Assembly: GCA_002716355.1 (NCBI GenBank) | Contig: PBAU01000003.1 | Span: 303,146-367,145 of the forward strand | Direction: 5' to 3' | DNA: 64,000 nucleotides | From: a bacterium | GTDB taxonomy: Bacteria > UBP7 > UBA6624 | Shown: positions 1 to 64,000 of the stretch, piece after piece | Position numbering within the stretch: the stretch's first letter is position 1 | Layout of the letters: every line of letters begins with the position of its first letter | The notes under the pieces: model-generated | What the model saw: the letters and a program-made list of their open reading frames with translations, nothing else | Database searches by the model: none | What the model was told of the DNA's origin: nothing | Program-made: the position numbers and the translations under genes

Positions 1-218
1 ACATTATTTGGAGATCAACATGCGAAGGTTCAATATTAAAAAAACCTTGCGGAAATAAAGGCTTTGGCTATGATCCTATATTTTTCAGCAAATCCCTAAA
101 CAAAAGTTTTGGCAATGTTTCTCCTGAGCAAAAAGACACTGTGTCCCATAGGGGTAAAAATCTTAAAAAACTACAAAAATGGATAAATTTACAAACAACT
201 AGCCAATCATCTTTCTGA
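1..218 (+). CDS. rdgB: XTP/dITP diphosphatase (RdgB/HAM1 family), C-terminal part
   Basis: This is the 3' end of a gene that enters from the left edge; its frame is open from base 3 to the TGA at 216-218. The family hydrolyses non-canonical purine triphosphates (ITP, dITP, XTP) to monophosphates and so cleans the nucleotide pool. The visible 71 residues contain the family hallmarks: GFGYDPIF near the start and a late SHRGKNL, matching the SHRxKAL motif that binds the purine. The last 20 bases overlap the end of carA on the opposite strand, so the two genes converge with no terminator between them. Recognition rests on two motifs in a fragment but both are diagnostic. Confidence 0.86.
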   Translation, partial: IIWRSTCEGSILKKPCGNKGFGYDPIFFSKSLNKSFGNVSPEQKDTVSHRGKNLKKLQKWINLQTTSQSSF

Positions 219-1260
219 ATTTAGAAAAAATATCCAAGCTATCCAACGGTCCCGGACTTGCTTCAGGATGAAATTGAATTGCCATTGCTGGTAGATTTTT
301 ATGAGCTATTCCCTCAACAGTATTATCATTTAAAGCTGTATGTGTTACATAAAGATCAGTGTCTTTCAAGCTGTCTGGATCAACAGAATATCCATGGTTT
401 TGAGTTGTTATAACAGCCTTACCAGTTGCACTCTCACAGACAGGATGATTTCCACCTCTATGACCAAATTTTAACTTAAATGTGTTTCCTCCAAAAGCTA
501 AAGCAAGAAGCTGATGCCCTAAACAAATTCCTAAATAAGGTTTTGACTCGGCAAGAATCTTTACGGTTTTTAAAATACTCCCAATTGCCTTTGGGTCACC
601 TGGACCGGGACTCACAACAATTCCGTCAGGATTATCATTAAGAATATCCTCTGCTGATGTTGAATAAGGATACTGAACAACATTAAAACCTTCATCTAAA
701 AGATAATTAATAATTGATTTTTTAACTCCAAGATCCAAAAGAGCCACAGTAGGACCTTTACCCTTGTGCACAATCTTCTTTTTAGTGCTAACATCATGAA
801 CCAAATTTAAACTTTCAATAGGTGGTGAATCTTTTACAAGGCTCAAAAGCTTATCACCATCTTGAATTGATGAGATTCCACCAGGAACAACACCTTTTGA
901 TCTTATTTTTTGAGTTAAAGATCTTGTATCTATTTCAGATATACCTGTGATGTTTTTGTCTTTTAGCCACTTATCTAAACCTTCTCTTTTTTCAGTTTCC
1001 AAGCCATGAAATTCTTTGATTATCAAACCTTTGGCAGCTTTGCAGTCAGATTCGTTAAACTCTTCTGACACTCCATAATTACCAATCATAGGATATGTAA
1101 AAGTGACAATCTGACCAGCATACGAAGGATCAGTCAAAACCTCTTGATAACCAGTCATATTAGTTGTAAATACGATTTCACCTAAAACAGTTCCTTTTTT
1201 ACCTATGGCTAAACCTTCATAAACAGAACCATCATCAAGTGTTAAAAAAGCTTTATCCAA
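199..1260 (-). CDS. carA: Carbamoyl-phosphate synthase small (glutaminase) subunit
   Basis: The protein hydrolyses glutamine and passes ammonia to the large subunit CarB for carbamoyl phosphate, the first step of pyrimidine and arginine synthesis. At 353 residues it is near the usual length. The N-terminal CPSase_sm domain begins LTLDDGSVYEG and is followed by a class I glutamine amidotransferase domain with the nucleophile in GICLGHQ at about residue 245 and the His/Glu pair in FHPEASPGP at about residue 330. Its start overlaps the end of pyrB by 8 bases, so the two pyrimidine genes are translated together. carB is not in the window. The stop lies inside rdgB on the other strand. Confidence 0.97.
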   Translation of the reverse strand: MDKAFLTLDDGSVYEGLAIGKKGTVLGEIVFTTNMTGYQEVLTDPSYAGQIVTFTYPMIGNYGVSEEFNESDCKAAKGLIIKEFHGLETEKREGLDKWLKDKNITGISEIDTRSLTQKIRSKGVVPGGISSIQDGDKLLSLVKDSPPIESLNLVHDVSTKKKIVHKGKGPTVALLDLGVKKSIINYLLDEGFNVVQYPYSTSAEDILNDNPDGIVVSPGPGDPKAIGSILKTVKILAESKPYLGICLGHQLLALAFGGNTFKLKFGHRGGNHPVCESATGKAVITTQNHGYSVDPDSLKDTDLYVTHTALNDNTVEGIAHKNLPAMAIQFHPEASPGPLDSLDIFSKFRKMIG

Positions 1261-2152
1261 AATGCCCTCCTTCGCTTAGGTATTTTATTATTGCCGCTCT
1301 TCCATACAAGCCCCAATTTACCTGATCAAAAATCAAGGATCTTTCATGCTTCAAAAGATCTGAAGATATATCAACACCAGGCATAACAGGACCTGGAGCC
1401 ATCAGATACTGATTTTCATTTAAAGACTTTACTGTAATATCAGAATAAGATTTTAAAATTTCAGAATCTCCAGGATCCCATCTTTCAGACTGAGGTCTCA
1501 AAACATATAAAACATCAGAATGATTTTGTGCCTCCTGAAGAGTTTTAAAAGAATTTAATTTGCTTTCATAATTTGATGTTGGCAATAAAGACAAATCAAC
1601 ACCTAAAGATGGCCATAAGTTAATCAAAGAATGAGCTACTCTGCTATGCTCAACATCCCCAATAATTGTTATTTTCTTACCATTTAAACCTATTGAATTC
1701 ATTAAACAGAAAGTATCTCCAACCACTTGTGTTGGATGTTCACCTTTACCATCTCCTGCATTAACTATCCACATGTCGATATCGTTTAAAGCTTTAAGCT
1801 TAGATGGCAAAGATTCTTGAGATGATCTTAGAACAATACCATCCAATTCTAAAGAGTTTAAATTCAAGACAGTTTCTTCTAAAGATTCACCTTTGGTCAA
1901 AGAAGAGTTTTTAATATTGAAATCAATTGCCCTGCCACCCAATGCAAAAATCGCTTCATTAAAAGATGTTTTTGTTCTTGTTGACGGTTCTTGAAATATC
2001 AATGCTACAGTACCAACAGAATGATCGGATTTCAAACCCCGTAACAATTTGTTTTTACCAGTATTCTTTAGGTGTAAAGCCAAAGAAAATAAAAAATCTA
2101 ATTTATCCTTATCTAAATCTTTAGAACTTACTAAACCTCTCAAATCAACCAA
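1253..2152 (-). CDS. pyrB: Aspartate carbamoyltransferase catalytic subunit
   Basis: The enzyme joins carbamoyl phosphate to aspartate, the committed step of pyrimidine synthesis, using the product of the next gene's complex. The 299-residue chain carries the carbamoyl-phosphate loop PSTRTKTSF in the first third, the HPTQ motif near the middle, and [12 protein letters not shown] toward the C terminus, which is the signature of ATCase rather than ornithine carbamoyltransferase. It overlaps hppA by 8 bases upstream and carA by 8 bases downstream. No regulatory subunit pyrI is seen beside it, so it probably works as a simple catalytic trimer, or with a partner encoded elsewhere. Confidence 0.95.
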
Positions 2153-4184
2153 TAAAAGGAGCTATAACCAAACTTACAACTGCCATTAACTTCAATAAAA
2201 TATTCAAACTTGGACCCGCAGTATCCTTAAAGGGATCTCCAACGGTATCACCGACAACAGCAGCCTTGTGAGCTTCTGAACCTTTTCCTCCATGTGCACC
2301 TTTTTCTATATATTTTTTTGCATTATCCCAAGCTCCACCTGAATTAGCCATAAATATAGCCATCATCACACCACTGGTTAAAGAACCAGCAAGTAATCCT
2401 CCTAACATTTCAGCTCCTCCAAGTTTTCCAACAAGAATTGGAGACAATATAGCAAGCAAGCCTGGGGCAACCATTTGCCTTAAAGCTCCTTGTGTTGAAA
2501 TATCAACACAACTAGCATAATCTGCTTGAGCTTCTCCTTTTAGCAACCCTGGAATTTCTTTAAATTGTCTTCTAACCTCTTCTACCATGTCGTATGCAGC
2601 TTTACCCACAGCTGTCATAGCCATTGAGGAAAACAAAAATGGCAACATTCCACCAAGAAGCATTCCTGCTAATGTTTGTGGGTTTGCAACATCCAAAACA
2701 TTCAATTTTGCAGCAGCCATAAAGCCTGCGAACAATGCTAAACTTGTCAATGCAGCAGAACCTATCGCAAAACCTTTCCCTACAGCAGCAGTCGTGTTTC
2801 CAACAGCATCTAATTTGTCAGTTCTTTCTCTAACCTCTTTTGGTAAACCAGCCATTTCTGCTATACCTCCAGCATTATCAGCTATAGGCCCATAAGCATC
2901 TACAGCTAGTTGGATACCAAGTGTTGCAAGCATACCAACAGCAGCTATAGCAATTCCATATAATCCCATCAATGAATTAGCTGTTATTATTCCTGCGCAT
3001 ATTGCAATCACTGGATATGCTGTACTAACCATACCAACAGATAAACCTGAGATTATATTTGTTGCACTTCCGGTTAAAGAATCTTTTGCAATTCCTTGGG
3101 AAGGTTTTGTTTCATCACTTGTGTAATACTCAGTTAATTTTCCAACAGCTATACCTACGGCTAAACCAGAAACAACTGTCCAAAATATATTTTGACCATC
3201 ATTTGTTGGAATCCATTTATGTGTTAAAAAGTAAGAGCTAGCAATAAATAAAATACCGGCAGTCATGGAACCTTTATCTAAAGCATGTTGAGGATTTCCA
3301 CCCTCTTCTGTTTTAACCATGAATGTTCCAATAACGCTACAAATAATACCTATTGAAGCAAATGCCAATGGCAGCATGACATGACCTAAAGTGTAATTTT
3401 GAATACCAAAAGCAAGAATCATAGCACCTATGATCGCACCTACATAAGATTCAAAAAGATCGGCTCCCATTCCAGCAACATCTCCAACATTGTCTCCAAC
3501 ATTGTCGGCAATAGTTGCAGGGTTTCTAGGATCATCTTCTGGGATATCCATTTCAACCTTTCCAACCAAATCAGCACCTACATCAGCAGCTTTTGTATAA
3601 ATCCCACCGCCAACTCTTGCAAATAAAGCAATTGAAGAAGCCCCTAACGAAAAGCCAATTAATATATTTACAGCTTGCTGTATATCACCTGAATAAACGC
3701 CTTTGAGCCAGCCGTAAAGAACTGCAATTCCAAATAATGCTATACCAACAACATTCATCCCCATAACAGATCCACCAGAAAAAGCAACTGAAAGAGCTTT
3801 ATTTAAACCCTTTTGAGCAGAATAAGCTGTCCTGTAATTAGCGTCAGTAGCAACTCTCATACCTAAATAACCAGCTATCGCAGAACAAAAAGCACCAAAA
3901 ACAAAAGGAATGACAATTTTCCAGTCACCTTCATTCAGACCATTGTATATAAACGCCAAGCTTGCACCAACAATTAAAACAAACCAAATAAGCAAGCTAT
4001 ATTCTCTTTTTAGGAACATCATTGCGCCATCTCTTATATGACCAGCGATTTCTTCCATTTTTTTATTATCAACTTTTACTGATTTAACTTTTTTAGACTG
4101 AGATAAAGCAAAACAAATTGCAAAAATACCAATATAAAGGGCATAAGCAGGTACATTATCTACATAGTTATTTATGATTTCCAT
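2145..4184 (-). CDS. hppA: Membrane-bound pyrophosphatase, K+-dependent subtype
   Basis: This 679-residue polytopic protein couples hydrolysis of pyrophosphate to pumping of H+ or Na+ across the cytoplasmic membrane. The substrate site is intact: [11 protein letters not shown] followed by [18 protein letters not shown] in the centre, and the mirrored acidic motif [12 protein letters not shown] later. In the segment [11 protein letters not shown] the position that separates the two subfamilies is Ala rather than Lys, which in this family marks the K+-dependent group; that group includes both Na+ and H+ pumps, so the ion is not settled. An AAAGGAG ribosome site lies about nine bases before the ATG. 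It overlaps pyrB downstream. Confidence 0.95.
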
Positions 4185-4226
4185 TTTTAAAATCTCCTTT
4201 TTTTTAGAACCTAAACTTCAATTCTA

Positions 4227-5516
4227 CTATTTAAAAACTTTTTCTAACAACTCATTAAGGGAATCAATTTTGATTCTGTCTTGCTTTCCAGTATCTCTAT
4301 ACCTAACAGTTACAGAATCGTCATTATTTGTATCGCCATCAACAGTAATACATATGGGTGTCCCGATTTCATCCTCTCTATAATATCGCTTTCCAATCGA
4401 GCCTGAGATTTCGATTTTTTTCCTGTATGAGCTATGTAGCCTATCTTTAATTTCAATGGCTTTTTCAGGCATTCCATCTTTCTTAACTAATGGAAGTATA
4501 GCAACCTGAATATTTGCAAGCTTTGGATTGATTTTAAGGATAATATGATTTGGATCTGAAACATCAAGAGAATCACAAATAACTGCTAATAATGTTCTGT
4601 CGACCCCCGCTGAAGATTCAATTACAGATGGTACAAATTTACCTTTTTGAGGATCTGAAAGAGTTAAATTCTTTTTACTATGCTTCATATGTTGCTCCAG
4701 ATCAAAAGAACCTCTATTTGCTATACCTTCTAACTCTTTTAAACCAAAAGGGAAATCATATTCAACATCCCTGCACGAAGCAGCATAGTGAGCAAGCTCT
4801 TCCTTTCCATGATCTCTGAAATGCAATTTTGCACTATCCATACCTAAAGATTCAGTGTAGAAGGACATCCTTCTTGAACACCATTCTTCAAAAAAATCAG
4901 GAGCATCATCAGGATGGCAAAAAAATTCAATTTCCATTTGAGTAAATTCACGAACCCTAAAAAGAAAATTTCTAGGAGTTATTTCATTTCTAAAAGATTT
5001 ACCAATTTGAGCTATCCCAAAAGGAGCATTCATTCTTGAGTTTCTTGCAACATTAATAGCATTAACAAAAATACCTTGAGCTGTTTCTGGCCTTAAATAA
5101 ACCTGTTTTGCAGAATCTTCCATTGCTCCAATTTTTGTAGAAAGCATAAGATTGAATTGACGAATATCAGTCCAATTCTTCTCTCCGCAATCAGGACAAT
5201 TTTGATTTATGTCAATCTGATCTTCTCTATATCTTGATTTACAACTTTTGCAATCAACCATAGGGTCATGAAAGCCAGAAACATGCCCACTAGCTTGCCA
5301 GACTTCATTTCTCATCAATATTGAAGAATCAAAGCCAATTATATTTTCTTGATTTTCAACATTTTCATTCCACCAAATATTCTCAATTCTTCTTTTTAAT
5401 TGAGCCCCATTTGGACCATAGTCATAACAACCTGACAAACCGCCGTAAATTTCACTACTTTGGTTTATGAAACCCTTTCTTGTACAAAAAGATATAACCT
5501 CTGAAAGGTTAGGCAT
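4227..5516 (-). CDS. glyS: Glycyl-tRNA synthetase, dimeric (alpha2) type
   Basis: The enzyme charges tRNA-Gly with glycine. At 429 residues, starting with SFCTRKGFINQSSEIYGG, it is the single-chain class II dimeric form and not the alpha/beta tetramer of Escherichia coli. A pair of CxxC-like elements (CKSC and CPDCGEKNW, roughly residues 90-118) lies in the insertion typical of the family. The class II motif 2 follows in FRNEITPRNFLFRVREFTQ, motif 3 in SSAGVDRTLLA, and the anticodon-binding domain occupies the last 100 residues. It is packed three bases after rpsT and 42 bases before hppA on the same strand. Confidence 0.95.
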   Translation of the reverse strand: MPNLSEVISFCTRKGFINQSSEIYGGLSGCYDYGPNGAQLKRRIENIWWNENVENQENIIGFDSSILMRNEVWQASGHVSGFHDPMVDCKSCKSRYREDQIDINQNCPDCGEKNWTDIRQFNLMLSTKIGAMEDSAKQVYLRPETAQGIFVNAINVARNSRMNAPFGIAQIGKSFRNEITPRNFLFRVREFTQMEIEFFCHPDDAPDFFEEWCSRRMSFYTESLGMDSAKLHFRDHGKEELAHYAASCRDVEYDFPFGLKELEGIANRGSFDLEQHMKHSKKNLTLSDPQKGKFVPSVIESSAGVDRTLLAVICDSLDVSDPNHIILKINPKLANIQVAILPLVKKDGMPEKAIEIKDRLHSSYRKKIEISGSIGKRYYREDEIGTPICITVDGDTNNDDSVTVRYRDTGKQDRIKIDSLNELLEKVFK

Positions 5517-5519
5517 GGT

Positions 5520-5870
5520 TTATTTAGCTTTTGTTGCCTTGGCTTTTGTTGCCTTGGCTTTTGTCGCCTTGGCTTTTGTCGCTTTCTTTTTTGCGGTTGG
5601 TTTTGCCAAACCAGAAAGATTCAGCTTCTTCATTAACCTAGAAGATATCCTTGAGGCCTTATTTCTATGTATAACCCCTTTAGATGCTGAATGTGCAGCT
5701 AAAGAAACAGCCTCTCTCACAAAATCTGAAGAACTGTCTGACTTTGAATCAATAGCCTCTTGAGCCTTTCTCAAAGCAGATCTTAATTTAGATCTATGCT
5801 GTCTATTTAAATCTCTTCTTTCCAGAGCCTGTCTAGCCCTTTTATTTAAAGCACCAATTGGTTTTACCAT
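5520..5870 (-). CDS. rpsT: Small ribosomal subunit protein bS20 with repetitive lysine-rich tail
   Basis: bS20 binds 16S rRNA early in 30S assembly. The first 90 residues show the usual three-helix layout, with KRARQALERRDLNR near the start and the conserved HRNKASRISSRLMKKL toward the end. The protein is 116 residues, about 25 longer than the typical bS20, because the C terminus adds a tail made of repeated five-residue ATKAK units after the GLAKPTAKK linker. The tail is encoded by nearly identical 15-base units (5524-5583). The gene sits between the acyl-CoA dehydrogenase and glyS in the same direction. Confidence 0.9.
   Translation of the reverse strand: MVKPIGALNKRARQALERRDLNRQHRSKLRSALRKAQEAIDSKSDSSSDFVREAVSLAAHSASKGVIHRNKASRISSRLMKKLNLSGLAKPTAKKKATKAKATKAKATKAKATKAK
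5524..5583. repeat. 15-base tandem repeat inside rpsT
   Basis: About four head-to-tail copies of a 15-base unit, read on the plus strand as GCTTTTGTTGCCTTG with a few T/C differences, encode the ATKAK tail of bS20. Such an in-frame minisatellite can expand or contract by slippage without breaking the reading frame. Confidence 0.85.
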
Positions 5871-5887
5871 TCCTCTATTGTAACTCC

Positions 5888-7036
5888 TTAATTCCTAAAA
5901 GCATCCATTCCAGTTAGCAATCGACCTATCAAAAGCTTGTGTACTTCTGTTGTTCCTTCAAAGATTGTTAAAACTCTAGAATCTCTATAAAATCTTTCAG
6001 CTGGAAATTCGTTTGAATAGCCATAACCTCCATGAACCTGAACACATCTGTCAGAAGCTGTAACAGCTGATTCGCTAGTAAAAAGCTTTGCTATTGCTGC
6101 TTCTTTTGTGAACTTTTTTGAATCCTCTAGCTTTTTTACTGCTTTTTCAAAAAGAAGCAAGCCTGATTCTAGATTCACAGCAACATCTGTAATCATTTCC
6201 TGTATAAGCTGAAAAGATGCAATTGCTTTTCCAAACTGTTCTCTTTCTTTTGCGTATTTAACCATTGAATCAAATGCTGCCTTATGTATACCTAGAGAAA
6301 CAGCGGAGATTCCCAATCTACCATAATCAAGACCCTCTAAGGCAATCGAGAGTCCTTTGCCTGGACTCCCTATCATCATTGATTCATGAATGACAACCTT
6401 GTCAAAAACTAAAATCGAAGAATCACTAGTCCTCATGCCAAGTTTTCCATTAATTTTCTCACTTGAAACACCTTTTAAGTCATGGGGAACCAAAAAAGCA
6501 GAAATGCCTAAATTCTCACCATTTTTAATAGTGTTTGCATAAAGAATACTAAAATCAGCAACAGAACCAGATGTGATCCACATTTTCTCTCCATCAACTA
6601 TCCAGCCTCCATTATCCCAAGTTGCAGTTGTCTTCATTGAAGAGGGGTCACTTCCAGCATGATTCTCAGTTAAAGAATAAGCCCCTATAACACTTCCTTT
6701 CGCTATTTTTGGCAACCATTCTTTTTTTAACTCTTCAGAAGCATTCCTAAAAATCACACCTCCACAAAGCCCAGAATGCACGGAGATTGTTACAGCCATT
6801 CCAGGATCGAAATAAGATAACTCTTGAATTGCTGCCAAAAAAGCAGAAGGAGGCAATCCTGATCCGCCAAATTCCCTAGGGAGACTTAAGCCCATGATGC
6901 CCTTTGAAGCCAATTCAGTAAAAATATCCTTTCTGAACAATTCGTTTTCATCCGCTTCAATCAACCCAGGTTTTAGTAATGTTTCACTTAATTTTGAAGT
7001 TAAATTTCTAATCTTGTCTACAACTTGATTTTCCAT
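5888..7036 (-). CDS. Acyl-CoA dehydrogenase
   Basis: This FAD flavoprotein of 382 residues introduces the alpha-beta double bond in acyl-CoA and passes electrons to an electron-transfer flavoprotein. The flavin-binding motif YSLTENHAGSDPSSM lies near residue 135 and the C-terminal signature VQVHGGYGYSNEFPAERFYRD is followed by IFEGTTEVHKLLIGR, whose Glu is the catalytic base in the short-chain branch. That arrangement fits butyryl- or short/branched-chain enzymes; the exact chain length cannot be read from sequence. No ETF, thiolase or enoyl-CoA hydratase gene is nearby. It lies five bases after tsaB and 17 before rpsT. Confidence 0.92.
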   Translation of the reverse strand: MENQVVDKIRNLTSKLSETLLKPGLIEADENELFRKDIFTELASKGIMGLSLPREFGGSGLPPSAFLAAIQELSYFDPGMAVTISVHSGLCGGVIFRNASEELKKEWLPKIAKGSVIGAYSLTENHAGSDPSSMKTTATWDNGGWIVDGEKMWITSGSVADFSILYANTIKNGENLGISAFLVPHDLKGVSSEKINGKLGMRTSDSSILVFDKVVIHESMMIGSPGKGLSIALEGLDYGRLGISAVSLGIHKAAFDSMVKYAKEREQFGKAIASFQLIQEMITDVAVNLESGLLLFEKAVKKLEDSKKFTKEAAIAKLFTSESAVTASDRCVQVHGGYGYSNEFPAERFYRDSRVLTIFEGTTEVHKLLIGRLLTGMDAFRN

Positions 7037-7041
7037 GATGC

Positions 7042-7662
7042 TTATTCTATATTTTTAATTGGAAATGAATACATTATCAAAGGTTCTGATTTTGATAAAT
7101 TGCTTTCTTCTACACAATCAGAATGAATCCATATTGCCTCGAACTGAGGGAGCATAACTTTTTCAAAATTAACATTTTTTAAAGTTGAAATTTCATCAAA
7201 ATAATCACCGATACACAATCCTGGCTTTTTCTTAATCATCTCTAAAAGATCAAATTTATTAGCAACATTAGGCTTGCCTCCATTGAACGAATAAAACATA
7301 TCGTCTCTAATTGAGTTCATAATTGTCCAACAAGGTTTGTTGCTCCCATTTGAAAAATAAATAGCATCTAAGCTTGAAACTGTTTTAAATTTCAATTCTC
7401 TTCCTTGAGAAAAGCCTTTTATCCATGAGAAAGCTATCCTTAAACCCATGATTGAACCTGGACCATTTACAAGAATAACACCTTTCACATTACCCAGAAC
7501 CCTATTGAAAGAATTAAAAAAGTCATTAATTTTTAATAAATTTTCGAAAAGAAAATTTGATTGAAAAACCTTAGAGGCAATAATTGAATCTTTTTCAGCA
7601 ATTGAAAAACCTGAAAAAGGACCTGTTGGATCTATTATGAGCCAAGTGCCTTTATCTTTCAT
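7042..7662 (-). CDS. tsaB: tRNA threonylcarbamoyladenosine protein TsaB, divergent
   Basis: TsaB is the non-catalytic ASKHA-fold partner of TsaD in making t6A at position 37 of ANN-decoding tRNAs. The 206-residue protein begins LIIDPTGPFSGFSIAE, a recognisable but altered form of the usual N-terminal nucleotide-binding strand, and has GPGSIMGLRIAFSWIKG, matching the family GPGSFTGLRIG motif. The C-terminal half is weakly conserved. Its neighbour tsaE overlaps it by 11 bases, which supports the call. TsaD and TsaC are not in the window. Confidence 0.8.
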   Translation of the reverse strand: MKDKGTWLIIDPTGPFSGFSIAEKDSIIASKVFQSNFLFENLLKINDFFNSFNRVLGNVKGVILVNGPGSIMGLRIAFSWIKGFSQGRELKFKTVSSLDAIYFSNGSNKPCWTIMNSIRDDMFYSFNGGKPNVANKFDLLEMIKKKPGLCIGDYFDEISTLKNVNFEKVMLPQFEAIWIHSDCVEESNLSKSEPLIMYSFPIKNIE

Positions 7663-8065
7663 TTTTTAAAACCGAAATATGCCTTTTGCCATTGATCTCA
7701 TTAATATTAATCACCACAAAACCACTGGATATTTCATGACCCCATTCAACAAATATTAAATGAGGATCTTGCTCTAGATATTCAATGATGAATGATTGCA
7801 TAAAACTTTTACTTTTTTTATATTTATAAAAATCAACATGAACAACAAAGCTATTAGGAATCAAGTAACTTAGAGCACTTAAATAAGTTGGGGATTGAAC
7901 ATCGTCTACAGAGCCACCTAAAGCTTTGACAAACCCTTTAACCATCTCTGTCTTCCCTACTCCAAGATCACCATTAAGAAATACAACATCACCTTTCTTC
8001 AGGCCTTTAAGAATCTTCTCTGCTGCCTGATGTGTTTCATTAACGCTTTTGCTTACTATCGCCAA
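7652..8065 (-). CDS. tsaE: tRNA threonylcarbamoyladenosine ATPase TsaE
   Basis: TsaE is the small P-loop ATPase that drives the t6A synthesis cycle of TsaB-TsaD. The 137 residues hold a Walker A in NGDLGVGKTEMVKGF at about residues 31-45, the family motif VQSPTYLS near residue 58, and FVEWGHEI near residue 105, corresponding to the EWAE/EWGD element. It overlaps thiL by 10 bases upstream and tsaB by 11 downstream, an arrangement that suggests coupled translation of the two t6A genes. Confidence 0.92.
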   Translation of the reverse strand: MAIVSKSVNETHQAAEKILKGLKKGDVVFLNGDLGVGKTEMVKGFVKALGGSVDDVQSPTYLSALSYLIPNSFVVHVDFYKYKKSKSFMQSFIIEYLEQDPHLIFVEWGHEISSGFVVININEINGKRHISVLKNER

Positions 8066-8952
8066 ACTATCTCACTTCCCTTGCCATACCAGTCAGGAAC
8101 ATTGCCTTTTTCCATTTTTCCAATAATTGAAAAAGGCAAATCTAAACTTTTAGCAATATCTTTTACTTTTTTTTTGTTCTTTTCCTCAAAGGTTAAAAGA
8201 AACTCGTAATCTCCTCCCTGTTTATAAAACATTTCAGGATCTAAATTCAACTCAGAAAAAATATTTTTCATGGAATCAGAATATGGAATTTCAGAAAAAA
8301 TATTTGGTTTCAAATTTGATTTACGGCAAATGTTAGCAAGATCAAAGCCGATACCGTCAGTTATGTCAGTCATTGCTGAAGCATATCTTGCAGCCATTAT
8401 TGGAAATTTAATATTAGGACAAGGCTTTAAAGCCTGTTTTACAAAATCACGGTATCCTTCAATTTTATTGATGGCTAAATACCAACCTAAAGGCCTACTC
8501 CCTATCCATCCAGTAACACCTATCAAATCCCCTTTCTTTGCTGAAGACAAACCAGGACCGACAGCATTAAAACCTATAACGGAGATTGAGAAAACAATAT
8601 CACTAGAGGTTTGTGAAAGATCCCCTCCAACAACACTTAAATTAAAATATTTTGAAACATCACTTAAAGCTTTTACAGCTTTTTTTATAACTGATTCATC
8701 AGTCCTGCTAGGGAAACAAAATGAAGCCATGATTAATTTTGGATTCGATCCAACAGCTGCAACATCAGTTATAGCTCCTGCAACAGAATTCCAAATGCCT
8801 TCCTCAATCCAATTCTCTCTATCTAAAAGAAAATGCCTTCCTTGTATTGAGGAGTCTACAGACATGGCAATGCCATCTTTTTCCCAATAGGAATCATCTC
8901 CAGTTAAAGGAAATGCCTTCTTTATCAGTTTTATGACATCTGTTTCCTTCAT
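8056..8952 (-). CDS. thiL: Thiamine-monophosphate kinase
   Basis: ThiL phosphorylates thiamine monophosphate to the active cofactor thiamine diphosphate. The 298-residue protein has the PurM-like fold signatures: GDDSYWEKDGIAMSVDSSIQG near the N terminus, VAGAITDVAAVGSNP around residue 57, VVGGDLSQ near residue 110, and ITDGIGFDLANIC near residue 197, whose Asp residues bind Mg-ATP. It lies ten bases after the SRPBCC gene and overlaps tsaE. No TPP riboswitch fold was recognised upstream and no other thiamine gene is adjacent. Confidence 0.93.
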   Translation of the reverse strand: MKETDVIKLIKKAFPLTGDDSYWEKDGIAMSVDSSIQGRHFLLDRENWIEEGIWNSVAGAITDVAAVGSNPKLIMASFCFPSRTDESVIKKAVKALSDVSKYFNLSVVGGDLSQTSSDIVFSISVIGFNAVGPGLSSAKKGDLIGVTGWIGSRPLGWYLAINKIEGYRDFVKQALKPCPNIKFPIMAARYASAMTDITDGIGFDLANICRKSNLKPNIFSEIPYSDSMKNIFSELNLDPEMFYKQGGDYEFLLTFEEKNKKKVKDIAKSLDLPFSIIGKMEKGNVPDWYGKGSEIVWR

Positions 8953-8962
8953 TCAAAAAACT

Positions 8963-9424
8963 TTAATTATCTTTAGCGACTTTTTCAAGAGCACTGAGTA
9001 AAGCTTCAAGATTTTCAATAACAACCTTTTTTATAAGCTTATCTATAAGGGGGCCAACTAAAGGAACCCCTGCATCATACTCTAAAGAAATAGAGGATTC
9101 ACAACCATTTTGAACATCCTCAAACATCCAAGCTCCGTTATAGATCTTGAATGAACCTTCGGTTTGAACAAATTGACATTTTTTGTTTTCGATATCCCAT
9201 GAATCCTCTTCAATCCAACTTAAATCTTTTTTAATTGGCCCTGCTTCAAGCACCCCATCCCAAGCAACCGTTTGCACAATAAGGCCATTCTTTTCTTTCT
9301 TCTTTAAAATCTTAACCGATTTTACTCCTGGCATTTGCTTAGCAAGGATTTCAGGATTCATTGAAAGCTCTATCGCTTTCAGTGAATCACAATCTATAAA
9401 TTTAGATATTTTGACGGTGTCCAT
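8963..9424 (-). CDS. SRPBCC (START/polyketide-cyclase-like) domain protein
   Basis: This 153-residue protein looks like a single helix-grip SRPBCC domain that binds a hydrophobic ligand: MPGVKSVKILKKKE follows a first helix, a run of beta strands fills the middle, and a long C-terminal helix (PLIDKLIKKVVIENLEALLSAL pattern) closes the pocket. The pattern resembles COQ10/SRPBCC proteins that modulate lipids or quinones, but no ligand can be assigned. The start overlaps the end of the tryptophanase-like gene by 31 bases. The first residues already belong to the domain, so the overlap seems real rather than a wrong start. Confidence 0.7.
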   Translation of the reverse strand: MDTVKISKFIDCDSLKAIELSMNPEILAKQMPGVKSVKILKKKEKNGLIVQTVAWDGVLEAGPIKKDLSWIEEDSWDIENKKCQFVQTEGSFKIYNGAWMFEDVQNGCESSISLEYDAGVPLVGPLIDKLIKKVVIENLEALLSALEKVAKDN

Positions 9425-10764
9425 AAAAAATCTTCAAAAAGTGACTGAAAATGTCTTAACTTTTTTGCCTCCTTTTTAAATTTTACAGCAGGCAGGGAGT
9501 CCTTATTTTCAGAAATTATTTCAAAAGCTTGTTTTATGTATAAAAAATGATCACTAGTATAAGTTCTACGTGGAATTGCTAATCTCAAATACTCTCCTGG
9601 GCAAGAAATTTGCTGCCCTTGATTGTCTCTGCCAGCACATAAACTTCCTATTTCAGATGTTCTTATTCCAGCAACTAAATAGAGTGCCAATGAAAGAGAC
9701 TGAGCTGGGAAATCATCATTTTTCAAATGTTTTAACCACTTGCCAGCATCTATATAAACTGCATGTCCTCCTGGATTAACGCAAGGAATACCAACACCTG
9801 TCAAAAGGTCATAAAGAAACCTGATCTCACCAATTCGATGTTTCAAGTATCTGGGATCTAAAGCCTCTCGTAAACCAACAGACAAAGCATTCATATCCCT
9901 ACCAGCCAAACCTCCATATGTTATGAAGCCTTCTTTTAAAATCTCAAGTTCAACCAGTTTTTCATACCTTTCCTTGTCGCTTTTATCGTTCAGTGCAATA
10001 AATCCACCAATATTAACAAGTCCATCTTTTTTTGAACTCATCCAGGCTCCATCACTTAATGCACAAGTTTGAAATGCACATTCCTGCGGACTCTCACCCT
10101 CTCCCTGTAAATATTGAAAATAACTATTTTCAGCAATTCTTGCCATGTCAATCCACATTTTTACACCATACGAATCAGCAATTTTTTTAACTTTCTTCAA
10201 ATTATTTAAACTGACAGGCAAGCCACCAGCGCTATTGCAAGTCACCGTTGCAACAATAAGGTCAATATCCTCATTTTTTAAAAAATCTTCAAGCAAGCCA
10301 AGATCAAAATTTCCACCAAAGGTATCATCTTGTTTATCAAGGCATGAAAAAATATTCATTCCCGACTCAAGAGCATGTGCTGTAGTTGTATCAAAAAGAT
10401 GATTACTGACTACACCTTTTTTATCTTGGCCAAATGCTGAAAACAAAATATCTTCTGCTGCTCTTCCTTGGTGAGTTGGTATAACAACCTTATATCCAAA
10501 TAAATCTTTTACACTTTTTTGCAAAGCATAAAAAGATTGGCTACCTGCATAAGATTCATCGCCAGAAAGAATAGCAGCCCACTGGTTATGGCTCATCGAA
10601 CCTGTTCCAGAGTCAGTTAAAAGATCAATTGTCACAAGAGAAGATGAAACATTAAAAAGGTTATAGCCTGAATCAACTAAAGCTTTTTTTCTTTCTTCTG
10701 GAGATGGGTTAGGTATAGGCTCAACCGCCTTTATTCTCCATGGAGATGGATTATTGGAATTCAC
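9394..10764 (-). CDS. Tryptophanase / tyrosine phenol-lyase family beta-eliminating lyase
   Basis: A PLP fold-type I lyase of 456 residues that splits an aromatic amino acid to pyruvate, ammonia and indole or phenol. Family features are the N-terminal PWRIKAVEPIPNPS, the DLLTDSGTGSMS segment, the phosphate-binding HQGRAAE, the pyridine-contacting Asp in WIDMARIAENSYF and the Schiff-base lysine in SSKKDGLVNIGGF. The sequence does not clearly discriminate tryptophanase from tyrosine phenol-lyase. It follows a small unknown gene without a gap and overlaps the SRPBCC gene, embedded among housekeeping genes. No amino-acid permease or leader peptide with a TnaC-like Trp is visible upstream. Confidence 0.88.
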   Translation of the reverse strand: MNSNNPSPWRIKAVEPIPNPSPEERKKALVDSGYNLFNVSSSLVTIDLLTDSGTGSMSHNQWAAILSGDESYAGSQSFYALQKSVKDLFGYKVVIPTHQGRAAEDILFSAFGQDKKGVVSNHLFDTTTAHALESGMNIFSCLDKQDDTFGGNFDLGLLEDFLKNEDIDLIVATVTCNSAGGLPVSLNNLKKVKKIADSYGVKMWIDMARIAENSYFQYLQGEGESPQECAFQTCALSDGAWMSSKKDGLVNIGGFIALNDKSDKERYEKLVELEILKEGFITYGGLAGRDMNALSVGLREALDPRYLKHRIGEIRFLYDLLTGVGIPCVNPGGHAVYIDAGKWLKHLKNDDFPAQSLSLALYLVAGIRTSEIGSLCAGRDNQGQQISCPGEYLRLAIPRRTYTSDHFLYIKQAFEIISENKDSLPAVKFKKEAKKLRHFQSLFEDFLWTPSKYLNL

Positions 10765-11085
10765 CTATCTATTTGAAACTCTGCTTTTCTTTTCTCTCAA
10801 TAAAGCAACAGCTAAGTATTGATCGAAAATCTCATCTAAGGAGCCAACAGCAGAAATTGCTGTGTTCCTATTTACAAGAGGGCCGAACTTTCTTTTTATA
10901 ACATCGTCTAAAGATTTTAGACCATTTTGATTTAATTCTTTTTTCGACATTTTTGCGAAAATATCCCTATGTTTAAAAAACAGTTTTCCATCCTCCTCGT
11001 ATATAACGCCTGAAAACTGAAAATCTTGAAGCTCCGAAAGCCTTCTGTATTCAATAACAAACTTTCTACGAATTACACCCAGCAT
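10765..11085 (-). CDS. Small conserved-looking protein of unknown function
   Basis: The 106-residue product is basic and soluble, with no signal peptide or membrane segment. It opens with MLGVIRRKFVIEYRRLSEL, has an alternating strand-like stretch FSGVIYEEDGKLFFKHRDIF, and ends with a basic helix REKKSRVSNR. I do not recognise a family. It abuts the tryptophanase-like gene directly (stop at 10765, start at 10764) and starts 16 bases after the M24 peptidase, so it is co-transcribed with both. It may bind nucleic acid given the charge pattern, but that is only a guess. Confidence 0.6.
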   Translation of the reverse strand: MLGVIRRKFVIEYRRLSELQDFQFSGVIYEEDGKLFFKHRDIFAKMSKKELNQNGLKSLDDVIKRKFGPLVNRNTAISAVGSLDEIFDQYLAVALLREKKSRVSNR

Positions 11086-11101
11086 AAGGGAGTATTATAT
11101 T

Positions 11102-12166
11102 TTAGAAAAAATCAGAAAAGACATCAATCCCCAAATTGATAACCTTTTTATCAACGATAAGGTATGAATCTTCAATTCTTACTCCATATTTATCTTTTAT
11201 ATAAATTCCAGGCTCTATTGTTACCGCCATTCCATCAAGCATGATATCTTTTGAATTTTGAGCTAAGCGTGGCTCTTCATGAACCTCTCTTCCTATCCCA
11301 TGACCCAACGAATGTCCAAAAAAATCACCATATCCGAATTTTTTTATAACATCTCTTGCTGATACATCAAGATCATGGCCAGAAGCGCCAATAGCCAAAT
11401 GCGACTCAGCTTCTTTTTTTGCACTATTCACAATGTCAAAAATTTTCAATAAGCCCTCAGTTGGCTTTTTTCCAGGAACAGCCCATGTTCTTGTCATATC
11501 ACTTGACCATCCATCCAAACAAACACCTAGGTCCAACGTTAGTGGTTCTCCTGGCTCAAGAATCTTATCCGTAAATGATGCATGGGGTCTAGATGCATTT
11601 TTTCCTGAAGCTACTATTGGATCAAAAGCCATTTTAGAGGCACCTTTCTTGACTGCATATGAAATAATCTCAGCAGCCAGATCCCTTTCTGATATGCCCG
11701 GCTTAACCATCTCCCTAATATGATTAAAAAGATCAGCATTAAGCTTTGAGCTTTCCACCAAGCCGACAATTTCACTTTTGTTTTTTTGAGACCTTGCAAA
11801 ATTAATCTCATGATCGATGGCAACCAGTTCAGCATTTAAGACCTTCTGCAAAGATTCTTTTTGATTTTGTGAATTTCTTGAAGCAAGATAGCCAACACGT
11901 TCAACCTTTTTTTTAAAAAAATAATCCAAAGTATTTTTCAAAAGATTACCGGTTGGAGCACAATAAACATCAAGGTTTTCAACTTTTAAATCTTCGGCTA
12001 TCTCATGATATCTAAAATCAACACCTAATACAGCTCCGGAATCGCTAACTAACAGAACACCTGTCGAACCTGAAAAACCCGCAAGCCACAAAAGATGAAC
12101 GGGATCTGAGAAAACAACAATATCCAAATTTGAATCATTTATTATTTTTTGAACTTTGTCTAACAT
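11102..12166 (-). CDS. M24 family metallopeptidase (Xaa-Pro aminopeptidase/dipeptidase)
   Basis: This 354-residue pita-bread peptidase cleaves X-Pro bonds in the cytoplasm. It has the creatinase-like N-terminal domain followed by the M24 catalytic domain with all five metal ligands: two Asp in LDLGVCLDGWSSDMTR, His in GHSLGHGIGREVHE, Glu in TIEPGIYIKD and Glu in GVRIEDSYLI. The length fits the short YpdF/PepQ-type enzymes rather than the longer PepP. It is the first gene of the fourteen-gene minus-strand series and diverges from plsY across 42 bases, which must hold both promoters; TATAAG just before its ATG and TAATAT before plsY are possible -10 elements but are not decisive. Confidence 0.92.
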   Translation of the reverse strand: MLDKVQKIINDSNLDIVVFSDPVHLLWLAGFSGSTGVLLVSDSGAVLGVDFRYHEIAEDLKVENLDVYCAPTGNLLKNTLDYFFKKKVERVGYLASRNSQNQKESLQKVLNAELVAIDHEINFARSQKNKSEIVGLVESSKLNADLFNHIREMVKPGISERDLAAEIISYAVKKGASKMAFDPIVASGKNASRPHASFTDKILEPGEPLTLDLGVCLDGWSSDMTRTWAVPGKKPTEGLLKIFDIVNSAKKEAESHLAIGASGHDLDVSARDVIKKFGYGDFFGHSLGHGIGREVHEEPRLAQNSKDIMLDGMAVTIEPGIYIKDKYGVRIEDSYLIVDKKVINLGIDVFSDFF

Positions 12167-12208
12167 ACTTATACAAATTCTAGAAGATTTAAATTAATAT
12201 TAAAAACA

Positions 12209-12901
12209 ATGGATAATTCAATTTTTAATTATTGGTTCTATATTTTGCCAGCTTTTATACTTGGATCGATACCTTCAGGATATCTTTTAACGAAAATATT
12301 ATTCAAAAAAGACGTACGACAATATGGTTCAAAAAACATCGGATCTACAAATGTTGGAAGAACTTTTGGCTCAAAATATGGATACATAACACTTTTTCTA
12401 GATATGCTAAAAGGTTATATTGGTGTTTTAATTTCATATAATTTGCTAACTTCAAAATATATATCATTAGAAAACCCTCAAGTAGAGCATGTTAACCTAA
12501 TAATCTCATTCCTGCCTCTTTTTGCAGTTTTAGGTCATGCTTATTCTCCATTTATGAAATGGAAAGGAGGAAAAGGGGTTGCAACAACATTTGGATCATT
12601 TATTTTTTTTAACTTTGAATACATGCTGATTTGTCTTTCTGCTTACCTAATAACAATAAAAAAATCAAAATTTGTTTCACTTGGATCTATTATTTCAACA
12701 TGTTTGCTTCCATTAACTTCTTATCTTTATCTTGAGGAAAACTTAAAAATCATCCATAAAAATGGAAATTATTACCTTGAATCTAATGACTATACTTCAT
12801 ACATACTTATTCAAACATTACCTATAATCATTTTAGTTATGTTTCTACATAGGGAAAATATCAAAAGGCTCAAAGAAGGAAGTGAGAGCCAGATAAAATG
12901 A
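12209..12901 (+). CDS. plsY: Glycerol-3-phosphate acyltransferase PlsY
   Basis: PlsY transfers an acyl group from acyl-phosphate to glycerol-3-phosphate at the inner membrane, the first step of phospholipid synthesis. The 230-residue polytopic protein shows the three family motifs: GSIPSGYLL near residue 20, GSKNIGSTNVGR around residue 45, and GHAYSPFMKWKGGKGVATT near residue 115. It is somewhat longer than the usual 200 residues because of a hydrophilic loop before the last membrane helix. The stop overlaps the start of gpsA by four bases, so the enzyme that makes the acceptor is coupled to the one that uses it. Confidence 0.95.
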   Translation: MDNSIFNYWFYILPAFILGSIPSGYLLTKILFKKDVRQYGSKNIGSTNVGRTFGSKYGYITLFLDMLKGYIGVLISYNLLTSKYISLENPQVEHVNLIISFLPLFAVLGHAYSPFMKWKGGKGVATTFGSFIFFNFEYMLICLSAYLITIKKSKFVSLGSIISTCLLPLTSYLYLEENLKIIHKNGNYYLESNDYTSYILIQTLPIIILVMFLHRENIKRLKEGSESQIK

Positions 12902-13878
12902 AAATTCATGTAGCTGGATTTGGATCATGGGGAATAGCTTTCTCAAACCTTTTAGCAAAACAAAATGCTGACGTAAAAATACTTACAACAGGTTTTGAAA
13001 ATCCTCAGAATTTCAACGCCACAAGATCACATCCTTTATTTAAAGAATTAACATTGCATAAAAATATACAAGCAATAGATAAAGATCAATATCTAAAAAA
13101 ACCTGATCTTTTAGTTTGGGCTGTACCAACAAAATTCACTGAACAATGGCTGAATAAAGATTTTGTAAAAAAATACTCAGATGTAGATATCCTTGTTTTG
13201 TCAAAAGGGTTATCTCCTGAGGGCTTTAACCCAATTGGCAATTGGCTTAATCATTACCTAAAAAACGACATTTACATTCTCTCTGGTCCTAATTTTGCTA
13301 CTGAAATCATCCATGGTCTACCAGCAGCAACTGTAATTGCTGGAGAAAAAAGACCTGAATCAATAGAAAAAATATTAAAAACAAGTTCCTTGAGAGCTTA
13401 TTACTCCAATGATATTCTTGGTGTAAGTCTAGGTGGCATATTGAAAAATGTTTATGCTATAGGTTCAGGCATGGTTGATGGTGCGAGTTTAGGAAAAAGT
13501 GCAAGAGCTGCAATGATATCAAGAGCACTAGTTGAAATGTCAAGAGTTTTTGAACACTTCAACGCTAACAAAGAAACTTTATGGGGTCTTGCTGGACTTG
13601 GAGATCTAATACTTACAGCAACAGGAAAAGACAGTAAGAATTGGCAATTAGGAAACCAGATTGCAAAAGGTTTAAATCTTGAAGATGCTTTAAGTAAGCT
13701 AACAGGAGAAAGCGAAGGCATAAGAACATTAAAAGGGCTTATTGAACTATCAGAAGAAACAAACATAGACATTCCTTTAGCCCATGCAGTAAATAATGTT
13801 ATTCATAAACAGTACACTGTAAAAGATGCAGTAAAAAACTTACTGCAGAGACCATCAAAAAAAACAGAAATTGAATAA
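12898..13878 (+). CDS. gpsA: NAD(P)+-dependent glycerol-3-phosphate dehydrogenase
   Basis: GpsA reduces dihydroxyacetone phosphate to sn-glycerol-3-phosphate, the substrate of PlsY. The 326-residue protein starts with the dinucleotide-binding fold VAGFGSWGIAFSNLLA, has LSKGLSPEG and LSGPNFATEI in the first half, and the substrate-domain signature LKNVYAIGSGMVDG near residue 183 and GLAGLGDLILTATG near residue 235. It starts within an ATGA overlap of plsY. A strong hairpin lies nine bases after its stop. Confidence 0.96.
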   Translation: MKIHVAGFGSWGIAFSNLLAKQNADVKILTTGFENPQNFNATRSHPLFKELTLHKNIQAIDKDQYLKKPDLLVWAVPTKFTEQWLNKDFVKKYSDVDILVLSKGLSPEGFNPIGNWLNHYLKNDIYILSGPNFATEIIHGLPAATVIAGEKRPESIEKILKTSSLRAYYSNDILGVSLGGILKNVYAIGSGMVDGASLGKSARAAMISRALVEMSRVFEHFNANKETLWGLAGLGDLILTATGKDSKNWQLGNQIAKGLNLEDALSKLTGESEGIRTLKGLIELSEETNIDIPLAHAVNNVIHKQYTVKDAVKNLLQRPSKKTEIE

Positions 13879-13886
13879 GATTTATA

Positions 13887-13908
13887 GGGAGTGCAATGCT
13901 GCACTCCC
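13887..13908. terminator. Bidirectional hairpin terminator between gpsA and the giant lipoprotein gene
   Basis: A perfect nine-base-pair stem, GGGAGTGCA with TGCACTCCC, encloses the four-base loop ATGC. It lies in the 48-base gap between two converging genes and is the only clear terminator found in the window. The flanks are AT-rich rather than a clean T run, so termination in either direction may be incomplete. Confidence 0.8.
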
Positions 13909-13926
13909 CAATATTTCATTTATCTC

Positions 13927-16900
13927 CTATTGGTAGCAAGAAGTTGGATTGCCTAATGAATCAGAACCATCAAATATACTGAAGAATATCTCCTCGCTGC
14001 TCTGGCCTCCCCTTCTGTTATCTGTCCAAAGTGTAAATATCTTATCTCCAAAAATCTCTATGGAAGGACTATGTTGAACATCTGGGCTCTGTATAGGGTC
14101 GCCAATTGAATAATCAGAAAGCTGCCATATTGGATCCATATTATCAGTACAGCCAAGAGTAACTCTTTCAGTTGAGTTAACTGCTGTGTCTGCCCAAGAT
14201 ATAGCGAATATGTCATCAGAAATATCAGCACTTACTCTCAAATAGAGAGGAGAAGCGCCTGAACCGCTATTGTTTACCTGAGAAGCACCTGACCAATTCC
14301 TACCTCTGTCTGTTGTTTTCTTGGTTAATGTTTGGTTAGCTGTACTAAACGCAACAAACATATCTGGAGAAGCTGTATTTGAAGTTTTTGAAACATCCGC
14401 TAAACTCGGATAAAGACCTGTATTAATTGTTGTAACATTCCTACAAACACCAGTAAGTGCATCTGAACTACACGCAGCAGAATCAATAGCAACACCAAAA
14501 CCAAATGAATCAAGATTAGCAATATTAGTACCACCTTGAGTGCTGCCTACAAATTGATCTTCATAATTCATATTAAACCAACCACCATACTGGCTAGTAG
14601 CACCCTTGATAGCAGGATCATCTGAAGTGTGAACAAACCTATTGAACATAACAGTGTGTTCAGGGTTGTTTGGTGGACTTGAGTCAAAGAATAATGAATA
14701 TTGTCCGAAAGGTTCATTATCAGATTGGCCAACAACAGTTGAATCAGGCCTCTGGTCCTCAGAATCAATCACTGACCATGCAGCCCATTGTCCAAGAGCT
14801 GAAGCATGGAAGTCATTCTGTGTATCTCCAACAGTTCCAACAGAACCACCACTTGAAAGAATATTTCCTGACTGTGAATGCCTTGTTGGAATCTGAAGGT
14901 TACCAATATAACCATCAGTAACAACAGTAAATGTTTTCAGTTCCTCAGTTCCAGTAAGCGTGTTATCCGTATTCCTTATAAAGGTTTCACCAACTGGCAT
15001 TGGCTGGAAAAGAGCTCCACTCCAATTAACATAAACTCTAGAAAGATCTCCATCTAAGCCTTGGAAGCTAGTTGGAATATCAATCACATCACAAACACTT
15101 CCCTGAACAAACACCTGACCACCTGCAAATACCTCTACAGGCTGTCCAATATTGTACATAGCAGCATCTTCATCCTTAAGCAAGAAAACACCGCCTTCTG
15201 CCACCCATTCTCCAGAAAGCTGATCTTGGATACCAAACTTACAATCACCACTTCCGATTGCAAGGTTTCCATTATCCCAGAAACTTTGAGGTAAATCAAG
15301 CAATCCTGTGTCACATGGATATGCTGCAAACATGTTGTCTTCATCGAAACATTGAGCACCAGATCCATCACTTTGGACTAGAGCTGTATGTGTTCCTTGA
15401 GTTGTTGCCCTGACTGCAAAATTCCATACACCTGCACTATCAATATCAAAATCAGAAACATCATCGGCTTGGTAATTAAAATCATTGATATTCAAAACAT
15501 CATCATCATTACCTCCCCAGTACCAAGATCTTGAATAATGGAAATCCCATTCAAAACCAGTATTGCTGTTGAAATCAGCTGACAATGTATCTCCGTCTGG
15601 ATCATAATGATCAGCAGAAAGGCTAATAGTAAATGGTGTTATTCCAAAAAGGTCACCATCTGTTTGCTGTATTATCCAAGCTACAGGCGGATTATTAACA
15701 GTCAAACCATTACCTACACCACCCAAATGTATAGGGCTGCCATTCGCACAAACATTTTCATCTAATGTTGATGCTGTAGCTCCACCATCAGAATATTCGA
15801 TACAAGACTCCAAACTGTAACCTTCATCTGAAGGATCTCCATCTGAAAGATAAAGACTTGGCCTGAATGTAACACCTTGCCCCGAAACAAGACACCTAAA
15901 TGAATCAGAACCATTTATGCCTTGATCCCCTAAGTCAGAATCACCATTAGCAACACCTATCCTGTGACCTTGATTCGCATTCCATATAGCCTTATTGTTA
16001 CCAAAACCTGTTTGATAAGGCCAAGAACCCGAATCATCACATCTCCATTGTGGAACCTGATCCTTATCGTCACAGAATGTTGTTCCATCAGGACATATAT
16101 CATCACCAATTCCAGAATAATTAGCAATACCATCTTTATCTATAGTTCCTGCACCATCACCAAACAGAATTGGGTCTCCGTCTGGATCCCATGAAGAACG
16201 TGCTGAATAATCAACATCCCTAGAACTGTCACCTGAGAATACAGGATCTTGTATTGTCATGTGTGCCAAAGGAATCCTATTTCTCCATACAGTCATATCA
16301 AATGATGAAATATCCTCTCTTGCTGAAGCACAACTTGCAATAGATTCTGTTTCACACACCCTTATAGAAATGTTTCTCTTAGCGGTATAGGTTGAAGAGT
16401 CGCCTGAATTTGGCTCATCTGTACCATTCCATAAAGCAGCACCTGAAACCTGGTCCCTACAAACATGCTCGAACCAAGCTGGCTCAGCAACTGGATCTGC
16501 GCTCAAAGTGGAACCACTCATGTCTACAGAGAAGTTATTTGGATCATTATCCCAATCACAATCAACCTGCACGAAAACATTTCTTCCATAAGGATCAAGA
16601 CTTCTTGATGCATCTAAATGAACAATGGAGTCAAAAAGAATATCTACAGGATTACAATTTGGCAATTCTGCAAAAGGACATCCTCCAGGGTTAACTCCTG
16701 CAAATGCATTCAAAGGCTTAGGGAACATGTATGTTCCATCTGCAAAAACATCTAACAAGTCTGCATCTGGAGATTTAAGGTCTACTAAACCTGGATCTGC
16801 ATCAGCTTCCCAGAAGTTAACCTGACTGTCGGCATCACTTGGGAATACAGCACTCTGAGGTCCTAATTGCTCTATAACTCTAACATTTACTGTGTCTGTG

Positions 16901-19900
16901 TCAGTAAGCCCCATTGTGTCTTCAACTGTTAATGTTACTATCCACATGTCTCCATTTGAATCATTATTCAAATCAGTCAAACCGTCTCTAACTTGAGGAT
17001 TGGCTTGATTATCGTCATAAGTGCATGTATGTGTTGATCCAACACCACCAGTTCCATTACCACAATCCCATGTGTATGTAAGAACTTGATCATCAGGATC
17101 AATTGAATTATGAGCTGATAAATCAACAGAGAACTGTCCATTGAAATTAGGTGCTGAACTTATTGAAACATCAAAAGTTCCAACCCAGTTCAAATGATCT
17201 TCAATCCAGGGATTTGTTGGATTGGTATTCGGATCCCAATTCTCAGGACCTGAAATAGCAGCTCTTGGAGCTCTATTCAACATGTTTCTAACAGGAATTT
17301 GACTCAAAGAGGTTGAGCCAGGAAGACAGAAGTAATCCGAACATCCAGGAGAAACATGAGGATCATTTACTACAAGTTCGATTGGGCCAACACTGTATGG
17401 TATCAATGGAGTGTTGGAAGCCGCATAAGAACAAAGGTCATAAGTAAATGGACCGGGAGAGAATGGAGGACTTATGTTTGGAGCATTTGCATCTCCACAA
17501 TCCCATTCAAAAGTTGTAGACCAAGGAGGATTGCTTAATTGATTTTCTAAATCTATTGTTGAATTTCCGACTAAAACAATATTATTTGATGTCAACAAAT
17601 TATCCACAACAGGCAAGAAGTCAGTTTGAGGATCAACATAAAGAATAGGCATTGGTGTTGTATTTGTTGCCCTTGCAATATTATGGTTATCCTGTCCGGA
17701 CAAATCACCATCACTAACAACAAGAGATACAGCAGGTCTTCCTACTGTTTCAAATTCACAATCCTGAGCAGAAGCATTTCCTGCTGCAGTTCCATCACAC
17801 TCCCAAGAGTACTGCAAAGAATCACCATCAGGGTCCCAGGAAAGATAAAGAGGATCTTCACCTTGAGCCCTTGAATGCCAGCTAGTGACTCCTCCAACAG
17901 GAACAACCCAGTCAGTGTTTTCCTCATGGGCAACAACAATAGGAGCCCTGTTTTCCCAAATTTCAAATATCAAATACTCAATATCGATATTGTCATTCAT
18001 GTCAATAATTCCATTGGTTGAATAATCATCTCTTAAAGGTTCAGGGAAGGTGATGATGTCAGGACCAACAACACCACATGTGTCTATAGTGAAAGTTGAA
18101 GTCACTGAACCAGCTTCCTTAACTAACCCTTGCCTTCCTCTAACTAGATTCAGCTCAACATCAGCACAAGCTCCAGTATCAAGCTGTAACTGATTGTCTC
18201 CAGCTGTAGCAGCAGAACCGATATTCCCCTCACGAACCTCTTCAATTTGAGCACCGTCATCCACAAGGTATGCAGGAGACATGCCACCACCAAGAATACC
18301 TCCGTCAACTCTTACAGTATCCAAAAGGCTGATAAGCCTTGCATTGTCTCCAGCCTGAACGGTTTCAAGCAATGGGTCAGCAAATTCAAGAACATCTGGA
18401 CTGCCAGGGGTACAGTTGGTAACTGTTGTTGTTGTAGGTCCAGCACCAAACATATTGTCATCCTCAATACGTATTGGGTTCCCTATACGGAACTGTTGAG
18501 CAACACATTCTCCGTCCGGAATGTCAACACTTGTTGAATTTATTTGAGCATTCGAAACTACATCTGTTATAGGGTCTGTTGGATCACATCCACCAACCTC
18601 AACAGTCCTGTCGTCTGAATCCCCAATCTGGTTCGAAACTCTTACGCCAACATTGTCAGCAAAAACCCCTGTGGCACAAACCCCATCTGCAACTATTACA
18701 TAATCTGTAAATTCAATATGATCCCTAATCAAGGGTTCAACAGAAAAACCACATCCGCCAACAGTTCCATTATCACAAACTGAATACTCAACGATCTCGA
18801 AAACAGGACCGCCAACAGGGTTTGGGAAACTACACGTCCCCACAGCAAAATCAAATATCTGACCTGCACCACAATCAATTCGATATTCAAGAGAATCATT
18901 ATCAGGATCCCATGAATTATTCAAATCTATCTCAACATTATGGGTTGTTGAACTTGATCCAACAGTCAAAGAACCTGTGTAATCAGCAAGTGCAACTGGC
19001 CTTTGCTGGCCAGGTCCTGCTTCATCAACATAAACAACAACTGTTCTCACATCTTCAGAAGGGAAACTTTCATCATCAAGGACCTTTACAGTAAGAAGGT
19101 TTGCTCCAGTAACCATTCCATCTATTGCAACAGAACAGCTACCAGACTCTTGAGTCATTCCTGGGTTATCAAAAGCAAGATTATGCACCCAGTTACAGTC
19201 AATTTCTCTAGAGGAGATTCCGGAACCAGCACTCATGTTTGTATCAGCATCTAATGAAAGAGCTGTATTCCATGGAACTGGCTGTTGTGAATCATGGTTG
19301 TAATAAACACCTGTAACTTTTATACTTCCCATTGGATCTTGGTTCATGTCAGAAACATAAACATCTAAATTCACGGTATGGGAACGAACAGAATCAGTAG
19401 GCAATATTGTGTTTGCATCTCCTGAATCATCTCTCAAGCCACCATCGTCTGTAACTGTCAAAGTCACTGTTTTGACACCTGTTCCATCATTCACCTCATC
19501 ATAAGAACATCTCCATGTAGGATCAGAAGTTCCACTCCATTCAGAAAGTGTTCCTCCGTTACAAGTTGGCTGATATTCATTAATGTTTCCATCAAGATCG
19601 TCTGATCTTGAACCATCAAAATCTACAAAATATGAACCGGAAGGATCGTATGTTCCAAGAGAGCCGCTCGCACCGCTTATGAAGAAATAAGCCTGCGGCT
19701 GCCTGTTTTTCAAGCTCGTATCACATGGCGTTCCATCATTTGGACAATCTCCAACATGTATAACTGTAGTGATGACTGTAGAAAGACCTCCATCAGCATC
19801 TGTAATCCTTAAACCCACAGTGTAGTCTTTTTCTTCTGAGAAAGTTACATTTTCGCTTTCGTTTGTTGAATCAACCGTAAACACACCACCAAGAACATCA

Positions 19901-22900
19901 AAATCCCATTCATAAGTACAACCATCACAATCTGTTGGGTCTGTCCATGTCGCATCATCTGTATCAATAGCTACAGCACTGAAATCAACGCTCAAAGGAG
20001 CAAAACCAGCAAGGAAAGGACTTGCAGAAATAGCACCCTGTGGTGCTTCATTCTCATTCGGCATGACTCTATATGTCACAGCATGAATATTTGTTCCACC
20101 AAGATTATCAGTTGCTCTCAAAGCAATTGTTCCTTCTCTGTAATTAGCACCAGGAACATCATTTCCGAATGTTAAATCAACTGATGAATTTAATTCATTT
20201 CCGCTTACATCAACATTAAATGTTATGCCGTCATAATTAAGATCCCAATCCCAAGCAACAACCTCACCATCAGCATCAACTGACCTTCTTCCATCAAGAT
20301 AGACTGATGCATTTCCAACATTGTCATATTCTGAAACATTACGTACAGAATCAACAAAAGGCTTGACTATCGCAACAGCCTGCGGAACACTGTTTCCAGC
20401 ATTGATGTCATGCTGGTAGCCATCTGAACTTGGATCATCACCATAACCAACGGAAATAGTCAAGCTTCTTGAACCTGTCTCTCCATTATTATCAATAAGG
20501 TCATAGGTCACAACATAATCACCAACTTCCCTGAAGGTACATTTTCCAGTACCATCACCATTGTCGCTTAGTATCGGCTCACTACCTGCACTAGCAATTG
20601 AACTGGAATCACAATCCAAACTTCCATTTCCAAAGTTGACTATTTCATCCTCTCTGTCAAAAGAAGCTTTTGCATCCAAGCAAACACTGAAAGAAGGTGT
20701 TGCAAGATTATGGTCAAGAACACCTGCAGAAGCCATAGGACAAGATTCGTTTTGGTCTTCTCTTAACCTCAAAAGAACCACTGGTGCTTGGTTCTGGTAG
20801 TCATCCACGTAGAGGTAACTCCAAATAATTGGTGAACATTCACCTGGGTTTGGCCCACCGCTACATGCTCTCATTCCAACTCTAGTTCTGTTGTCTCCTG
20901 CATCAAAAACAGAATTTGAATAATTCAAATCAACAGCACAATTTGTACCAGCTGCAGGATTAACGTTTGGATTACAGTTAACTGTATGGTCTGGAGTCCA
21001 ACTTGAAGAAGATCCATCCCAATCCTGAACAAATTCACATGTGAAGCTTGTACCATCAGGATCATAAGAACCCCTGTTGTTATCTCCAAAAGCGCTTACT
21101 CTCCATGCACATTGAGCTTCAACTGCAAGGTTGCCTGTTTCATCTAGCTCACCAACAGCCCTATTACTGTTTGAAGCATTTCTAAGCCTCATGACAGAAA
21201 CAGGTGGGCGATCCTGATTGTTATTGACAGGAACCCATATCACACCACAACCAACAGCCCCATCATTATCAGTGTACCTTGCACCAACTCTCTTTAATCC
21301 TGTTGTGGCATATGAATAATTAGTGAATGTATTGGTTCCAGGACTGGTCCAATCATTGTCATTTTCACAGCTATTTGCTTCAACAAAATTAGAATTTCCA
21401 AAACCACCTGTCCTTGTGATGTTTGTGTCATAATTTGCATTCCACTCACAAACAGCAGGTTGAGGAGCAGAAAAACCACCGTCATCCTCGTAGTCACTAA
21501 CCCAACATTCCAATTCGGGACCAAATTCATTTGTTGCCATCCCTGTACTTATACTTCCTGAAAGATCTCTTATATGAACCTGAGGAGCATTGTTAACTCT
21601 CTGAGTGAAAGAGTTTCCATCAATCCAAGTTGCTCCTTGATCAGAACTCATCATATGGAACATTTTCGCACGACCGCTTGAAGCCTCAACAAAACTTAAA
21701 TGCCAGAAACCATCAAAAGGACCTCCTGTTGCAGGCTCTATAGTTAATGAAGGTTGAGTCTGCGCACCTTGTCCAGATGCTCTCAAATCACTGTTTGCCA
21801 AGCCAGGCATAGAGTTTCTTGAAGACCAAGTAGCACCTGCATCTATACTTTCAACCCAATAAATATCTAAGTCACCAGTTGCATCATCGCCAAAGAAAAC
21901 GATAATGTGATCACTATTTACAGGATCTATCACCATATTTGGAGTCTCAGAATTACTGGAACATACTGGAGTGCCTTGCTGGTGAGATATATTTTGAGCC
22001 TCCTCCCAACTGACGTTTCCATTAAGATAAGCACCCTTTCTATACCTTATTTGAGTCTGACCTCCAAGGCACTCTTCTAATGAAGATGACATCCAAATTG
22101 TATGTAGCACACCTTCATCCGGGCCTGTTTGAGTGAAATGTATATTATGCTGTCCTTGAGACCAACTGCTGTCAGTTCCTTCAGCTGGAAGGAAAGGATA
22201 AGCATCAAATTCACCAATATCACCACTGATCATCTCATCGTTCCCAACAGTCAAAGGGATTTCAGAATTGCTCTGCGGGTCCCCCTCTCTACAGAGTTTT
22301 GCATCCCATGATCCACTGTATACATTCAAACACATCAGATTACTTGTTGCGCCTTCCTCATCTACAACTCGAACAGCGATTCTGTAATCACTACCAAAAT
22401 TCATCTGAGTCCCCAATCCATCTATACCATTTGTTGAATTAAGCTCCCATTGGTAGAAGTTCTGTTCAGTTGAGTTTGCACATATGTTTGCAGGATCGTT
22501 TACAGGTATGAAATTAGGATCTGCAACATCAATATTTGCAACATCCGACTCTATAACATCAGCAAAGAAAGAAACACCGTCGTAATCAAGATCCCATTCA
22601 AGAGTTTGAAGGGCATCATCATCACAGACACCTACACCAAAACCAATAAATTTACCTGGTGCAGGATTGAAGAACTCTGTTGGGTTTGTCCCAATAGGGT
22701 TCAAAACGGTGAAATCATCCAAACCTGCAGTAAAGGCACCCTGTTCACATGTGGCACAATTGGCAGGATCTTCATCAACACCATAAACCCATATCTTAGG
22801 AACCTCTGGAGCCTGATTAACCTGTACCCTAACAACCTCAGAATCAGTTGATATACCATCAGTTACAGTTAATGTCGCATCATAGAAAGGAGCATTTGCT

Positions 22901-25900
22901 GTATATGTATGTATATATGTTGAATTCAAAGTTGTTAAATCATTAGTCCCATCTGTATCAAAATCCCATTGATACTGAAGAGCATCAGGTCCTGAATCCA
23001 AATCAAAACTAGATGAAGCATCAAATTCAACTCTCAAGTTAGTTGGAGTGTCATCGAGTATCTCAAAAGAAAGATTTGCTGAAGGCGCAACGTTGTTAAT
23101 AACGCCGACAGAGGCACTTGCAGAATCACAAAGCTGTGCTTCAGGGAAATCAAGAATGCCTGGATAACGACATGTTCCATCAACAGCAACAACTCTAATT
23201 CTGAAATCAGCCTCACCAGTCCATAGATCAACACCATTCAGCTCTGCAGAAGGAGCAGTCCAAACAATTCCACTTACCCCTGATTTTGCCCAAATCCCAT
23301 CGTTGCTTTCAATACTTGCAGAAGGACCATAAGAACCCCATTGCCTATGTTCAAGAATGGCATTGTTGCTTGTAAGGTAATTATTAGTCAACGTGTCAGC
23401 CAAAGTAATCGTTGCAACAAAATTACCAAAATTACCTGATTCAGTACATTCAACTATCGTTGTATCAAAACCAGTTGGATCACTACTGTCACTAATCCTT
23501 ATAGGCCTATACTGATTATGACGGTTACATGAACCTTGAACGGAAACAGTACTACTTGTTGAAAAAGCATCAGTCGTCAGGTAAGCTCTGGTGTTTGCAT
23601 TATTGTTGGAACCTTTCCAATCAGTCCAATAGTATTTAGTTGTACCACATGGGTCTGTCCATGTAGGGGCACAATTACCTGGACCGTCAGCATCCTCAAT
23701 AGAAACAGAAACAGTTGTTTTTGAAGCATCTGAAGCGGCACTATTTAGAGGTGATTCAAATATTGGATCATCAGCAATGCTTGGTCCAGAAGTTATCTGA
23801 GGGGGATCATTAACATTTGGAGAACTATAAACAACCGTAACAATTGACTCATCCGAACTCTCACAATCATCACTAGAGTCACTAGGAGTAAAGACACCAC
23901 CTAAATCACATCCTAAGATTTGGTATTGATCATTTGTATCAAGAGTCAAAAACCTATCTAGGCCCAGAGTCCCTGCCTGAACATCAACCGAAGTTATTTG
24001 GGCTCTCTGGTAACATCCATCTGTATTCCAGTCTGGTTCAGCGTAAGGCGAACATGATTCACTTGAATCAGGGAAAACAACCACAAAGTGACCCCAGTCA
24101 CACAAAGGATTTCCGACAACATTACTGCTGCCACAAATTCTGCTGAAATCTTGAAGAACATCAGTATCTTCAATTACATTTTTGCTTGTACCATCACCAT
24201 TGTCAAGGAATCCCTGCATTGCTATCTGATCAGCGACGGAAACCGAAATAGGCATTGCGCACCTTATGCTCACCCTTGCATTATTTGAAATAGCATAATC
24301 CTCATTAAGAGTTGTTGATATTTCAAGATTTCCAGCAGGAGCATTAAGAGGATCAGGATCAGCTGTAATCGACAGTATGAAAGTGTCTGTATATTCTGTT
24401 CCAGCATCGTCGCTAAGCCTAATAGGTATATTTGTATTTGGATTTACTCCACCAAAAGCCAATATATTATCTACTCTTATACAGGTTGTTCCTGCAGCAG
24501 CTCCACCACATTGACCCTGTCCGAAACTAAAGCCAACACTGGAAATTGCTGCTGATGAATTAACAGTATCCAAAACCTTCAAAATTGAATTATCAATATT
24601 GAAATCTGGATTCCTAACAACGCTATTTGAAAGAATTACACCATTACCACCATTGTCAACTAAAGAATTGAAGCCGGCATCCGGACTCCATGACCAATTA
24701 TCAGAACCCCAAAGATTGACAGAGTCGGTAACACAGCTTTGAGGGGTAGCATTAGGATTGTTAACATCAAGAGACCACCAGTATCTAATTATGTCTGAAT
24801 TGGAGTCATCTGCACTTACAGTAACCTGTCTTGTGGAGCCAGTTGTTTCACTAACCTCCATCGTAATTTGAGCTTGAGGGTTGCTTCCTGTTATAACAGG
24901 AATTGAGTTCTTAAACGCAGGGCCTCCTCCACCCCCACCGCTTGAAGTACCACTGTCTGATACAGTAATAAGCCAAGTAGTGCTTCCGACTCCACCAAAA
25001 ATATCTTGAGCTGTAACAGTAATTTCATATTGATCACTTGTTAACTGAACATCTCTATCAGTCAAAGGGCGGAATCGACCACAAAAAACTGGTTGTTGTC
25101 CAGGTTGATTAGTACAAAGAAGACCACTTGAAGGATCGTTTGAAACATCTCCCACCCTGCTATTTGAAGGCATTCCAATTTCGATACTGCCTTCGAAAGG
25201 AAGATTTTCACCTATCAAGTCAACATTCCAGCTAACCAAACTTATGTTTTCTGATTCAGAAACATTTCCATTCTGGAATTCAGCAGCCAGCCAAACGTAA
25301 TTATTGTCATTAGAACCTCCAGAACCATCATCACTGATGTCATCAGAATTAAAAGAGCCGCCAGAAGAAGCGCCTGGTTCTATGATTTCACTATTTCTAG
25401 GATCGTTTTTCTCATCCTCCCATTCAAAAGCAGTTACTGTTGCAGGGCTATTAAATTCAGCTACATAATTTACAGTCAAATTAATATCTGACTCAGTGTA
25501 ACCACCTTTATCATCTGACATACGTACTCTTAAAGTTACAGGAATATCTGTTTGTGCACATCCTGCATCCTCGTCAAGATTTGGAGCATGCCAAACGGCA
25601 TGGCTGTAATACTGATTTGATATTATTTGACCTTCTTCATCCTGTAAATTTGTGGCTGGAGTTAAAGGATAAAAAGGTTCTAATAAAACTTGACCCTCAT
25701 TTGTTGTTACAGTTCCACGACATTGACTTGGGCTAACCTGAGTCCATTCAACAACAACATTATCATCAGCATCAGATTCTTGGAACTCAACATAAAGATC
25801 TATAACGGAGTGATCAATCGATGTAGTCGAATCTGTAACAAAAGAACACGTTTCATCATTTTCTTCAGTACATCTTGAATCAATACTTCCAACCTGAACC

Positions 25901-26310
25901 TTGTTCCCCTCTTCATCCAGAATGTATGCAAACGGAGCAACTGTAACTTCTGGACCTTGATTAATTCTTAAAACAAGACGTGTGTAACCTTTTTTACCTC
26001 TTTCATCCCTAACCTCAAACTCAAGTTCGACAGTTGTACCAATTACTGGAATGCCGAAAAGAGTCCCTGTTCCTGGATCAAACTCCAAACCATTAGGGAG
26101 CTGTTCTTGATTCAATAAAGAAATATCAAGATCACCACTACCGCCATTAGCCTGCAGAACCATACTGTAAGATTCATCAACCTGTCCAGGTTCTAAAGCA
26201 CCTGTTGTAAAAGCAGGCGATCCAACCTCTTGACTGTCTCCACCACTACAGGCAGAAAATATGATTGAGAAAAGAATTACACAAAATGTTGATTTAATGA
26301 ATTTTTTCAT
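13927..26310 (-). CDS. Giant multidomain PKD/Ig-like and BNR-like lipoprotein
   Basis: The product is about 4,127 residues. I place the start at 26310, not ten codons upstream, because GGAGG lies seven bases before this ATG and MKKFIKSTFCVILFSIIFSAC is a lipoprotein signal with Cys21 followed by Ser, which would favour the outer membrane. Residues 45-115 form a putative Ig (He_PIG-like) domain. Many PKD-like modules follow, with DASxSxDPDxD and YxWDFDxDG patterns, for example near 1075-1155, 1977-2033, 2088-2183, 3020-3110 and 3553-3590. Asp-box motifs at about 1490 (SIDAGATW), 1557 (SSDQGATW) and 4000 (TTDRGRNW) mark two BNR/sialidase-like propeller blocks. Three cysteine-pair repeats occupy about 2530-2770. 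It is Asp/Asn/Gly-rich and poor in Lys, with DNGDGT-type calcium sites. Role unknown; cell-surface binding or glycan contact is inferred. Confidence 0.9.
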   Translation of the reverse strand: MKKFIKSTFCVILFSIIFSACSGGDSQEVGSPAFTTGALEPGQVDESYSMVLQANGGSGDLDISLLNQEQLPNGLEFDPGTGTLFGIPVIGTTVELEFEVRDERGKKGYTRLVLRINQGPEVTVAPFAYILDEEGNKVQVGSIDSRCTEENDETCSFVTDSTTSIDHSVIDLYVEFQESDADDNVVVEWTQVSPSQCRGTVTTNEGQVLLEPFYPLTPATNLQDEEGQIISNQYYSHAVWHAPNLDEDAGCAQTDIPVTLRVRMSDDKGGYTESDINLTVNYVAEFNSPATVTAFEWEDEKNDPRNSEIIEPGASSGGSFNSDDISDDGSGGSNDNNYVWLAAEFQNGNVSESENISLVSWNVDLIGENLPFEGSIEIGMPSNSRVGDVSNDPSSGLLCTNQPGQQPVFCGRFRPLTDRDVQLTSDQYEITVTAQDIFGGVGSTTWLITVSDSGTSSGGGGGGPAFKNSIPVITGSNPQAQITMEVSETTGSTRQVTVSADDSNSDIIRYWWSLDVNNPNATPQSCVTDSVNLWGSDNWSWSPDAGFNSLVDNGGNGVILSNSVVRNPDFNIDNSILKVLDTVNSSAAISSVGFSFGQGQCGGAAAGTTCIRVDNILAFGGVNPNTNIPIRLSDDAGTEYTDTFILSITADPDPLNAPAGNLEISTTLNEDYAISNNARVSIRCAMPISVSVADQIAMQGFLDNGDGTSKNVIEDTDVLQDFSRICGSSNVVGNPLCDWGHFVVVFPDSSESCSPYAEPDWNTDGCYQRAQITSVDVQAGTLGLDRFLTLDTNDQYQILGCDLGGVFTPSDSSDDCESSDESIVTVVYSSPNVNDPPQITSGPSIADDPIFESPLNSAASDASKTTVSVSIEDADGPGNCAPTWTDPCGTTKYYWTDWKGSNNNANTRAYLTTDAFSTSSTVSVQGSCNRHNQYRPIRISDSSDPTGFDTTIVECTESGNFGNFVATITLADTLTNNYLTSNNAILEHRQWGSYGPSASIESNDGIWAKSGVSGIVWTAPSAELNGVDLWTGEADFRIRVVAVDGTCRYPGILDFPEAQLCDSASASVGVINNVAPSANLSFEILDDTPTNLRVEFDASSSFDLDSGPDALQYQWDFDTDGTNDLTTLNSTYIHTYTANAPFYDATLTVTDGISTDSEVVRVQVNQAPEVPKIWVYGVDEDPANCATCEQGAFTAGLDDFTVLNPIGTNPTEFFNPAPGKFIGFGVGVCDDDALQTLEWDLDYDGVSFFADVIESDVANIDVADPNFIPVNDPANICANSTEQNFYQWELNSTNGIDGLGTQMNFGSDYRIAVRVVDEEGATSNLMCLNVYSGSWDAKLCREGDPQSNSEIPLTVGNDEMISGDIGEFDAYPFLPAEGTDSSWSQGQHNIHFTQTGPDEGVLHTIWMSSSLEECLGGQTQIRYRKGAYLNGNVSWEEAQNISHQQGTPVCSSNSETPNMVIDPVNSDHIIVFFGDDATGDLDIYWVESIDAGATWSSRNSMPGLANSDLRASGQGAQTQPSLTIEPATGGPFDGFWHLSFVEASSGRAKMFHMMSSDQGATWIDGNSFTQRVNNAPQVHIRDLSGSISTGMATNEFGPELECWVSDYEDDGGFSAPQPAVCEWNANYDTNITRTGGFGNSNFVEANSCENDNDWTSPGTNTFTNYSYATTGLKRVGARYTDNDGAVGCGVIWVPVNNNQDRPPVSVMRLRNASNSNRAVGELDETGNLAVEAQCAWRVSAFGDNNRGSYDPDGTSFTCEFVQDWDGSSSSWTPDHTVNCNPNVNPAAGTNCAVDLNYSNSVFDAGDNRTRVGMRACSGGPNPGECSPIIWSYLYVDDYQNQAPVVLLRLREDQNESCPMASAGVLDHNLATPSFSVCLDAKASFDREDEIVNFGNGSLDCDSSSIASAGSEPILSDNGDGTGKCTFREVGDYVVTYDLIDNNGETGSRSLTISVGYGDDPSSDGYQHDINAGNSVPQAVAIVKPFVDSVRNVSEYDNVGNASVYLDGRRSVDADGEVVAWDWDLNYDGITFNVDVSGNELNSSVDLTFGNDVPGANYREGTIALRATDNLGGTNIHAVTYRVMPNENEAPQGAISASPFLAGFAPLSVDFSAVAIDTDDATWTDPTDCDGCTYEWDFDVLGGVFTVDSTNESENVTFSEEKDYTVGLRITDADGGLSTVITTVIHVGDCPNDGTPCDTSLKNRQPQAYFFISGASGSLGTYDPSGSYFVDFDGSRSDDLDGNINEYQPTCNGGTLSEWSGTSDPTWRCSYDEVNDGTGVKTVTLTVTDDGGLRDDSGDANTILPTDSVRSHTVNLDVYVSDMNQDPMGSIKVTGVYYNHDSQQPVPWNTALSLDADTNMSAGSGISSREIDCNWVHNLAFDNPGMTQESGSCSVAIDGMVTGANLLTVKVLDDESFPSEDVRTVVVYVDEAGPGQQRPVALADYTGSLTVGSSSTTHNVEIDLNNSWDPDNDSLEYRIDCGAGQIFDFAVGTCSFPNPVGGPVFEIVEYSVCDNGTVGGCGFSVEPLIRDHIEFTDYVIVADGVCATGVFADNVGVRVSNQIGDSDDRTVEVGGCDPTDPITDVVSNAQINSTSVDIPDGECVAQQFRIGNPIRIEDDNMFGAGPTTTTVTNCTPGSPDVLEFADPLLETVQAGDNARLISLLDTVRVDGGILGGGMSPAYLVDDGAQIEEVREGNIGSAATAGDNQLQLDTGACADVELNLVRGRQGLVKEAGSVTSTFTIDTCGVVGPDIITFPEPLRDDYSTNGIIDMNDNIDIEYLIFEIWENRAPIVVAHEENTDWVVPVGGVTSWHSRAQGEDPLYLSWDPDGDSLQYSWECDGTAAGNASAQDCEFETVGRPAVSLVVSDGDLSGQDNHNIARATNTTPMPILYVDPQTDFLPVVDNLLTSNNIVLVGNSTIDLENQLSNPPWSTTFEWDCGDANAPNISPPFSPGPFTYDLCSYAASNTPLIPYSVGPIELVVNDPHVSPGCSDYFCLPGSTSLSQIPVRNMLNRAPRAAISGPENWDPNTNPTNPWIEDHLNWVGTFDVSISSAPNFNGQFSVDLSAHNSIDPDDQVLTYTWDCGNGTGGVGSTHTCTYDDNQANPQVRDGLTDLNNDSNGDMWIVTLTVEDTMGLTDTDTVNVRVIEQLGPQSAVFPSDADSQVNFWEADADPGLVDLKSPDADLLDVFADGTYMFPKPLNAFAGVNPGGCPFAELPNCNPVDILFDSIVHLDASRSLDPYGRNVFVQVDCDWDNDPNNFSVDMSGSTLSADPVAEPAWFEHVCRDQVSGAALWNGTDEPNSGDSSTYTAKRNISIRVCETESIASCASAREDISSFDMTVWRNRIPLAHMTIQDPVFSGDSSRDVDYSARSSWDPDGDPILFGDGAGTIDKDGIANYSGIGDDICPDGTTFCDDKDQVPQWRCDDSGSWPYQTGFGNNKAIWNANQGHRIGVANGDSDLGDQGINGSDSFRCLVSGQGVTFRPSLYLSDGDPSDEGYSLESCIEYSDGGATASTLDENVCANGSPIHLGGVGNGLTVNNPPVAWIIQQTDGDLFGITPFTISLSADHYDPDGDTLSADFNSNTGFEWDFHYSRSWYWGGNDDDVLNINDFNYQADDVSDFDIDSAGVWNFAVRATTQGTHTALVQSDGSGAQCFDEDNMFAAYPCDTGLLDLPQSFWDNGNLAIGSGDCKFGIQDQLSGEWVAEGGVFLLKDEDAAMYNIGQPVEVFAGGQVFVQGSVCDVIDIPTSFQGLDGDLSRVYVNWSGALFQPMPVGETFIRNTDNTLTGTEELKTFTVVTDGYIGNLQIPTRHSQSGNILSSGGSVGTVGDTQNDFHASALGQWAAWSVIDSEDQRPDSTVVGQSDNEPFGQYSLFFDSSPPNNPEHTVMFNRFVHTSDDPAIKGATSQYGGWFNMNYEDQFVGSTQGGTNIANLDSFGFGVAIDSAACSSDALTGVCRNVTTINTGLYPSLADVSKTSNTASPDMFVAFSTANQTLTKKTTDRGRNWSGASQVNNSGSGASPLYLRVSADISDDIFAISWADTAVNSTERVTLGCTDNMDPIWQLSDYSIGDPIQSPDVQHSPSIEIFGDKIFTLWTDNRRGGQSSEEIFFSIFDGSDSLGNPTSCYQ

Positions 26311-26341
26311 AATGTTACCTCCGTTTAGTAAACCTTTCAAT

Positions 26342-26371
26342 CGTATATCAAAATAAGAGAAAATAAATCAA
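26342..26371 (-). promoter_or_regulatory. Candidate sigma70-type promoter of the giant lipoprotein gene
   Basis: On the minus strand a TTGATT -35 element (26366-26371) and a TATACG -10 element (26342-26347) are separated by 18 bases, each matching consensus at four of six positions. Transcription would begin near 26335 and give a leader of about 25 bases that includes the strong GGAGG ribosome site. In such AT-rich DNA chance matches are common. Confidence 0.35.
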
Positions 26372-26447
26372 AAAAGATGGTTTTTAATTTTTTATAAAAA
26401 AATTATAGAATGAACAATAAGCGTTAAATAAATAATATGGAGGTCTC

Positions 26448-27617
26448 ATGACTAAAACAACCTTAACAGTAATAAAAGCAGACATAGGAGGTTTTGTAGG
26501 GCATTCTGCAATTCATCCAGATTTAATAGTAAAAGCAGAAGAGGAGCTTCAATCCTCAAAAGACAAAGGTCAAATTAAAGATTTTAGAGTTCTATGGGTA
26601 GGAGATGACATGGCCTTAGTAATGACACATGACAAAGGTGAAAACTCAAAAGAGATTCACAAGCTTGGTTGGGACACTTTTGTAGAAGGTACAAAGGTTG
26701 CAAAAAAACTAAAGCTTTATGGTGCAGGACAAGATCTTTTGTCTGAAGGATTTTCAGGAAACATCAAAGGGATGGGTCCTGGATGTGCTGAAATGGAATT
26801 TGAAGAAAGGACCAGTGAGCCTTTTATTGTTTTTCTTGCAGATAAAACTAGCCCTGGAGCATGGAACTTCCCCGCTTACAAAATGTTTGCGGATCCGTTT
26901 AACACTCCTGGTTTAGTTATTGATGAGAATATGCATGCTGGATTTGAATTTGACATAATGGATGTAAAAAATAACAAAATAATAACTTTAAAAGCCCCTG
27001 AAGAGTCATACAAGATACTTGCTTTTATAGGCGCTGTTGAAACATACGTGATAAAAAACATAAGAAGGAGAGGTGACAAAATGCCATCTGCGACAATGTC
27101 AACAGATAAACTTTCACTTCTGGCAGGTAAATACATTGGAAAAGATGACCCTGCAATGATTGTTAGATGTCAATCTGGTTTGCCAGCAGTTGGAGAAGTC
27201 ACAAATCCATTCGCTTTTCCACACTTGGTGCCTGGGTGGATGAGAGGATCTCACACTGGGCCAATGATGCCATGCTCTTTTGAAGATTCAAATCCAAGTA
27301 GATTTGATGGTCCACCAAGGGTAATAGGTGCTGGTTTTCAAATTGCTGAAGGCATGCTTGTAGGACCAAGGGATATGTTTAATGATCCTGGTTTTGATAA
27401 TGCTCGACAGAAAGCAAATGATATTGCTGATTACATGAGAATGCATGGACCATTTGAACCACATAGACTTCCACCAGACCAAATGGAATATACAACTTTA
27501 CCCAAGATACAAAAAGAAGTAAAACAAAGATGGATGGAATGCAGTGATGGGCCAAGTACTAAAGATTTAGCTGACCAACATGCCTACCAGGCAACAAAAG
27601 ATGATGAGCTTGAATAA
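26448..27617 (+). CDS. Fructose-1,6-bisphosphate aldolase/phosphatase (archaeal type, class V FBPase)
   Basis: This bifunctional enzyme joins the triose phosphates and removes a phosphate to give fructose 6-phosphate, driving gluconeogenesis in one direction. The 389-residue protein matches the archaeal/deep-bacterial family along its length: TVIKADIGGFVGHSAIHP at the start (Mg-binding Asp and His), LYGAGQDLLSEGFSGNIKGMGPG around residue 93, FADPFNTPGLVIDENMH near residue 147, and GPPRVIGAGFQIAEG with the metal-binding Asp of the adjacent segments later on. The start is fixed by GGAGG eight bases before the ATG. A TATAGAAT element at 26404-26411 could be part of its promoter. It is isolated from other glycolytic genes. 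Confidence 0.93.
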   Translation: MTKTTLTVIKADIGGFVGHSAIHPDLIVKAEEELQSSKDKGQIKDFRVLWVGDDMALVMTHDKGENSKEIHKLGWDTFVEGTKVAKKLKLYGAGQDLLSEGFSGNIKGMGPGCAEMEFEERTSEPFIVFLADKTSPGAWNFPAYKMFADPFNTPGLVIDENMHAGFEFDIMDVKNNKIITLKAPEESYKILAFIGAVETYVIKNIRRRGDKMPSATMSTDKLSLLAGKYIGKDDPAMIVRCQSGLPAVGEVTNPFAFPHLVPGWMRGSHTGPMMPCSFEDSNPSRFDGPPRVIGAGFQIAEGMLVGPRDMFNDPGFDNARQKANDIADYMRMHGPFEPHRLPPDQMEYTTLPKIQKEVKQRWMECSDGPSTKDLADQHAYQATKDDELE

Positions 27618-27622
27618 AAAAT

Positions 27623-27724
27623 TTGACTAAAAAATATTTAATAATAGTATTAGCTATCTTTGTCGCACTTTTGGCATTTGTCAAAACTGCCATATACTTT
27701 ATTTCGGTATCTTCAAGAGCATGA
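27623..27724 (+). CDS. Possible 33-residue single-span membrane microprotein
   Basis: A frame starting with TTG at 27623 encodes about 33 residues: a short KKY head, one hydrophobic helix (LIIVLAIFVALLAFV) and a short tail. Its TGA overlaps the ATG of the next gene as ATGA, the same coupling used widely in this window, and it fills an otherwise empty gap of 103 bases. There is no clear ribosome site, so the call is tentative. Confidence 0.4.
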   Translation: MTKKYLIIVLAIFVALLAFVKTAIYFISVSSRA

Positions 27725-28134
27725 AAAAAATATTTTTAACTATCTTGCTTGCCAGCATTACCTCATGCCTTGCAGAAAAAACAACAGTTGGGAAAATATG
27801 CACAAAAATTAAAACAAATCCTAATTTGGTTGAAGAATACAATAAAGGTAAAAAATTCAAACTTCCATTATTCTTCTTTGACCTAACATTTCTACCTGAA
27901 GGAAAACAACAATGGGTTGGAAAAGATCCGACTGGAAAAGCTTATGCAAGAGTCACCATGAGCAATAAAGAAGGTCAAAAAATAGGCCAAGAATGCATCA
28001 GCAGCTATGAAGCGAAGTGCACTTTTTATATCCAAGGTTTTTTTTCAGAATATCTAACAGAGGAAAAAGGGTATGGAAACAATTGTGAAATCAGGCTCGA
28101 AAAAGTAAAGGTTTTAAATAAGATAAAAAAATGA
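27721..28134 (+). CDS. Small lipoprotein of unknown function
   Basis: The 137-residue protein has a type II signal, MKKIFLTILLASITSC, with the lipidated Cys at residue 16. The mature part is mainly basic and contains three further cysteines (CTKI, ECISSYEAKC and NNCEI regions) that could form disulphides in the periplasm. No family is recognised. It follows the FBP aldolase/phosphatase in the same direction and ends in an ATGA overlap with a small membrane protein, so the two are likely translated together. Confidence 0.72.
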   Translation: MKKIFLTILLASITSCLAEKTTVGKICTKIKTNPNLVEEYNKGKKFKLPLFFFDLTFLPEGKQQWVGKDPTGKAYARVTMSNKEGQKIGQECISSYEAKCTFYIQGFFSEYLTEEKGYGNNCEIRLEKVKVLNKIKK

Positions 28135-28295
28135 TAAACAAAATTTGGCTCTACTGGTTACTCTTTGTCATTTTTTGGAATTACGGCTGGCCAGATGTTG
28201 ATCCAATATGGGATGTCAGTGTTGCGGTTTTTTTATCTTTATCATTTCAACACTACAAAAAATCAATCAGAAGTAGGAAGGAACTCAAGGAATAA
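28131..28295 (+). CDS. Small Trp-rich membrane protein, 54 residues
   Basis: An ATG overlapping the upstream stop (ATGA) opens a 54-residue frame ending at a TAA. The product begins MINKIWLYWLLFVIFWNYGW, a Trp-rich hydrophobic segment, has a second hydrophobic stretch WDVSVAVFLSLSF, and ends with a basic tail SIRSRKELKE, so it is probably a two-span membrane hairpin with the tail in the cytoplasm. Its last 33 bases overlap the end of the DUF3187-like gene on the opposite strand. No family is recognised; the tight coupling to the lipoprotein gene supports that it is real. Confidence 0.62.
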   Translation: MINKIWLYWLLFVIFWNYGWPDVDPIWDVSVAVFLSLSFQHYKKSIRSRKELKE

Positions 28296-29090
28296 ATTAA
28301 AATCTGCAACTCTGTTTACTGATAAATCTTCAGAAAAACCAATTCTGAAAAAATATTCATTTATCCTGAATCTAGCAGAAAGATACAATTCAGTAACCTG
28401 ACCTTCTAAAGTGCTATTCACAGGACCTGTCCAAAGATTTGTAGATGAAACAATTCCAAAATTCAAAACATTTTCATAAACCTTCTTTTCCCTAAAGGCT
28501 GAAAAAGCAAAAAACCCAGTTCCCTCAAGGGTTTCGATGTCAAGTCCACCAAACCACCCTCCACCATACTCTCCAAACCATTTACCGTACTTGTATTTTT
28601 TATAAACCGCCAAACTTGGACCTGAGTATAAATCCAAGGGTCCAACACCAGGAAAAACAACAGCCTTCAAGATTAAATCATTTTCCATATCTTTTGAAAC
28701 CCTTAAAGGACTTACTCCAAAACCAGAATCACGAACCTCCCATAAAACATCTCCGTCATGTTCAAAACTCATTAAAACTTGATTTTTTGGCATGTTGGGC
28801 CGATCCCCTACAGGTAAACCCCAAAAATCATGCCAAGAATCAATTGGAGAATCCATAAATCCACCGCCAAGATAATAAATGTCTCCAGTAACCTTGAATC
28901 CATTTTTATGAAAACTAAAAGGCTCAGAAATAGAGGCAATCTCACCATCCATATAAACTCCGTCTCCCATGTTTGCATATGAAGCTATAGACAATCGCTC
29001 TTCAATCTTTTTCCAATCCGGAACAGAAGGAGTTGGAAGCGAACTCCAAAAAGGATGAGAGAAGGGAATCAGAGCTAATAAAAAAATCAT
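28263..29090 (-). CDS. Probable outer-membrane protein, DUF3187-like
   Basis: The 275-residue product has a short N-terminal signal (MIFLLALIPFSHPF) and then alternating polar and aromatic strands separated by Gly/Asp-rich turns, ending with FNLFLEFLPTSD, whose aromatic-rich last strand suits an outer-membrane beta-barrel. The segments VFPGVGPLDLYSGPSLAVY and TGFFAFSAFRE resemble DUF3187 proteins as I remember them, but this is recall and not a search. Its ATG overlaps the stop of the next gene upstream. The end runs into a small membrane-protein gene on the other strand. Confidence 0.6.
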   Translation of the reverse strand: MIFLLALIPFSHPFWSSLPTPSVPDWKKIEERLSIASYANMGDGVYMDGEIASISEPFSFHKNGFKVTGDIYYLGGGFMDSPIDSWHDFWGLPVGDRPNMPKNQVLMSFEHDGDVLWEVRDSGFGVSPLRVSKDMENDLILKAVVFPGVGPLDLYSGPSLAVYKKYKYGKWFGEYGGGWFGGLDIETLEGTGFFAFSAFREKKVYENVLNFGIVSSTNLWTGPVNSTLEGQVTELYLSARFRINEYFFRIGFSEDLSVNRVADFNLFLEFLPTSD

Positions 29091-29839
29091 TTTCTAATTA
29101 TTAAATTGACACCATTCTTAAAACTCCAAGCATCTAAAGTCCTTTTCCATTCTGAATCCTGCCTTCCTGTTAAGGATATAACCAAATTCACATTTTCTCC
29201 AGCCAGGGAGAGCATTTCTGCTTCTCTTGATCCAGGCCAATCAAAATTGTCTTTTTGATTATTGCAAAATTCACCATGAATCACAACCTCATCAAACAAC
29301 CATGTCATCAAAGAGATCGCTATCAGATCCCAGTTTAAATTACAAACTGCCCTTATTGGAATGTTTATTTCTAATTTTTTCAAAATCATCAAAAGACTAG
29401 GAAATTTTTCAATGTCATTAACCTGAACATCCATCCAGGCTGCACCTTTATCATAAAAATCTGTTATTTCATTTTCTGGATTACCTTTGTTTCTGTTTTC
29501 AGATTCATACATAAGAATATGCCTAGTTGGTTTTTCAAAAAATGAAACACCCCAGCCTGAATTAATATTTAAACCTTTGTGAGAAAACCACCTTTCAAGA
29601 ATTTCTAATTTTAAAGAAACAATATTTGATTCCGGCCTAAGATCATAATCCCAACCTTCTGACCATATAGAAGAATACTGCTCATTTAATAATTCATGCA
29701 TTCCCTTATGAACTTTTGCTAACTCTTCAGTGTCGACAGAGATAAGATCTGAAGCAATCGGTTCTGATAAAGCCATCTGCAACCTTGAAGGCAAGTCGCC
29801 ATTAAGAACTTTTTGCCAATATTTTCTTTTAATTTTCAT
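29087..29839 (-). CDS. Unknown cytoplasmic protein, 250 residues
   Basis: No signal peptide or membrane helix is present. The sequence starts with a basic helix (MKIKRKYWQKVLNGDLP), contains a central WSEGWDYDLRPESNIVSLK stretch, and ends in an alternating segment VNLIISLTGRQDSEWKRTL and the tail VNLIIRK. Trp is unusually frequent. I do not recognise a family. It is coupled by a four-base overlap to the DUF3187-like gene downstream and diverges from tatD across 31 bases, so it could assist export or assembly of that envelope protein. Confidence 0.6.
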   Translation of the reverse strand: MKIKRKYWQKVLNGDLPSRLQMALSEPIASDLISVDTEELAKVHKGMHELLNEQYSSIWSEGWDYDLRPESNIVSLKLEILERWFSHKGLNINSGWGVSFFEKPTRHILMYESENRNKGNPENEITDFYDKGAAWMDVQVNDIEKFPSLLMILKKLEINIPIRAVCNLNWDLIAISLMTWLFDEVVIHGEFCNNQKDNFDWPGSREAEMLSLAGENVNLVISLTGRQDSEWKRTLDAWSFKNGVNLIIRK

Positions 29840-29870
29840 TTATTTAAAAAAACAGAATTAAAATTTTATT

Positions 29871-30602
29871 ATGCTTTTTGACACACATTGCCATTTAGAC
29901 GCGAAACAATTCGAAAATAAAATAAATGAAGTTGTTGATAATGCGAAAAAAAACAATGTTAAAAAAATCTTAATACCTGCAATTAAGCCTGGATTGCCAA
30001 AGGTAAAAATAAAAAATGTATTTTTAGCAACAGGTTCCCACCCTTACCATTCAAATGAAACACTTAAAAATAAACAAAAAATTATTGATGGCTTAAAAGA
30101 TGCAGTTGCAATTGGTGAAACTGGTTTAGATTTTTTCAAATGCCCTATAGGAAAAAAAGTTCAAATTGAGTCTCTTGAGTTTCAATGTGAATTAGCAACT
30201 AAAAATAATATGCCAATTATTCTCCATGAAAGAGAAAGCTTTATTGAATTAATTGAAATTATTAAAAAATATCCTGGTATAACAGGTGTTTTCCATGCTT
30301 TTCATCACTCAGAAAAAGAATTAAAACAAATAATAGATCTAAATTTTTATGTTGGTTTAGGCGGAATGGTTACTTATAAAAGTAACGATGCACTTAGAAG
30401 TGCAATTAAAAAGGGGCCAATGGAAAGATTCATACTTGAAACTGACTCTCCCTACCTTCCTCCACAAAACAAAAGAGGGCAAGTTAACCAGCCTGCTAAT
30501 CTTCTCGACATTGCAAAACACATATCGTTAATAAAAAATAAAACTTTGGATGATATCTCCTTGATAACAACCGAAAATGCTAATAGACTATTCAAATTAT
30601 GA
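29871..30602 (+). CDS. tatD: TatD family metal-dependent hydrolase/DNase
   Basis: TatD-type enzymes are TIM-barrel metal hydrolases linked to DNA end trimming and tRNA or peptide quality control. The 243-residue chain has the metal site in order: DTHCHLD at residues 4-10, GETGLDFF near residue 82, the HERE segment near residue 119, VFHAFHHSE near residue 140, and ETDSPYLPP near residue 190. It is slightly shorter than the usual 260. It starts 31 bases from a divergent gene and its TGA overlaps the start of lspA. Confidence 0.93.
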   Translation: MLFDTHCHLDAKQFENKINEVVDNAKKNNVKKILIPAIKPGLPKVKIKNVFLATGSHPYHSNETLKNKQKIIDGLKDAVAIGETGLDFFKCPIGKKVQIESLEFQCELATKNNMPIILHERESFIELIEIIKKYPGITGVFHAFHHSEKELKQIIDLNFYVGLGGMVTYKSNDALRSAIKKGPMERFILETDSPYLPPQNKRGQVNQPANLLDIAKHISLIKNKTLDDISLITTENANRLFKL

Positions 30603-31054
30603 AAAAAATGTGGCTTTTATGTTTTACAACTTTTGTAATTGACACTTTAACAAAGCAATTTGCATGGAGACAATTCACCCCACATGGTATGAGCTACCCA
30701 TTCAAAGAGAATTCGGATTTTAATTTTGTTATTGTAAAAAATGAGGGCCTGATGCTTGGATTTCTTTCAGAAAATCAAGCGTTTGTTGTATTTGTAATGG
30801 CATTTGCTGTCTATAGCCTTTATAACTTCTTAACTGAAGAAGATTTTCTTAACAAAAAAACTTATTTGATACTTCCAGCAGGCTTGATATTGGGTGGTGC
30901 TTTAGGTAATTTGGTGGATAGGATGACTAGAGGTTTTGTTATAGATTTCATCTCAATAGGAGACTGGCCAGTTTTCAATATCGCTGATGCTGCTGTAGTA
31001 ACCGGAATAATACTAATGATTATTCCCGAAAATCTACGGAACAATAGAGGTTAA
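30599..31054 (+). CDS. lspA: Lipoprotein signal peptidase (signal peptidase II)
   Basis: LspA cleaves the signal peptide of prolipoproteins after diacylglycerol is attached; at least four predicted lipoproteins in this window would be substrates. The 151-residue protein has four membrane helices, the conserved NEGLMLGF segment, and the aspartyl protease pair in NLVDRM and FNIADAAVV. It overlaps tatD by four bases. Its last 21 bases overlap nuoM, which converges from the right with no terminator. Confidence 0.95.
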   Translation: MKKMWLLCFTTFVIDTLTKQFAWRQFTPHGMSYPFKENSDFNFVIVKNEGLMLGFLSENQAFVVFVMAFAVYSLYNFLTEEDFLNKKTYLILPAGLILGGALGNLVDRMTRGFVIDFISIGDWPVFNIADAAVVTGIILMIIPENLRNNRG

Positions 31055-32686
31055 ATAAGATAAGCTTTCTGCAAGTCTAGCAGTTGCAGGGCCATAAATG
31101 TCAACCATGGCTTTTGGATTTAATCCATAATAGAGTATAAAAAACATAACAGGGGCTATTGCCCAAACTTCCCATTTTTTCATATCCTGCAAATCTTTCC
31201 ATTTTTCATTCAAAGGACCCATGAATATTCTTTGAATCATTAAAAGCATATATGCAGCTGTAATAACAATTGTCACAACACCAAAACCTGCTAGAACTCT
31301 AAAGAAATTCATACCTTCAAACATCCCTGAAGAAACAATCCAATCAAACTTGCTAAAAGCAGCGACAAAAGCCATGAATTCTCCCCAGAATCCTGAAAGA
31401 CCGGGGAGACCTAAATTTGCCATACCGACAAAAATCCAAATAGTGAAGTATTTTGGAACAATACTTCCAAGTCCACCATAAGCCATTAAATCTCTATTGT
31501 GGGTACGCTCATAAACAACACCGACCATATGGAACATGCAAGCACTTATCAAACCATGGCTTACCATTATGAACATACCTGCTGACAACCCAAGTTCAGA
31601 AGCTGTTGAAAAGGCAAAGATCAAGTAACCCATATGCGATATAGAAGAATATGCAACCATGCTTTTCCAATCTTTTTGAGCCATGGCTGCCAAAGCTGCA
31701 TAAACCATACTTACAACACCAACAATTGCCATTAAAGGAACAGCAATTCCATCAGTATCATGAATAGCACCATTAGTAGCAGGGAGCAAAATCCTTATAA
31801 AACCATAAGTTCCCATTTTCAGCAGAACAGCAGCAAGCATCATTGAAATTGGCGTTGGAGCCTGAACGTGAGCGTCAGGAAGCCAGGTATGAAATGGAAC
31901 TATAGGAACCTTTATTCCGAACCCAATGAAAAACAGCAAAAATAATGAAGTCTGTGTAACTAGGCCGGGGCCATCCACTGGAATGTTATTTGCAAAAAAT
32001 GTTGTTAGCTCTGATATCCCAAAAGATCTAACTGGAGAAGCCCAAAACATAACAAGTATACCTATCAGAACAGCGACAGAACCAGCTAATGTATAAAGGA
32101 AAAGTTTAATAGCTGCATATATTCTGTTTTTTCCACCCCATATACCAATTAAAAAATACATTGGGAGGAGCATTAATTCCCAAAACACAAAAAACATAAA
32201 AAAGTCCCTTGCAACCAAAACTCCTAAAAGTGAAGTTTCAAGTAACAGAAAAAGAACAACGTACAATTGCAACCTCTCTTTTATTGAGTTGCTTGAAATT
32301 GCAGCAGATATAGAAACAAAAGTAGTCAAAACAATCAAGGCTAAAGATATGCCATCTATACCCATGTACCATGCTACACCTGGGCCATTGCCCATTCCTA
32401 TCTCAGGAAACCAAGGTGCCAAATATCCCAACTTAAATCCAAAAGGGTCAGGAAAAGATTCTCCAAGTTCAGCAATGAACTTTTCAGCATTTGATGATGA
32501 AAAAAGATTCCAAACACGCAAAGACCATAAAAAAGTAACCGATGCTGTTCCTATCATTACCATACGTAATTTGCTTTCACCCTTAACAAAACATGCAACA
32601 AGAGCACCAAGTAAAGGTAAGAACAACAGAATGTTCAAAGGTTGGCTCCAAAATGACAAAAGAATAAAATTATTTAAAAAAGTCAT
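31034..32686 (-). CDS. nuoM: NADH-quinone oxidoreductase subunit M
   Basis: NuoM is one of three antiporter-like subunits that translocate protons in the membrane arm of complex I. The 550 residues form about 14 hydrophobic helices with the essential Glu in FFVFWELMLLPMYFLIG near residue 160 and the Lys in broken helices such as VPFHTWLPDAHVQAPTP near residue 260. It is the last gene of the cluster: the position where nuoN normally follows is occupied by the converging lspA. Confidence 0.97.
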   Translation of the reverse strand: MTFLNNFILLSFWSQPLNILLFLPLLGALVACFVKGESKLRMVMIGTASVTFLWSLRVWNLFSSSNAEKFIAELGESFPDPFGFKLGYLAPWFPEIGMGNGPGVAWYMGIDGISLALIVLTTFVSISAAISSNSIKERLQLYVVLFLLLETSLLGVLVARDFFMFFVFWELMLLPMYFLIGIWGGKNRIYAAIKLFLYTLAGSVAVLIGILVMFWASPVRSFGISELTTFFANNIPVDGPGLVTQTSLFLLFFIGFGIKVPIVPFHTWLPDAHVQAPTPISMMLAAVLLKMGTYGFIRILLPATNGAIHDTDGIAVPLMAIVGVVSMVYAALAAMAQKDWKSMVAYSSISHMGYLIFAFSTASELGLSAGMFIMVSHGLISACMFHMVGVVYERTHNRDLMAYGGLGSIVPKYFTIWIFVGMANLGLPGLSGFWGEFMAFVAAFSKFDWIVSSGMFEGMNFFRVLAGFGVVTIVITAAYMLLMIQRIFMGPLNEKWKDLQDMKKWEVWAIAPVMFFILYYGLNPKAMVDIYGPATARLAESLSYLTSIVP

Positions 32687-32696
32687 AAGACATCTC

Positions 32697-34715
32697 CTAA
32701 GAAACCCAATAGCCTTGGGTTAATAAAATTAAAGCTAGCATAATTAAAATCATAAAAAGATAACCGGAAATAAAACCAGTTTGATACATTTTCACAAATT
32801 TATGACCAGCTTTTGTTAAGCTACCAAAAAGATTAACAATACCATCAATAATATATTTATCAATAAATGCAGAAGCTGAGGACATCTTGTTCCCAAAACC
32901 AGCTACACGGTTAACAAAACCATCAATAATATTTTTATCGAACCAGGCAATCTGTTCCGCTAAATACGCTCCTGGCTTTACAAAAGACCATTGCAAAACC
33001 TCGTCTACATAAAGCCTTTTCGACAAAGCCCTCCATAAAACTGGATTTTTCTCTTCAAAAAAACCAAGTTCAATCTTTGGCATATTTGATTTGCTCAAGA
33101 ACATCTTTTTCGCAAGCAGTATAGCGAAAATAGCCAAAATAGTAGAGGTTAATGCTACTTGCAAATTCAATCCATGATGTGGATGAGGATCTATAAATAA
33201 GGCTGCCCAAGAGCCATGCTTTCCAGGAACACCCACAAAAGAAGGTATTAAACACATACTTGCTAAGAAAATCATTGGTCCAGTCATCACTGAGGGCGAT
33301 TCATGAGGGTGGCCATGCCCTCTGTATTTTCCAAAAAAAGTTAAATAAACAACTCTAAACATATAGAAAGCAGTAAAGAAAGCAGCTATAGACAACATTA
33401 CATAAGGAAGCCAGCCATTTCCATGTTCCCCGTAATAATATGCTGTCAAAAGAATTTCATCCTTGCTAAAAAATCCAGAAAATGGAGGAATTCCAGAAAG
33501 CGCTAATGTTCCTATAAGAAACACCATGAAAGTTTTTGGCATATACTTTTTCAAATTCCCCATCTCTCTCATGTCGTTTGTATGAACGCCATGAATGACA
33601 GATCCAGCAGCTTGGAAAAGCAGCGCTTTAAAGAAAGCATGTGTGAAAAGATGGAATATCCCAGCTGCAACACTTCCTGTTCCAAGGCCAGCAACCATGA
33701 ATCCAAGTTGACTTATTGTTGAATACGCTAAAACCCTTTTAATATCCCATCTTGCAATAGCTATAGAAGCTGCAAAAAGAGCAGTAAAAGCTCCAATATG
33801 GGAAACGACCGAAGAAGCCATATCTCCTGAGTAGATAGGATGTAATCTTGCTATCAGGTAAACACCTGCTGCTACCATTGTTGCAGCGTGAATCAAAGAA
33901 GAAGCAGGTGTTGGACCCTCCATAGCATCTGGAAGCCAAACATGCAAGAAAAACTGAGCACTTTTACCCATTGCACCACCAAAAATAAGCAAAGCAGCCA
34001 CTCCAATTATGCCATTTGTGTCATGTGTTGAAGCAAATTCGAGTATCTTTGGAATATTAAAAGTTCCCGTGGCTCCATAAAGAGTCAAAACCCCAAGAAA
34101 AAGCGAAAGGTCTCCAACTTTTGTAGTAAGGAAAGCTTTTTTAGCGGCAACAGCAGCACTTTCTTTATCAAACCAAAAACCTATCAAAAGATAACTGGCA
34201 AGACCCATTAATTCCCATCCAATAAAAGCTAAAATTAAATTATTCGCTAAAACCATAATTAGCATTGCCGCAGTAAAAATTGACAAATAACCATAATATC
34301 TAGGAAGATTTTTTTCCTCATGTTGGTAATACTTTCCAGCATAATCCATGTAACCAAAAGAATAAATATGAACACATACGCTAACCAAAGTTACAACCAG
34401 CAACATCATTAAAGCAAAACCATCAGCAGAAAAACTTAAATCAATGGAGTCGCCACCTCCTAATGGAAGCCAATTTGGCAAACTCCAATTAAATGAAACT
34501 GGATGATGATTTGCTGTCCAGAATGAACCATCTTGATCTTTAATTGGGCCACCTTTTTTGACTGCTTCAAAGAAAAGAAGCAAGGAAAAAACAGAAGAAG
34601 ATATTATTGCTATGGTTGCAATAAATGCAGATCTTCTTTTCCATAACTTTGTCAAAGGGGCTATTAAAGCAAATGCCAATAGAGGCAATAATGGAATTAA
34701 AATTAAATAATTCAT
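32697..34715 (-). CDS. nuoL: NADH-quinone oxidoreductase subunit L
   Basis: NuoL is the distal antiporter-like subunit with the long lateral helix that clamps the membrane arm. The 672-residue sequence includes the essential Glu in AFIGWELMGLASYLLIGFW, the Lys/His segments AQFFLHVWLPDAMEGPTPASSLIHAATMV and FHLFTHAFFKALLF, and a C-terminal amphipathic region after residue 560 matching the lateral helix and anchor. It follows nuoK with a four-base overlap and precedes nuoM by ten bases. Confidence 0.97.
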   Translation of the reverse strand: MNYLILIPLLPLLAFALIAPLTKLWKRRSAFIATIAIISSSVFSLLLFFEAVKKGGPIKDQDGSFWTANHHPVSFNWSLPNWLPLGGGDSIDLSFSADGFALMMLLVVTLVSVCVHIYSFGYMDYAGKYYQHEEKNLPRYYGYLSIFTAAMLIMVLANNLILAFIGWELMGLASYLLIGFWFDKESAAVAAKKAFLTTKVGDLSLFLGVLTLYGATGTFNIPKILEFASTHDTNGIIGVAALLIFGGAMGKSAQFFLHVWLPDAMEGPTPASSLIHAATMVAAGVYLIARLHPIYSGDMASSVVSHIGAFTALFAASIAIARWDIKRVLAYSTISQLGFMVAGLGTGSVAAGIFHLFTHAFFKALLFQAAGSVIHGVHTNDMREMGNLKKYMPKTFMVFLIGTLALSGIPPFSGFFSKDEILLTAYYYGEHGNGWLPYVMLSIAAFFTAFYMFRVVYLTFFGKYRGHGHPHESPSVMTGPMIFLASMCLIPSFVGVPGKHGSWAALFIDPHPHHGLNLQVALTSTILAIFAILLAKKMFLSKSNMPKIELGFFEEKNPVLWRALSKRLYVDEVLQWSFVKPGAYLAEQIAWFDKNIIDGFVNRVAGFGNKMSSASAFIDKYIIDGIVNLFGSLTKAGHKFVKMYQTGFISGYLFMILIMLALILLTQGYWVS

Positions 34716-35152
34716 CCTTTTAATAAATCAAAATCTTCTGCTTGAGTTGTACCAAGAGATCTATAAATATGATAAACAAGCGCTAGCCCTATAGCAGCTT
34801 CTGCAACAGCAATTGTTAAAGAGAATATTACAAAAATCTGACCAACAGGGACATAGACCCAAAAATCATCGCCTGTAGAAACGAATGGAGGCCTCATTGA
34901 GGCCAAACCCCATTGTCTGCTAAAAGCAACAAGCATGAGATTAACTGCATTTAACATTATCTCCATACACATAAGAATGCTTATCAAGTGTTTTCGAGTA
35001 ACAACTCCATAAGCACCAAGGCCAAAAAGAATCATTGCCAAAAATAGATAGGCATTCACAGGAACAGCCGGGCCATAAAAATGACAATTTCCTATATTCT
35101 CAATAGTACATTGCTGTCCTGAAAAAACATCATTCAAAAAGAAATTAAGCAT
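34712..35152 (-). CDS. nuoK: NADH-quinone oxidoreductase subunit K with N-terminal extension
   Basis: NuoK carries the two membrane glutamates of the first proton channel. The core from about residue 32 matches the family, with RKHLISILMCMEIMLNAVNLML holding one Glu and FSLTIAVAEAAIGLALV the other. At 146 residues it is about 45 longer than usual: roughly 30 residues precede the first helix, including two cysteines, and some more lie in the loop after helix 2. The start overlaps nuoJ by eight bases. Confidence 0.94.
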   Translation of the reverse strand: MLNFFLNDVFSGQQCTIENIGNCHFYGPAVPVNAYLFLAMILFGLGAYGVVTRKHLISILMCMEIMLNAVNLMLVAFSRQWGLASMRPPFVSTGDDFWVYVPVGQIFVIFSLTIAVAEAAIGLALVYHIYRSLGTTQAEDFDLLKG

Positions 35153-35747
35153 CTGCGCCTCTTTCCTTTTCAGGTTTCATATATATAACAACACCAACCA
35201 TAGCAACCAACAAAACAATACTTGCCAATTCAAAAATTAAAAGATACGGTTTCATCAAGCCATCACCTATTGCCTCAACTGGAACAGTTCTGTTCAAAAT
35301 TTGCGGCAATGTTTTAATTGTTGCTATTTCAGAATACCTCTCCCAATGATTAGCGGCTAGGTTACGGTTAGCATCAGGCCATTGAACTTTCCAAAACTGA
35401 GTACCTATCCATAAAGACAAACCCATTATTAACGAAAAAGCCCAAAAACTTTGCTTATTCCTGTTTACATACTCAACACCTCGCTCCTCACCTCTTGTAA
35501 GAAGAATTGAAAACAATATCAAAACAATGATTCCCCCAACATAGAGTAATATTTGAACTATACCCAGAAAATCAGCATTTAAAGTTATATAAAGAGCACC
35601 TGTCCCAACAAGACTTAACGCTAAGAAAACAGCATTGTAAACAATCTTCCTATGAAAAACTACACCAAGAGCCATCACCAAAGTGAACAGGCCAAAGAAA
35701 GAAAACCAAATCCAAGGCACATAAGGAGTTAAATCAAGATTATTCAT
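35145..35747 (-). CDS. nuoJ: NADH-quinone oxidoreductase subunit J
   Basis: NuoJ is a five-helix membrane subunit containing the pi-bulge helix that couples quinone reduction to pumping. The 200-residue protein has the conserved helix-3 segment LGIVQILLYVGGIIVLILFSILLT near residue 70, an extra-long loop with several Asn and Arg residues after helix 4, and a last helix ELASIVLLVAMVGVVIY. It overlaps nuoI by eight bases and nuoK by eight. Confidence 0.95.
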   Translation of the reverse strand: MNNLDLTPYVPWIWFSFFGLFTLVMALGVVFHRKIVYNAVFLALSLVGTGALYITLNADFLGIVQILLYVGGIIVLILFSILLTRGEERGVEYVNRNKQSFWAFSLIMGLSLWIGTQFWKVQWPDANRNLAANHWERYSEIATIKTLPQILNRTVPVEAIGDGLMKPYLLIFELASIVLLVAMVGVVIYMKPEKERGADA

Positions 35748-36468
35748 CTAGTTCTGGTATCTCGTAATCCTTATCATCGATTTCTTCAACCTCTTCTTCA
35801 ACCACATGCAATGCATCTTCATCCATTGGCTCGTAATCTAAATAAGAATCTTCCTCAAATATTTTTTTATTTTTAAAATAACCAAGACTGTCTGCAAAAT
35901 CACTAGGTGAGCTTGAATCAAAAAGCTCAGGATAAACTGAAGATTCAAAAGCAACTAAATCTTCCAAATTAAAAACCAAAGATTCATTGTCGTCATGACT
36001 GAAAGCGTCAGTTCTTTCGTATGTAGCTGTTTCAAAATCTCTAGACATTCTTATCGCATCACTTGGACATATATCTACACAAAAACCACAATTGTGGCAA
36101 GCAGCATAATTCAATGTGTAAACTCTTGGTCTTTTATCTCTGCCCTTTCCTTCAGGTAAGACTTCAATAAGATTGTCTGGACAGGCTTGGGCGCAGAGTT
36201 GACAGGCATCACAACGCATCCTGCCTTTTTCATCAATCATCTGAACAAATCTACCTTTCCACCTATGGCCCATCTCTCTATCTTCACCTGGGTATTCAAG
36301 AGTGTCGTTCTGTTCAAAATTTCTCAAAAATTTCTCAAAAACTAATCTCAAACCTGAGACTATACCTGTTGCACCTGATCTAACAACAAGAAAAGCAAAA
36401 ACCAACAATACACAAAACATCAAACCAGTAATTACTGCTGAAATGTTACTAATATTCTCTAATTGCAT
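35740..36468 (-). CDS. nuoI: NADH-quinone oxidoreductase subunit I with acidic C-terminal tail
   Basis: NuoI carries clusters N6a and N6b that pass electrons toward N2. Two complete 4Fe-4S motifs are present: CDACQLCAQACP near residue 86 and CHNCGFCVDICP near residue 124. Unusually for the subunit, a hydrophobic helix opens the protein (VITGLMFCVLLVFAFLVV), and about 60 residues after the ferredoxin core form a strongly acidic tail with many Glu and Asp (for example HVVEEEVEEIDDKDYE). The normal length is 150-180 residues; this one is 242. It follows nuoH with no gap. Confidence 0.94.
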   Translation of the reverse strand: MQLENISNISAVITGLMFCVLLVFAFLVVRSGATGIVSGLRLVFEKFLRNFEQNDTLEYPGEDREMGHRWKGRFVQMIDEKGRMRCDACQLCAQACPDNLIEVLPEGKGRDKRPRVYTLNYAACHNCGFCVDICPSDAIRMSRDFETATYERTDAFSHDDNESLVFNLEDLVAFESSVYPELFDSSSPSDFADSLGYFKNKKIFEEDSYLDYEPMDEDALHVVEEEVEEIDDKDYEIPELDE

Positions 36469-37833
36469 TTAAGCATCCCTCTCTTTAATTGGTTTTAGTA
36501 AATCTTTTGCAAAGAACCAAGCTAAACCGAACATAGCAATCAATATAAAAACTATTGCAGCAATTGAGGTATAAGCACTGTTTTCCAAATGAACAGGCCA
36601 TAACTGAGGTGTTAACCTAACTGTATTTGCAAAAACAAAAATTCCCGTAAGTAAAAAATTAGCCATTGCAATTGGTATTAATCGCTTCCAACACAACATC
36701 ATCAATTGATCTACCCTCAAACGCGGTAAAGTTCCACGTAACCAAACAATTATGAAAAATATCAAAAACACTTTTAAACAAAACCAGACAACCGAAGAAA
36801 GCGTAATCCCCAAGAATGGAAGTTCAGGGCCGGCATAACCACCTAGATACATAGCTGTAATAATACTTGCTCCAATGAAAATATTTACATATTCAGCTAA
36901 AAAGAAAAAAGCCCATCTTAAACCAGTATACTCAGTATGAAAACCACTAACCAGCTCTGATTCTGCCTCAGCTAAATCAAAAGGAGTTCTATTTGTTTCT
37001 GCTACAGCGCTTAAGAAGAATATTAAAAATCCCAAAAACTGAGGAACTATAAACCAAATCGGAAAACCTAGACCTCCATAAGCAGTAGCTCCTTCTATTT
37101 GAGCATTAATAATATCTCCAATTTTCAAGCTACCAGAAAGTAAAACTATAGACATGATACAGAAAGCCATAGGTATTTCATAACTAACCAACTGGGCTAC
37201 AGCACGAAAACCAGCAATCGCTGAATATTTATTATTTGAACCCCAAGCAGCTAAAAATATACCCAATTCCCCAAAAGCACCTAAAGCGAAAAAATATAAA
37301 ATTCCAACATTTAAATCAACAGGTATCAAACCTTTACCAAAAGGTATCAGAACAGCACCCATTAATGCAGGTATAAAACATATGACTGGTGCTAAATAAT
37401 GAAAATTACGATCAGCGCCCAATGGAACAATACATTCTTTTTGCAATAATTTAAGCCCATCTGCTATTGGCTGAAGTATACCTCTTGGACCTACTCTAGT
37501 CGGACCTAGTCTGTCCTGCATAAAAGCTAATATTTTTCTTTCCATTAATGTCGAATATGCTCCAATCAAAAGTAATACGACTAAAATCCCCAAAAGCTTA
37601 AGGGTGATGATGATAGTGTTGTACAAACCCATCGGAAGCTCACCAGGTCCACCAAATTTATCCCTTAAATTTAGAAAAAAGTTTCGTATTGAATCAAAAG
37701 CAGGCTCCAGACTCCAATAACCAGTTAAAGCCCAAATCTTCCAGGTTGCAAAAAGCACAAATGCAAGAATACCTAAAATCAAAGATATCTTTCCAACAGG
37801 CACCCTTCTAACTCGCCACTCTAAAAGCTTCAT
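36469..37833 (-). CDS. nuoH: NADH-quinone oxidoreductase subunit H with N-terminal extension
   Basis: NuoH forms much of the quinone chamber at the joint between the two arms. Family motifs are LMERKILAFMQDRLGPTRVGP near residue 100 and FDLAEAESELVSGFHTEYTG near residue 280, which holds the conserved glutamates of the E-channel. The 454-residue length exceeds the usual 320-350, mostly because of about 75 extra N-terminal residues including an additional hydrophobic helix (KISLILGILAFVLFATW). It starts in a four-base overlap with nuoD, so nuoG is not in its usual place between them. Confidence 0.96.
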   Translation of the reverse strand: MKLLEWRVRRVPVGKISLILGILAFVLFATWKIWALTGYWSLEPAFDSIRNFFLNLRDKFGGPGELPMGLYNTIIITLKLLGILVVLLLIGAYSTLMERKILAFMQDRLGPTRVGPRGILQPIADGLKLLQKECIVPLGADRNFHYLAPVICFIPALMGAVLIPFGKGLIPVDLNVGILYFFALGAFGELGIFLAAWGSNNKYSAIAGFRAVAQLVSYEIPMAFCIMSIVLLSGSLKIGDIINAQIEGATAYGGLGFPIWFIVPQFLGFLIFFLSAVAETNRTPFDLAEAESELVSGFHTEYTGLRWAFFFLAEYVNIFIGASIITAMYLGGYAGPELPFLGITLSSVVWFCLKVFLIFFIIVWLRGTLPRLRVDQLMMLCWKRLIPIAMANFLLTGIFVFANTVRLTPQLWPVHLENSAYTSIAAIVFILIAMFGLAWFFAKDLLKPIKERDA

Positions 37834-38978
37834 CTGTCAACCTCTCCAAAAACAGGATCAAAAGATCCTAGGATGGCAATAACATCACCAATTCCCGTGC
37901 CATACAAAAGCTCTTTAAGGACAGAAAGATTGCAGAAGGAAGGGGCTCTGTATCTGACCCTATAAGGGAATCTGCTACCATCTGAAACTATATAAACACC
38001 CAAATCTCCTCTAGGGGTGTCAGTAACAGAATATATCTCTCCTGGAGGGGGCTTAAAGAAAAATGGCATCTTTTTAATATGTGGACCGTCAGGCATGCCA
38101 TCTAAACACTGCTCTATAATCTTCAAAGATTCACCCATTTCTTTATATCTACAGTACCATCTTGAATATGTATCTCCCTTATCGTGTGTAATAACATCAA
38201 AATCAAATTCATCATAAGCAGCAAAAGGCCTGTCTTTTCTCAAATCTCTTTTCACTCCTGATGCCCTTAGTATCGGACCCGTAACACCATGCTTAATTAA
38301 CAATTCAGGAGTGGATTTTCCAACACCAATAATCCTTGTACGGAATATCTCATTGCCCTCCACAAGATTCCACATCTCCTCATAAGCAGGCCTGAAGCCT
38401 GTAATAAATTTTCTGAATTCCCTTTCTATAGGGATTGTTATATCTAAACGAACACCACCATATCTTATGTAATTAAAAGTAATCCTTTGTCCAGAAAGAA
38501 GCTCCAATAAATATTGTGCTATTTCTCTTTGCCTAAAGGCAAAAAAGAAAGGAGTTAAAGCTCCAAGATCCAAACCTAATGTTCCATAAAACAACAAATG
38601 GCTAGCAAGTCGATTTGTCTCTAAAGCTAAAACCCTTAACCATTGCGCCCTTCTTGGGACTTCTAACTCCATCAATTCCTCAACAGGTAAAGTTAAAGCC
38701 ATATTGTTTGACATTGCACCAAGGTAATCCATTCTGTCGGTCAATGGCAAAGCACCCATCCATTCTCTATTTTCTGATATCTTCTCGACACCTCTATGTA
38801 GGTAACCAATTATTGGAACAACATTCTTAACAATTTCACCTTCAGTTTCAAGCAAAATTCTAAAAACACCATGCGTTGAGGGATGCTGTGGACCCATATT
38901 AAGCCAAAATCTATCTTCAGATTCTTTTTCAAGCAATGTGCCTGTTTGAGTGGTTAGAAAGTCTGTTGGATCGCTCAT
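37830..38978 (-). CDS. nuoD: NADH-quinone oxidoreductase subunit D
   Basis: NuoD is the 49-kDa-type subunit that, with NuoB, forms the quinone-reduction site. The 382 residues contain GPQHPSTHGVFRILLE near residue 30, with the quinone-contacting His, followed by IGYLHRGVEK and MDYLGAM. The C terminus VIAILGSFDPVFGEVDR is typical. It starts in a one-base TAATG overlap with nuoC and overlaps nuoH by four bases. Length and motifs are normal, without NuoC fusion. Confidence 0.97.
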   Translation of the reverse strand: MSDPTDFLTTQTGTLLEKESEDRFWLNMGPQHPSTHGVFRILLETEGEIVKNVVPIIGYLHRGVEKISENREWMGALPLTDRMDYLGAMSNNMALTLPVEELMELEVPRRAQWLRVLALETNRLASHLLFYGTLGLDLGALTPFFFAFRQREIAQYLLELLSGQRITFNYIRYGGVRLDITIPIEREFRKFITGFRPAYEEMWNLVEGNEIFRTRIIGVGKSTPELLIKHGVTGPILRASGVKRDLRKDRPFAAYDEFDFDVITHDKGDTYSRWYCRYKEMGESLKIIEQCLDGMPDGPHIKKMPFFFKPPPGEIYSVTDTPRGDLGVYIVSDGSRFPYRVRYRAPSFCNLSVLKELLYGTGIGDVIAILGSFDPVFGEVDR

Positions 38979-39547
38979 TAGCTTTCTATTACCTTTAATT
39001 TATCATCTGAATCTGGATCAATAATTGAAGAGTTCAAAAGATTTCTGTCTGGAAGGTTCTGTAAGTCTTCTGCTTCCTCATAGGCCCAAATCGGCTTTAT
39101 ATCTTTAAAGCCACCTAACGGATACTCTTTCTTTAAAGGGTGCCCTTCCCAATCGTCAGGAAGCAATATCCTTCTCAAGTCAGGATGATCAGTAAACTTT
39201 AACCCAAACATATCAAAAGCTTCTCTCTCATGCCAATCAGCAGCAACGAAAACAGAAGTAGCCGAAGGAGCAACCAAAGATTCAAAAGGTATCAATGACT
39301 TCAATGTTATCCAATAAGAATTATCTACACTATGAAGTTGGTAAACAATCTCCAAACCCTTTGATTTTTGATTACAAGTCAAATCATGTAGCATATTAAA
39401 TTTTAGATCCTTATCATTCTTAAGAAAAGACAAGCATTCCAAAATTTTTGATCTATCTAAAACAAATATAAGCTGACCTCTTATTTCAGCATAATGATCA
39501 AAAAAAGGTTTCAACTTTTTAAGGAAAAGCGTTTTGTTATGCAACAC
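38978..39547 (-). CDS. nuoC: NADH-quinone oxidoreductase subunit C
   Basis: NuoC is the 30-kDa-type peripheral subunit. The diagnostic region [21 protein letters not shown] is followed directly by [20 protein letters not shown] in the last third. The chain is 189 residues and separate from NuoD. The start overlaps nuoB by 11 bases and the stop touches the nuoD start. Confidence 0.96.
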
Positions 39548-40007
39548 GATCGGAAATTATTTTCTCCTTTTCAATTTTTTCTTGTAGTCTTGTTATGGCG
39601 TAAATTAAAGCTTCTGGCCTAGGGGGGCACCCAGGAACATAAACATCAACAGGTACAACCTGGTCAACTCCATTCACAACAGAGTAAGCATCTTTGTAAA
39701 TGCCTCCAGAATTAGCACAAGAACCCATTGATATAACATATTTTGGCTCAGGCATCTGGTCATAAAGTCTTTTGAGCAATGGGGCCATCTTGTAAGTCAC
39801 AGTCCCAGAAACAATCATTACATCAGACTGTCTAGGGCTTGCTCTAAATACAACGCCAAGTCTATCAACATCATATTTTGTATCTCCAATTGACATCATC
39901 TCTATAGCGCAACAAGCTAAGCCAAAAGTCATAGGCCATAAGCTATTTTTTCTACACCAACCGAGTAAATCATCTAATTTTGCTAACATGTAAGGTTCTT
40001 GACTCAT
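39537..40007 (-). CDS. nuoB: NADH-quinone oxidoreductase subunit B
   Basis: NuoB holds the terminal cluster N2 next to the quinone. All four ligands are seen: the paired cysteines in [11 protein letters not shown] near residue 32, the Cys in [10 protein letters not shown] near residue 96 and the Cys in [11 protein letters not shown] near residue 126. The 156-residue length is normal. It follows nuoA by 12 bases and overlaps nuoC by 11. Confidence 0.97.
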
Positions 40008-40019
40008 AAATTCAAACTC

Positions 40020-40412
40020 CTAATTCCTGTCCCATTCCAAACCACCTTTTCTCCAAACATAAACAAAAGCCAATATCAAAATAAAGAAAAAAGTAATCAT
40101 CTCAAAAAATGCTGGCCAACCGGTTGTGAAAAGAAGATTCCTAAAACTCACAGCCCATGGCAGGAAAAAAACCAATTCAATTTCAAACAAAAGAAAGATA
40201 ACAGCAATAACAGCAAATCGAAAATTAAAAGGTATATCAGCATCTGCATGGGGATCATTACCACATTCATAGGTACTTAATTTTGAAGGAGATGGAAATC
40301 TCCCTCCAGTGATCTGATTCATAAAAAGAGAAATTACACCAAAGCCTATAGCCCCAAAGAAAAACAGTAAAACTGTTGAAAATTGGGTGGTTGCCTGAAA
40401 ATCATCAACCAT
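40020..40412 (-). CDS. nuoA: NADH-quinone oxidoreductase subunit A
   Basis: NuoA is a three-helix subunit at the arm junction. The conserved loop KLSTYECGNDPHADADIPFNFRF, with the Cys that reports conformational state, is followed by AVIAVIFLLFEIELVFFLPW. It has 130 residues and is the first of ten nuo genes, 50 bases after ftsH in the same direction; a promoter may lie in that gap but none was distinct. Confidence 0.96.
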   Translation of the reverse strand: MVDDFQATTQFSTVLLFFFGAIGFGVISLFMNQITGGRFPSPSKLSTYECGNDPHADADIPFNFRFAVIAVIFLLFEIELVFFLPWAVSFRNLLFTTGWPAFFEMITFFFILILAFVYVWRKGGLEWDRN

Positions 40413-40462
40413 AACTTCAATAATATAAAATGCAGCTTTTCATAATGGACGTTTGATAAATT

Positions 40463-42295
40463 CTAATCATTTTTTTTAATTCTTTCAACACCTAAACCTT
40501 TCATTAGTTTTTCAAAATCTTCTCTATCTATTGACTCTTTTTCTAATAGGATATTAGCCAAGCCATCCAAGGCATCTTTATGTTCCTTCAATAATTTTTC
40601 AGCATTATTTTGTGAAATTGTGATAAATGACAAAACCTGTCGATCCATCTCTTCCTCCATGGCATCTGAATGATTTGCCTGCATAGACAACCCTCTTCCT
40701 AAAAATGGAGCTTGATCGTACTCGTAATCTACCGGTCCTATCTTTTCACTCATTCCCCAGTTTCTCACCATCGATCTCGCAATACTTGTAACTCTTTTTA
40801 TATCCGAACTTGCACCATTTGTAATTTCATTAAATGTAATCTTCTCAGCTGCACGTCCAGCAAGACAGATTGTCATTTCATCCATAAGTTCTTTTTTTGT
40901 TTTAAGAGCTTTATCTTTTTCATCTTCTGAGTCAGTATTCCACACGTAACCAAGAGCTTCAGCTCTTGGAATTATGGTAATCTTATGAACTGTTGATCCA
41001 AGAATGTAAGAAACAATGGCGTGACCTGACTCATGCCAAGCAACAGTTTCTTTTTCTTTTTGAGAGATCATCAAAGATTTTCTTTGTGGACCCATTGCAA
41101 CTCTTTCAACAGCTTCAGCAAGATGTTCTTGCTTAATTTTTTTTGCCTTTACCCTAGCAGCAAGTAACGCAGATTCATTAAGTAAATTTTCCAAATCAGC
41201 ACCTGAAAAACCAGGTGTTCTTTGAGCTATATGCTTTAAACTTATACCTTTTTCGAAAGGCTTTCCTGAGGAATGAACTTTTAATATATCCTCTCTTGAG
41301 CCAACTGTGGGGAGATTCACTTTAATTTTTCTATCAAATCTACCTGACCTTATTAAAGCTGGATCAAGTATGTCAGGCCTATTTGTAGCTGCGATAACAA
41401 CAATATTATCGTGAGATTCAAAACCGTCCATTTCTATCAAGATTTGATTCAAAGTCTGCTCTCTTTCATCATGTCCGCCACCCATTCCTGCTCCACGCTG
41501 CCTTCCAACAGCATCTATTTCATCCAAGAATATAAGTGCACTTCCAGCTGCTTTTGCTTTCTCGAATAAACTTCTCACTCTTGAAGCTCCTACACCAACA
41601 AACAACTCCACAAATTCACTTCCACTAGAAAGGAAAAAGGGGACTTTTGCCTCTCCGGCAACAGCTTTTGCAAGCAATGTTTTACCGCAACCAGGTGGAC
41701 CTGTTAGCAAAACTCCTTTAGTTGGTTTTGCTCCTAATTTTTTAAATGGTGCTGGATTCTTTAGAAAAGAAACAATTTCTTTCAATTCATTTTTTGGCTC
41801 ATCAAGCCCAGCTACGTCTTTAAACTTTGTTTTTGTTTTCTCTCCTGTGATTGACTTCGCCTTTGATTGCCCAAAAGATGTTGGATCTCCACCTCCACCC
41901 ATTTTCCTCAAAAGAAGCACAAAGATCAGAACAGTGATGCCTATAGAAAGTGCAAACCATACAAAAGGATTTATGTTTTCTCCCCAACCTGGAGGTTTAA
42001 CCTGAACATTTGAGACTTTTGAGTTGATATTTTCAAGCAACGAATCACTTAGTATGACTCTGGAAATGTAATTCTGATCTTCTTCAAAAACTTTATAACT
42101 AACGGAGCTTGATCCAGTATCAATTTGAACCTCTTCGATAAATCCACCTTCCAAGGAAGAAACAAACTCACTCTGCGTTGTTTCTTTTGACTGATCTGTC
42201 AAACTAAAAAACAAAAGAGTAGTCAAGAATAAAAAAAACAATATAAATAAAGACCTGGGAGAAGGCTGATGAACACTACGTTTATTTTTTTTCAT
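40463..42295 (-). CDS. ftsH: ATP-dependent zinc metalloprotease FtsH
   Basis: FtsH is the membrane-anchored AAA+ protease that removes misassembled membrane proteins and regulatory targets. The 610-residue protein has an N-terminal helix, a short periplasmic domain and a second helix at about residues 108-130. Walker A GPPGCGKT lies near residue 199, Walker B LIFLDEIDAVG follows, the AAA second region of homology ends at RSGRFDRKI, and the zinc site HESGHAIV lies near residue 421. It lies 25 bases after tilS, a gene pair seen widely in bacteria, and precedes nuoA. Confidence 0.97.
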   Translation of the reverse strand: MKKNKRSVHQPSPRSLFILFFLFLTTLLFFSLTDQSKETTQSEFVSSLEGGFIEEVQIDTGSSSVSYKVFEEDQNYISRVILSDSLLENINSKVSNVQVKPPGWGENINPFVWFALSIGITVLIFVLLLRKMGGGGDPTSFGQSKAKSITGEKTKTKFKDVAGLDEPKNELKEIVSFLKNPAPFKKLGAKPTKGVLLTGPPGCGKTLLAKAVAGEAKVPFFLSSGSEFVELFVGVGASRVRSLFEKAKAAGSALIFLDEIDAVGRQRGAGMGGGHDEREQTLNQILIEMDGFESHDNIVVIAATNRPDILDPALIRSGRFDRKIKVNLPTVGSREDILKVHSSGKPFEKGISLKHIAQRTPGFSGADLENLLNESALLAARVKAKKIKQEHLAEAVERVAMGPQRKSLMISQKEKETVAWHESGHAIVSYILGSTVHKITIIPRAEALGYVWNTDSEDEKDKALKTKKELMDEMTICLAGRAAEKITFNEITNGASSDIKRVTSIARSMVRNWGMSEKIGPVDYEYDQAPFLGRGLSMQANHSDAMEEEMDRQVLSFITISQNNAEKLLKEHKDALDGLANILLEKESIDREDFEKLMKGLGVERIKKND

Positions 42296-42320
42296 ATATC
42301 AATTGAAAAATATATTCTAA

Positions 42321-43262
42321 TCAATCACCAATATAAAAAATATTATTTTTAGCTATTTGAACCTTGAACCACGGTGGCCCCTGTATCATTACAGTATCTT
42401 TTGACTGGCCTTCTTTTATTATTCTTTCAAGTGCTCCACGAGGGGCTGTAACGCCAATTGAATACAACCAATTTTTTATAACCCTTAATGCAACCGCGGG
42501 TGGCAGTTTCAAAACCTCACGATTAAGACCTTTGTCGTTTAAATAAATTCGAAGTAGATCATTTGAAACCATGTTCAAAGATTGATTTTCTTCCGATAAG
42601 ATTTCCAAACTTGTTAATGGCCCTTTAGGCCAATACCTCCCCCAAGCCTTCTTAAGCTCTGGAATCACGCTCTTTCTCAAAGACGCCCTGATTAAATCAT
42701 TCTGATTAGATGGATCCTCATACCAATCAATATTATTTTCTGAAAGATATTTTAAAATTTGAGATTTCCTAATCCCTAATAACGGCCTAATGAAAAAATC
42801 CCTTCGTACTGGGATTCCCTTTAATCCTTCAAGGCCCATACCTCTCCCTAACCTTATAAGTAAAGTTTCTAAATTGTCATCCAGATTATGTCCAGTAGCA
42901 ACCTTGTCGAATTCATTTTTTTCAACAATTTTCTGAATTGCATCATATCTATCTCTTCTCCATGTATCTTCTGGCCCATTACCTTTAAAGCTATTTTTCG
43001 AAGAGATGATATGCAAATTTATATTATGCTTTGATGAAAAAACCTCAACATGAGATTGCTCTTTTTCTGAATCAGGTCTTGAATGATGGTTAAAGTAAAA
43101 AGCCTCAACATGAAAACCAGTGTGATTTGAAAGTTTTTTTAAAATTGAAAGCAATGCAGTTGAATCAGGTCCGCCTGACCAAGCAACCAACACTTTCTCA
43201 TCAGGACCTATTAATTTTTTTTCATTAATAAAAACACTAATTTTTTTTAAAAGATGATTCAT
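42321..43262 (-). CDS. tilS: tRNA(Ile)-lysidine synthetase
   Basis: TilS modifies C34 of tRNA-Ile(CAU) to lysidine so that it reads AUA and accepts isoleucine. The PP-loop SGGPDSTALLS lies at about residues 29-39, and GHNLDDNLETLLIRLGRGMG with later RPLLGIRKSQI are family motifs. At 313 residues it has the catalytic core and a short C-terminal domain, shorter than the E. coli enzyme and closer to the compact Aquifex form. It follows the two CAT-anticodon tRNA genes by 15 bases. Confidence 0.95.
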   Translation of the reverse strand: MNHLLKKISVFINEKKLIGPDEKVLVAWSGGPDSTALLSILKKLSNHTGFHVEAFYFNHHSRPDSEKEQSHVEVFSSKHNINLHIISSKNSFKGNGPEDTWRRDRYDAIQKIVEKNEFDKVATGHNLDDNLETLLIRLGRGMGLEGLKGIPVRRDFFIRPLLGIRKSQILKYLSENNIDWYEDPSNQNDLIRASLRKSVIPELKKAWGRYWPKGPLTSLEILSEENQSLNMVSNDLLRIYLNDKGLNREVLKLPPAVALRVIKNWLYSIGVTAPRGALERIIKEGQSKDTVMIQGPPWFKVQIAKNNIFYIGD

Positions 43263-43277
43263 AAAAATTTAAGCAAA

Positions 43278-43351
43278 TAGCAGCGCTCGGATTTGAACCG
43301 AGGACCTTCCGGGTATGAGCCGGACGCTCTAACCAGCTGAGCTACGCTGCC
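43278..43351 (-). tRNA. tRNA with CAT anticodon, most likely elongator tRNA-Met
   Basis: The 74-base gene folds into a complete cloverleaf on the minus strand: acceptor GGCAGCG with CGCTGCT (a G1-U72 pair at the end), D arm AGCTCAGCTGGTTAGAGC, anticodon stem TCCGG/CCGGA enclosing loop CTCATAC, and T arm around GGTTCAAATCC. Discriminator is A73 and CCA is not encoded. The paired position 1-72 rules out an initiator. A CAT anticodon also fits tRNA-Ile2, the TilS substrate, which cannot be fully excluded; loop and stem look more like elongator Met. Confidence 0.9.
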
Positions 43352-43356
43352 GGAAT

Positions 43357-43431
43357 TGGGTGCGGGGGCAGGATTCGAACCTGCGACCTTCGGGTTATGA
43401 GCCCGACAAGCTACCACTGCTCCACCCCGCG
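43357..43431 (-). tRNA. Initiator tRNA-fMet (CAT)
   Basis: On the minus strand the sequence begins CGCGGGG and ends CCCCGCA, leaving the unpaired C1-A72 that marks bacterial initiators. The anticodon stem is TCGGG/CCCGA around loop CTCATAA, giving the three G-C pairs needed for P-site entry, and the D stem has the A11-U24 pair of initiators. After A72 the gene reads C then CCA, so the end appears to encode CCA with an unusual C73. It lies five bases before the second tRNA. Confidence 0.95.
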
Positions 43432-43444
43432 TCAGAATAGCCCA

Positions 43445-43450
43445 ATTCTA
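43445..43450 (-). promoter_or_regulatory. Candidate -10 element for the tRNA-tilS-ftsH transcript
   Basis: TAGAAT on the minus strand lies 13 bases before the initiator tRNA and is followed by a GC-richer discriminator (TGGGC), as in many stable-RNA promoters. No good -35 element is found at 16-18 bases, so the call is weak. Confidence 0.3.
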
Positions 43451-43488
43451 TCTCAATAAACATACTTCCACCTATAAAATTATTAGGA

Positions 43489-44991
43489 ATGGCAAAGAAC
43501 ATTGAGCACAAATATGACTTTCTTAGAGTCATGATAAGGAAACACGTAATCAAATTTACAAGCAATCCGCCAAAAGAATTTGTTGCTCTTTTTCCTGAAA
43601 ACTCACTTGAATCTGTGAAACAGCTTCTGGGCGATTTCATATTTGGTGTTTTTTCATCTTTTGATAAAAGCTTGATATCAATGAGAGACAACCAGGTAAC
43701 TGAATTAATTAAAAGAAATTTTGATTACTGGATCGAAAAAGATATAGATCCATCAAATATCGATAAAGCTTTTTGGAAATGTGTAAAGTCATTTAAAAAA
43801 CTACTTTCTGAAAATGAAAAAAACTTTTTTGACCAATACATTAAAAAAGAAAAACTTGAAATAATCTTTAATGAAACTTTAAAAAAATACCATTCTGTAT
43901 TTAGAGAACATTTTGAAAGACAGGTAGCCGAATTATCACTTTTAAAAAATATTTCAGAAATAACAAATTCACCTGAAGACTTATCAGAAATATTCTTAGA
44001 CAAACTTTATGAAGCTTTAAGTGCTGATTATGCAGTGCTCTTCTACAACAACAACAATAAGGAAATTAAATTGGAAAAAAATCCAGATCATTTTTTAAAA
44101 TTCTCCAAGAAAACTGCGGAAACACTTATCTCTCAATCGAATACACATGATCCAGAGTTGCTTGAATCATTATTAAAAATATTTCAAGAAAAAAAACATC
44201 AAAACAATCTGAGCCCTTTCGATTGGTCTGAAATTTCTAAGATTTCGAAAAGCAACTTTCCAGAAGGCCTTTTTCAGTTTCCAAAAGAGCCTAAGGCAAT
44301 AGTTCAAGACATTAATCCGAAAAGCATGATAATGACACATCTTTTCGAAAGGGGAACACGCGTAGGCTTTCTTTGCCTAATGAGATCAACATCTGCCTCT
44401 TTCAACAATAGGGATAATACCTTCTTTGAGGTAGCATCAAAAGATTTTTCAAGAATACTTGAAAATAAAAATCTCCAAGAAGAGTTACGGCTCCTCGCTC
44501 AAACAGACAGCTTGACAAACCTACTTAACAGGAGAAGATTTTTTGAACTTGGAAACATAGAGCTAGAAAGATCGAAAAGGTATAAAAATAAATTTAGCAT
44601 AATGATGCTTGATGTTGATAACTTTAAACAAATTAACGATACATACGGACATCAAATTGGCGACGAAGTCCTTAAAGAGCTTGCGTCATACATTCAAAAA
44701 AGATCCAGAGCAGGTGATCTAGCAGGAAGATACGGCGGTGAAGAATTCATGGTCCTTCTCTTGGAGTCAGATTCAAGCAACACACAGAAAGCAGCACTAA
44801 AGCTTTTAAAACAAATTGAAAACATAACAATTCAAGTGAATGATGAAGAGTCAATCAACTTTACAGCTTCAATTGGAGTTGCAACATACCCTAAAGATGG
44901 GGAAACGCTAAATGAGATCATATCAGTTGCAGATGAATGCCTATATGCTGCAAAAACAGAGGGCAAGAATTGCGTGAGGGCAAAAAGATGA
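43489..44991 (+). CDS. Diguanylate cyclase with N-terminal sensory region
   Basis: The 500-residue protein makes cyclic di-GMP. The GGDEF domain covers about residues 330-498; the active site is GGEEF at 416-420 and the inhibitory RxxD site (RAGD, 407-410) lies five residues before it, so product inhibition is expected. Residues 140-310 resemble a GAF-like sensor, ending with VGFLCLMRSTSASFNNRDN, and the first 140 residues are helical. There is no membrane segment, so it senses in the cytoplasm. It diverges from the tRNA genes and its TGA overlaps the start of the HD-GYP gene. Confidence 0.92.
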   Translation: MAKNIEHKYDFLRVMIRKHVIKFTSNPPKEFVALFPENSLESVKQLLGDFIFGVFSSFDKSLISMRDNQVTELIKRNFDYWIEKDIDPSNIDKAFWKCVKSFKKLLSENEKNFFDQYIKKEKLEIIFNETLKKYHSVFREHFERQVAELSLLKNISEITNSPEDLSEIFLDKLYEALSADYAVLFYNNNNKEIKLEKNPDHFLKFSKKTAETLISQSNTHDPELLESLLKIFQEKKHQNNLSPFDWSEISKISKSNFPEGLFQFPKEPKAIVQDINPKSMIMTHLFERGTRVGFLCLMRSTSASFNNRDNTFFEVASKDFSRILENKNLQEELRLLAQTDSLTNLLNRRRFFELGNIELERSKRYKNKFSIMMLDVDNFKQINDTYGHQIGDEVLKELASYIQKRSRAGDLAGRYGGEEFMVLLLESDSSNTQKAALKLLKQIENITIQVNDEESINFTASIGVATYPKDGETLNEIISVADECLYAAKTEGKNCVRAKR

Positions 44992-46187
44992 AAAGATTTG
45001 ATATATTGTCACAATTAATCAAATGTCTTTCAAGAATACTGGATGAAATTGAAGGCCATACAAGTTCTCATGCTCAAGGTGTTGCCAATTCTTCAATAAG
45101 CTTTGCTGATGAATTTGGCTTTACCTTGAAAACTCAAAGAAGTCTTTATTATGCTGCATTGCTGCATGACATCGGAGAAACTACACTTCCGCATTCAATA
45201 CTGTACAAAAATGGCCCATTGCTACCAGCTGAAAGGAAAAAAATCGAAAGCCACTCTGTTGTGGGGTACAAAATTGTTAAAAACATACCTTCAATGACTG
45301 AGGTTGCTGGTCTCATCAGGCACCATCATGAATCTTGGGATGGGACAGGATACCCTGATCAATTAATGATGGGTGAATTCACAAGAGCAAAACAAATCTT
45401 AGCAATTTGCGACCTAAATGATACTCTTAGCAGAGAAAGACCCTATAGGCCAAAAAGAACGAATGAAGAAATAGAAAATATACTTAATGAATCCAAAGGG
45501 ACAAGGTTTCAACCAGACATGGTTGAAAAATTTATTAAATTTAAAAACAATACAAACATTAAAAAAAACTCCTTAAAAAAAATAAATGAAATAAAAGATT
45601 CCGGTCAGGAGTTGTCTGATTTTGAATCTCAGGCTTACCTCTTGGCGATATCTGTTGTTTTTTCAAATTTAATAGGTGAAAAAATTCCATTTTTAGCAAC
45701 CCACCCTAGCAAGGTTGCATTGCTTTCCGTAAAGCTAGGTGAAGCTATAGGAATGAATAAAAATGAACTTTTTGAAATGAAAATTGCAGCATTCTTGGGT
45801 GATATTGGAATCCTTGCACAAGATGAAAAAATCTACATGAAAAAAGATAAATTAAGTCCGGAAGATATTGAAACAATTAACAATCATACGCTAATAGGAG
45901 AGAGGGCAACGAGTGAGATTACTAGCCTTCCTAATGTTTCCAAAATAATCAGAAACTACCACGAGTCTTGGGATGGTTCAGGTTATCCAGATGGTATTAA
46001 AGGCAGCAAAATACCTTTGGCAAGTAGGATATTGAGGGTTGCTGATACATATGTTGCATTACAACATGATAGACCTTATAGAAAAGGAAAACAAAGAACA
46101 GAAATAACAGAATCTATAAATACTTATTTAAAAAACATAGCTGACCCATCACTGGTCAATACACTAATGGAGATCATGAAAAATTAA
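44988..46187 (+). CDS. Tandem HD-GYP domain protein, second domain degenerate
   Basis: HD-GYP domains hydrolyse cyclic di-GMP. The start at 44988 gives an ATGA overlap with the cyclase and is preferred to an in-frame ATG at 44937, which would lie inside the GGDEF core. Domain 1 has LLHDIGE near residue 58, RHHHESWDGTGYP near 111 and a metal-binding HxxxGY element. Domain 2 repeats the architecture from about residue 210 but reads FLGDIGI, losing the His of the HD pair, while keeping NYHESWDGSGYPDG near 324. Domain 1 is probably the active half and domain 2 regulatory. The next gene begins directly after the stop. Confidence 0.9.
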   Translation: MKRFDILSQLIKCLSRILDEIEGHTSSHAQGVANSSISFADEFGFTLKTQRSLYYAALLHDIGETTLPHSILYKNGPLLPAERKKIESHSVVGYKIVKNIPSMTEVAGLIRHHHESWDGTGYPDQLMMGEFTRAKQILAICDLNDTLSRERPYRPKRTNEEIENILNESKGTRFQPDMVEKFIKFKNNTNIKKNSLKKINEIKDSGQELSDFESQAYLLAISVVFSNLIGEKIPFLATHPSKVALLSVKLGEAIGMNKNELFEMKIAAFLGDIGILAQDEKIYMKKDKLSPEDIETINNHTLIGERATSEITSLPNVSKIIRNYHESWDGSGYPDGIKGSKIPLASRILRVADTYVALQHDRPYRKGKQRTEITESINTYLKNIADPSLVNTLMEIMKN

Positions 46188-46955
46188 ATGAGCTTATTTG
46201 GATCTGACATAATTGAAACATTCCAGAAAAAAAGGATAAAAAGATTGGCTGTTTCAGGAGATCCTTTTTGTAGGATGTTTTCTGAATTTAGTGATTCAGG
46301 TATAAATTTATTCTCAGCAAATAAAGACAAAATGTGCTATGAACTCCACACCTATCTACTAACAGCAAAAAAGCCAATAAACTTCAGCGGCGCAACAATT
46401 TCAAAAATAGCAAAAGAAAAACCCATATTAAAAAATGGCACCTACACAAATATAGAAAAAATACTAAACAACATGGAAAGTGGAAGCATATCTAAAGGCT
46501 TAACTTTAAATTCATTGCTTATAGCTATCAATAACTGGGAGCAATCAAATGAAGACTGGAAGGATGTTTATGAAAGGATTGGAAATTGGAACCTACAAAG
46601 ATACCAAATGTTTTCAGAAAGTTATCAAAGTTTTGTTTTAAATGAAAACATATCAAAAATAGCAGAATGCTTTACATTTGATGGAATATTCATCAATATG
46701 TATGAAACACCAAAAGAAACCAGGTTGTCACTTATTGCAAAAAAACTTGGCTACAGGAAAGAAAATCATGAAAGTGACTTTCTTTCAGAACTTTCTGCTT
46801 TCTGGAAAAACGAAGGCTCTATACTTCCAAATCTTTACATATTATGCTCAAAAGAAAAAGAAATAATTATTGAGAAAAATTTTAAATTTGCATCAGGGCT
46901 AAGGAAGAAAAATATTATTATTGAAGGAGAAGAAGCACTATGGATGAAAACATAA
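46188..46955 (+). CDS. Unknown protein coupled to the c-di-GMP genes
   Basis: This 255-residue cytoplasmic protein has no signal or membrane helix and I do not recognise a family. It starts at the base after the HD-GYP stop and overlaps rpiB by 16 bases, so it is part of the same transcript. The sequence is helical and rich in Lys, Asn and Glu. Features include an early LAVSGDPFCRMF, a central SNEDWKDVYERIGNWNLQRYQ, and a late alternating LYILCSKEKEIIIE. It could be an effector or helper of the cyclase/HD-GYP pair, but this rests only on position. Confidence 0.6.
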   Translation: MSLFGSDIIETFQKKRIKRLAVSGDPFCRMFSEFSDSGINLFSANKDKMCYELHTYLLTAKKPINFSGATISKIAKEKPILKNGTYTNIEKILNNMESGSISKGLTLNSLLIAINNWEQSNEDWKDVYERIGNWNLQRYQMFSESYQSFVLNENISKIAECFTFDGIFINMYETPKETRLSLIAKKLGYRKENHESDFLSELSAFWKNEGSILPNLYILCSKEKEIIIEKNFKFASGLRKKNIIIEGEEALWMKT

Positions 46956-47380
46956 AAATCGCTATATCATGCGATCATGCAGGAAAAGAATTATCAAATT
47001 ACATAATCAAAAAATTAAATAAAAAATTTTTATTCACCAATATGAATCCACCTTCTGGAAAGTCGGTTGACTATCCTGATTATGCCCATGAAGTTTGCAA
47101 CAGTATAAATAAAGGTAATGTTGAATACGGCATACTGGTTTGCGGCAGCGGCATTGGAATGTCAATGGCTGCAAACAGGCATAAAAACATAAGGGCAGCA
47201 AGGGTTCATGATCAGAATTCAGTAATAATGACCAGGAAACATAATGATGCAAATGTGTTATGCCTGGGTGAAAGAATGATAGATAAAGATAAAGCAGTAG
47301 AATTGGTTAAACTCTTTCTTGAAACTGAATTTGAAGGAGGCAGGCATCAAAAAAGAATTAATAAAATTGAATTAGACTGA
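46940..47380 (+). CDS. rpiB: Ribose-5-phosphate isomerase B
   Basis: RpiB interconverts ribose 5-phosphate and ribulose 5-phosphate in the pentose phosphate pathway. The 146-residue chain has IAISCDHAGKELS at the start, DYPDYAHEV in the first third, the catalytic Cys in GILVCGSGIGMSMAANR near residue 72, and the HDQNSVIMTRKHNDANVLCLGER segment that contacts phosphate. It overlaps the preceding unknown gene by 16 bases and is followed by a small protein gene seven bases later. Confidence 0.96.
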   Translation: MDENIKIAISCDHAGKELSNYIIKKLNKKFLFTNMNPPSGKSVDYPDYAHEVCNSINKGNVEYGILVCGSGIGMSMAANRHKNIRAARVHDQNSVIMTRKHNDANVLCLGERMIDKDKAVELVKLFLETEFEGGRHQKRINKIELD

Positions 47381-47387
47381 ATACGAA

Positions 47388-47681
47388 ATGAAGAAATTAT
47401 TAGAAAAAATATTTGCAAACTTTAAGCAACACAAACAGCAGAAAGCACCAGAAAAAATATCAAAAACACAAAAAAAAGCATACAAAAACAAAATGCTTGA
47501 TTTTAGAAATTCTGGCAATATAGTATGCTCAGAACAAAAAGTTATCAACTTCATACAGGCTAAAATACAAAAAAACAAAAACACAAAAAAAAGCAAGGAA
47601 ATAATTGAAATATTATCTAGAGATGGTTGTCTGCAGAGATTCTCAGTTAAAGGCAAGCCATATGTATACATAAAGTTTTAA
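47388..47681 (+). CDS. Small basic protein of unknown function
   Basis: The 97-residue product is very rich in Lys and Gln in its first two thirds (for example FKQHKQQKAPEKISKTQKKAYK) and ends with a short alternating stretch CLQRFSVKGKPYVYIKF that looks like a beta hairpin. A segment SEQKVINFIQAKIQKNK followed by EIIEILSRDG suggests a small winged-helix-like fold, but I do not recognise a family. It follows rpiB by seven bases and its TAA is directly followed by the ATG of a microprotein. Confidence 0.55.
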   Translation: MKKLLEKIFANFKQHKQQKAPEKISKTQKKAYKNKMLDFRNSGNIVCSEQKVINFIQAKIQKNKNTKKSKEIIEILSRDGCLQRFSVKGKPYVYIKF

Positions 47682-47801
47682 ATGGATAAAAATAAAAAAA
47701 ACTGGATGTATGTCATGATTGTTGGATTATGTTCTGGGTTATTGTTTTCACTTGTAATTTGGGGAATAATCCAACTATCTTCCATTTTTAAAACTCAATA
47801 A
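47682..47801 (+). CDS. Single-span membrane microprotein, 39 residues
   Basis: An ATG directly after the preceding stop opens a frame of 39 codons: a basic head MDKNKKNW, one hydrophobic helix MYVMIVGLCSGLLFSLVIWG, and a short polar tail ending FKTQ. The positive head predicts an in-to-out orientation. It sits between a small unknown gene and rpsD. The small size and lack of a family make it tentative, but the gapless position supports translation. Confidence 0.5.
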   Translation: MDKNKKNWMYVMIVGLCSGLLFSLVIWGIIQLSSIFKTQ

Positions 47802-47803
47802 GA

Positions 47804-47809
47804 TATAAT
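47804..47809 (+). promoter_or_regulatory. Candidate rpsD promoter -10 element
   Basis: A perfect TATAAT lies 13 bases before the rpsD ATG; a weak TTCCAT at 47780-47785 could serve as -35 with an 18-base spacer. Transcription would start near 47816 and leave a leader of only about seven bases without a Shine-Dalgarno sequence. Confidence 0.4.
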
Positions 47810-47822
47810 AGCACCTTAAGTT

Positions 47823-48437
47823 ATGTCGATTAAACAAAAAAAAGTTGCTCTTTCTAGAAAGCTAGGGATGAATGTTGTTGGGACTCATCGCGATCCCCTT
47901 GCAAGAAGAAAACATCCTCCTGGCCAGCATGGAACAAACATGAGAAGGAAAAAATCTAGTGATTACAAAGTAAGGCTTTTGGAAAAACAAAGGCTTAGAG
48001 CTATTTACAATCTGAAAGAAAGAAAGTTTGCTAGCTATGTAAGGGAGTCCAAAAACAAAAAAGGATCTTCTGAGCAAATACTAATGCGATTACTTGAATC
48101 CAGATTAGACACAGTAGCTTTAAAAAGTGGCTTCGCAAGAACACAAAGAGAAGCTAGGCAATTGGTTGTTCACGGTCATTTTTATGTAAATGGCAGAAAA
48201 GCAGACAAACCATCTTTTGCCTGTAGGCCAGGAGATGTGATATCTTTAAAACCAGGATCTATGAAAAAAACATTTTTCAAAGAAAAGGTATCAGAGGTAA
48301 TTGGGAGAGGTTCTCCAAGATGGATCATTGTTAATCAAGACAAATGGACAGCAAAATATGAACGCCATCCAGAAGTTGATGAGATTCCTGTTACCGAGGA
48401 ATTAAACCTTGGTTACATCATGGAATATTACGCTTAA
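47823..48437 (+). CDS. rpsD: Small ribosomal subunit protein uS4
   Basis: uS4 nucleates 30S assembly on 16S rRNA and in many bacteria represses its own operon. The 204 residues include RKHPPGQHGTNMRRKKSSDY near the N terminus, LRAIYNLKERKF, and the S4 RNA-binding domain MRLLESRLDTVALKSGFARTQREARQLVVHGHFYVNGRKAD from about residue 90. Zinc-binding cysteines are absent, so it is the C-minus form. It is not in an rpsK/rpoA alpha-operon but stands alone after small unknown genes. Its end overlaps dapF by four bases on the other strand. Confidence 0.97.
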   Translation: MSIKQKKVALSRKLGMNVVGTHRDPLARRKHPPGQHGTNMRRKKSSDYKVRLLEKQRLRAIYNLKERKFASYVRESKNKKGSSEQILMRLLESRLDTVALKSGFARTQREARQLVVHGHFYVNGRKADKPSFACRPGDVISLKPGSMKKTFFKEKVSEVIGRGSPRWIIVNQDKWTAKYERHPEVDEIPVTEELNLGYIMEYYA

Positions 48438-49279
48438 AAAAATTCCAAAAAACCATCGAACATTTTTTCTGCTGGACCCCTGCATACCAAAAAATCTTCT
48501 CCAAAAGAAACTTCTAATACGCCCCCTTCGGATTGTGTTCTAATATTTTCTATATTTTTTTCAATTTTTGTATTGATGCATACGGAAGAAGCCAAAGATC
48601 CAGAGCCACATGATAAAGTTCTACCAACACCCCTTTCATATGTGTCAATAAAATATTCACCCAGCTTATTTATTCTTTTTATAAAATGAACGTTCACTCC
48701 AAATGGAAAAGCTTCATTCATCGAAGCTTTTTCAAAAATCTTTGAATAATCATTTTTAACCAATTTACGCTCAATGTCTAAAGAGATAATTAAATGTGGA
48801 TTTCCAATTCCTGAAACAGACCAGCCATTTAAGCCATCTATATCAATTTGATTGCATTCAAAATCATGAACAATATCCTTCTTCAAGCTTACTGAAAAAA
48901 GATTATTTTTTTGAGATATATTGTCTATCTGCCATTTTTCACTTAATTGCGAAGATATCCATTTGTCAAGAGTTAAAGTGGTCCAACTCCAAGACAATCT
49001 CTCTTTATGCAAGTAACAGTAAGCAACCGCTATACGAAAACCATTCAATGAAAACTCACCATTACTTCCATCTCTATTGTAGATATCACATCTTATCAAT
49101 TCGTCATTAAGGATGTCTACAAAGAGAACACCATCAGCATCAATATAATCTTTTGAATCTGTAATTTTTTTAGAAAAAGAAGATCTGTCTTGATTTTTTA
49201 AAGAACTGCCATCAATGACTATAAAAGAATTACCAGCGGCAATCCACTTTTCAAAATTTATTCCTTGTTTATTAGCCAA
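48434..49279 (-). CDS. DapF-like protein lacking the first catalytic cysteine
   Basis: The 281-residue protein has the diaminopimelate epimerase fold: the second half retains GNPHLII and the motif ERGVGRTLSCGSGSLAS with the second catalytic Cys. The first active-site segment, usually NxDGSEAxMCGNGxR, reads NRDGSNGEFSLNGFR here, with Ser (codon TCA, 49049-49051) in place of the base-donating Cys, and the usual GNDF near the N terminus reads GNSF. Two cysteines are needed for proton exchange in true DapF, so activity is doubtful or different. It overlaps ispA by 22 bases at its start and rpsD by four at its end. Confidence 0.85.
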   Translation of the reverse strand: MANKQGINFEKWIAAGNSFIVIDGSSLKNQDRSSFSKKITDSKDYIDADGVLFVDILNDELIRCDIYNRDGSNGEFSLNGFRIAVAYCYLHKERLSWSWTTLTLDKWISSQLSEKWQIDNISQKNNLFSVSLKKDIVHDFECNQIDIDGLNGWSVSGIGNPHLIISLDIERKLVKNDYSKIFEKASMNEAFPFGVNVHFIKRINKLGEYFIDTYERGVGRTLSCGSGSLASSVCINTKIEKNIENIRTQSEGGVLEVSFGEDFLVCRGPAEKMFDGFLEFF

Positions 49280-50082
49280 GATGCAAAACCCCCCAAAACA
49301 GAATCTTCCAAATCCATCTTTTTTAACAAATCTCCTTGAGTCCTTATTGCAGCTTGCATCTTCTTCTTTGATTCACTTTTTTCAAGATTATTTTTAGAAT
49401 CAAAATAATCATCCCTGTATTGAAAATAAGCACCAAACTTTCCCGCAAATTCACCCAAATGTTTAAAACGATTTTCATCAAATTCATCTATTCCCCAATT
49501 TATTCGAGCCTCAAGTTCAGCCGCATACGCTATCTTTTCAAAAAAATGAGCCGTTTTCATATGATTGATCCTTTCTTGAGGGATCCCTTGTTCAAGATCT
49601 AAATCAAGTGCTTGACCTCCAATAACACTATCTGGCATTAACATTTCTGAAAAAGGAAAAGAATTATTTGTACCTGACATATAGGACATACCTAATAAAA
49701 CATTACTTGCAAGCAATGCTGTAGTTTCTCCAAATTTCTTCCACAAAGAAGCTTTCCCTCTCCTTAATGCATCATTATCCATACACGGCAAATCATCCTG
49801 AATCAATGTGAAAGCATGGAAGAATTCAAATGAACATGCTATTGACAGCATTTCATCAACCAACAACTTATCAACCTTTGAACCTTTATCCCTTGGAGCA
49901 ATACTTTGCAAAACCGCCAAATAAAACAAAGGCCGAACCCTTTTTCCGCCACCAAAAAGCGCATAAGAAACCGCTTCTTTCAAAATAGAAACTCCATTAA
50001 GCGAATCAACCTGAAGTTTCATCTCTTTTTCAATTAGAGGCCTCCAGGATTTAACAAATTTTTCTGTTTTTCTTTTTAACAT
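49258..50082 (-). CDS. ispA: Short-chain polyprenyl (farnesyl/geranyl) diphosphate synthase
   Basis: The enzyme condenses isopentenyl diphosphate with allylic diphosphates, usually giving farnesyl diphosphate for undecaprenol and quinone tails. The 274 residues hold FGGGKRVRPLFYLA near residue 49, the first Asp-rich motif IQDDLPCMDNDALRRGK near residue 92 and the second QYRDDYFDSKNN near residue 226. The CMDND insertion and length fit the short-chain IspA group. It lies 15 bases after slt and overlaps the DapF-like gene. Confidence 0.93.
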   Translation of the reverse strand: MLKRKTEKFVKSWRPLIEKEMKLQVDSLNGVSILKEAVSYALFGGGKRVRPLFYLAVLQSIAPRDKGSKVDKLLVDEMLSIACSFEFFHAFTLIQDDLPCMDNDALRRGKASLWKKFGETTALLASNVLLGMSYMSGTNNSFPFSEMLMPDSVIGGQALDLDLEQGIPQERINHMKTAHFFEKIAYAAELEARINWGIDEFDENRFKHLGEFAGKFGAYFQYRDDYFDSKNNLEKSESKKKMQAAIRTQGDLLKKMDLEDSVLGGFASWLINKE

Positions 50083-50097
50083 CTTCCTAATAAGCTG

Positions 50098-52041
50098 CTA
50101 CTCTAACTCATAATCTTGTAGTCTTTCATACATAAAAAGATTTGTAAGAATTGATCTAGCATATATCCTTGATTCTGAAAGTGTGATTGTCAAAATTCTC
50201 AAAGGGTCAATTGAGCTTTCATAGTCACCATCCTGAATGCGCTCAAGCCATGAATCAACTCTAGAAGGCCCTGCATTGTAAGCGAACAGAGCAGCAACAA
50301 CATCATCATCATACTTGTCAAGCATGCTATCCAAATAATTTGAACCAACTAATAAATTCAAACTGGGTTCCCTCAAAAAATCTTTAGCCTCTTCAGCTGA
50401 AACATTCATATGAAGATTATTTAAAACTGATACAGCTGTAGAAGGCATAACCTGAGTTAAGCCAATGGCTCCTGCTGAAGATACAGCATTAGGCTGAAAT
50501 GCACTTTCCCTATGAGCCAAAGAATACAAAAGCAAACTATTTTCGTCTTGATCAAAAAAATCACGATATGGCATTGGCCAAAAATTTGAAATTATCATAA
50601 AAATTGATTCTTTTGAAAATTTTTCTTGCGTTATCAAATTCAATAAAAGACCAGCATAAAACCTTGCCTCGATACCTTTTTCTAAACTCATCAAAAGCGA
50701 TGAAATTCTTAAAATATTGCTGTAATCCCTTTCTCCATTTAAATATCTGAAATGTGCTTCCTTTAGGATTACTTCAGGAATAATGTCTTCATAAGCAGTG
50801 AGATCATCCTCTTTAAAGTTGAAACTCCCAGAATTTGAAAAAACCAAATCCCACCAATCGCTATCGCTGATTTCTTCTTTTTGAAAAAGATACAAACTAA
50901 AAAAAGAAAATGGATATCTAGTCAAAAGTATATCTCTGCTTTCTTGAGAATTTAAAATTACATACTCCCAATAAAGCTTGTTTGGTTCAAGTTCCGGGTC
51001 ATCTATTTCCATCATGTATGAAAGAGCCTCCCTTTCGCTTGCTTCAACCTTAAGCCTAAATAAATGATACCTGGATAAATTGGCTCTAGGGCCTTTTGGA
51101 TATCTGGCTAAATACCTTTTGTATTCTTGTTCAGCAGAGCCAATATCGCCAAGGTAAAAAAGATACCCTGCTTTTCTATATATGGCATCTTCCCCACCGC
51201 CATTCACAGCCATTTCCTCAAGGGATTCAAGTGCTTCTTGTGAATTTCCCATTGCAGATGAAACTTTTGAATTCAAGCTAAGATAATCCAAATAATGATA
51301 ATCAGCCACACCTTGATTTTTCCATCTTTCAAGCATAACCTTTGCTTCTTTATTTTCTGAAGACTTATGACTGCCCCAAGAAAAAATAAAATCCCTTAAA
51401 TCAGCATGTGGAGAAAGGTTGCCTAATTTCTGATAGTCAAAATCAATATTCCAAACTCTAATCAAATCAAAATAATCCTCAATTTTAGACCTAGGCACAT
51501 CTCCATCATAGGAAAGTTTTTGAATGATGAAACTTGCCCAATCTTTTTTTAGCTTGGTTGAAGACCTACTGTCTAGAAGCTTGTAATAAGGGTCTAATTC
51601 ATCTAAAGGTAAAGGATCTGAAAAGCTCAAATGACTAAAAAAATACAGCATGATTTCAGAATTTTGAGAATAAGTCATCCTTGAAGAAAAACGATCAAGA
51701 TAAGATTGAGTTTCATTTTTTGAAAAAACCCCCTGCTTCATTAAGGCAATCAAGATTTCAGCAAACTCAAAACAAGAAGATTCACAATATGGATACCACA
51801 GCAAAAAATGCCTTTTTGCCTCTTGATACTTTTTTGAATTTATTTTTTCTTTAATGTAGTAAGCGGAAAAATCATCATGTAGCGATTTCGGAAAATGATT
51901 GATTTCATTTGGTTTTAAATTGGAAAATTTTTCTAAATTCTGAAACAGCCAACTTTCCTCAGACTCTATATTTTTTGAATACAGATTGAAATTAAAAAAA
52001 ATAAAAAAAAAGAAAGATGCCAAAAGTAATCTTTTTTTCAG
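50098..52041 (-). CDS. slt: Soluble lytic murein transglycosylase (Slt70-like)
   Basis: The enzyme cleaves the MurNAc-GlcNAc bond of peptidoglycan to 1,6-anhydro products in the periplasm. A long helical U-domain with tetratricopeptide-like repeats (for example NSQEALESLEEMAVNGGGEDAIY and the following helices) precedes a C-terminal SLT domain whose catalytic Glu lies in LAHRESAFQPNAVSSAGAIGLTQVMPSTA. I extend the start from a TTG at 52023 to a CTG at 52041: the added residues KKRLLL give a proper basic signal peptide before the phenylalanine-rich core, and CTG overlaps the pccB stop as CTGA. The mature protein is about 620 residues. Confidence 0.88.
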   Translation of the reverse strand: MKKRLLLASFFFFIFFNFNLYSKNIESEESWLFQNLEKFSNLKPNEINHFPKSLHDDFSAYYIKEKINSKKYQEAKRHFLLWYPYCESSCFEFAEILIALMKQGVFSKNETQSYLDRFSSRMTYSQNSEIMLYFFSHLSFSDPLPLDELDPYYKLLDSRSSTKLKKDWASFIIQKLSYDGDVPRSKIEDYFDLIRVWNIDFDYQKLGNLSPHADLRDFIFSWGSHKSSENKEAKVMLERWKNQGVADYHYLDYLSLNSKVSSAMGNSQEALESLEEMAVNGGGEDAIYRKAGYLFYLGDIGSAEQEYKRYLARYPKGPRANLSRYHLFRLKVEASEREALSYMMEIDDPELEPNKLYWEYVILNSQESRDILLTRYPFSFFSLYLFQKEEISDSDWWDLVFSNSGSFNFKEDDLTAYEDIIPEVILKEAHFRYLNGERDYSNILRISSLLMSLEKGIEARFYAGLLLNLITQEKFSKESIFMIISNFWPMPYRDFFDQDENSLLLYSLAHRESAFQPNAVSSAGAIGLTQVMPSTAVSVLNNLHMNVSAEEAKDFLREPSLNLLVGSNYLDSMLDKYDDDVVAALFAYNAGPSRVDSWLERIQDGDYESSIDPLRILTITLSESRIYARSILTNLFMYERLQDYELE

Positions 52042-53582
52042 AGCGGTATGTTCCCATGTTTTCTTGGAGGCATTTTTTCTCTCTTTGATTTAAAAAACCT
52101 CAAAGCTTCTATCAATTTTGGCCTGGTGTCTATGGGGTCTACAACCTCATCAACATAACCTCTTTCTGCTGCAATATATGGAGTTGCAATATTTGTTTCA
52201 TAATCATGAATCAAATCTTTACGTTTTTCATCCTTATCTTTTGCATTTTTAATATCCTTTCTGAAGATAATATTTATCGCACCTTCTGCTCCCATCACTG
52301 CAAACTCAGCAGAAGGCCATGCTAAATTTAAATCAGCTCCCAATTGTTTTGGAGCCATCACACAATAGGCTCCCCCATAAGCTTTTCTTGTAACTACGGT
52401 CAATAATGGCACTGTGCATTCTGAATAAGCATGAAGCAATTTTGCTCCGTGCCTAATTATCCCTTGATGCTCTTGATCTTTTCCCGGCAAAAAGCCAGGG
52501 ACGTCAACAAAAGAAACAACAGGTATATTGAAAGAATCACAAAATCTAATAAACCGTGCAGATTTATTGCATGCATCAGAATCCAAACAACCTGCCAAAA
52601 CATTAGGCTGATTCGCAATTATGCCTACAGTATAACCATCCAGCCTGCCAAAGCCCACAACTATATTTTTTGCCCAAGACGACTGCACTTCAAAAAAAGA
52701 ATCATCGTCTAGAACAAGATAGAGAATCTCCTTCATATCGTAGGGCTTATCAGAGCTATCAGGGATAATCTCTCTTAATTTATTCTCTCTTCTTTGGATA
52801 TCCTTAACACTTGAATCCTTTCTGGATTGGTGTATCTTATTATTCGATGGAATGTAATTAAGCAACTCTCTAACTGATTTCAAACATTCAACCTCATTCT
52901 CAGAAACAAAATGAGAAACTCCACTTTTTTGAGTATGCACAGATGCTCCCCCCAAATCCTCAAAAGTAACTTCTTCATGCAATACTGTTTTAATTACATC
53001 AGGACCAGTTAAAAACATATGACTTGTACCTTTTGTCATAAATACAAAATCCATCAAACCTGGAGAATAAACAGCACCTCCAGCACATGGTCCCAAAATA
53101 CAAGCTATTTGCGGAACTACCCCACTTGACAAGGTGTTTTCTTTAAAAATACTCGCATAACCAGCCAAAGAAACAACGCCTTCCTGTATTCTTGCACCAC
53201 CAGAATCCTGTATTGCGATTACAGGCACCCCGACTTTTCTTCCTGTTTGAATTATTTTAACTATTTTTTCAGCATGCCTCTCACCAAGAGAACCTCCCAT
53301 AACAGTAAAGTCCTGGCTATAAACAAGGACTCTACGGCCATTTATCTTTCCAAAACCAGCAACCAGACCGTCACCTAAAAACTCTTTCTTTTCGCCTATA
53401 GGCAATGGAGAAGATTTAATAAATAGACCCAATTCCCTAAATGATCCATCATCCAACAAAACCTCTAACCTTTCTCTAGCAGTTAATTTTCCTTTTTCGT
53501 GTTGCTTTTCAATCGCTAAAGCTCCACCTCCTAGTTTCGCCTTAGATGTCAGACCTCTTAATTTTTCAATTCTTTTCTTCAT
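52038..53582 (-). CDS. pccB: Propionyl-CoA carboxylase carboxyltransferase (beta) subunit
   Basis: This subunit moves CO2 from carboxybiotin to propionyl-CoA (or acetyl-CoA). The 514-residue protein has two crotonase-fold halves: GKLTARERLEVLLDDGSFRE at the start, QDSGGARIQEGVVSLAGYASIF and GPCAGGAVYSPGLMDF in the first half, VDVPGFLPGKDQEHQGIIRHGAKLLHAYSECTVP and ITRKAYGGAYCVM-like sequence in the second. The adjacent methylmalonyl-CoA epimerase gene points to propionyl-CoA as substrate. It follows that gene with a four-base overlap. Confidence 0.93.
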   Translation of the reverse strand: MKKRIEKLRGLTSKAKLGGGALAIEKQHEKGKLTARERLEVLLDDGSFRELGLFIKSSPLPIGEKKEFLGDGLVAGFGKINGRRVLVYSQDFTVMGGSLGERHAEKIVKIIQTGRKVGVPVIAIQDSGGARIQEGVVSLAGYASIFKENTLSSGVVPQIACILGPCAGGAVYSPGLMDFVFMTKGTSHMFLTGPDVIKTVLHEEVTFEDLGGASVHTQKSGVSHFVSENEVECLKSVRELLNYIPSNNKIHQSRKDSSVKDIQRRENKLREIIPDSSDKPYDMKEILYLVLDDDSFFEVQSSWAKNIVVGFGRLDGYTVGIIANQPNVLAGCLDSDACNKSARFIRFCDSFNIPVVSFVDVPGFLPGKDQEHQGIIRHGAKLLHAYSECTVPLLTVVTRKAYGGAYCVMAPKQLGADLNLAWPSAEFAVMGAEGAINIIFRKDIKNAKDKDEKRKDLIHDYETNIATPYIAAERGYVDEVVDPIDTRPKLIEALRFFKSKREKMPPRKHGNIPL

Positions 53583-53965
53583 GATATTATTTCCATCAAT
53601 ATACCCATTGTAAATTTAGGATTAAAAAACAACGCTCCGCCACCATTAACTCCATCCTGTCTTGAAGATTCTATTGTTTCAAAACCTAAAGAATTAAATT
53701 TTTTTTCAGCTTTATTTAAATCTGAAACCCTGAAAGCAATATGATGAAAACCTTCCCCTCTCTTATCTAAAAATCTTTTCAAAACACCTTCTCCGATAGG
53801 CTCTAGCAATTCAATATTGACATTTCCAACTTTCAACATTGCTATTTCAGCATTCTCTCTTTCATAAGCTTTTCTGTAAGAAACCTCTCCCTTTAAGGCT
53901 ATTTCCCACAAAGGAAGGGCCTTGTCTATGCTTCTAACTACAATCCCTAAATGAGCAATTTTCAT
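53579..53965 (-). CDS. mce: Methylmalonyl-CoA epimerase
   Basis: The enzyme interconverts (S)- and (R)-methylmalonyl-CoA so that the mutase can use the carboxylase product. The true protein starts at the ATG at 53965 and has 128 residues; a longer open frame reaching 54364 is antisense to the biotin carboxylase gene and is not domain-like. The vicinal-oxygen-chelate fold is seen as two repeats: IAHLGIVVRSIDKALPLWE with the first metal His, and FHHIAFRVSDLNKAEKKF with the second, then GALFFNPKFTMGILMEII with the final Glu. It diverges from the biotin carboxylase across 43 bases. Confidence 0.94.
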   Translation of the reverse strand: MKIAHLGIVVRSIDKALPLWEIALKGEVSYRKAYERENAEIAMLKVGNVNIELLEPIGEGVLKRFLDKRGEGFHHIAFRVSDLNKAEKKFNSLGFETIESSRQDGVNGGGALFFNPKFTMGILMEIIS

Positions 53966-54008
53966 AATTTTTAATTCTATAACCTTACAAAGAGTTAGAA
54001 TATTTTCA

Positions 54009-55553
54009 ATGGCTTTTAGAAGAATCACCCCAAGCAAAGGCAAAAGCAAACGTAGCAAGATAAAAAGTATGCTTATTGCAAACAGAGGAGAAATTGCACT
54101 TCGCATAATACGAGCAGGCTGGGAATTAGGAATTAGATGCGTGATAGCATCTAGTGAAACAGACATAGATTCATTGCCTTCAAGAGTAGCTGATAGCGTA
54201 TTAAATCTGGGTCCAGGGAGTGCTGCAGAAACATATCTAGATATTGAAAAAATAATTAAAGCAGCTAAAAAATCAAAAGTTGAAGCTATACATCCTGGAT
54301 ATGGATTCCTTTCAGAAAATGCAAAATTTGCTAAGAGATGCGAAGAAGAAGGAATAATTTTCATAGGACCTTATTCAGATGCTATGGAAAAGCTAGGCGA
54401 CAAAGTTTGGGGGAGAAAAAAAGCAAAAGAATTAAAAATACCAACAATACCTGGATCAAAAGGAGTTGTTACTGATGTTAATACAGCAATAAAGATCTCA
54501 AGAAAAATTGGTTTTCCCGTTTTGATTAAAGCTGCTGCAGGTGGCGGAGGAAGAGGGATGAGAGTTGTTGAAAAGCTACAAGATCTCAAAGATGCATTTG
54601 AATCCGCACAATCCGAAGCAAAATTGGCTTTTGGTGATGGGTCATGCTTTATAGAAAGGTACCTTGCAAAACCAAGACATATAGAAATACAAGCAATGAG
54701 AGATTCACATGGAAGATTTATACATCTTTATGAAAGAGAATGCTCAATACAAAGAAGACATCAAAAACTATTGGAAGAAGCTCCTTCATTAGCAGTTTCA
54801 ACATTAATGAGAAAAAGGATGATAGATGCATCTAAAGCTTTAACAAAAGCTGCAAAGTATCATGGAGTTTGCACTGTTGAATTTCTAGTTGATGGCAAAA
54901 ATTTTTATTTCATAGAGGTGAATACTCGTGTTCAAGTTGAACATCCAGTAACAGAAAAAATTACAGGCATAGACATAATCAGAGCAGGGATAAGAATAGC
55001 TGGTAAAGAAAGAATTCCCTTTGCCCAAAGGCAAGTTAGAAGAAATGGACACGCTATCGAATGCAGAATAAATGCAGAAGATCCAAGATTTGGATTTGCT
55101 CCAACCCCTGGAAAAGTTGAAGAATTAATACTTCCAGCAGGCCCTGGGATAAGAGTTGACACTCATTTGTGTCCTGGCTACACAGTGCCTTCAATTTACG
55201 ACTCCTTAATAGCAAAAGTAATTTCTTATGGAAGAACAAGAAAAGAAGCAATAACAAGAATGGAAAGAGCTTTAAGAGAAATGGTTGTAAGAGGTTTTAC
55301 GACAACTGCTCCTTTCCACAGAAGGCTCTTGGCTCATAAAAGTTTTAGAAATGGGAAAGTATGGACAAGGTTTGTGGAATACCAAGGCAGCAAATTAACT
55401 GAACCCAGTGAAGAAGAGAACAAGCAAGCAATTTTGGCTGCAGCAATACTTCTCGCTGATGAAGAAAATCATCCAGATGTTGATAACAATCAAGCTATTG
55501 AGGAAGATTGGAATTCAAACAACAATGAGGAATTTGAAGAAAATTGGAACTAA
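54009..55553 (+). CDS. Acyl-CoA carboxylase biotin carboxylase subunit
   Basis: The subunit carboxylates biotin using ATP and bicarbonate. The 514-residue chain has the family order MLIANRGEIALRIIRAG from residue 21, HPGYGFLSENAKFA, the ATP-grasp loop KAAAGGGGRGMRVV near residue 171, and EVNTRVQVEHPVTE near residue 300. The first 20 residues are basic and may be an extra or a wrong start (an in-frame ATG lies at 54069). The final 70 residues form an acidic, Asn/Glu-rich tail not usual for AccC. The end overlaps the biotin carrier gene by ten bases. With pccB this is most likely the PCC alpha half. Confidence 0.92.
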   Translation: MAFRRITPSKGKSKRSKIKSMLIANRGEIALRIIRAGWELGIRCVIASSETDIDSLPSRVADSVLNLGPGSAAETYLDIEKIIKAAKKSKVEAIHPGYGFLSENAKFAKRCEEEGIIFIGPYSDAMEKLGDKVWGRKKAKELKIPTIPGSKGVVTDVNTAIKISRKIGFPVLIKAAAGGGGRGMRVVEKLQDLKDAFESAQSEAKLAFGDGSCFIERYLAKPRHIEIQAMRDSHGRFIHLYERECSIQRRHQKLLEEAPSLAVSTLMRKRMIDASKALTKAAKYHGVCTVEFLVDGKNFYFIEVNTRVQVEHPVTEKITGIDIIRAGIRIAGKERIPFAQRQVRRNGHAIECRINAEDPRFGFAPTPGKVEELILPAGPGIRVDTHLCPGYTVPSIYDSLIAKVISYGRTRKEAITRMERALREMVVRGFTTTAPFHRRLLAHKSFRNGKVWTRFVEYQGSKLTEPSEEENKQAILAAAILLADEENHPDVDNNQAIEEDWNSNNNEEFEENWN

Positions 55554-56041
55554 AAATTAGAGATTCCAAAGGAAAGATCCATGATGTCCAAATTGATTTT
55601 GGAGCAAGTGTAGCAATATTAAATGGGGATGAAAAAATCCCTTTTGAAATTATCCGAAGAGAAAAAGGTGTTGTTGGGATAATCATTGGCGATAAAAGAT
55701 TACCAATTAATTACTCTAGAGATGGAATTAGAATTGAATTATTGTTAGATGGTACAAAATTCAAACTTGAAAGAGAAACAAGTTATGCATTTTTAACAAG
55801 AGCAAAAGATGCTGGATCTTCAGGATTAACAGAGGTGAGAAGTCCTATACCTGGTGTAATATCATCAATAAATGTTACTGAAAAGAAAAAAGTCAAAGAG
55901 GGAGATGTTCTGTGCATACTTCAAGCAATGAAAATGGAAAACGAAATCGCATCTACTCAAAAAGGGAAAATTAAAGAAATACTTGTAGTTGAAGGAGAAA
56001 GAGTGTCGAGTGATCAAGTATTAATGACTATCGAAAACTAA
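55544..56041 (+). CDS. Biotin carboxyl carrier protein, separate subunit
   Basis: This 165-residue protein carries biotin between the carboxylase and transferase. The C-terminal biotinyl domain has ILQAMKMENEIAST, in which the Lys of AMKM is biotinylated (about residue 130), following the VRSPIPGVISSINV strand. The first 70 residues form a beta-rich domain that is found in the linker of PCC alpha chains, here split into its own gene. The start codon is TTG and lies inside the end of the biotin carboxylase gene. Its stop abuts the 3' end of a tRNA-Leu gene. Confidence 0.92.
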   Translation: MELKIRDSKGKIHDVQIDFGASVAILNGDEKIPFEIIRREKGVVGIIIGDKRLPINYSRDGIRIELLLDGTKFKLERETSYAFLTRAKDAGSSGLTEVRSPIPGVISSINVTEKKKVKEGDVLCILQAMKMENEIASTQKGKIKEILVVEGERVSSDQVLMTIEN

Positions 56042-56124
56042 TGCCGGAAGAGGGACTCGAACCCTCACGCCCTATTGGACACTTGCTTTTGAGGCAAGCG
56101 CGTCTACCATTCCGCCACTCCGGC
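56042..56124 (-). tRNA. tRNA-Leu (CAA)
   Basis: The 83-base minus-strand gene begins GCCGGAG and ends CTCCGGC-like TTCCGGC A73, with anticodon stem CTTGC/GCAAG around loop CTCAAAA giving anticodon CAA. The long variable arm (TGTCCAATAGGGCGTG) identifies a class II tRNA, and the D arm GCGGAATGGTAGACGC is typical of leucine. CCA is not encoded. It lies directly against the stop of the biotin carrier gene on the opposite strand. Confidence 0.97.
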
Positions 56125-56176
56125 CTGTTGTATACTTAGCCTATCATAATTTTTATTTTGTATTAAGGAGATGTTT

Positions 56177-57658
56177 ATGAACAATTTAAACCATCAAATC
56201 TCAAATCTTAATTTCTTGCTTCAATCAGGAGAAGGAGAAAGCAGCTTGGCTGAAAGGATTGATCAATCCTTCGGTGGGATTGTTGAAAAAATGGCTGAAT
56301 TTTTGTTTTATCCAATTGCAGATATACCTGTTATCGTTTGGGTTCTAATGCTAGGTGCAATATTTTTTACCATCTATCACAGCTTTATTAATTTTCGCGG
56401 TTTTAAACATTCTTTAGATGTTGTAAAAGGCAAATACGATGATCCTAATCATCCAGGTGAGATATCTCACTTTCAAGCTTTAACAAGCGCATTGTCTGCA
56501 ACAGTTGGCCTTGGTAACATAGCAGGTGTAGCAGTAGCTGTTGGTGTTGGAGGTCCTGGGGCAGTTTTTTGGATGATAATTTTAGGTCTATTTGGAATGA
56601 CAAGCAAGTTTCATGAATGTACGTTAGCGCAATTTTATAGAAAAGTAGACAAGGATGGGACAGTTCATGGCGGTCCGATGTACTATCTGTCTCTAGGGCT
56701 CAAGGAAAGAGGCTTGGGGGCATTAGGGAAAATACTTGCCATCGTGTTTGCAGTATTCTGCATAGGTGGATCATTTGGTGGTGGTAATATGTTTCAAGCA
56801 AATCAAACATTTGAAGCCATGAGTGGCGTAGTTCCATCTATTGCTGAATCACCATGGGGTTTTGGATTCTTTATGGCATTCTTGGTTGGACTAGTTATCA
56901 TTGGAGGTATAAAAAGAATTGGAAAAGTAACAGAAAAGATAATACCTTTCATGTGTGGCTTATATCTTTCAGCAGGATTGATAGTACTGTTCAAAAATGC
57001 CAATCAGGTTTTACCAGCATTAAATTTAATCTTCACTCAAGCTTTTAATCCTGATGCAGCTTATGGAGGATTGATTGGAGTTATGGTTCAAGGCATAAGG
57101 AGAGCCGTTTTCTCAAACGAAGCAGGTATAGGATCTGCAGCAATCGCTCATTCTGCAGCGAAAACTGATCAACCAGTAAGAGAAGGAATTGTTGGTATGA
57201 TTGGCCCATTTATTGACACAGTTGTCATATGTACAATGACAGCATTAATACTAATAGTAAGTGGTGTTTACAATGTTGAAGGCCTAGAGGGTGTATCTAT
57301 GACAAAAGCAGCATTTGAATCAACATTCTCTTGGTTCCCAGCAGTGCTTTCTGTATGTGTGTTCTTTTTTGCATACTCAACCATGATAAGCTGGAGCTAC
57401 TATGGAGAAAAAGCTTGGGCTTATCTGTTTGGCATGAGCTCACAAACCACATTAATTTACAGACTTATATTCCTTGCATTTGTTGTTCTTGGAACAGTAA
57501 TGAAATTAGGAAATGTTTTAGATTTTTCAGATTTGATGATACTCTCAATGGCTTTCCCAAACATAATTGGGGGCATATTATTAGCACCGAAAGTCAAAAC
57601 TGCACTATCTGAATATTGGTCAAAATTAATGGCTGGAAAATTTAAGGTATATAAATAA
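56177..57658 (+). CDS. AGCS family sodium:alanine/glycine symporter
   Basis: The transporter takes up small neutral amino acids with Na+. The protein is about 493 residues with around ten membrane helices and the family motif LGNIAGVAVAVGVGGPGAVFWM near residue 110. The second ATG (56177) is preferred to the first (56171): AAGGAG ends immediately before the first, but is six bases from the second. It starts 52 bases from the 5' end of the tRNA-Leu gene, which is transcribed away, and its TAA is directly followed by the polA start. Confidence 0.94.
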   Translation: MNNLNHQISNLNFLLQSGEGESSLAERIDQSFGGIVEKMAEFLFYPIADIPVIVWVLMLGAIFFTIYHSFINFRGFKHSLDVVKGKYDDPNHPGEISHFQALTSALSATVGLGNIAGVAVAVGVGGPGAVFWMIILGLFGMTSKFHECTLAQFYRKVDKDGTVHGGPMYYLSLGLKERGLGALGKILAIVFAVFCIGGSFGGGNMFQANQTFEAMSGVVPSIAESPWGFGFFMAFLVGLVIIGGIKRIGKVTEKIIPFMCGLYLSAGLIVLFKNANQVLPALNLIFTQAFNPDAAYGGLIGVMVQGIRRAVFSNEAGIGSAAIAHSAAKTDQPVREGIVGMIGPFIDTVVICTMTALILIVSGVYNVEGLEGVSMTKAAFESTFSWFPAVLSVCVFFFAYSTMISWSYYGEKAWAYLFGMSSQTTLIYRLIFLAFVVLGTVMKLGNVLDFSDLMILSMAFPNIIGGILLAPKVKTALSEYWSKLMAGKFKVYK

Positions 57659-60118
57659 TTGAGAAAAAAAGCCTTACTTGTAGATGGTTTAAACCTTCTA
57701 TTTAGGGCATTTTACAGTCTTCCCCCTGGTATGAAATCACCTTTGGGGAAGCCTACAAATGCTTTGTTTGGCTTTATAAGAACATTAGAGTCACTTAATA
57801 AAAAATACCAACCTGAAACGATAATCGTTGCTCTTGATTCAAAAATTCCAACCTGGAGAAAAGAGGAATATCCTGAATACAAAGCAGGCAGACAGGAAAC
57901 TCCTGAAATGCTACTGGAGCAAATAAATTATTTTGAAACATTTTTAAAAGAAATGGAAGTTGACTGTTTTGAATGTCCTGGCCATGAGGCGGATGATGTC
58001 CTGGCCTCACTTGCAAAAATATTATTAAAAAAAAATATTGATCCGATTATTGTGAGCAATGACAAAGATCTATTACAAACAATAGAGAAGGGAGTTTCGA
58101 TTTTGAAATCCGGAAGGTCTATATCACAAATAAAACTTGTAACAAAAAATTCATTTTTTGAAGAATACGGTTTTGATTCAAAAAAAATTCCAGACTTCAA
58201 AGGCTTGGTTGGAGATTCGTCCGACAACCTAAAAGGTGTTAGGGGAATTGGTGAAAAAACAGCAAAAAAACTACTCCAGAAATATGATGGCCTGAATGGA
58301 ATTTATCAGAACATAAATGAAATAACAGGCTCCCAAAAAAACAAACTTGAAATGGATAAGGAGTCAGCTTACTTTTGCAAAAAACTTGCTACCCTCGATT
58401 CGCAACTTGAAATAAAAATCAACAAAATAAGACCCTTTTGCCTCGGAGGAGAAGAGACCCAGAAAAAATTAAAAGAATTAGGAATGACATCATTTGTTAC
58501 AACTGAAAAAAAAACCATACAGATAAAAAAACTGAATCCTGAAGAAACGAAAATAGAACTAACAAAAAACAAACCTGTAAAAATAATTTCTTATAAAAAT
58601 TCATGGGTATGTAAAACTGGAAATTTAACTTTTATGCCGGAGGAAGAAAATGACCTTTTTTCTAAAAAAATAAATCTAAAAGATTATTTAAATAAGGATG
58701 TTGAAATTATCGGTTTTGACCTTGAAAGCAAGCATATAAATATCCTTCATTCAGAATTTACAAATATTTTGGATTTGAAATCTTATGCATTTTTGATCAA
58801 TTCAGAAAAGCCAACACTGGATGAACTTTGGAAGCGAACTTTTCGTGAGCAGATGCCAGAAGACCCTTCCCTTGTTCTGGAAAGAATAAAAGAACTTAAA
58901 GATAAACTTGAAACAAAAGTAAAAGAGATTAAAAAACATTACAAGCAAGTAGAAAAACCTTTTTTGATCGCTGTTGAAAGGATGAACAACACAGGTATAC
59001 CTATCAATTTAAAAGAAGTAAAAAAATTAGAAGAAAAATTTGAAAAGGAATGCATTGACATCGAAAACGAAATGGAAAAAATTTCAGGATATAAATTCAA
59101 CCCAAGAAGCCCAAAGCAAATTTCTGAATTACTTTTTGAAAAATTAAAACTGAAATCAAAATATGGTAAGACCACAAACAGAGAAGCTCTAGATCACCTT
59201 TTAGAAAGCCACCCCATAATTAAAAAGATTATCCTCTATAGAGAAAAACATAAATTGCTTTCATCATACATAAAGCCATTTATACAACACAGAAAAGAAG
59301 ATGGGAGAATATATCCAACTTTTGACCCTTACGGGACAAGAAGTGGACGACTTGCATCAAAAAATCCAAACTTTCAAGTTTTACCAATTAAAACAAAAGA
59401 GGGAAAAATGATTAGAAAATGCGTTCAAGCGCAGGAGGGGTTTTCAATAGTCTCTATTGACTATTCTCAAATTGATCTAAGAGTTCTTGCCCACTTATCA
59501 AAAGATAAAAAATTAATAAATATTTTCAAAAAAGACGAAGATGTCCACTCTCAAACAGCTTCGATCATGCTAAAGAAAAAAATTGATGAAATCACTGATG
59601 ATGATAGGAGGATTGCAAAAACCATCAATTTTGGAATCATTTACGGGATGGGGGCAGCATCACTTGCAAAACAACTAAACATAGATGTTAAAAAATCAAA
59701 AAATGAAATAAAAAAATATTTTGAAAAATTTCATGGTGTTGAAAAATGGATAAAAAAAACAAAAGATACAGCAAACAAAAATGGATACACTGAAACTCTG
59801 GATGGAAGACGAAGGTATATCGAGGGCCTTGGAAGTACCAGCAACTTCATAAAACAACAAGCTGAAAGACAAGCTGTAAACAATTGCGTACAGGGCGGTA
59901 GTGCTGATCTTATAAAAAGAGCTATGCTGAAGATAGACAAGGATTTATCAAATAAATTTGAATTAATCTTGCAGGTTCATGATGAACTTGTTTTTCATAT
60001 TGCCAATAAAATAATAACTGACTATGTTAGCAACGCAAAAAAAGCAATGGAAAAAGCCTTAGAATTAGATGTTCCTTTAAAGGTTGATATAAAAATTGGA
60101 AAAAAATATGAATTTTGA
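57659..60118 (+). CDS. polA: DNA polymerase I with reduced 3'-5' exonuclease domain
   Basis: PolA fills repair gaps and removes Okazaki primers. The 819-residue protein uses a TTG start right after the symporter stop. The 5' nuclease occupies residues 1-290 (LVDGLNLLFRAFYSLP, HEADDVLAS, VSNDKDLLQ). The proofreading domain (about 320-440) is short: FDLESK may retain the first DxE motif, but no NxxxD or YxxxD motif was found, so editing is probably lost as in Taq. The polymerase motifs are complete: IDYSQIDLRVLAH (A), TINFGIIYGM (B) and QVHDELVFH (C). It overlaps the bS1 gene. Confidence 0.96.
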   Translation: MRKKALLVDGLNLLFRAFYSLPPGMKSPLGKPTNALFGFIRTLESLNKKYQPETIIVALDSKIPTWRKEEYPEYKAGRQETPEMLLEQINYFETFLKEMEVDCFECPGHEADDVLASLAKILLKKNIDPIIVSNDKDLLQTIEKGVSILKSGRSISQIKLVTKNSFFEEYGFDSKKIPDFKGLVGDSSDNLKGVRGIGEKTAKKLLQKYDGLNGIYQNINEITGSQKNKLEMDKESAYFCKKLATLDSQLEIKINKIRPFCLGGEETQKKLKELGMTSFVTTEKKTIQIKKLNPEETKIELTKNKPVKIISYKNSWVCKTGNLTFMPEEENDLFSKKINLKDYLNKDVEIIGFDLESKHINILHSEFTNILDLKSYAFLINSEKPTLDELWKRTFREQMPEDPSLVLERIKELKDKLETKVKEIKKHYKQVEKPFLIAVERMNNTGIPINLKEVKKLEEKFEKECIDIENEMEKISGYKFNPRSPKQISELLFEKLKLKSKYGKTTNREALDHLLESHPIIKKIILYREKHKLLSSYIKPFIQHRKEDGRIYPTFDPYGTRSGRLASKNPNFQVLPIKTKEGKMIRKCVQAQEGFSIVSIDYSQIDLRVLAHLSKDKKLINIFKKDEDVHSQTASIMLKKKIDEITDDDRRIAKTINFGIIYGMGAASLAKQLNIDVKKSKNEIKKYFEKFHGVEKWIKKTKDTANKNGYTETLDGRRRYIEGLGSTSNFIKQQAERQAVNNCVQGGSADLIKRAMLKIDKDLSNKFELILQVHDELVFHIANKIITDYVSNAKKAMEKALELDVPLKVDIKIGKKYEF

Positions 60119-61247
60119 AAAAGACATAAAAGAAAAAATTAAATCTGATGATTCTTTGTTCGACTTTGAAACACCAGAGATTGGGAAAAAACTAAAAGGC
60201 AAAATTGTCCAAAAGGATGAAAATGGATTGATACTTTCAGTTGGTCTAAAAAATGACGCATGGCTTCCAGCTAATCAACTTGGCGAAAATTTGCAATCAG
60301 TCAAAACAGGTGAGGTTTTAGAGGTTGAAATAATAAAAATCAACAAAGATAAGATAATCGTTAGCAGAAAAAAAGTACTTGAGAAAAGATCAATAGAAAT
60401 GATAAAAGACTCATTTGAGAACAGAAGGGTTCTTTCTGGTGAAATAAAGCACGTAGTTACCAACAAAAACAAACAACAAGTTGGAATGATGGTTGATCTA
60501 AAAGGCAGATTTCTATTTATGCCAAGGTCACTTTATGAAAAAAATCCTCCTAGAAATCTTGATGTCTTAATAGGAAGGAATATTAAATTTTTAGTAAAAG
60601 AGCTAAAAGAAAATGATGCAATAGTTTCAAGAATAGACTATCTTGAAGAAAAAAGATCCAAAAATTTTCTTCAATTTGTGTCTCAGAATCCTATTGGCTC
60701 AACGATAACTACTAAAATTAAAAGATTCCTCGTACAGAAAAACAGACCTTTCGCAATGATCTTAAACTCTAACAATGGTGTAAATCTCTTCTTGCATAGA
60801 AGTGAAGCAACATGGGGGGAAGGCAATCTCAAAGATTCATTCAAAGAAGGTCAAGAGCTTGAAGTAAAGATAATAAAAGTAGATCAAGAAAAAATGCAAA
60901 TAGAGACGAGCTACAACATGACGAAAGAAAACCCTTGGCATAGTCCTGAGCTCGAAAAAGAAAACTGGCTAAATGCAACAATAGGAAACAAGACTAAAAC
61001 AGGTTTATTTGTAAGTTTGCAAAATGGAATCCAAGGTTTTGTTCATGAAACCGAAATGCCACAACAGTTCAGCAAAAAAAAGGGAGAGCGGACTAAAGCA
61101 AGAATTATCAGAATCGATAAAGATAACCAGAAACTTTCACTATCCCTCATTTCTAAAGAAGAATCCAGAAAACCAAGAGGCGAAACGTTTGGAGACAAAA
61201 TTGAAGGTGGTCAAACTTTATCTGACTTGCTAAAAGACTTTGAGTAA
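60108..61247 (+). CDS. Short bS1-like protein with about four S1 domains
   Basis: bS1 helps mRNA bind the 30S subunit. This version has about 379 residues; the ATG at 60108 is used in preference to 60096 because it begins the conserved-looking MNFEKD segment and overlaps the polA end by 11 bases. S1-type barrels appear near 27-85 (ENGLILSVGLKNDAWLP), 100-160, 190-260 (NGVNLFLHRSEATWGEG) and 280-345 (KTGLFVSLQNGIQGFVHETEM). Standard bS1 has six domains and about 560 residues, so this is shortened. Its end overlaps coaE by eight bases. It may be true bS1 or a paralogue. Confidence 0.82.
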   Translation: MNFEKDIKEKIKSDDSLFDFETPEIGKKLKGKIVQKDENGLILSVGLKNDAWLPANQLGENLQSVKTGEVLEVEIIKINKDKIIVSRKKVLEKRSIEMIKDSFENRRVLSGEIKHVVTNKNKQQVGMMVDLKGRFLFMPRSLYEKNPPRNLDVLIGRNIKFLVKELKENDAIVSRIDYLEEKRSKNFLQFVSQNPIGSTITTKIKRFLVQKNRPFAMILNSNNGVNLFLHRSEATWGEGNLKDSFKEGQELEVKIIKVDQEKMQIETSYNMTKENPWHSPELEKENWLNATIGNKTKTGLFVSLQNGIQGFVHETEMPQQFSKKKGERTKARIIRIDKDNQKLSLSLISKEESRKPRGETFGDKIEGGQTLSDLLKDFE

Positions 61248-61830
61248 AAAAGTTGCTATTGGCCTAACTGGCTCATTTGGATCTGGAAAATCAACTGCTT
61301 TGAAGATTTTTAAAGAGCTTGGTTATGAAACCTATAGTGCTGATGAACAAGTTAACAAACTATACAAAAATAAAAAAATACAAAAAGAAATAAAAAAAAT
61401 AGCACCAAAAGCATTCTCAAAACAGGCAACAGGAAAATATCTTTTTGAAAAGCAAAAATTAAGAGAGATAGTTTTCTCTGATATGAATAAATTAAAAAAA
61501 ATAGAAGCATTGATCCATCCAATCATTAAAAAACAATGCATATCGCTAATTGAATCAGTTAGCAAAAAAATCGTTTTTGAAATTCCAATACTCATAAATT
61601 CAGGAATTGAAAAACATCTTACAACAATCATCACAATTGAATCAAAAAAAGAATTAAGACAAAAAAGAATCATTGAAAGGTACAAGCAAAAAATATCAAT
61701 AGAAGATTTTTTAAAAATTGACGAATCTCAATCAACACAAGCTGAAAGAGAATCTATATCAACCATCATTGTGAACAACAATGGCACAATTTCAGAATTT
61801 AAAAAAATAATTACCTCTCTTGCAAATTGA
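61240..61830 (+). CDS. coaE: Dephospho-CoA kinase
   Basis: CoaE performs the last step of coenzyme A synthesis. The 196-residue protein starts with TTG and has the P-loop GLTGSFGSGKST at residues 7-18, YSADEQVNKLY near residue 31 holding the catalytic Asp, and LIHPIIKKQ near residue 90, followed by FEIPILINSG. Length is normal. It overlaps the bS1-like gene by eight bases and uvrB by four as TTGA. Confidence 0.95.
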   Translation: MSKKVAIGLTGSFGSGKSTALKIFKELGYETYSADEQVNKLYKNKKIQKEIKKIAPKAFSKQATGKYLFEKQKLREIVFSDMNKLKKIEALIHPIIKKQCISLIESVSKKIVFEIPILINSGIEKHLTTIITIESKKELRQKRIIERYKQKISIEDFLKIDESQSTQAERESISTIIVNNNGTISEFKKIITSLAN

Positions 61831-63794
61831 ACTTTAATTTAAAAGCTGATTTTTCACCGGCTGGAGACCAGCCATTCGCAATTAAGGAAATTTGCCAATC
61901 TTTTTCCGAAGGGGCTTCCAGGCAAATATTAATGGGTGTAACCGGAAGCGGAAAAACTTACACGGTATCAAACATAATTAAAAACCTCAATCTACCTACT
62001 CTGGTTTTAACTCACAATAAAACCCTTGCGGCTCAACTTTATGAAGAATTTAAAAAATTTTTTCCAGAAAATGATGTTGGGTATTTTGTTTCATATTACG
62101 ACTATTACCAACCAGAAGCTTATATAGTCCATGAAAGTAAATACATAGAGAAGGATGCAAGGATCAATGCAGAAATAGAAAGACTGAGAAATCAAGCAGT
62201 AAAAAAACTAGTCACCTCATCACACCCGATTATCATTGGAACGGTTTCAAGCCTTTACGGAATAGGTGCACCAAAAGATTACATAGAGAATGTAATGAGT
62301 ATAAGGAAAGGTGACTCCATAGAACCAAAAAAAGTTGCAGAAAAATTACTTTCTATAGGTTACATATATGAAATGGGTGCAATTAGCAATGGGACATTCG
62401 AAAGACAAAACGACTCAATGAAAATTCAGACTGCAGATGATGAAAATTCCATATTGCTGGAATGGTTTGGAGATGAAATCGATTCAATAGCTAGTATAGA
62501 TTCGATTTCTAGAGAAAAAAATGCTGATCTTGAAAAAGTCTCAATATTTCCATCGACTTTACATGTTATGAGTGACAAAAACAGAAACAAGATCTTTGAA
62601 AATATCAAAAATGAACTAAATCATCGAATTAGCTTTTTTAATCGAGAAAACAAAATTCTAGAGTCTGAAAGACTTAAACAAAAAACACTCTATGATCTAG
62701 AACAGATTAAAACTTTTGGAACAGTAAAAGGTATTGAAAATTATTCAAGACATTTCCAACAGCGAAAAGAAGGGGATCCACCTACTTGCTTGATAGATTT
62801 TTTTCCAAAAAAATTCTTAACCATAATAGATGAAAGTCATGCCTCCATTCCACAATTTAAAGCAATGCCAAAAGGTGACCATTCCAGAAAAAAATCATTA
62901 ATAGAGCATGGCTTTCGTCTTCCTTCAGCATACGATAATCGACCATTAACCTTTGAAGAATTAAGAAAAAAAATTGATAAAACTCTTTTTGTATCTGCAA
63001 CTCCAGGTCTATGGGAAATGGAAAATTCCGAAAAAATAACGGAGCAAATAATCAGGCCAACATATCTGACTGATCCAAAGATAGAAATTCATCCAAGAAA
63101 AAAGCAAATAAATCACATTTTAAAAGAAGTAAAAAAAGCAAAAAGCAAAAATGATAGAATTTTAGTAATAGCATTAACACAAAAAATGTCAGAAGAGATT
63201 TCTCAATTCCTACAGGAAAAAGATATTAAATCTGGGTGGCTGCATGCGAAAATAAAGACTCTCGAAAGGATAAAGATAATACATGATTTAAGATCTGGAA
63301 AAATTGATTGTTTAGTTGGTGTTAATTTACTAAGGGAAGGCTTAGATCTTCCAGAAGTTTCAACCATAGCAATACTTGATGCAGATAAACAAGGATTTTT
63401 AAGAAGCACCAGATCGCTAATTCAGATAATGGGACGAGCGTCTAGGCATATCAATGGAAAAGTGCTGCTCTATGCAGATTCAATTAGCCCTTCAATGGAT
63501 GAAGCCATTAAAGAAACCTCAAGAAGAAGGCAAATTCAAAAAGAATATAATAAAAATCATGCTAAAAGCCCTAAAGGAATTAAAAAATCTATAAAAATGA
63601 GCAAACTGTTCTTGATTGGAGAAGAAGACTCATTAAGCTCTAAAGATTACAAGAAAGGTATCAAATTGATAAAAAAATTAGAGAACGAAATGCTCAACCA
63701 TGCAGACAATCTTGAATTCGAACTAGCTGCATCATTAAGAGACAGAATAGAGGCAATTTCAGAAGAAATAGAAACATGGGAAAAAAATGAATAA
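61827..63794 (+). CDS. uvrB: UvrABC system protein B
   Basis: UvrB verifies DNA lesions after UvrA and loads UvrC. The 655 residues show Walker A GVTGSGKTYT at about residue 38, the damage-probing beta-hairpin YYDYYQPEAYI near residue 92, the helicase motif TIIDESHASIPQ near residue 335, motif VI DLPEVSTIAILDADKQGFLRS, and the C-terminal UVR motif LEFELAASLRDRI for UvrC contact. It starts at a TTG overlapping the coaE stop and its end overlaps the next gene. Confidence 0.98.
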   Translation: MNFNLKADFSPAGDQPFAIKEICQSFSEGASRQILMGVTGSGKTYTVSNIIKNLNLPTLVLTHNKTLAAQLYEEFKKFFPENDVGYFVSYYDYYQPEAYIVHESKYIEKDARINAEIERLRNQAVKKLVTSSHPIIIGTVSSLYGIGAPKDYIENVMSIRKGDSIEPKKVAEKLLSIGYIYEMGAISNGTFERQNDSMKIQTADDENSILLEWFGDEIDSIASIDSISREKNADLEKVSIFPSTLHVMSDKNRNKIFENIKNELNHRISFFNRENKILESERLKQKTLYDLEQIKTFGTVKGIENYSRHFQQRKEGDPPTCLIDFFPKKFLTIIDESHASIPQFKAMPKGDHSRKKSLIEHGFRLPSAYDNRPLTFEELRKKIDKTLFVSATPGLWEMENSEKITEQIIRPTYLTDPKIEIHPRKKQINHILKEVKKAKSKNDRILVIALTQKMSEEISQFLQEKDIKSGWLHAKIKTLERIKIIHDLRSGKIDCLVGVNLLREGLDLPEVSTIAILDADKQGFLRSTRSLIQIMGRASRHINGKVLLYADSISPSMDEAIKETSRRRQIQKEYNKNHAKSPKGIKKSIKMSKLFLIGEEDSLSSKDYKKGIKLIKKLENEMLNHADNLEFELAASLRDRIEAISEEIETWEKNE

Positions 63795-64000
63795 AAATAT
63801 TATTTTTTTTATATTGCTAACTCTTGGATCATGCCAAGATTCAAATAATCAAAATAATTCTGAATACCACCTCTCTTTGATTAACCCAACTTGGGAAAGC
63901 CATATATCTGAAATATTTACGGAACACTGTGTTACATGTCATTCTGATGGAAATGTAGCTGACTTCTCACTTGAAACATACGATCAGGTAAAGGATAAAG
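63787..64000 (+). CDS. Lipoprotein with a c-type haem motif, N-terminal part
   Basis: An ATG eight bases before the end of uvrB opens a frame that leaves the window. The first 71 residues have a lipoprotein signal (MNKNIIFFILLTLGSC, Cys16) and a CVTCH haem-attachment motif near residue 52, preceded by WESHISEIFTEHCVTC. This layout matches planctomycete/deltaproteobacterial-type c-domain lipoproteins that start with a single CxxCH, but the function is open because the C-terminal part is missing. It probably sits on the periplasmic side of a membrane. Confidence 0.7.
   Translation, partial: MNKNIIFFILLTLGSCQDSNNQNNSEYHLSLINPTWESHISEIFTEHCVTCHSDGNVADFSLETYDQVKDK

Follow-up and report, generated by a model that had tools for sequence, protein, structure and literature searches.

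How is a bacterial lipoprotein of more than four thousand residues put together, and what could it do for the cell that carries it? The question is raised by a gene in the window analyzed here, a 64,000-nucleotide stretch of a 1.26-Mb incomplete assembly from the candidate phylum UBP7, whose nearest named relative in our genome scan is 'bacterium UBP7_UBA7824'. We propose that the giant is built by nested insertion: tailspike-type barrels would occupy loops within the rod domains, and one propeller of six blades would be parted between blades 3 and 4 by a rod about 2,430 residues long. This architecture, which is our finding, was not claimed in an earlier note on this DNA. The explanation as a whole, that of a chromosomal, vertically kept lipoprotein of UBP7 bacteria acting as a nested-insertion adhesin with a single split propeller, is one that we would trust and doubt in about equal measure.

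A single intact gene under purifying selection

13927..26310, minus strand: giant lipoprotein gene, 4,127 amino acids plus stop (from the open reading frame, its orthologues and dN/dS)

The gene is a single intact frame with its ATG at 26310, its stop codon at 13927-13929 and a GGAGG ribosome-binding site upstream of the ATG. Its product has a mass of about 442 kDa, a theoretical pI of 4.05 and 92 cysteines. The gene was found in all three UBP7 genomes examined. One orthologue, P0002 (locus L006), is full length, with 4,136 residues and 94% identity. The other, P0003 (locus L013, genome G001), is 45% identical and only 3,708 residues long because its contig ends within the N-terminus; for the same reason, the MAFFT alignment of P0003 with the window protein is meaningless over the first ~540 residues of the latter. 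Between the window and L006, dN/dS is 0.070 over 4,124 codons, below that of most neighbouring genes compared, and it stays between 0.045 and 0.105 in every 400-codon window of the gene. The earlier note had described a single gene of about 4,127 residues and had named a misassembly of several genes as what would refute it. Since the orthologues (94% and 45% identical) come from independent assemblies and dN/dS is as low as 0.07, the giant is neither a misassembly nor junk.

The order M24 peptidase, plsY, gpsA, giant, FBPase is identical here and in L006, and the layout of open reading frames on the gpsA side of L013 is consistent with it. The adjoining gene (26448-27617, plus strand) encodes a fructose-1,6-bisphosphatase of the FBPase_3 family (E 1.3e-174), a type best known from archaea and thermophiles. 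Beyond it, positions 27721-28134 (plus strand) encode a putative lipoprotein or secreted protein of 137 residues without Pfam match, with the signal 'MKKIFLTILLASITSC', which is kept beside the FBPase in L006. Searches among viral contigs, plasmids and phages, some of them with parts of the protein, returned no relative of the giant.

The remark in the earlier note that the coding DNA is less AT-rich than its neighbours is correct as to GC content (0.41 against about 0.35), but the composition is not unusual. GC3 (0.248) and four-fold GC (0.133) both lie within the range of the neighbours, the excess being located in codon positions 1 and 2, and codon use correlates at 0.90 with the remainder of the window, within the range of other genes. 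The excess thus comes from the content in Asp, Gly, Ser, Thr and Asn, and GC3 and codon use rule out foreign DNA. Separately, four-fold divergence from L006 is 0.134 within window positions 16840-20853 (residues ~1820-3157) and 0.239 outside, a difference reached by 9 of 1,000 permutations; this is only suggestive of a recombination tract at residues 1820-3157.

Lipid anchor and export

26248..26310, minus strand: lipoprotein signal peptide and acylated Cys21 (residues 1-21; from sequence, conserved in P0002)
30599..31054, plus strand: lspA, lipoprotein signal peptidase II, a separate gene whose product could process the giant

The protein begins with a signal peptide and lipobox, MKKFIKSTFCVILFSIIFSAC21, read from the sequence alone; the single N-terminal lipobox of the earlier note (IIFSA-C21) is thereby recovered, and it is conserved in P0002. 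The giant would be exported by Sec and cleaved by LspA, and Cys21 would carry its lipid anchor. The earlier note had found it unusual that no secretion system lies beside the gene. For a Sec/LspA lipoprotein there is nothing strange in this, and lspA itself is located 4.3 kb from the gene. Omp85 was found in two of the three UBP7 genomes, so that the cell is probably diderm, while LolA was looked for without success in all three, which are 62-87% complete. The anchored protein would probably reside in the outer membrane, and we infer that it is exposed at the surface.

A rod of PKD and Ig-like domains

25969..26184, minus strand: He_PIG Ig-like domain (43-114; Pfam, below cut-off)
22819..23091, minus strand: PKD domain 1074-1164, whose orthologue in the 45% relative has an extra barrel in a loop
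18766..20727, minus strand: PKD rod, first run (1862-2515)
16906..17889, minus strand: PKD rod, second run (2808-3135)

A Pfam domain scan over the protein, a check proposed in the earlier note, confirmed its PKD-like modules. PKD_4 scored 54 bits for a cut-off of 27 and PKD 35.6 for a cut-off of 23.5, with an E of 1.8e-14; there is also one Sde0182_C match. The Ig-like opener of the note does correspond to a He_PIG match at 43-114, but this match remains below the Pfam cut-off, as does the BNR_2 match discussed below. The mature chain is a rod of PKD/Ig-like domains, acidic and rich in cysteine.

PKD domains were also observed elsewhere. A secreted metalloprotease-like protein of ~977 residues with the motif HEFGHCAGFAH (L001 1-2871, minus strand; G000:C5 near 79804) carries several. 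In the last of them, 'YEWDFGDGDS' and 'CYTSPGVYAVAFDF' are set apart by an inserted stretch of ~110 residues that contains Cys; the style of nesting is the same as in the giant. A putative lipoprotein of 114 residues (L003 1375-1719, plus strand; G000:C2) consists of a single PKD-like domain.

A repeated barrel with the fold of tailspike insertion domains

24268..24507, minus strand: barrel module copy 1 (602-681; profile)
23350..23574, minus strand: copy 2 (913-987; profile)
18556..18726, minus strand: copy 3, short (2529-2585; missed by the first profile here, weak with it in the L006 orthologue)
18331..18555, minus strand: copy 4 (2586-2660; profile; first sequence of the AlphaFold alignment)
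18007..18216, minus strand: copy 5 (2699-2768; profile)

A module of about 75 residues with a Cys pair was spotted by eye and then searched by profile. The comparison of repeat number with relatives, which the earlier note had suggested, gave five copies here, five in L006 and seven in the 45% relative, with E values down to 1e-27. Within the three UBP7 genomes the module is confined to the giant gene; it was found in none of 287 other genomes searched, and it has no significant match in PDB sequences or PHROGs and no convincing one in Pfam.

Modelled by AlphaFold from 17 copies, the module forms a small beta-barrel (pLDDT 94.6, pTM 0.81). Its best counterpart is the Klebsiella K1 lyase (7w1c), with a VIA Z of 10.8 and an rmsd of 2.0 over 75 residues; we equate the matched residues 147-230 of this chain with the 'rider' barrel that is reported to protrude from the enzyme (PMC8822698). 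A tail-tube chain of phage Mystique follows with Z 8.9, and the LKA1 gp49 tailspike (4ru4) with Z 8.8. In the latter, residues 292-369 are matched, the published insertion domain spanning residues 284-370 (PMC5701251). Foldseek alone gave a weak match (E 0.016), and F/V-ATPase barrels also present in the fold list (Z ~5.5) were treated as a common arrangement. As modelled, the module is the insertion-domain fold of phage tailspikes. The barrels of the K1 lyase and of LKA1 gp49 are likewise inserted within another domain, but that host is a beta-helix and not a PKD domain, and the module of the giant differs by its Cys pair, its five to seven repeats and the lack of a convincing sequence match in PDB, PHROGs or Pfam, although a remote homology to known members may exist.

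The nesting itself is observed at one place. In the 45% relative, a whole barrel lies within the PKD domain orthologous to 1074-1164, between the WDF strand and the HTYT strand, whereas the window protein and L006 have no barrel there and the PKD sequence resumes on either side; this is one comparison, with no outgroup. Judged by eye, three copies stand in a row between the PKD domain at 2450-2515 and a strand-like 'FEIWENRAP' at 2782, which suggests that the other copies are likewise inserted in rod-domain loops. For another copy, at residues 203-273 of P0003, reading by eye gave no counterpart in the window protein. We also considered the barrel as a recently mobile DNA element. This is not supported, since non-orthologous copies are only ~19-30% identical to the first row at the protein level and the module is restricted to the giant gene.

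Two blocks of three Asp-box blades

22036..22116, minus strand: blade a (1399-1425), block 1, E 1.5e-3
21817..21942, minus strand: blade b (1457-1498), block 1, with SIDAGATW, E 2.4e-9
21625..21714, minus strand: blade c (1533-1562), block 1, with SSDQGATW, E 1.5e-4
14269..14334, minus strand: blade d (3993-4014), block 2, with TTDRGRNW, E 1.2e-3
14104..14241, minus strand: blade e (4024-4069), block 2, E 2.3e-3
13978..14067, minus strand: blade f (4082-4111), block 2, C-terminal, E 2.1e-4

Pfam reports a BNR_2 domain at 1430-1672 with an E of 9.5e-5, below the cut-off, and block 1 is the sole BNR_2 match in each of the three UBP7 genomes. The Asp-boxes SIDAGATW, SSDQGATW and TTDRGRNW stand at 1488, 1555 and 3999, respectively. 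The C-terminal block is reported by no Pfam family and is detected by profile-profile comparison. For this purpose, a blade profile made from 89 blades of Asp-box proteins of other genomes was compared with four stretches of the three-orthologue alignment, which yielded the six blades listed above (E values from the blade profile). No further blade with E < 0.05 was found in the rod (1720-3780) or the N-terminus (1-1341), that is over ~3,400 residues. When columns were shuffled (200 times per block), the shuffled scores always stayed below the observed ones, at all three ranks and for both blocks. The two separated BNR-like blocks of the earlier note, in mid-chain (1399-1562) and at the extreme C-terminus (3993-4111), are therefore real. 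Its suggestion of two propellers is not supported, only three blades being recognisable in each block. A direct hhalign comparison of the two blocks gave no match, each profile having only three rows. The single match of block 2 to PDB sequences was judged to be chance, and the AlphaFold model of residues 3540-4127, built with three orthologues, was not interpretable (pLDDT 29.7).

The simplest reading would be a single six-bladed propeller, split 3+3 by ~2,430 residues, whose last three blades would form the C-terminus of the giant. Among Asp-box proteins, type 2 corresponds to one propeller interrupted by an inserted domain, as in the Vibrio cholerae sialidase, and type 4 to two propellers from an interrupted series, as in yeast Vps10p; the types are hard to distinguish from sequence (PMC2716378), and we therefore only infer a single propeller. 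As in the giant, an insertion interrupts the Asp-box blades of the V. cholerae sialidase, with six blades in total (PMC2716378). The giant differs by its insertion, a ~2,430-residue PKD/barrel rod in place of a lectin-like domain, by having no R-I-P sialidase motif near its blades and by a closure that is predicted only. In the most far-reaching form of this reading, to which we give somewhat under half of our confidence, one propeller would be cut exactly in half by a rod containing tailspike-type barrels, and the surface protein would form a loop that the propeller closes by holding residue ~1,560 and the C-terminus together.

Could each block instead be a propeller of its own, of type 4, the first halfway along the chain and the second at its end, some of the blades having diverged beyond detection? 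Asp-box propellers are irregular and the motif is often missing from several blades (PMC2716378). The blades of block 2 are individually weak, and the ~185 unassigned residues ahead of them, which contain one match at E 0.068, could hide further blades. Block 1, however, is confined to ~235 residues flanked on both sides by PKD-like domains. Three or four blades could be accommodated there, but not a propeller of six or seven, and the fourth-best match in this block is noise (E 0.52). Since, in addition, exactly three blades are detected per block, we consider two propellers unlikely.

It is somewhat more doubtful still that both blocks have degenerated and persist as remnants of Asp-box blades within a generic adhesive rod, with the giant acting as a PKD/Ig-only spacer or matrix protein. 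Such decay would account for the position of block 2 below Pfam detection and for the loosely kept C-terminal Asp-box, which reads TTNRGRGW and SIDLGRSW in relatives. It is at odds with the purifying selection in the codon windows that hold the two blocks (dN/dS 0.055-0.062, like the remainder of the giant) and with their many invariant residues at 37-46% identity. Finally, we give least credit to a pairing of half-propellers between neighbouring molecules, as a swapped dimer or a surface lattice: judging from the blade counts, three blades by themselves would probably be unstable and each half would find its complement in this way, but closure within one molecule is simpler and has a precedent in the type 2 sialidase of V. 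cholerae (PMC2716378).

A candidate adhesin

An F/Y-R-I-P motif in the propeller is the signature of GH33 sialidases. This motif was not found in the blades, the sole R-I-P of the giant being at 3345, in the rod, which makes binding a likelier role than hydrolysis. The giant is predicted to be an adhesin rather than a sialidase, its propeller and barrels most likely binding glycans or particles. Glycan or particle binding, as put forward in the earlier note, is plausible, and the protein is likely an outer-membrane-anchored adhesin or glycan binder.

Giant lipoprotein adhesins are already known as a kind, and the present variant appears to be new. The giants of Vampirococcus lugosii (PMC8080830) and Giant1-5 of Apilactobacillus kunkeei (PMC12863079) are likewise multi-thousand-residue proteins of small genomes that have been read as adhesive, and PKD domains occur among those of Vampirococcus, as in the UBP7 giant. 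Unlike them, the UBP7 giant is a single gene with an N-terminal lipid anchor and Asp-box blades.

The barrel would place the insertion fold of phage tailspikes in the loop of a PKD domain on a bacterial surface protein, and its copy number varies between genera. If the two halves of the propeller do close, this would be an extreme case of domain insertion, in which the chain exits the propeller, runs through thousands of rod residues and returns to complete the fold. Such a protein would form a looped fibre on the surface and make it possible to test how distant two halves of a domain can be and still fold. UBP7, represented in this analysis by metagenome-assembled genomes only, also gains a conserved candidate adhesin.
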